Positions 1 to 20,807 of a DNA stretch of 20,807 nucleotides are shown here, one piece after another. The DNA comes from a virus: positions 1 through 20,807 of IMG/VR virus record IMGVR_UViG_3300035661_000371. One strand, given 5' to 3'. Each line of letters opens with the position of its first letter. Position 1 is the stretch's first letter. The notes beneath the pieces are model-generated. The model did not search any database, was not told the DNA's origin, and was given only the letters and a program-made list of their open reading frames with translations. The translations under genes were made by a program, and so were the position numbers.

Positions 1-690
1 GGCTGGCCTCAGCCGCAACAGCTGGATGCCGACATGCAGGCAGGGATTGCGCAAGTCTCGGTATTCGCCACAGCCATCAGCCGCGCCGTGACGCAGATGC
101 AGCCTACATGGCAGACAGTTGACATCGTAGAGACGCAGCTACAGGCGAGCGTATCCGGCATGACGATCACGATCACCGGCAAGATCACCACGCCGCAGGC
201 TGTCAGCGTGCAGCAGGGAAACGTGCAGGCCAGCTACGCTGTGCAATCTACAGATACGCTCACGTCAATCTGCACGGCGATTGCCGCCATGATTCCTGGC
301 GCGAAATCGAGCGCGAACACGATCACTTTTCCGAAGGGTGCAACACCATCCATGATGTTCGCCCAGCCAGCGACTGTGTTGCAGGAAGTCGGCAGGCAGC
401 GGCAGGTGTTCCAAGTCTCGGTTTGGGCGCCCACGCCCACGCTGAGGGCGCAGATTGCATCCCTGATTGATCCGGCGCTACGCATGGCATATCGCTTGCA
501 AATGCCGGATACGACCGCAGCAGAATTGCGGTTCCAAGGTTCGATCGACGACGACAACATCCAGAAGGTAGCTGTATATACAAGGCACCTCCGCTATGAA
601 GTCGAGTTTGCGACAACCAACGTGCAGCAGACTACTACAGTCACGCTGCCTACCGTCAACATCAGCAGCCCATCTGGCGCGCTGATCTGA
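1..690 (+). CDS. Neck / tail-completion-like protein, 5' partial
   Basis: The reading frame is open from the first base of the window to the TGA at 688-690, so the true start lies upstream. The visible part begins GWPQPQQLDADM and holds about 229 residues. It is rich in beta-type segments (for example VFQVSVWAPTPTLRAQI). Its position directly upstream of the sheath gene matches the tail-terminator or neck proteins that join head and contractile tail. Proteins with a GWP...D...G...VSVF start are common just before sheath genes in myovirus-type phages, but I cannot name a family firmly. The role is inferred from gene order. The next gene starts 22 nt downstream with its own ribosome binding site (AAAGGAT). 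Confidence 0.6.
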   Translation, partial: GWPQPQQLDADMQAGIAQVSVFATAISRAVTQMQPTWQTVDIVETQLQASVSGMTITITGKITTPQAVSVQQGNVQASYAVQSTDTLTSICTAIAAMIPGAKSSANTITFPKGATPSMMFAQPATVLQEVGRQRQVFQVSVWAPTPTLRAQIASLIDPALRMAYRLQMPDTTAAELRFQGSIDDDNIQKVAVYTRHLRYEVEFATTNVQQTTTVTLPTVNISSPSGALI

Positions 691-712
691 TTTACAACCA
701 AAGGATATCATC

Positions 713-2257
713 ATGCCAGTTTATCAATTCGGCCAATCGCTGCCGCAAGCGCCCGATCTCTACGTCAACATCGTTCCGCCGCGCACGATCCTTATCAACG
801 GCATTCCGACAGGCATTCTCGGCCTGATCGGCGTCAGCTCGTGGGGGCCTGTCAATGCGCCGATGGTTATCGGTTCTCCGCAGAATGCCGCGCAATCGCT
901 GGGAAACATGACGGTACGATCGCATGATCTGGCAACCGCCTGCACGCTGGCCTTCGGCGAAGGCGTGACGCAGATTGCCGCGGTTCGGGTGACGGACGGC
1001 ACTGATGTTGCCGCGACCGTGACTATTATGGACACGGAAACCACGCCTGTCGCTGCGCTGACTCTATCCGCCCTATATTCCGGCATCGTTGGCAACACGA
1101 TCACCGCGCAATTTTCCACCGGCACCGCCGCGAACAGCTACAAGCTGGTTATTCAGCGCGCGGGCTACACCCCGGAAATCTTCGACAATCTGACCGGCTC
1201 AGGAAACGCGCTGTATGTGAACGCCGCAAACGCAGTCAACAACGGGCAGAACGGCGTTCGCGGCCCGTCTGCCTACGTTCACGCCGCCGCAGGCGCTGGA
1301 ACTGGTACGCCAAACCTCACGTCCTACACCCTGACGGGCGGCACGGACGGCGCATCGAACGTGACAGATACGATCATGCTTGGATCGGACGGCACCACGC
1401 GCACCGGCATGTATGCGCTGCGCGGCTCCAATGCCAGTAACTTTACCTTGCTGGATCACACAACATCGACGCACTGGCCTGGCATGCTCGCGTTTGCCGA
1501 ACAGATCGGCGCATATGCCCATGCCGCGAACCCACCAAGCACCAGCATCACAGCCAGCGCTGCGGCTTTGGTATCGGCTGGCGTGGATGGCTACGGCATC
1601 AAGGTGCTGGTTGGCGATTGGGGCTATTTCTACGATTCGTTCAACGGCGTGCAGCGCATGCTCTCGCCTGCAACATGGAGCGCGGCACAGTCCGCCTCGC
1701 TGATTCCGCCCTACAGCAACCTCAACAAGCAGCTGGCGACGATGATTGCCACGCAGCGCAGCCAGACGCAGATTCCATACAGCAGCGCAGAGATTCAGCA
1801 GGTGTTTACATCCCGGCTCGACGTGCTGGCGGCGAACTCCCCCGGCGGCCCGTATTTCTCGGCACGCACTGGACTGAACACGGCCAGCAATCCGACACAG
1901 AACGATGACACCTACACCAAGATGACGAATTACCTGGCGTTCAGCCTGGCGCAATCGTCCCTCGGCGCGGTTGTCGGTCAGCCGCATACCGCCGACTTGC
2001 GCAAACAAGTCAAGGGTGGACTAGACGGATTCCTGCTGTCGCAATATCAACAGGGGTGGATTGGAGACCCGAACAACCCCGTGGCGCAAGGCGCGTTCAG
2101 CGTGCAGGTAGACGCCAACAATAACCCGAACGCCCGAGTGGCGCTTGGATACCTGCAGGCCGATGTGAAGGTTAAATATCTTAACACCGTCCGCTTCTTT
2201 GTCGTGAACATGGAAGGCGGCGGCAGCGTGACGGTTACATCAAACGCGCCGCAGTAA
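713..2257 (+). CDS. Contractile tail sheath protein
   Basis: This 514-residue protein is the expected subunit of the contractile sheath that surrounds the tail tube and drives it through the host envelope. It opens with a hydrophobic strand segment (PPRTILINGIPTGILGLIGV, residues about 23-42) followed by SSWGPVN, the usual start of sheath proteins, which present early strands for subunit interweaving. The C-terminal part (VKVKYLNTVRFFVVNMEGGG) resembles the conserved sheath C-terminal domain. Length is in the usual 400-700 range. The start is ATG 713 with AAAGGAT about 8 nt upstream. The tube gene follows after a terminator-bearing gap of 92 bp. Sheath then tube then chaperone then tape measure is the standard order. 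Confidence 0.9.
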   Translation: MPVYQFGQSLPQAPDLYVNIVPPRTILINGIPTGILGLIGVSSWGPVNAPMVIGSPQNAAQSLGNMTVRSHDLATACTLAFGEGVTQIAAVRVTDGTDVAATVTIMDTETTPVAALTLSALYSGIVGNTITAQFSTGTAANSYKLVIQRAGYTPEIFDNLTGSGNALYVNAANAVNNGQNGVRGPSAYVHAAAGAGTGTPNLTSYTLTGGTDGASNVTDTIMLGSDGTTRTGMYALRGSNASNFTLLDHTTSTHWPGMLAFAEQIGAYAHAANPPSTSITASAAALVSAGVDGYGIKVLVGDWGYFYDSFNGVQRMLSPATWSAAQSASLIPPYSNLNKQLATMIATQRSQTQIPYSSAEIQQVFTSRLDVLAANSPGGPYFSARTGLNTASNPTQNDDTYTKMTNYLAFSLAQSSLGAVVGQPHTADLRKQVKGGLDGFLLSQYQQGWIGDPNNPVAQGAFSVQVDANNNPNARVALGYLQADVKVKYLNTVRFFVVNMEGGGSVTVTSNAPQ

Positions 2258-2280
2258 TTAACAGCCATTTCAGATATCAC

Positions 2281-2305
2281 AGCCGCACTTCGATGCGGCT
2301 TTTTT
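2281..2305 (+). terminator. Rho-independent terminator after sheath gene
   Basis: Perfect 7-bp stem AGCCGCA / TGCGGCT with a CTTCGA loop, followed at once by a run of T (2300-2305). It lies 24 nt after the sheath stop codon and 45 nt before the tube start, so it would end or attenuate transcription inside the tail operon. Confidence 0.85.
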
Positions 2306-2308
2306 ATG

Positions 2309-2330
2309 CCTGCTGCGTGCGGGTTTTTTT
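2309..2330 (+). terminator. Second, tandem terminator-like hairpin
   Basis: A 5-bp stem CCTGC / GCGGG (one G-T pair) with a TGCGT loop runs into seven T residues (2324-2330). It sits 3 nt after the first terminator. Two terminators in a row suggest a real control point between sheath and tube. The stem is short, so its own strength is uncertain. Confidence 0.55.
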
Positions 2331-2349
2331 CATCTTCGGAGCGCCGAAA

Positions 2350-2784
2350 ATGCCACTAAATGGATTCAACACAGGCAGGGATTACAGCCTGCAAATGACG
2401 CTGCCAAACGGCAAAGTCTCCACCATAAATTTGATCGAGGCGTCTTTCGAGCCCGTCACAAAAACAGAAGTGATCGTGCCGATAAATGGCAAGCCTACGC
2501 ACTTGATTTTCCCGCAGGGGTGGAAAGGCACGCTGCAATTCGATCGCAACAATTCGCAGCTTGATGACTTTTATGCGGCTTTCGAGGCGGCTTTCTACGC
2601 CAACGGCTCGACAATCCCAGGCGGCACCATCGTGGAGAGTATATCCGAGGTGGATGGCAGCGTGAACACCTACCACTACACCGGCGTGCAGATTGTGCCG
2701 ACTAAAATGGGAACATGGAAGGGCGACGATAAGGTAGGCCAGTCCGTGGATGTTGTTGCATCACAGCGCGTGAAGGTGTCCTAA
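2350..2784 (+). CDS. Tail tube protein
   Basis: This 144-residue protein is the inner tube subunit expected right after the sheath. It starts MPLNGFNTGRDYSLQ, and its alternating strand-like pattern (INLIEASFEPVTKTEVIVPING ... HYTGVQIVPTKMGTW) fits the beta-barrel fold of myovirus tubes; the length is typical. I chose ATG 2350 because GGAG at 2338-2341 is 8 nt upstream and because the open frame further upstream (from 2293) runs through the tandem terminators. The stop codon overlaps the start of the chaperone gene by 1 nt (TAATG), indicating coupled translation. The family is assigned from order and size more than from a signature motif. Confidence 0.8.
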   Translation: MPLNGFNTGRDYSLQMTLPNGKVSTINLIEASFEPVTKTEVIVPINGKPTHLIFPQGWKGTLQFDRNNSQLDDFYAAFEAAFYANGSTIPGGTIVESISEVDGSVNTYHYTGVQIVPTKMGTWKGDDKVGQSVDVVASQRVKVS

Positions 2785-3125
2785 TGGCTAAAGTCGTTGA
2801 TGTGCATACAAAGAGTGCTGATGTGCAAGTGACTGATGCACGTGGGCGCACGCTGACGCTGAGGAAGCCTAACGTGCTGGCGCAGTACCAGCTCGTTCGC
2901 ATGCTTGGGGCGGACGCTTCGAGCAATCAAACTTATCTATCAATGGTTATGCCGCTGCTGTATCTCCAGTCCATTGATGGCGAGGTGGTGAACTTCTCCA
3001 ATCAGCGCGAATTGGACGCGGCCATTCAGAAGTTGGACGAAGAAGGTTTGGAAGCGCTCGCTAAGGGAATCCAGCAGAACTTTGTCAGGCAAGAGGATGC
3101 CGGAGAGGCTATAAAAAAGCCCTAG
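2784..3125 (+). CDS. Tail assembly chaperone, short (unshifted) form
   Basis: This 113-residue protein is the zero-frame product and corresponds in role to lambda gpG or P2 gpE. Such chaperones bind the tape measure protein and guide tube polymerisation, and are absent from the virion. The sequence starts MAKVVDVHTKSADVQV and has a helical middle (LAQYQLVRMLGADAS). It ends just after a slippery heptamer at 3113-3119. Its position between tube and tape measure and the frameshift signal are the main evidence; primary sequence is poorly conserved in these proteins. Translation is coupled to the tube gene through TAATG. Confidence 0.8.
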   Translation: MAKVVDVHTKSADVQVTDARGRTLTLRKPNVLAQYQLVRMLGADASSNQTYLSMVMPLLYLQSIDGEVVNFSNQRELDAAIQKLDEEGLEALAKGIQQNFVRQEDAGEAIKKP

Positions 3126-3292
3126 GCTTCACGGCCATCAAGGAAGCGCTCTGGCTGGTGAACAATGGAGTGCCGTGGGACGTTGCGATGAGCCTCGATG
3201 ACGTGGAGCGTGCCGCAATGTGCGTTATTTTCAGCGAGTTTCAGGGACACAAGTTCAACACCCAGACGATGCGCTTCGAGGACAAGCCATGA
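2784..3292 (+). CDS. Tail assembly chaperone, long -1 frameshift form
   Basis: A -1 slip at A AAA AAG (3113-3119) joins the 112 zero-frame codons to 57 codons in the -1 frame, giving 169 residues that end at TGA 3290-3292. The extension reads ALGFTAIKEALWLVNNGV and ends MRFEDKP. It has no start codon of its own with a ribosome binding site near the junction, is clearly protein-like, and fills the whole gap before the next gene. This is the conserved G/G-T (lambda) or E/E+E' (P2) arrangement, in which the shifted form is made in a minority of translations and the extension contacts the tube subunit. The next gene's ATG overlaps this stop codon. Confidence 0.88.
3113..3119 (+). promoter_or_regulatory. 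-1 ribosomal frameshift slippery site A AAA AAG
   Basis: The heptamer A AAA AAG lies in the correct phase (codons ATA AAA AAG) directly before CCC TAG, and is among the most slip-prone sequences known in E. coli. A possible stimulatory hairpin, GCTTC (3126-3130) with GAAGC (3143-3147), begins 6 nt after the heptamer, the usual spacing. The stem is only 5 bp, so its contribution is uncertain. Confidence 0.88.
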
Positions 3293-3765
3293 TGGAAATC
3301 AAGCAGTTTGCCCGTATGTTGGAAACGATGGCGATCCCGGCGGCGGCATCCGTCGCCCTTGATGCGGCGGCGGCAGTGATCGAGAGTGAGGCCAAAGCCG
3401 AGATCGGCACTTATCAGCGCTCCGACATGGGGCCGTTTCAGCCATGGGCGGAACTCAAGGACGCTACCAAGCTAGATCGCGTGCGGCTAGGGTTCACCCC
3501 GAATGATCCGCTACTGCGAACGGGAGACTTGCGCAATTCCATCTCGCGCGAAGTCCACGGCCTTGATGCTGTGGTGGGTTCAAACAGTGACGTGATGGTT
3601 TATCAGGAGTTGGGTACACGCACGATCCCGCCGCGTTCCGTGCTGGGATTGGCGGCATCGCGCAAGACGCAGGACGTGCTTAAACTGGTAGGCGAGAGCG
3701 TGCAAATCGCCTTCCTGGGCGGCGCGATCAATACCGCATCGCCGCCCAAATTGCCGCAAGAATGA
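3289..3765 (+). CDS. HK97 gp10-like tail completion / virion morphogenesis protein
   Basis: This protein of about 158 residues starts MMEIKQFARMLETMAI. Two adjacent ATG codons (3289 and 3292) could serve; GAGG at 3278-3281 suits 3289. It carries the pattern of the HK97 gp10 / gpG-type morphogenesis families: a helical start, an ESEAK stretch, PLLRTGDLRNSI, then VVGSNSDVMVYQELGTRTIPPR, where 'YQELGT...PPR' is the recognisable core. Those proteins complete the tail-head joint. Such genes usually lie upstream of the tube gene; here the gene sits between the chaperone and the tape measure. Its first ATG overlaps the frameshifted chaperone stop. The last 38 bp overlap the antisense membrane gene. 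Confidence 0.7.
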   Translation: MMEIKQFARMLETMAIPAAASVALDAAAAVIESEAKAEIGTYQRSDMGPFQPWAELKDATKLDRVRLGFTPNDPLLRTGDLRNSISREVHGLDAVVGSNSDVMVYQELGTRTIPPRSVLGLAASRKTQDVLKLVGESVQIAFLGGAINTASPPKLPQE

Positions 3766-3970
3766 ACACCAGTCCGACAACGACGAAAGCGGCAATAAGC
3801 ATGCCCACGCCTCCGCTGTTCCACATCGCCCAAACGAATAGCCCAATCAGCGCCAGCAGCATCAGGATGATCGGCACCAGGATGATGGCAGCAGTCGTTG
3901 CAAACAAACCCAAAGGCGTCAGCCACCACGGACGTTGATTCCCCTGCGTGGGGAACGGCCAATTTTTCAT
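3728..3970 (-). CDS. Antisense two-helix small membrane protein
   Basis: This ORF codes for 80 residues on the strand opposite to all neighbouring tail genes. Two strongly hydrophobic segments are visible: residues about 17-50 (including ATTAAIILVPIILMLLALIG) and 55-78 (GMLIAAFVVVGLVFILAAIW). A short polar N-terminus (MKNWPFPTQGNQRPWW) precedes them and the tail is RY. ATG 3970 has GGAG at a 6-nt spacing. The ORF fills the 215-bp gap between two forward genes, which no forward ORF explains. Function is unknown: a holin-like or superinfection-exclusion protein, or another independently transcribed moron, would fit. I see no convincing reverse promoter in the first bases of the tape measure gene. 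Real coding is likely but not proven. Confidence 0.6.
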   Translation of the reverse strand: MKNWPFPTQGNQRPWWLTPLGLFATTAAIILVPIILMLLALIGLFVWAMWNSGGVGMLIAAFVVVGLVFILAAIWAAMRY

Positions 3971-3983
3971 AGGAATCTCCATG
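3968..3983. promoter_or_regulatory. Interlocked divergent translation starts
   Basis: The 16-bp segment CATAGGAATCTCCATG contains two opposite start signals. Forward, AGGA (3971-3974) precedes ATG 3981 of the tape measure gene by 6 nt. Reverse, GGAG (complement of 3977-3980) precedes the ATG whose complement is 3970-3968, also by 6 nt. Both ribosome binding sites lie within the same 10 bp. Confidence 0.65.
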
Positions 3984-5906
3984 TTCGAGGCATACAAGAT
4001 CGGCATAAAACTGTCCTTGCTGGACGGTGTGACAGCCGGGCTATTAGCAATGTCCGGGCATTTTCGCACCGTTTCACGTGAGGTGGATACATTACAGGCG
4101 AAGATGGCGCGATTCAAGGCGCTAGGCGGTTTTGGCCTTGGCGCAACCGCTGCCGGTGTCGGAATCCTGGCGTCCATAAAGCCGTCCATTGATGCCGCAA
4201 TGCAGTATCAGCAGCGCATCGCACGCATGAAGCAGATGGGATTGACGCCTTCCGACATGCGTTCAGCCGAAAAGGCCGCGTGGGCGGTTGGCCGATCTGT
4301 GCCCACGTCCAGCCCGACCGATGCGCTGGACACAATTATGAACCTGCGCATGGTGTTTGGCGATACCGCAGACGCCATTAAAAACTTGCCGACCGTGCTC
4401 AGGATGGAAGGCGTGCTGAACAATGCCGGGCTGAAAGGCGATCAGTCCTATGAGATTGCGAAAACGCTGGAAATGATCGGCGCAACCAAGACGCCGGAAA
4501 TGTTCAACAGCTATGCCGATGCGATCACGAAAGGCATCATCGCATCCGGTGGAAAGGTACAGTCCGCAGATTATCTCTCCGCCGTCAAATATGGACGCAC
4601 GGCAGCGCAGGGGTGGAGCAAAGAATTCATCGAGTTTTATCTTCCGACGCTGATCCAGGAAATGAAGTCTCGCGGCGGATCGGGCGGCATTACAGGCGGC
4701 CCAGGGAATCCGCTGATGTCCATGTATGCTGCCATCGTGCAAGGCACAGTGGCGCAGAAATCGCTCGGCATGTTCCAAAAACTCGGACTCGTCGATCCAA
4801 GCAAGGTTGTCTGGACGAAGAGCCATATGATGCGCGGTGTTGAGCCTGGCGGGATCAAGGGATGGCGTGATTTCATGTCAAACCCTGTCGATTGGGTACA
4901 GTCCTACCTAATGCCAGCGCTACAAAAGGCAGGGATCACGGACCGCCAAGCGCAGGTTCAGGCGATCAGCTATCTTTTCCAGAATCGAACCGCCGGATTT
5001 ATGGGCGTGCAGATGGCCGAGCAATACTGGAAATTCCAGCGCGACCGCAAGTTGATTGAAGACACCAAGGGTATCAACAATTACAGCGAAATCATAAAAA
5101 TGTCGCCTTCCATGCAAGAAAAGGCGATTCACGCCCGTATGAGTGCGCTGAAAACAGTCGTCGGCTTGCAGCTTGTCCCATTGATCTTAACCGTGCTGCC
5201 TAAAATCGTTGATTTCATCCAATCCATCGTCAACACCGCTCAAGCTCATCCAACCGCGCTAAAGCTATTTATCGGATTCTTTGCTGCGATCGGGGCATTG
5301 CTGGCTGTAGTCGGAACAGTTACAAGTTTCGTCGCCTCGCTCGGCATTATTTCGATAGCGTTCCCGGCGCTTGCCGCAGGCGCGGGTGCCGTTGCCACGG
5401 CGATCGGTCCAGTGGTGCTTGTCCTTGCTGGCCTTGCTGCAGCAGGGGCGGCGGTTTATGGTGCTTATAAATGGCTGACGGGTGATCAGAATCAGAAAAA
5501 GCCACTCAGCTTCGCAGAAAACGTTGCGGCAAATAATCTTGCGCCCAAGACTGGCCTGGCATCGACAATGGCGTCAATGATGAGATCGGCAAAGACATCG
5601 CCTGTTATCGCGGGTGGTGTTTCCCAGCAGACAGCAATGCACGGGGCGATGACGATATCGCCAAAGATAGCGCCTGTTGTTCAGCTGGATGATTCTGATA
5701 TTATGGCGGCGTCACGTTATTTGCCGCCTAGTCCAGAAAAAAGCCAGCATGAGATTCATACACATGTCCATCTGGACGGCAAAAAGGTTGCAGAGTCCGT
5801 CACAAACTGGCAAGCAACCGCTGCCGCTAAACCGCCATCCGGCCCGAATCAGATCATGTGGGGGCTTGGCTTGAACAATCCGTCTCTCACGTCGGCGCTG
5901 CGCTGA
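3981..5906 (+). CDS. Tail tape measure protein
   Basis: This 641-residue protein is the longest in the tail module, as expected for the protein that sets tail length. At the roughly 0.15 nm per residue known for tape measures this would suggest a tail near 95 nm. The N-terminal third is helical (MSGHFRTVSREVDTLQAKMA). The region of residues about 400-510 holds several hydrophobic helices (LFIGFFAAIGALLAVVGTV, then FPALAAGAGAVATAIGPVVL), typical of tape measures that insert in the host inner membrane. The C-terminus has a polar HEIHTHVHLDGKKVAE motif, frequent near tape measure ends. ATG 3981 is chosen for its AGGA spacing; an upstream GTG (3948) is in frame but lacks a better site. The next gene starts 1 nt after the stop. 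Confidence 0.88.
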   Translation: MFEAYKIGIKLSLLDGVTAGLLAMSGHFRTVSREVDTLQAKMARFKALGGFGLGATAAGVGILASIKPSIDAAMQYQQRIARMKQMGLTPSDMRSAEKAAWAVGRSVPTSSPTDALDTIMNLRMVFGDTADAIKNLPTVLRMEGVLNNAGLKGDQSYEIAKTLEMIGATKTPEMFNSYADAITKGIIASGGKVQSADYLSAVKYGRTAAQGWSKEFIEFYLPTLIQEMKSRGGSGGITGGPGNPLMSMYAAIVQGTVAQKSLGMFQKLGLVDPSKVVWTKSHMMRGVEPGGIKGWRDFMSNPVDWVQSYLMPALQKAGITDRQAQVQAISYLFQNRTAGFMGVQMAEQYWKFQRDRKLIEDTKGINNYSEIIKMSPSMQEKAIHARMSALKTVVGLQLVPLILTVLPKIVDFIQSIVNTAQAHPTALKLFIGFFAAIGALLAVVGTVTSFVASLGIISIAFPALAAGAGAVATAIGPVVLVLAGLAAAGAAVYGAYKWLTGDQNQKKPLSFAENVAANNLAPKTGLASTMASMMRSAKTSPVIAGGVSQQTAMHGAMTISPKIAPVVQLDDSDIMAASRYLPPSPEKSQHEIHTHVHLDGKKVAESVTNWQATAAAKPPSGPNQIMWGLGLNNPSLTSALR

Positions 5907-5907
5907 A

Positions 5908-6933
5908 ATGGCCGATATCGCATTCATTCTGACTGCCAATGATGGCAGCAGCATCACCTTTGAGGATGTGGAGCTGCCGCAGTCTGTCGCGTGGGGTGGT
6001 GATCAAGCAATGGCCGTGCACCAATTGATCGGTGGCGATCGCGTGATTGATTCCCTGGGGGCAAAACCCGCGCCTATCGCGTGGGACGGCATCCTGTTCG
6101 GGCAAACCGCCGTCGAGCGCGCCCGGTATCTGGACACTGTAAGGCAGGGCGGCGCGGCTGTGGTACTTACATGGGATGAGTTCGCCTATGTCGGCGTGAT
6201 CTCGCGCTTTTCGGCGAACTATCTGCAACCGTGGCATGTTCGCTATTCGATCACAATCGAAGTGATGCGTGACACCACCAGCGCGCAGACAACCGCCCCG
6301 CAGGAATCGCTGCTCGCCATGCTGAACAATGACACGGCCAGCGCGTCGTGCCTTGGTAATCTGATCGGCGATTCGACACTGACAGGACTTCTCGGTTCGG
6401 TGTCAAGCGCCGTGCAGTCGCTCAACAGCGTGGTGGAGGCTGCCACGGCCCCGATTGCCGCCGCGACATCTTGCATTCAGCAGGCAACGGCCACGGCGCA
6501 ATCAGCGCTCTCCGCAATTGTGCAGCCGCTTTCGCAGGCGCAAACTCGCGTTCAGCAGTTGATGGGTAGCGTCGATAACGCTGTGGCCGATATGCAGGGG
6601 CTGGCATCGGGCGCGTTCAATGGCGCGACACCGCAGGCGATCCAGTCGATCACCACGGCGAACATGGGCTTTGCCAATGCGCAGCCCGTCTATGCGCTAA
6701 ATTCTGTGCTGGGGCGCATGCAGTCCAACATTTCCGCCGGTCTGCCTGGCGCATCGGCCAAGATGCTGGCGATCAACGGGGGCAATCTGCAAAGTATCGC
6801 AGCCCAGCAGTACGGTGACGCGACACTATGGACGTCGATTGCGAAAGTCAACGGACTGTCTGATCCGAATCTTCCTGCCGGGGCTATGACGTTGCAAATA
6901 CCGTCTCCAGCCGTGGCGAACGGTGGCCTATGA
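5908..6933 (+). CDS. LysM-containing tail hub / connector protein
   Basis: This 341-residue protein follows the tape measure by 1 nt. The N-terminal 120 residues form a beta-rich region (ITFEDVELPQSVAWGGDQAM ... RARYLDTVRQGG ... YSITIEVMRD). The middle is an Ala/Ser/Gln-rich helical stretch. The C-terminus (residues about 286-334) is a LysM-like module: NLQSIAAQQYGDATLWTSIA followed by N-GLSDPN and LQIP. In myovirus tails this position is held by proteins that link tube and baseplate hub (gpN/DNA-circularisation type, XkdP or T4 gp53 type, often with LysM). The LysM domain may hold the hub together or bind peptidoglycan. The exact family is uncertain. The stop overlaps the next start (ATGA at 6930). 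Confidence 0.7.
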   Translation: MADIAFILTANDGSSITFEDVELPQSVAWGGDQAMAVHQLIGGDRVIDSLGAKPAPIAWDGILFGQTAVERARYLDTVRQGGAAVVLTWDEFAYVGVISRFSANYLQPWHVRYSITIEVMRDTTSAQTTAPQESLLAMLNNDTASASCLGNLIGDSTLTGLLGSVSSAVQSLNSVVEAATAPIAAATSCIQQATATAQSALSAIVQPLSQAQTRVQQLMGSVDNAVADMQGLASGAFNGATPQAIQSITTANMGFANAQPVYALNSVLGRMQSNISAGLPGASAKMLAINGGNLQSIAAQQYGDATLWTSIAKVNGLSDPNLPAGAMTLQIPSPAVANGGL

Positions 6934-8045
6934 GTGCAATACGATCCCCGCGCTGGTGCGTCATGCTAGGTGGCCAGCCGGTTATCCCGGTATCGTGCAG
7001 CGTTACCACAAACCCTATGTTCCTGGCTGATGAGTTCGAGATAGTGCTTGCGGCCAGCAGCAATCCGATGGCGCAGTCATGGCCTCAGTGGGCGGCGTAC
7101 ACCTCCATGCAGGCCGAAGTCAGGGCGGGTTTCCCAGCTGATCCGCAGAACTGGACATCCGATGAACTCACGCCGATGATTTACGGAGACGTGGATCAAG
7201 TCGCCATTGATCTGCTAGCCGATACGATAACCCTTTCAGGCCGCGACTTGACGCATCGTTTCATTGATCAGAAAACGCCGCAGAAGTGGCAGAACCTGAC
7301 GCCATCTCAGATTGCCGATCAATTGGCGCAGCAGAACGGACTGAAAGCGCAGATCACGCCGACACCAGGGAACACAAAAGCCGGGCATTTCTACAGCGTG
7401 GATCATGTCCACCTGACCACTAACGAAACGCAGTGGGATTTGCTCACTTATCTGGCGCAGCAACTCGGATGGGTGTGTTATGTGCAGATGGACACATTGG
7501 TTTTCGGCCCCGGTGGACAGCCTGGGAGCAATGACTACATTGTCCAGGCCCCAATTCCGGGCCAGCCGACACAAACAGACGTGGTGCGCCTGATGTTCGC
7601 AAGAAATCTGACTGTTGCCAGGGGTATCGTAGTGGAGGTGCGATCGTGGAACGCGAAGCAGGCCAAGGGCTTTAACGTACAAGCCAAAGCGCATCCGAAC
7701 GTCAAAACCGCGCTGGCGGGTAAACGCCCCGGCATGAGCCAGACAATCGGAGGCGATGCACAGGTATTCAGCTACACATTCCCAGGGCTGACTGTCGCGG
7801 AAGCGCAGGCCAAGGCGAATGCGCTGCTGGCCGAGATCAGCAAGCAGGAACTGCGCGTGACGATCGACATGCCGGGCGACATCGCGCCCAGCAAAGGCCA
7901 GATCGTGCGCATCAATGGAACCGGCAGCGTGTTCGATCAGCCCTTTTACCCGTTCCAGGTACATCGTACAATGGACTTGCAAAACGGATTCGCCATGAGT
8001 ATTCACGCGAAGAACCACTCGCCCAATTCGACGGTGCTGGCATAA
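6930..8045 (+). CDS. Baseplate hub protein (late control D / Mu gp44-like)
   Basis: This 371-residue protein resembles the hub family that includes P2 gpD, Mu gp44 and T4 gp27. These trimerise at the centre of the baseplate and carry the spike. Visible features are LSGRDLTHRFIDQKTPQKW (residues about 100), LTPSQIADQLAQQNGL, a strand-rich core, and TVAEAQAKANALLAEI before a beta-rich C-terminus (PGDIAPSKGQIVRINGTGS). LSGRDL plus a following 'A..IA..L....GL' is typical of the family. Start ATG 6930 overlaps the previous stop by 4 nt, and the stop overlaps the spike gene by 1 nt. The order hub then spike then gp25 then J supports the call. Confidence 0.82.
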   Translation: MSAIRSPRWCVMLGGQPVIPVSCSVTTNPMFLADEFEIVLAASSNPMAQSWPQWAAYTSMQAEVRAGFPADPQNWTSDELTPMIYGDVDQVAIDLLADTITLSGRDLTHRFIDQKTPQKWQNLTPSQIADQLAQQNGLKAQITPTPGNTKAGHFYSVDHVHLTTNETQWDLLTYLAQQLGWVCYVQMDTLVFGPGGQPGSNDYIVQAPIPGQPTQTDVVRLMFARNLTVARGIVVEVRSWNAKQAKGFNVQAKAHPNVKTALAGKRPGMSQTIGGDAQVFSYTFPGLTVAEAQAKANALLAEISKQELRVTIDMPGDIAPSKGQIVRINGTGSVFDQPFYPFQVHRTMDLQNGFAMSIHAKNHSPNSTVLA

Positions 8046-8659
8046 TGAATCATCTTGTCAACCAAATGATGCAGCGCATGGGCGCTCAGGCCGCCGGGAC
8101 GTTCACGGCTCGCATGGGTACTGTGTCGGCCTACGATCCCGGAACCTACGCTATCAAGGCGACGATTGAACCCGAAGTCGTGGAGACTGGCTTCATGCCG
8201 CTACTCTCGCCGTGGGTAGGCGCAAGCTGGGGCGCGTTCTTCGCGCCGGAGATCGGGGCGCAAGTGCTGATCCTGTTTCAGGAGGGAAGCCCTCAAGTCC
8301 CTGTTGCTGCGCTGTTCGCTTTCTCGACGGCCAAGCCGCCCGTATCCGTCCCAAGCGGCGAAATGCTGCTTAAACACCAAAACGGCAGTCTCCTGCATTT
8401 CGACAATGGCGGCAATGTGACGATGACAGCCAATGCCGCCATGACGCTAAACGCGCCAGGAGGGTGTACCATCAACGCAAACACTACGATCAACGGCAAT
8501 GTGCAGACAAACGGCAATATCCAGGCCAGCCAGAATATCAGCGATCTGAACGGTACGCATGGATCCATATCATCTCTGCGCAACACCTATGACAGCCACA
8601 CTCATGGCGGCGTGCAGGCCGGTGGCGGAAACACATCTACACCGAGCACAACAGTATGA
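8045..8659 (+). CDS. Baseplate spike protein (gpV / Mu gp45-like)
   Basis: This 204-residue protein is the expected membrane-piercing spike. Residues about 20-95 look like the OB-fold domain (MGTVSAYDPGTYAIKATIEP ... GWVGASWG-type loop ... GAQVLILFQEG). Residues about 110-170 are short repetitive strands (NGSLLHFDNGGNVTMTANAA, INANTTINGNVQTNGNI), fitting a trimeric beta-helix. Near the end, HTH at residues 185-187 in SHTHGGVQAGGG matches the apex motif by which P2 gpV and related spikes bind iron. Translation is coupled on both sides: the start overlaps the hub stop by 1 nt and the end overlaps the gp25-like start by 4 nt. Confidence 0.9.
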   Translation: MNHLVNQMMQRMGAQAAGTFTARMGTVSAYDPGTYAIKATIEPEVVETGFMPLLSPWVGASWGAFFAPEIGAQVLILFQEGSPQVPVAALFAFSTAKPPVSVPSGEMLLKHQNGSLLHFDNGGNVTMTANAAMTLNAPGGCTINANTTINGNVQTNGNIQASQNISDLNGTHGSISSLRNTYDSHTHGGVQAGGGNTSTPSTTV

Positions 8660-9033
8660 GCATCGCCCACTGGTACGGAAACGACATTCAGCTTGCGCCA
8701 AATGGAGATGTTGCGATAGCCACCGGCGTCGACCGCGTATCGCAGCGCCTGCTGCGAGTGTTGCTCACCAGCGCGCAGGACTACCTATGGCATCCGGCCT
8801 ATGGTATCGGGGCCGGTAAATATATTGGCGCAGCATTGTCTCCCGCCGTCCTTGCTACACTCAAGGCGAAATTCCGGGGGCAGATTCTCAGCGATCCAGA
8901 TGTTGGCACGAATCCATTGCCAAAAATCATTTTCGACACAGCGCAGCCGAACCTGCTGGGCGTGACCATCCAATACAACTACCGCCCAAGCGGACAGTTG
9001 CAAACTTTGAGCTTCAATATCGCCAATGGCTAA
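8656..9033 (+). CDS. Baseplate wedge protein, gp25-like (P2 gpW)
   Basis: This 125-residue protein matches the gp25/gpW family of wedge components that join the sheath to the baseplate. The pattern is clear: DVAIATGVDRVSQRLLRVLL, AQDYLWHPAYGIGAGKYIGA, then ILSDPDVG and a beta-rich end (LLGVTIQYNYRP). The 'Q.L...L.T..G......YG' layout and length are typical. It starts inside the spike stop (ATGA at 8656) and overlaps the J gene by 8 nt, so the three baseplate genes are likely translated together. Despite the historic 'lysozyme' name of the family, no lytic activity is implied. Confidence 0.88.
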   Translation: MSIAHWYGNDIQLAPNGDVAIATGVDRVSQRLLRVLLTSAQDYLWHPAYGIGAGKYIGAALSPAVLATLKAKFRGQILSDPDVGTNPLPKIIFDTAQPNLLGVTIQYNYRPSGQLQTLSFNIANG

Positions 9034-10135
9034 TCTGAACACTCTCACTTTCGCGCAGGTTGTCCAACAAATCGCGGCGGCGGCGCAAGCGCAGTCCCGT
9101 CTGCCGTTTAATTTGGGTAGCCCTGAGCTTGCCTTGGCCGAAGCCGATGCTGGCGTGGTTATGTGGCTACAAAGCCTGATCGTAGAAGTCCTGACAGAAA
9201 CGCGGGCCAGCACATCGCAGGGCGCGGATTTGGATTCATGGATGGCCGATTTCGGCATCGTGACGCGCAAGCCAGCTATAGCCGCCACAGGAAACGTGAC
9301 GTTCTCCCGATATACCGCGACAGCGCAAGCCGTCATTCGTGTGGGAACGTTGCTACAGACAGCGGACGGCACGCAGCAATTCACGGTCATTGCGGACGCT
9401 ACGCAATCGGCGTGGAATTCGACATTGAGCGCCTATGTCATCCCATCTGGATCGGCTTCTGCGAATGCAACCGTGCAGGCCGTCACGCCTGGATCGGCAG
9501 GGAACGTCAACGCGAACACGATCACCACGATTGCGCAGGCATTGCCTGGTGTCGATACGGTTACGAATTCTCAACCATTTACAAACGGCCAAGACGCCGA
9601 GAGTGACGCCGCACTGTTGCAGCGCTTCCAGCTCACCCTGGCCGGGCTGAGAGATGGCATCAAAGCTTCCGCTGCTGCGGCGATTGAGGCGCTGCAACTC
9701 GGCGTGCAGTTCTCCATCGTCGAGAATCAAACCCTCGCAGGGCAAACGCAGAATGGCTTTTTCTACGTCATCATCTCGCCCTACAACACCACGACGCAGC
9801 AGGCCGTCTATTCGGCAGTCGATTCGGTGCGGCCTTTGTCCGTCACGTTTGCCGTCTATGCGGCAACTCAGCTTGCGGCGAATGTTTCCGTAACAGTGAC
9901 GGCGGCGGCAGGCTACACCCATGCGCAAGTCGCCCCATCGGTTCAAACCGCCATGCAGAACTTCATCGCGCAGACTGCCTTGGGAGCAGGACTGAACTAC
10001 TCGCAGCTCTACGCAGTCATTTGGGGCGTTCCCGGCGTGGCAGACGCGACGGGCCTCCTGCTCAATGGCGGAACAACAGACATTGCTGGCAACGCGCAGA
10101 CAGTCATCGTTCCTGGCGTGATAACGGTGAACTGA
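9026..10135 (+). CDS. Baseplate J-like protein
   Basis: This 369-residue protein belongs to the baseplate J / gp47 / T4 gp6-like family forming the ring of the wedge. The N-terminus (residues 1-75) is helical with the family pattern 'SRLPFNLGSPELALAEADAG' and 'QGADLDSWMADFGI'. The middle is beta-rich (GNVTFSRY, VIRVGTLLQTADGTQQFTV, NVNANTITTIAQALPGVDTV). ESDAALLQRF at about residue 190 is the typical 'E.DE.LR.R' element, and the C-terminus includes WGVPGVADATGLLLNGG. It overlaps the gp25-like gene by 8 nt and is followed after 1 nt by the next gene. Confidence 0.9.
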   Translation: MANLNTLTFAQVVQQIAAAAQAQSRLPFNLGSPELALAEADAGVVMWLQSLIVEVLTETRASTSQGADLDSWMADFGIVTRKPAIAATGNVTFSRYTATAQAVIRVGTLLQTADGTQQFTVIADATQSAWNSTLSAYVIPSGSASANATVQAVTPGSAGNVNANTITTIAQALPGVDTVTNSQPFTNGQDAESDAALLQRFQLTLAGLRDGIKASAAAAIEALQLGVQFSIVENQTLAGQTQNGFFYVIISPYNTTTQQAVYSAVDSVRPLSVTFAVYAATQLAANVSVTVTAAAGYTHAQVAPSVQTAMQNFIAQTALGAGLNYSQLYAVIWGVPGVADATGLLLNGGTTDIAGNAQTVIVPGVITVN

Positions 10136-10136
10136 C

Positions 10137-10796
10137 ATGACGGGCGACTCTCAGGACATGCTGCAACGCTTGCAGCAGGGATTGCCAATCGGCTGGTTTG
10201 GCGACAATGCCACCAACGTGCAGGCGATCCAATCCGGCACGGCGTGGGCGCAAGCCAATATCTACAACCAGATCACCTATGCCGCCATGCAGGCGCGTAT
10301 TCAAACCGCAACTGCCCCGTTCTTGGACATCGTAAGCCAGGATTTCTTTGGAGTCGGTGTTCTGCCTCGCTTGCCGAAAGAGACGGATGGCGGATTCAGA
10401 ACGCGCATCATGGCAAACTTGTTTGTCAAAGGCCCGCGCCGCGCCGATATGAGCGCCGTGCTTAATGTGATTACAGGCCACACGCCAACGATTTTCGAGC
10501 CGAGCAACACGTCCGATTCCGGCGGGTGGGACGGCCTGTTTTATTGGGATTCGTCTGTCGGCCAATGGGGCGATCCGCTGCCCTATCAATCGTTCGTCAC
10601 GGCCTATCGGCCAACAGGTGGCACGATTGATCTGGGAGAATGGGATGCGCGCTTATTCCTTGACGCCTATGGCGCGTGGAGCGACGGCACACCAACCAGC
10701 GCCACGGATGCGGCAATCATCGCAGCAGTTGAGATCACTCGGGCGCTCGGGACTGTTGTCTGGATGCGCATTGCCGATGGGCCTGTGACGCCATAA
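10137..10796 (+). CDS. Baseplate / tail protein, Mu gp48 or P2 gpI-like
   Basis: This 219-residue protein takes the place of P2 gpI / Mu gp48, which connects the wedge ring to the fibres. It starts MTGDSQDMLQRLQQGLP with a short amphipathic segment (WFGDNATNVQAIQSGTAWAQ) and continues with FLDIVSQDFFGVGVLPRLPK, ETDGGFRTRI, and a tryptophan/glycine-rich stretch (GGWDGLFYWDSSVGQWGDP). 'LD......FFG..L.R...E.D..FR.RI' is frequent in phage proteins at this position. The start lies 1 nt after the J stop. A terminator-like hairpin follows 18 nt after the stop, ending the baseplate operon before the fibre gene. Confidence 0.72.
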   Translation: MTGDSQDMLQRLQQGLPIGWFGDNATNVQAIQSGTAWAQANIYNQITYAAMQARIQTATAPFLDIVSQDFFGVGVLPRLPKETDGGFRTRIMANLFVKGPRRADMSAVLNVITGHTPTIFEPSNTSDSGGWDGLFYWDSSVGQWGDPLPYQSFVTAYRPTGGTIDLGEWDARLFLDAYGAWSDGTPTSATDAAIIAAVEITRALGTVVWMRIADGPVTP

Positions 10797-10813
10797 CATT
10801 TCGATTTTCCACT

Positions 10814-10836
10814 AGCCTCCTTTGGGCGGCTTTTTT
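10814..10836 (+). terminator. Terminator-like hairpin before the tail fibre gene
   Basis: AGCC (10814-10817) pairs with GGCT (10828-10831), continued inside by CC/GG after one mismatch, then a T run at 10831-10836. The tail fibre ATG follows only 16 nt after the T run, as also seen near the tube gene. Confidence 0.55.
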
Positions 10837-10851
10837 ATTTCTGGAGCTACA

Positions 10852-12489
10852 ATGGATCGTCCCATCGTTTACACGCAAGAGCAAGGCCGCAGCACGGACT
10901 TCCTCTTTGCTAGTCGCGCTACCATGATCGGCCTTGGCAAGCTCGCCAAGGCCATGCTGGGCGCAAACACCATCATTGAAGGGCTGGCGGTTGCGCCAAC
11001 GTCCCCGGCGTCTCTGGCCGTTCAGGTAGGATCGGGGCAGATTTACAGCTTCCAGCCGGTTGACTCGACCGCTTATGGCGTCTTGCCTGCCGACACGGCT
11101 GACAGCATCGTCAAGCAGGGGCTGCTGATGCAGGCGATCACGCTGAGCACGCCAGCGCCTGTCACGTCTGGATACTCGATCAATTATCTGATTGAAGCGG
11201 CGTATCAGGACAGCGACTCCAATTCTGTTGTTCTGCCTTATTTCAACTCCGCGAACCCTTCACAGCCGCTGAGCGGACAGAACAACAGCGGGGCCGCTCA
11301 ACCGACACAGCGTAAGGGGCTGTGCGTGGTGCAGATTAAAGCCGGTGCATCCGCGACAACTGGCACGCAGACTACGCCAACAGTTGATGCTGGCTACACG
11401 GCGCTTGCCGTGGTTACGGTGGCTTACGGGCAATCTTCTGTGACGTCTTCCAATATCTCGCCCGTGGCGAGCGCGCCGATCATCAGCAACTTGCTGACGA
11501 TGATGCAAACCACGTCATCTATCACCGCTCGGGACGTAGGAAGCGTAAATAACTACGCGATGAACCTGCAACCTGCGATCAGCGCCTACACGCCGGGCAT
11601 GATCGTATCGATCCAGAACATCAAGGCCACAAACACCGGCGCATCGACGCTATCCATCAATGGGCTGGCGGCGCTCCCGATATATGGGCCTGCGGCAACC
11701 GCCGTGCAGGGCGGCGAATTGGCGGCAGGCTACGGCGCGATTCTGCGCGTGAATGCTGCGGCGACGGCGTTTGAACTGGTGGCAACGACCGGTGGAAGTC
11801 TGCCTGTGAAAGCAGCAACGGCGAGCGGCCAAGCAGTGAATTGGGGACAAGCAGGGACACAAATATTATCCCCAACTGATACCGGCACCATTACCCCATC
11901 TGCGTTTAATACGATCGTTCTGCCTAACATTACGTCAGCGGAAACGCTTACAATCAATAGTGGAACAATTAACGGGCAGCGCGTGCGCGTGTATGGCTGG
12001 GCATACGCTGTAACAGTTCAAACTAATGTATCAAGCGGCTCTCCAGCGTTACTCTTTCCGGATCAAACCTCTTCTTATTCGTGGACGATCCCCGCTGGTA
12101 ACATGAATAGTTATATTGACATGATCTGGGACGGCCTTAACTGGCGCTGTGCCACGTTAGGACAAACAATTGTTGCGGCAGCAACACAAAATAGTGCAGC
12201 CGTCAATTTAGGGCAATTTTTAAGTTCAGTAGCAGGCAATGGATACCAGAAGTTGCCGTCTGGGCTGATTATTCAGTGGGGAGTATATTATGTTGCCGCT
12301 GCCGGCACATATTACACATTCAATCTTCCAGTCGCTTTCCCTAATGGCTTTTTTGCTGCTCTGTGTAACCCAAATAATGGCAGCGCAACAGTTTACACAG
12401 CACAATGTTATTGCCAGAATAACTCACAGCTATCTATAGTTGCGAACAATGGAAGTATGTCTGTCGCATGGATTGCGATTGGGTATTAA
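10852..12489 (+). CDS. Tail fibre protein
   Basis: This 545-residue protein starts MDRPIVYTQEQGRSTDFL; the N-terminus is the likely baseplate-attachment end, as in fibres that follow gpI/gp48-type genes. The middle is strand-rich and low in charge (GASTLSINGLAALPIYGPAA, about residues 260-300), the last 82 residues (GYQKLPSGLIIQWG to the end) match the small C-terminal domain often found at tips of phage fibres, where receptor binding occurs. ATG 10852 is chosen because GGAG (10843-10846) lies 5 nt upstream; in-frame sequence further up runs through the hairpin. From about 11865 on the DNA becomes more AT-rich, suggesting an exchanged distal module. The assembly gene follows 25 nt later. Confidence 0.87.
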   Translation: MDRPIVYTQEQGRSTDFLFASRATMIGLGKLAKAMLGANTIIEGLAVAPTSPASLAVQVGSGQIYSFQPVDSTAYGVLPADTADSIVKQGLLMQAITLSTPAPVTSGYSINYLIEAAYQDSDSNSVVLPYFNSANPSQPLSGQNNSGAAQPTQRKGLCVVQIKAGASATTGTQTTPTVDAGYTALAVVTVAYGQSSVTSSNISPVASAPIISNLLTMMQTTSSITARDVGSVNNYAMNLQPAISAYTPGMIVSIQNIKATNTGASTLSINGLAALPIYGPAATAVQGGELAAGYGAILRVNAAATAFELVATTGGSLPVKAATASGQAVNWGQAGTQILSPTDTGTITPSAFNTIVLPNITSAETLTINSGTINGQRVRVYGWAYAVTVQTNVSSGSPALLFPDQTSSYSWTIPAGNMNSYIDMIWDGLNWRCATLGQTIVAAATQNSAAVNLGQFLSSVAGNGYQKLPSGLIIQWGVYYVAAAGTYYTFNLPVAFPNGFFAALCNPNNGSATVYTAQCYCQNNSQLSIVANNGSMSVAWIAIGY

Positions 12490-12514
12490 AATTAATGACA
12501 AATAAGGACGAAAA

Positions 12515-13075
12515 ATGACAAAACTAGCACATTTCGATCATACATCAGCATCCCCGCAACCTGTTATTGGATGGTATGACACCGATGAGTTTGACTACCA
12601 AAGCCTACCTAACGAGGCCGACCTGCTAACCCTGACACAGGATCAATGGGATAACCGGCTGAATACGCCTTTTGTGAGTGGCGGCACGCTCATTGCGCCC
12701 CCATCCGCGCAGCTATTCGCTCAAGCGCAAGCGGCTCATATCGCCTTACTCCGCACTGCCTATCAGCAAGCCATCCAGCAGCCTGTGACATACACCAGCA
12801 AGGGCGGCGTGACCAAGACGTATCAAGCCGATCCGGGCAGTGTGTCGAACCTGCAAAGCATGCTGCTGGCTTTTAGTGCCACGCAGACTGTTCCTTCTGG
12901 CTTCTATTGGGTATCGGCAGACAACACGCAAGTGCCGTTCACATACGCCGATATGCAAGGGCTTGCACAGGCCTTGGGCACACAAGGCGCGGCGGCGTTT
13001 CAGCACTTGCAGACACAGAAAGCCGCTATTCTTGCAGCGACCACAGTCGATGCAGTCCAGGCAATCACATGGTAA
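12515..13075 (+). CDS. Tail fibre assembly protein, DUF4376-like
   Basis: This 186-residue protein follows the fibre gene, the usual place for a fibre assembly chaperone. The N-terminus resembles short fibre-assembly domains (VIGWYDTDEFDYQSLP, LTQDQWDNRL). The C-terminal half has the DUF4376-like pattern: VTYTSKGGVTKTYQADPGSV, then NLQSMLLAF, WVSADNTQVPFTYADMQGLA, and FQHLQTQKAAILAATTVDAV. The pattern 'Y..D..S...L......W...D...V..T...L..L' marks that family. Start ATG 12515 has AAGGA at 12504-12508. The family is associated with fibre assembly and adhesin partners; direct chaperone function is inferred from position. Confidence 0.8.
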   Translation: MTKLAHFDHTSASPQPVIGWYDTDEFDYQSLPNEADLLTLTQDQWDNRLNTPFVSGGTLIAPPSAQLFAQAQAAHIALLRTAYQQAIQQPVTYTSKGGVTKTYQADPGSVSNLQSMLLAFSATQTVPSGFYWVSADNTQVPFTYADMQGLAQALGTQGAAAFQHLQTQKAAILAATTVDAVQAITW

Positions 13076-13091
13076 CGCATCCACGAAAGGT

Positions 13092-13135
13092 AGTCGGATC
13101 GCCATAACAAGGAGTGATTCGACTTTTGCTTTCTT
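13092..13135 (+). terminator. Possible terminator after the tail module
   Basis: AGTCGGATC (13092-13100) can pair over 9 bp, with one G-T pair, with GATTCGACT (13116-13124) across a 15-nt loop. A T-rich but interrupted tract (TTTTGCTTTCTTT) follows. It lies 17 nt past the fibre-assembly stop and before the lysis cassette, a sensible place to end the tail transcript. Confidence 0.45.
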
Positions 13136-13164
13136 TCTCCTGTTCAATCTATACATTCTGAATC

Positions 13165-13551
13165 ATGCCAATCGACAACAGCATACACGCCCACGAAACC
13201 AGACTAACCGTGCTTGAGGAGCAAACGCGCGAGATACGCAGCACGCTCAAAGAGCTTGCTACAGACATGCGCCGATTGGCCGAAGCCACGATCCAGCAGG
13301 CCGAAGACCGGGCCGCGCTCAAACGGGCCTTCGAGCAGATCGAGCGTATCGACAACCGGATCACAGCCCTGCAAAAGGATATCGAGAAGGCCGAGAAAGA
13401 GCGACTGGAGCGATCCGCGAAAGACGCCGAGCGCGATCTCAGCCAAGTTCGGGAAGACAAGAGAAAGTTCTACTGGATGCTGGTGAGCTACGTGATGGCG
13501 GCAGTATTTGGTGCTGTATTGGCGCACTTCGGAATCACAGTGATGAAATGA
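13165..13551 (+). CDS. Coiled-coil protein with C-terminal membrane anchor
   Basis: This 128-residue protein has a long charged helix (residues about 10-100, with heptad-like spacing in ETRLTVLEEQTREIRSTL and RIDNRITALQKDIEKAEKER) and one membrane segment (FYWMLVSYVMAAVFGAVLA, 102-120). Such tail-anchored coiled coils occur in lysis cassettes (XhlA-like proteins), which suggests help for the holin, but I see no exact family match. An in-frame stop at 13159-13161 fixes the start at or after ATG 13165. No clear Shine-Dalgarno sequence precedes this ATG, which is unusual here. It is the first gene after the tail-module terminator. Orientation of the membrane segment excludes a classical inner-membrane spanin, whose anchor is N-terminal. 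Confidence 0.75.
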   Translation: MPIDNSIHAHETRLTVLEEQTREIRSTLKELATDMRRLAEATIQQAEDRAALKRAFEQIERIDNRITALQKDIEKAEKERLERSAKDAERDLSQVREDKRKFYWMLVSYVMAAVFGAVLAHFGITVMK

Positions 13552-13610
13552 ACAGTTACGCCGATTCCGATAGCCGCCGCGCATTGCCGCCTAGCGCCGT
13601 ACAATGCCAC

Positions 13611-13650
13611 TAACGGACGCTAACGGACGCTAACGGACGCTAACGGACGC
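13611..13650. repeat. Tandem repeat, 4 perfect copies of TAACGGACGC
   Basis: Four identical 10-bp units occupy the 127-bp gap between the coiled-coil gene and the putative lysin gene. The repeat ends 14 nt before the strong ribosome binding site (GGGGAGG, 13665-13671) of the lysin. A TACAAT element that could be a -10 box lies just upstream (13600-13605), though no matching -35 box is evident. Confidence 0.97.
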
Positions 13651-13678
13651 AACTATTGACGAACGGGGAGGAAAACAA

Positions 13679-14086
13679 ATGATTAAGCAGACTCCCGGAG
13701 AGCGAAATTGCAATCCGGGCAATATTGAACACAGCACCACGAAATGGCGCGGGATGTGCGAACAGCAGACTGATGCGCGGTTTGTCTCATTCCAGACGCC
13801 GCAATACGGCATCCGCGCATTGGCTACCGTGCTGCTGACGTATTACCGTCAGCACAACCTCAAGACTATTTCCGGGATCATCAAACGATTCGCCCCGCCA
13901 AGTGAGAACGACACGCAAGGCTACATCATGGCCGTAGCTCAAGAGGTTGGAGTAAATCCTGATGAGATTATCAATGTCAGCAACAGGGATACACTCGAAA
14001 AATTGGTGACGGCAATTATCCGGCACGAAAATGGGCGAGTGCCATATTCGCCTGATATTATACGGGCGGGGGTGGATTTAGCTTGA
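13679..14086 (+). CDS. Putative phage lysin / structural protein of the NPGNI family
   Basis: This 135-residue protein begins IKQTPGERNCNPGNIEHS, close to the 'RN.NPGNI' motif found in a phage family annotated as structural protein or lysozyme-like. Further family features are WRGMCEQQTDARFVSFQTPQ, YGIRALATVLLTYY, ISGIIKRFAPPSENDTQGYI and a helical C-terminus. It is not one of the well-known lysozyme folds, but it leads a cassette with a holin-like and a spanin-like gene, so it is the best endolysin candidate in this window. ATG 13679 has a near-perfect site GGGGAGG, 7 nt upstream. No signal peptide is visible, so it would need a holin to reach the cell wall. Catalytic residues cannot be named from sequence alone. 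Confidence 0.68.
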   Translation: MIKQTPGERNCNPGNIEHSTTKWRGMCEQQTDARFVSFQTPQYGIRALATVLLTYYRQHNLKTISGIIKRFAPPSENDTQGYIMAVAQEVGVNPDEIINVSNRDTLEKLVTAIIRHENGRVPYSPDIIRAGVDLA

Positions 14087-14598
14087 ACAACGACGACAAA
14101 AGGATGCGGGGCTTGTTCCTGGTGACGGGCGTCATGCTTTGGTTTGCCTTCTTTTCTGCCGGCGCATTCGGCGGATCACTGCCAGACCCCGCGCTTACCC
14201 CCGGCGTGACGCGCGACATGACGCTTGACCAAGTATGTAACACCAAGTGGGGCAAGGACGCTAGGGCAGTGACCGCGGCAATGAAAGCGCACGTTTACGC
14301 CGAGTATCATATGACACAGCATCAGGGAGATTGCGCGCTGTCGCCTCGTGGATGTGAAATTGACCACGCTATCAGTCGGGAATTAGCAGGCGCTGACGAT
14401 GTGCGCAACCTTTGGCCTCAACCATACGGCGGCCAGTGTAACGCCGTGGACAAAGACCGGCTGGAGAACAAACTGCACGCGCTGGTATGCGCCAAAGCCA
14501 TCACCATCGAAAAGGCCCAGCAGGCCATCGCCAGGAATTGGATAGAAGCCTATCGCGCCTACATCGGCCCTATAACATGCGCCAAGGAATCGCCATGA
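14083..14598 (+). CDS. Exported Cys-rich His-Me-finger (HNH-like) nuclease
   Basis: This 171-residue protein has an N-terminal hydrophobic segment (residues 10-30, GLFLVTGVMLWFAFFSAGAF) that looks like a signal peptide or anchor, preceded by basic residues. The rest carries an HNH-like pattern: CEIDHAISRELAGADDVRN then LWPQPY, NAVDKDRLENKLHALVC. His95, Asn109 and the downstream Asn120/Lys124 could form the metal-binding finger. There are six cysteines (52, 84, 91, 119, 136, 166), consistent with disulfides outside the cytoplasm. Start is TTG 14083, overlapping the previous stop (TTGA) with GGTGGA 6 nt upstream; the next ATG (14104) lacks a proper site. It is coupled to the lysin and holin-like genes. 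Nuclease activity is inferred, not proven. Confidence 0.68.
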   Translation: MNNDDKRMRGLFLVTGVMLWFAFFSAGAFGGSLPDPALTPGVTRDMTLDQVCNTKWGKDARAVTAAMKAHVYAEYHMTQHQGDCALSPRGCEIDHAISRELAGADDVRNLWPQPYGGQCNAVDKDRLENKLHALVCAKAITIEKAQQAIARNWIEAYRAYIGPITCAKESP

Positions 14599-14810
14599 CA
14601 AAATTCATTACCGATAACCAAAAGCTCATCGGAGGAATACTGATGTTCGGCCTGTGGGCGTTTCTGGTGCTTGCCTACAAAGCGCCGGTTGACGATCTGA
14701 TTACATGGATCAAGATCGGGCTTGGTGCCGTGTTCGGTATTCACGCCGTGACCAACTTCTCAGCTAATCCTCCACCACCAAACGACCAGACAAAGGAGCC
14801 GAATCCATGA
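14595..14810 (+). CDS. Small holin-like protein, two membrane segments
   Basis: This 71-residue protein has two hydrophobic segments, residues about 11-29 (LIGGILMFGLWAFLVLAYK) and 35-54 (LITWIKIGLGAVFGIHAVTN), joined by a short loop with PVDD, and a polar proline-rich tail (NPPPPNDQTKEP). Size, two segments and place in the cassette fit a class II holin, which would form inner-membrane lesions that release the lysin. ATG 14595 overlaps the nuclease stop (ATGA) and has AAGGAAT about 4-10 nt upstream; a longer in-frame extension overlapping the nuclease gene is unlikely. The stop overlaps the lipoprotein start. No family signature is evident beyond the topology. Confidence 0.7.
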   Translation: MTKFITDNQKLIGGILMFGLWAFLVLAYKAPVDDLITWIKIGLGAVFGIHAVTNFSANPPPPNDQTKEPNP

Positions 14811-15277
14811 AAAACTATATCTTGCTCGCCGTGCTCATATCATTGTCAGGATGCGCCAGCCTGCAATATGCAGGGATATCCAAATTTGACGCCGTTCCGA
14901 TCGTGGACGCAAAAACTGGCGCCGTGACGTGCTGCGAGATACACGGTGTATCCGGGAAGGAATACGCGGCGTTGAATATTGCTGCCAGCCGTAACGCCGA
15001 TGGCGTGATTAGTCTGACTGTCGCGGAGTCGGGAACAAAGGCGTTTGAGGGGCAGGCAATTTCTGCTGGTGCAACACAAGCTGCGATTGATGCTGCTGCA
15101 AAAGCCGCTGTAGCCGCTGCGCTCGCTCCAATACTTCCTGCGCTTGTTCCTGCCGCCGGTGCTGCTCTTGCTTCGCCTGGGCTTGGTGCTGCCGCTGTCG
15201 GCGCTGGTGGCGTGCTTGGCGCTCAAAAACTGCTGGCACCGGCATCTGGGCAAGGACTAAAGTCTCCCGCGCCATGA
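14807..15277 (+). CDS. Lipoprotein, candidate single-gene spanin
   Basis: This 156-residue protein has a lipoprotein signal peptide: MKNYILLAVLISLSGC with lipobox LSGC at residues 13-16, so Cys16 would be lipidated. Residues about 25-85 look strand-rich (TGAVTCCEIHGVSG, YAALNIAASRNADGVISLTV). Residues about 88-145 are Ala/Gly-rich and hydrophobic (AAVAAALAPILPALVPAAGA) and could cross the inner membrane. Outer-membrane lipid anchor plus C-terminal membrane segment is the layout of unimolecular spanins such as T1 gp11, which join the two membranes at the end of lysis. No separate two-gene spanin pair is visible in the window. The function is inferred from layout; a plain periplasmic lipoprotein is the alternative. 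AAAGGAG lies 8 nt before ATG 14807. Confidence 0.72.
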   Translation: MKNYILLAVLISLSGCASLQYAGISKFDAVPIVDAKTGAVTCCEIHGVSGKEYAALNIAASRNADGVISLTVAESGTKAFEGQAISAGATQAAIDAAAKAAVAAALAPILPALVPAAGAALASPGLGAAAVGAGGVLGAQKLLAPASGQGLKSPAP

Positions 15278-15648
15278 GCAAATTCATCACAGAGTTAGAT
15301 GTGTCGTTGATAGATGACGCGGCAAACGAATATCGCGGGTTATGGCGGCTCGACGCGCCGCTGGTGTATCAATCCGATGTAGCGCATCAAACCATCACAG
15401 CACCAGCCGGGATGATCACGGACTTTGAAAGCTGCCCAAGGTTACCGGTTGTGTTTTTTCTGGTTGGCGAGGTGACGCGAGAGGCCGCTGTGATTCATGA
15501 TTACCTCTATAAATCCAAGATGCTCCCGCGATATTTAGCCGACAAGGTGTTGCTTGAAGCATGCGCCGTTACGGGCATTCCTGCGTGGCGCCGCTGGTTG
15601 ATTTATGCCGGTGTGCGGGTGGGCGGCGCTTCGCATTTTGGCACGTAA
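15274..15648 (+). CDS. DUF1353 family protein
   Basis: This 124-residue protein shows the DUF1353 pattern: APAGMITDFESCPRLPVVFF (TDF at residues 49-51), AAVIHDYLYKS (HDYLY at 75-79), then helices with YLADKVLLEACAV and RRWLIYAGVRVGG. The family is common in phages, often near lysis genes; its molecular function is not established, although the conserved TDF and HD residues suggest a catalytic or metal site. Start ATG 15274 overlaps the lipoprotein stop (ATGA), so it belongs to the lysis operon. Its last 46 bp overlap a gene on the reverse strand. Confidence 0.85.
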   Translation: MSKFITELDVSLIDDAANEYRGLWRLDAPLVYQSDVAHQTITAPAGMITDFESCPRLPVVFFLVGEVTREAAVIHDYLYKSKMLPRYLADKVLLEACAVTGIPAWRRWLIYAGVRVGGASHFGT

Positions 15649-15899
15649 TTGATAAGCCAACACCCAGACGGCAACTGGCTAAGCCAATGATTGACGGAAT
15701 ACTCAACCGCCACTTTTGCTTCCTTTGCTGTCTGGAATTTTCCAGGCCATTTGACGCCAGGTAGTTTGCATGTAGCGGTATATTTCATTACGTCGCCCTT
15801 AGACGAGAGACTGTCATAATGAATATCTCCAACATTCCACGGCCCAAGAAACAATGCTTCGCCGTTTGAATTGGGAGTAGTATCTTTTATCCATTTCAT
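15603..15899 (-). CDS. Hypothetical small phage protein, end of the reverse operon
   Basis: This 98-residue protein starts MKWIKDTTPNSNGEALFLGP, with GGAGG 5 nt upstream of ATG 15899. I do not recognise a family. Visible features: a tryptophan/glycine-rich start (GPWNVGDIHYDSLS), a likely strand (VMKYTATCKLPGVKW), a helix (TAKEAKVAVEYSVNHWLSQL) and a proline/threonine-rich tail (KCEAPPTRTPA). The layout, in which a substrate-like strand is followed by 'GKF.TA..A....E....W', is common in small phage proteins of unknown role. It is the last gene of the reverse operon, and its 3' end overlaps the DUF1353 gene. Confidence 0.72.
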   Translation of the reverse strand: MKWIKDTTPNSNGEALFLGPWNVGDIHYDSLSSKGDVMKYTATCKLPGVKWPGKFQTAKEAKVAVEYSVNHWLSQLPSGCWLINYVPKCEAPPTRTPA

Positions 15900-15950
15900 T
15901 CTATCCTCCGTTTTGCCGCCAGTACGTAACCCCATCATCGCAAATCAATT

Positions 15951-16196
15951 TCAGCGTACAGACTCATACGTCGCATCGAAAATATATGGCTTGCACGGGT
16001 ATAACTCTCCTTTGCCCGAAATTATCCAATCTCCGATGTTTGCTCGTATTACCCCGTCGAAGGTTTCAATATAAAGTCCTTCAGGACGGTTTCTAATTTC
16101 TCGCGTACCCCCCATGTCCATAATTCGTTCAACACTTTCAATGGTGCCGTCGTAGTGTTCCGCTTCGATCTCGACTGGTTTTTTCCTGAATTTCAT
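15951..16196 (-). CDS. Conserved small phage protein (MKFRKKPV family)
   Basis: This 81-residue protein starts MKFRKKPVEIEAEHYDGTIE and ends YPCKPYIFDATYESVR, with GDWIISGKGELY in between. This 'RKKPV.IEA...GDWII.G..GE.YPCKP.IF..TYE' pattern is very widespread in phages of many hosts, where it is almost always a hypothetical protein. No function is established; it is probably a small beta-rich domain. GGGAG lies about 11 nt before ATG 16196, a somewhat long spacing. The gene is one of a row of short reverse-strand genes. Confidence 0.85.
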   Translation of the reverse strand: MKFRKKPVEIEAEHYDGTIESVERIMDMGGTREIRNRPEGLYIETFDGVIRANIGDWIISGKGELYPCKPYIFDATYESVR

Positions 16197-16219
16197 GATT
16201 TTTAGTTCTCCCTTGTTGT

Positions 16220-16450
16220 TTATATCTTAGCATCAGGCCATTGCCCAATGTCCCGGTACAACTGCTCCAGCTCACCGTCCCACGGAACGAATGCGCGCAC
16301 ACTGTCATGCATTCCCCACTCTTTGCCACAGCGCGTGCAACCAACCTTTCTGTTTGTCGGGCCGAAAACCCGTTGCACCACGTAGCGATGTCCAAACTGC
16401 GCGCATATAACCCCATTAAAACCGCGCCATCTTAATCTTGTGCATGTCAT
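16220..16450 (-). CDS. Small zinc-ribbon-like protein, DUF1660-like
   Basis: This 76-residue protein has a possible zinc site: C and H in GVICAQFGHRY and C..C in VGCTRCGKEWGMH. The pattern 'C..FGH ... C.RCG' matches the DUF1660 prophage family. The rest is VRAFVPWDGELEQLYRDIGQ. I chose ATG 16450 because it overlaps the upstream stop in an ATGA arrangement; an in-frame ATG at 16480 lacks a ribosome binding site. Such small zinc-ribbon proteins are often encoded in early phage operons; their targets are unknown. Confidence 0.7.
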   Translation of the reverse strand: MTCTRLRWRGFNGVICAQFGHRYVVQRVFGPTNRKVGCTRCGKEWGMHDSVRAFVPWDGELEQLYRDIGQWPDAKI

Positions 16451-16860
16451 GGCCGGTATACACCATCGCCGGTGTTCCATGCTTCGTTCATATCGCGGTC
16501 GAATCTGTCGTGCTCCTCATAATCATCTTTCAGAAGATCGCACAGCAAGATATGTATCTCATCATCGCCACGCTGTACGATCGCCGCCTCGTCGGAAACA
16601 TAAATCACTTCTCCAAGGCTAAGCCTGCGTCCGATCAACCAGTCCCATTGCCCACTCATTTTCAACTTCTCATTCGGTATTTTACTGGACGCGCTAACAA
16701 GTGTGCTTATAAAGTGACAGTCATCACAATTCATTCTACAGTCACATGAATCACAGTCCAATGAATCACACTCCAACTTGCCGTTGCGCTTTTTAATGTT
16801 TCCGCCACAGGCACGCATGAAACTAGGTTCTTCGTCTTCTGGTATTCCGTCAAACGCCAT
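16447..16860 (-). CDS. Cysteine-rich acidic protein, unknown
   Basis: This 137-residue acidic protein (start MAFDGIPEDEEPSFMRACGG) has a dense cysteine cluster at residues about 30-50: LECDSLDCDSCDCRMNCDDC followed by HF, i.e. seven Cys in 19 residues, consistent with metal binding. The second half is ordinary globular sequence (GQWDWLIGRRLSLGEVIYVS, DDEIHILLCDLL) and ends in acidic DDYEEHDRFDRD. The DNA coding for the cluster holds a 15-bp tandem duplication. GGAG lies 6 nt before ATG 16860. I do not recognise a family. The stop overlaps the next gene's start. Confidence 0.75.
   Translation of the reverse strand: MAFDGIPEDEEPSFMRACGGNIKKRNGKLECDSLDCDSCDCRMNCDDCHFISTLVSASSKIPNEKLKMSGQWDWLIGRRLSLGEVIYVSDEAAIVQRGDDEIHILLCDLLKDDYEEHDRFDRDMNEAWNTGDGVYRP
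16746..16775. repeat. 15-bp tandem duplication inside a cysteine-rich gene
   Basis: ATGAATCACAGTCCA (16746-16760) and ATGAATCACACTCCA (16761-16775) differ at one base. On the reverse strand the two units code for CDSCD and CDSLD-type pentapeptides, so the duplication expands the cysteine cluster without changing the frame. Confidence 0.85.
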
Positions 16861-16894
16861 TTCGTTCTCCTATCATTGGATGCCGGGATTTCAC

Positions 16895-17170
16895 TCATGC
16901 GCTTTGATTCTTTGATAACGCGATCAGGAGCTCAGTACGAATTTCTGCCGGAAGATTCGCCGTGATTCCGTGCCTTGTCATCACAGAGTCCGCAGATTGC
17001 ATAATTTTATAGAACAATACCAAGTCGCTACGCCTCACCATTATCAGACGGCGAAACATAAAGCCACAGTGTGGGCATCTATCTTGGGTAGTTTGCGGAA
17101 ACGGCATACTAATTATTTCTAGCGTTTCGTCTACCCATTTATACCAGTCCATGTCTTCTTCAATGTGCAT
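16895..17170 (-). CDS. Hypothetical protein with a CPHCGF motif
   Basis: This 91-residue protein starts MHIEEDMDWYKWVDETLEII and has one Cys pair (CPHCGFMFRRLIM, residues about 32-44). This looks like half a zinc ribbon; the other ligands may come from a second chain or the motif may not bind metal. The C-terminal half is helical (LVLFYKIMQSADSVMTRHGI, IRTELLIALSKN). AGGAGG 5 nt before ATG 17170 is a full-strength ribosome binding site. No family was recognised. It lies in the row of small reverse-strand genes. Confidence 0.72.
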   Translation of the reverse strand: MHIEEDMDWYKWVDETLEIISMPFPQTTQDRCPHCGFMFRRLIMVRRSDLVLFYKIMQSADSVMTRHGITANLPAEIRTELLIALSKNQSA

Positions 17171-17212
17171 ACAATCCTCCTATTCGGTGTTCCGGCAAAC
17201 TCTGTTTTATCT

Positions 17213-17635
17213 TCAATTTTTATTAGGAACATCCGGTAACGGCATCCAGTGAGTAGGTGCTGTTTCCAGCTCCCAATGGTATTCTTCGTACTCATTCCAC
17301 TCATACCAGCCTTCAGGCCAGTACGTCTTGCCGGTTGTTTCGTCGTAGTCGATGCCATCTTCATCATTCCCCCATCCCCAATTTTCCTCGTCGAGCTCAT
17401 GCTTTGCTGCGTAAGCGGCACGCAGCACTTTCTTGCCACATGCCACAAGCACAGGCTTTCCGCTCTCAGGCAATATGTCGGTTACTGGTGTCCATTTGCA
17501 AAGCATACGTAGCCGATTTATTTCTTCCATCAATTCATCGTGTGTCACGCGCCGGCCGTCATCGTGCCGAATTGCCCAGCACGGTAATGATCTGTCGTTT
17601 GCTTCTGGATGTTCATTACAATTTGCCAAGTGCAT
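17213..17635 (-). CDS. DUF551 domain protein
   Basis: This 140-residue protein carries the DUF551 pattern: KWTPVTDILPESGKPVLVAC (residues about 47-66), an acidic aromatic stretch (GWGNDEDGIDY ... GWYEWNEYEEYHWE), and the closing THWMPLPDVP. A short N-terminal part with 'THDELMEEINRLRMLC' is a helical addition upstream of the domain, as found in phage versions. The family is frequent in phages and prophages; its role is not established. GGAGG lies a few nt before ATG 17635. Confidence 0.85.
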   Translation of the reverse strand: MHLANCNEHPEANDRSLPCWAIRHDDGRRVTHDELMEEINRLRMLCKWTPVTDILPESGKPVLVACGKKVLRAAYAAKHELDEENWGWGNDEDGIDYDETTGKTYWPEGWYEWNEYEEYHWELETAPTHWMPLPDVPNKN

Positions 17636-17660
17636 ATTCCCTCCAGTTAAACTCCATCAG

Positions 17661-18512
17661 TTAAGCCACGGGCCTGCTTTCCGCCATCATGCGAGCGCCT
17701 ACTTTTGCAACAGAGTTGCGTAGTACCGATCGCACCAGTTCAACCGCTGCGTCTATATCGGCATCGCTGATCTGAATCTTGCTGATGCCGTTCCGATCTT
17801 TGTCAAAAACCCGGAATCCTCTTGCCAGCACTTCGCGTGTGTCGTTAGCTCGTGTTTTCCCGCTATCAACCTGCCGAACCAGCGACTGCGCTGATTTTGA
17901 CATCGCATCAAAATCAAGAGAACACATCGCGCGGTATTGATGCAGAACAAAGTCTGCATTTCCGCCGTTCATGATAGTGATGCATGCCGCTAGTTTCATT
18001 GGCGCAGTCGCGTAGTATTTCCGCTTCGATCCACAGAACTCTATCAAAGATCGCGCTGCGTCTCCGAATCCTGCGTCAATAATCGGGCGCATTTGGTCTA
18101 TTGTTGGTTTTGTCGTGCCAAGTGCGTACTGGCATCCAAGCCGCAGCACATCGGCAACTGCGCGGTCTTCGTCCAGTCGGTCGGCGTATGTGCGCACCAT
18201 GCCAGTGTCGGTAACTTCATAGGCATCTGTTCTCATGCCAAAAACAACCACAGACTGAAACGAAACACCTGATTGAATGCAGGCGTTCAGCCTGTGGTGA
18301 GCATCGCGCAGCCTACCGAACACATCGAAACCAATGCCCTGGCTCGTGACACGCCACTCTCCGCGCTTCATCGCGGCAGCGAGCATGTCAACGTACCATC
18401 CGCGCAAGCGTCTATTTCCTGGGCTGGTTTCTAGCATTTCTTTAGCCACATCTGGGGTTATGTCCATCACAGTGGCTTCCTCTTTCGATCTTGCAAATTT
18501 CAAATCCATCAT
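17661..18512 (-). CDS. ParB/DGQHR-like phage protein
   Basis: This 283-residue protein has an N-terminal region recalling ParB-like or DGQHR nuclease-fold domains: VMDITPDVAKEMLE, GNRRLRGWYVDMLAAAMKRG, and then LRDAHHRLNACIQSGVSF with DAHHR at residues 70-74, where family members have DG.HR. The C-terminal 180 residues are helical with KYYATAPMKLAACITIM and SLVRQVDSGKTRAND. Possible roles are DNA binding, a nuclease or nucleotide-dependent switch; none is proven. Two consecutive ATGs (18512 and 18509) are possible starts; GGAG is 6 nt before the second, which is the better spacing. It lies downstream of a 166-bp gap with a small hairpin AGGTT-AAAA-AACCT (18520-18533) right before its ribosome binding site. 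Confidence 0.62.
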   Translation of the reverse strand: MMDLKFARSKEEATVMDITPDVAKEMLETSPGNRRLRGWYVDMLAAAMKRGEWRVTSQGIGFDVFGRLRDAHHRLNACIQSGVSFQSVVVFGMRTDAYEVTDTGMVRTYADRLDEDRAVADVLRLGCQYALGTTKPTIDQMRPIIDAGFGDAARSLIEFCGSKRKYYATAPMKLAACITIMNGGNADFVLHQYRAMCSLDFDAMSKSAQSLVRQVDSGKTRANDTREVLARGFRVFDKDRNGISKIQISDADIDAAVELVRSVLRNSVAKVGARMMAESRPVA

Positions 18513-18533
18513 TGTCTCCAGGTTAAAAAACCT

Positions 18534-18678
18534 TTGTTGGGCTCCATCAGAATTGTCTTGGAAACGTCCGGCGCGTCATTATCCGGTTGTATTCGTCCAC
18601 CTCGGCCCGTCCTACGAACAATGGGCGCATGTACTCCTGTCTTTTGGGTACATGGTTATTTCCTCAATTATTAATGCT
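18534..18678 (-). other. Short gap with overlapping tiny reverse-strand ORFs
   Basis: This stretch between two clear genes holds no full-length gene. Three tiny reverse frames overlap. MYPKDRSTCAHCS (18653-18612) has GAGG 8 nt upstream. MRPLFVGRAEVDEYNRI (18630-18547, 27 residues in all) has AGGAG only 3 nt upstream. A third frame without a start codon reads VRRTGRGGRIQPDNDAPDVS and stays open into the ATGATG of the next gene. It may be a short leader, an actual mini-gene, or a frame-broken remnant; the sequence alone does not decide. Confidence 0.35.
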
Positions 18679-18912
18679 TCAATTCCGACACCGTGATGCC
18701 GACACCGTGACTTTGTTAAACCATCGCCGGATAACGTAGCTCCTAACCAGCGAAACAACAGTGAACCACGCACCGATAGCAATATTGTCCGATAGTGGTA
18801 TGTTAATTCCGTACATCGGGAAGATTACCAATTGAGAAACCAGCGCCACGGTGTATCCGATTAAGATATTTGTCGCCGACTCAATAAGGCTATGTGTTTT
18901 TGTTTGGCTCAT
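18679..18912 (-). CDS. Small membrane protein, DUF7220-like
   Basis: This 77-residue protein starts MSQTKTHSLIESATNILIGY and continues through two hydrophobic segments (IGYTVALVSQLVIFPMYGI, IAIGAWFTVVSLVRSYVIRR). The pattern 'S..ES..N...GY..A...Q...FP..GI....DN..IG..FT..S..RSY..RR.FN' marks a widespread phage inner-membrane protein family of unknown function. ATG 18912 overlaps the methyltransferase stop by 4 nt (ATGA), so it is co-translated with it. The last residues (VTVSASRCRN) come from a short duplicated segment, so the C-terminus may have been altered by that duplication. Confidence 0.85.
   Translation of the reverse strand: MSQTKTHSLIESATNILIGYTVALVSQLVIFPMYGINIPLSDNIAIGAWFTVVSLVRSYVIRRWFNKVTVSASRCRN
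18685..18710. repeat. 12-bp direct repeat at a gene end
   Basis: CCGACACCGTGA occurs at 18685-18696 and again at 18699-18710, 2 nt apart. The copies lie in the last codons of the DUF7220-like gene and read in different frames, so the duplication changed the C-terminus. Confidence 0.85.
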
Positions 18913-19844
18913 GCGAACAAGTCTCCTGTATCTTTCATCGCCGCCTGCACATTCAGCACCATCTGCTTGTAGTAACTGTCCTTTAATTCAATTGCGATGG
19001 CCTTTCTTTTCATGCGTAGAGCAGTTACAGGCTCGGAACCAATCCCGCCGAATGGTGAAAAAACCACATCGCCAGGATTCGTCCATAGTTTTATGCCGCG
19101 CTCGATGACTTGGAGTTGCAAAGGACATATATGACGCTCATCTTCATTGTCCCTTGCGCTGCGATACTGGAGAGTTTCGCTTGGGTTAATATCCATCCAT
19201 ACCGGGCTGGCGAGTTGCTGCCATTCCTGAACCGGCAATACGTTTAAACTCTGAGTAGAGTAATCCTTCCCTTCTTTCGCGCAGACTTCAGACAGTTCTG
19301 CTTCGTCTCTGTAGTGTCGCACCCTATCGACGATTTCCCCCGGCGCGCGCATCGTCACCAGATAGTCAGGGATACCCTGACGGCTCATGGTTGAGTTGCC
19401 CCTAATCGTCTTGTGCAGTAAACCTAGCGCTTTGGTGCGCTGCATCGCCGTCACCGGATCTTTCCATATGCATACCTCACTGGCGTAAATAAAGCCGTGA
19501 CGCTGAAATGCGCGAATCAGATCGCCGCGAAAGTCTTTCAGGCCGATGTAGCCATCGCGCTCCTTGCTGGTGGGCATAAGCATGCAGTGGAAGCTGACGT
19601 TGTGACCCGGCTTCATTACCCGGCGTAATTCCTGAATGATGAAGTCGAAATGCGCGAAGAATTCTTCATCTGATCTCGAATTTCCGAGATCGCGGGTAGA
19701 ATTTGAATAGGTGTAAAGCGATGCGAACGGTGGCGAGAATATTGAATAATCCACGCTTGAATCCGGCAATCCTTTCATTACCTCACACGAATCTCCGTGA
19801 TAAAGCGCATAGTCTTCTGTTACTGTTTGATTGATGACATTCAT
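18909..19844 (-). CDS. Site-specific DNA methyltransferase (N6/N4 beta type)
   Basis: This 311-residue protein has the order of a beta-class amino-methyltransferase: catalytic motif IV first (DYSIFSPPFASLYTYS, SPPF at residues 37-40) and the AdoMet-binding motif I near the end (FSPFGGIGSE, 262-271), followed by IAIELKDSYY (motif X-like). SPPF/Y in motif IV is typical of N4-cytosine enzymes and of some N6-adenine enzymes, so the base modified is not settled. It is directly downstream of the SNF2-type helicase (4-nt ATGA overlap), a pair seen in many phages. Both enzymes probably act on phage DNA, for example protecting it from restriction. No restriction endonuclease gene is seen nearby. Confidence 0.88.
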   Translation of the reverse strand: MNVINQTVTEDYALYHGDSCEVMKGLPDSSVDYSIFSPPFASLYTYSNSTRDLGNSRSDEEFFAHFDFIIQELRRVMKPGHNVSFHCMLMPTSKERDGYIGLKDFRGDLIRAFQRHGFIYASEVCIWKDPVTAMQRTKALGLLHKTIRGNSTMSRQGIPDYLVTMRAPGEIVDRVRHYRDEAELSEVCAKEGKDYSTQSLNVLPVQEWQQLASPVWMDINPSETLQYRSARDNEDERHICPLQLQVIERGIKLWTNPGDVVFSPFGGIGSEPVTALRMKRKAIAIELKDSYYKQMVLNVQAAMKDTGDLFA

Positions 19845-20807
19845 GATGCAATCCTCAGAAAATTAGGAACCGCAATTTGCGCGGATGTGTTGTAATCGTT
19901 TGTCTCGCGTTTGAACCCCAGAACATTCTCTTTGATAGCTTCGATCGTTTCTGCCGAAAGCGCCTCAGACATGGCGCGAGCGTCTTTCTCCTTGCGCTCC
20001 AAGTTTTTTACCACAGCACCCTCCTGCTCGGATGCGAAGATATGGACATTTACTGCATTCTTCTGTCCAAAACGCCATGATCTTCTGACCGCTTGATAAT
20101 ATGCCTCATAGGAATCCGTCACCCCGACGAATGCCATATTGCAACAGTGCTGCCAGTTCAATCCGAAACCGGCGATGCTTGGCTTGGTGATTAGCACGCG
20201 AATCTTGCCATGCGCGAAATCAATCAGGCGCTTTTCTTTCGCGTCAGAATCGTCCGCCCCACGGATTTCCACGGCATCAGGAATGGCAGATCGTAATGCG
20301 TCTCCCTCCGCATTCAGATCACACCAGACGATCCACGGTGCCTTATCTGCGTTTACGATCTCGGCGCAGGCGTTAACGCGCTGAGATAGGCTTTTACGTC
20401 TGGCTTCTCTGCGCTCCATCAGCGTTTGCGCCTCAGTTGCGAACAGATGACCATCCAGAAGTTTGCCATCGCTTCTTACGGTGTGCTGGTGTACATAGAG
20501 AGGCGGAAGATCATAAGCAGTTGCATCAAAACCAAGATCAGATGGAGTACGTACAAGCGCGCCCCACGATGCAACCCATCGCCAGAATTCTTTGCGAGCA
20601 TGTCCCTTCAGTCTCCACTCCGAGGTGTCGCCTCCATCATGGACGAAGAATTCCGCAAGCATTTCTGTTGCGGATCGCACACCAAGAAATTCTGCATGCG
20701 TTCCAAGTTCAGTCCAATCATTCGGCGCAGGCGTGGCTGTGCATGGCAGCTTGTATGGCGTGTTTCTGAACATTTCCAGCATGGTTGCAAAAGTCTTGCC
20801 GGTTTGA
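19841..20807 (-). CDS. SNF2-type DNA helicase, C-terminal part (5' partial)
   Basis: The frame is open to the right edge; at least 321 residues are visible and the N-terminal part, with Walker A and DEAH box, lies outside. The visible segment starts TGKTFATMLEMFRNTPYKL, then helicase motif III CTATPAPNDWTELG, and continues GTHAEFLGV. Further on are an RHIC-like region (PLYVHQHTV), RVLITKPSIAGFGLNWQHC (motif V region, typical of SNF2 proteins), and motif VI QAVRRSWRFGQKN. The C-terminus has a helical tail. Phage SNF2 helicases of this type sit next to DNA methyltransferases and may act in replication, recombination or genome protection. The stop overlaps the methyltransferase start (ATGA). Confidence 0.88.
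   Translation of the reverse strand, partial: QTGKTFATMLEMFRNTPYKLPCTATPAPNDWTELGTHAEFLGVRSATEMLAEFFVHDGGDTSEWRLKGHARKEFWRWVASWGALVRTPSDLGFDATAYDLPPLYVHQHTVRSDGKLLDGHLFATEAQTLMERREARRKSLSQRVNACAEIVNADKAPWIVWCDLNAEGDALRSAIPDAVEIRGADDSDAKEKRLIDFAHGKIRVLITKPSIAGFGLNWQHCCNMAFVGVTDSYEAYYQAVRRSWRFGQKNAVNVHIFASEQEGAVVKNLERKEKDARAMSEALSAETIEAIKENVLGFKRETNDYNTSAQIAVPNFLRIAS

Follow-up and report, generated by a model that had tools for sequence, protein, structure and literature searches.

What does a gene for a small protein with two hydrophobic segments do on the opposite strand of a tail operon, between the genes for a gp10-like tail completion protein and the tape measure protein (TMP)? The question is raised by the window, that is, the entire 20,807-nucleotide stretch analyzed here, which comes from a soil phage (IMG/VR virus record IMGVR_UViG_3300035661_000371, positions 1 to 20,807). 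Antisense genes for predicted membrane proteins recur at this slot in many related phages and prophages, the window being one example, and an earlier note on this DNA, which had singled out the gene from the letters alone, was right and understated the case. The features of the locus are collected in Table 1.

Table 1. Features of the gp10-TMP junction in the window
Feature	Position	Strand	Basis
gp10-like tail completion gene, flanks the slot	3220-3765	+	phrog_26, E 1.8e-14
Antisense gene of a predicted two-helix membrane protein, 80 aa	3728-3970	-	ORF, relatives in 7 viral contigs, dN/dS, model
AGGAA, ribosome site of TMP, flanked by the antisense start codon on one side and the antisense GGAG on the other	3971-3975	+	sequence
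GGAG, ribosome site 6 nt ahead of the antisense ATG	3977-3980	-	sequence
CATG, TMP ATG (3981-3983) overlapping an in-frame antisense ATG (3980-3982)	3980-3983		sequence
Tape measure gene (TMP), flanks the slot	3981-5906	+	phrog_28, E 1.1e-19, scanned from a longer start at 3948
Weak promoter-like site within TMP codons (TTGAAT and TGTAAT, 15 nt apart), the best of those upstream of the antisense gene	4091-4117	-	0.91 percentile of synonymous recodings

The 80-residue reverse open reading frame (ORF) with two hydrophobic segments and a GGAG site is present as the earlier note described it. It starts with an ATG; the longest ORF call in the same frame starts at 4189, and the in-frame ATG at 3982 yields an 84-aa version of the protein. 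The forward gap, from the gp10-like stop to the TMP ATG, indeed measures 215 nt, but the reverse ORF, which was said to fill it exactly, extends 38 nt into the gp10-like gene and leaves 10 nt between its own start and the TMP ATG. The ribosome sites of TMP and of the antisense gene are interleaved. AlphaFold2 predicts two helices (residues 19-52 and 55-78; mean pLDDT 76), and the protein is probably located in the membrane. The tail sheath gene (phrog_23, E 2.6e-30) lies three genes above gp10, which implies that the phage has a contractile tail.

The reverse ORF of the window is almost certainly a genuine gene under purifying selection, judging from its conservation and the pattern of substitutions. 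Relatives of the protein are encoded in 7 viral contigs, five at 94-96%, one at 81% and one (3300030408_000021) at 46% identity. The synonymous-biased substitution in the reverse frame that had been proposed as a check is found in 3 of 4 comparisons, with dN/dS values of 0.16, 0.26 and 0.25 for the window against L040, L028 and L042, respectively; in the fourth, against L039, the value of 0.67 derives from 9 differences (3 synonymous, 6 non-synonymous), and another frame scores lower there. For the other stop-free reverse frame, the ratio between the window and L042 is 2.29. Across 12 pairs of related copies, drawn from the whole set, with one pair identical and some sequences used twice, the differences at antisense codon positions 1, 2 and 3 number 81, 36 and 183. 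L039/L006 and the window share 98.5% identity across 9,970 nt, yet the antisense gene differs at 9 of 243 nt, with 6 amino-acid changes, as if locally recombined or relaxed. An open frame alone is weak evidence because 24% of mononucleotide shuffles of the gap keep some reverse frame open. That the frame is open by chance and has no function is nonetheless exceedingly improbable and is refuted in practice by the conservation, by the substitution pattern and by the statistics of the slot.

These statistics come from 86 gp10-TMP junctions, namely, those of the best 80 of 150 viral loci retrieved with a profile of the gp10-like protein, 4 further loci, a Paraburkholderia bannensis prophage and the window; 3 of these end too early, leaving 83 readable junctions. 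In 67 of the 83, a filter detects an antisense ORF that is 59-95 aa long and hydrophobic in its C-terminal part; one (L091) has a frameshifted copy, and 15 have none. These counts are not independent, with several near copies in the set and with L038 (strain WP4_2_2) and L086 representing the same P. bannensis prophage. Elsewhere in those loci, the same filter is passed at 4 of 1,892 other forward stops and at 8 of 2,348 random positions. Junctions with the antisense gene have gaps of 180-874 nt, with a median of 237 (TMP start called in 56 of the 65 loci tested), and all 15 junctions without it have gaps of at most 21 nt: -17 to 21 nt in the 13 with a called TMP start, and 12 and 3 nt, by ORF start, in the other two. 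Relatives that keep the gap and break the frame, an outcome that the earlier note had held against a gene, are not observed; apart from the single frameshifted copy, gap and gene go together in the readable junctions. The slot and the strand of the antisense gene are fixed.

Other genes also occur in this junction. Forward cargo is present at L083 8692-9348 (+), L068 1747-2286 (+) and L150 3584-4402 (+), and consists of ORFs that, by eye, resemble GIY-YIG and HNH endonucleases and of an annotated BRO-family gene; the gp10-TMP junction may accept insertions in general. At L111 1858-2244 (-), there is a second antisense ORF, the start of which resembles a signal peptide by eye, and another second antisense gene, at L012 6556-7017 (-), is located in the slot upstream of a two-helix gene. 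The product of the latter (P0006) is lipoprotein-like (MAGC signal, by eye) and matches gp33 of Mycobacterium phage Xavia (31% over 88 aa), the gene of which adjoins the Xavia integrase. On a Pantoea dispersa plasmid (NZ_CP106661.1; L153 3504-6495), a gp10-like gene is followed by three antisense hypothetical genes, one of them with a hydrophobic segment, and no TMP is found within the 6.5-kb stretch.

At the level of sequence, the slot appears to be filled by at least two unrelated membrane proteins, one of the WLAD type and the other of the two-helix type found in the window. Among 44 non-redundant slot proteins (<90% identity), 38 align as one family (A5, WLAD/VQYP), with L068, L071 and L082 left out as not clearly alignable. 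The A5 proteins have an N-terminal part with the majority motif EWLADRxxxVQYP (no column is invariant, and L063 is among the members that depart from it), followed by a linker of variable sequence and a C-terminal part that is hydrophobic; AlphaFold2 predicts helices at residues 5-16 and 46-82 (mean pLDDT 84.7). The two-helix type (A6) accounts for 3 of the 44. The slot proteins at L071 8509-8688 (-) and L150 4600-4812 (-) have in common a GRIIDxxxV-like start, seen by eye, and may represent a third sequence type. Homology between A6 and A5 is not detectable with hhalign (probability 7.9% over 12 columns) or hmmsearch (E 1). The window protein shares the layout of A5, being encoded antisense between the gp10-like gene and TMP and having a hydrophobic C-terminal part, and in the gp10 tree, the A6 phages group with two A5-bearing phages (support 83/85). 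Thus placed, A6 would be either an extremely diverged form of A5 or its replacement.

None of these proteins has an established name. Searches of PHROGs, Pfam, NCBIfam and PADLOC with the 38 A5 members gave matches of single members only (best E 0.0027), and no family covers A5. For the window protein (P0001), Pfam had no match at E 1, and the best matches were at E 0.96 in PHROGs, 2.5 in NCBIfam and 0.95 in PADLOC. No family in the four libraries covers the antisense gene of the window. Among isolated phages, the L018 and L064 antisense proteins had no tblastn match, and P0001 matched only at E 6-7. An account of an antisense gene beside TMP was not found in the listed titles and opening parts of abstracts, or in passages of PMC9658991, PMC13190303 and PMC3091744. 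The slot genes make up a recurrent, unnamed set of predicted phage membrane genes, which are easily missed because they run backwards through a structural operon.

The antisense genes are often packed tightly against their neighbors. Of the 44 non-redundant loci, 23 have an antisense stop and a gp10 stop that overlap by 4 nt (TTAG, CTAG or TTAA). A TMP start was called in 36 loci, and in 18 of these the antisense and TMP start codons overlap as CATG; 13 loci have both overlaps. With the gene often overlapping both neighbors and spanning the TMP ribosome site, the functional product might be an antisense RNA that pairs with the end of gp10 and with this site and lowers the synthesis of tail proteins, the protein itself being secondary. 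This is improbable, given that the changes fall mostly at antisense codon position 3 and conserve the amino acids; that a protein unrelated in sequence can take over the slot likewise points to a role of the protein.

On the gp10 tree, which contains 60 proteins, the antisense gene switches between presence and absence 9 times, compared with 8 times on the TMP tree of 57 proteins; the frameshifted copy in L091 is scored as absent. The closest partner of L060, which lacks the gene, is the gene-bearing L044 (99/88 on the gp10 tree), and the L060 junction retains just a short spacer with a ribosome site. This repeated gain and loss implies that the antisense protein is not an essential part of the tail. 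The strict linkage to gp10 and TMP might instead reflect a factor for tail assembly or the virion that is needed only under some conditions, is produced at a low level from a separate promoter and acts at the membrane on TMP or gp10, but such a factor would be missing in 15 of 83 phages that retain both flanking genes, in addition to the 8-9 changes of presence on the trees, and its gene would lie on the wrong strand for late expression. We consider this role distinctly unlikely.

The slot genes also occur in bacterial genomes. In 398 genomes of the P. bannensis family, a search with A5 alone identified 25 places in 22 genomes. All 14 strong places (E 3.3e-7 or better; 13 of the 398 genomes, two places being copies in one genome) occupy the slot between gp10 and TMP on the antisense strand. 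The remaining places comprise the second half of a frameshifted copy and 10 weaker matches (E 6.7e-5 to 9.4e-4) that were rejected, with neither gp10 nor TMP beside them. Two of the strong places are identical to A5 members (L120 to L086 and L121 to L064), and the others show 32-77% identity to the nearest member over 20-90 residues; two are broken, L122 by an internal stop and L132 by a frameshift. Across the phylum, 4 of 398 genomes match A5, strongly only P. bannensis. A search of genome contigs with A1 found no relative. The window type, A6, was not found in the 398 genomes of one family: matches in 9 of them (E 1.1e-5 to 8.4e-4) were rejected as generic membrane matches because each sits in an open frame of at least 209 aa. 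A plasmid of Aquitalea sp. USM4 (NZ_CP029540.1) encodes, before TMP and in antisense orientation, a hypothetical protein of 70 aa (WP_131361177.1) that matches A5 weakly (E 0.004), and in a distant isolate, Komagataeibacter phage phiKX1, gp10 and TMP are 16 nt apart and there is no antisense gene. The main family, A5, does not roam and is confined to the gp10-TMP slot in 14 of 14 strong genome places.

This confinement bears on the possibility that the slot carries membrane cargo that is not directed at TMP and that benefits the lysogen or the infecting phage in another way, through a change of the host membrane, as a toxin or by blocking unrelated phages or a host transporter. The slot proteins are small, hydrophobic and optional, they occur in bacterial genomes, and TMP is not singled out by co-divergence: in 27 phages, the partial correlation of the antisense protein is 0.14 with TMP (p 0.05), 0.22 with the downstream gene (p 0.02) and 0.10 with gp10 (p 0.13), that is, its divergence follows TMP no better than other tail genes. 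For freely useful cargo, it would be odd that A5 is unseen away from the tail module, and we regard this alternative as somewhat unlikely.

Prophage morons are characterized by insertion between genes that abut in relatives, their own promoter, their own terminator and expression in the prophage. The independently transcribed moron envisaged in the earlier note stands as far as insertion is concerned, the slot gene being an optional insert between tail genes that lie at most 21 nt apart in the 15 junctions without it. As for independent transcription, no terminator-like site is found in the window between 3300 and 4400, and codon-level promoter statistics hint that the antisense gene may have a promoter of its own. 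In a scan with rough hexamer weights, the antisense strand of TMP codons 2-50 has a mean percentile of 0.69 (SE 0.04, n=37) relative to synonymous recodings, compared with 0.40-0.49 for four other stretches of TMP. In a repeat scan, the forward strand scored 0.58, and TMPs without an antisense gene scored 0.53 (antisense) and 0.60 (forward; n=12); permutation of the codons within the stretch reduced the antisense signal to 0.60 (SE 0.04).

Signs of lysogeny are mixed. A search of 40 contigs at E 0.001 found a tyrosine integrase in 22, of which 20 scored above the curated cut-off; the 22 include 20 of 35 contigs with the antisense gene and 2 of 5 without it. In genome G155, the antisense gene points in the same direction as a gene that, by eye, encodes a repressor-like HTH protein. 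The closest long relative of the window (41.5 kb) has no match to PF00589, PF00239 or PF00665, and contains small ORFs that are Cro-like by eye. The same relative carries an early-gene stretch (encoding an MAF..IPEDEE protein) twice, at 92.6% identity (L154 1-691 and L155 17025-17715); the window entry for this stretch is 16447-16860 (-).

Two short hydrophobic helices are also compatible with a lysis protein, that is, a second holin, as previously suggested, or an antiholin. Holins are encoded with the late lysis genes, and the antisense gene of the window is not; it runs against the late genes, and a lysis-like cluster (13165-15277, +) is about 9 kb away, so a holin is unlikely. Moreover, most slot proteins combine a conserved soluble N-terminal part with a single helix. 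All told, a lysis role is very improbable. The cluster itself encodes an XhlA-like protein (PF10779, E 1.3e-7, just under the cut-off), an endolysin/transglycosylase-like protein (phrog_873, E 3e-58), a protein that has no match but by eye resembles a secreted HNH nuclease, a protein with one helix, and a lipoprotein-like protein whose signal peptide marginally matches Cor (E 0.0099).

The most likely function of the antisense gene of the window, by analogy with known systems, is superinfection exclusion, for which we estimate a probability of roughly 0.45. The small size of the slot proteins, their predicted membrane location, their dispensability, their linkage to TMP, their occurrence in bacterial genomes and an orientation opposite to the late genes would all suit an exclusion protein. 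Such a protein would be made in the lysogen or early in infection and, in the inner membrane, would block DNA entry of incoming phages with a related TMP. Against TMP as the target speaks the co-divergence described above, in which the antisense protein correlates no more closely with TMP than with the downstream tail gene. The antisense orientation would make expression possible at times when the late tail genes are off, and collisions between transcripts in the making, together with the interleaved ribosome sites, would shut the gene down during the production of tail proteins. A more specific version of the exclusion reading, which we hold to be rather unlikely, is that TMP and its membrane antagonist, lying head to head with the CATG overlap and the interleaved ribosome sites, form an either-or switch: the cell would make either TMP, for tail assembly, or, in lysogeny, an exclusion protein that acts against TMP. 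If this is true, the tails of the phage itself would be shielded from the protein that jams the TMPs of rivals. The slot also raises a testable question, namely, whether an exclusion protein can be encoded beside, and be silenced by, the very TMP gene on whose product it acts.

Several known systems resemble the proposed one in part. P22 SieA is an inner-membrane block to DNA entry; according to the consulted part of PMC10883804, it is a protein of 162-164 aa with three predicted helices that acts on the ejection proteins of a short-tailed phage. Streptococcus phage TP-J34 Ltp is described in the parts consulted of PMC10883804 and PMC3952083 as an envelope protein that is expressed from the prophage and blocks DNA entry, and the former source reports that this exclusion is overcome by changes in TMP; unlike the slot proteins, Ltp is a lipoprotein from the lysogeny module, not the tail operon (PMC3952083, in the part consulted). 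The HK97 gp23 "reverse moron product" is a cargo gene annotated opposite to the tail-gene strand, as is the slot gene, but is located before the tail fibre gene J rather than at TMP; the likeness drawn here is one of annotation. The closest in position is HK97 gp15 (phrog_5031), a small predicted inner-membrane protein encoded, like the slot gene, next to TMP, directly upstream of it, but on the tail strand. Homology was not detected by hhalign (probability 0.25% for A5 and 1.15% for A6), nor did phrog_5031 match P0001 or any of the 38 A5 members. As reported in the consulted part of PMC10883804, exclusion by gp15 is escaped by hybrids with the tail tube and TMP genes of HK022, and the HK97 tail is non-contractile, whereas the tail of the window phage is contractile by gene content. 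If the function proposed here is correct, contractile tails would join the non-contractile ones from which TMP-linked exclusion is known.
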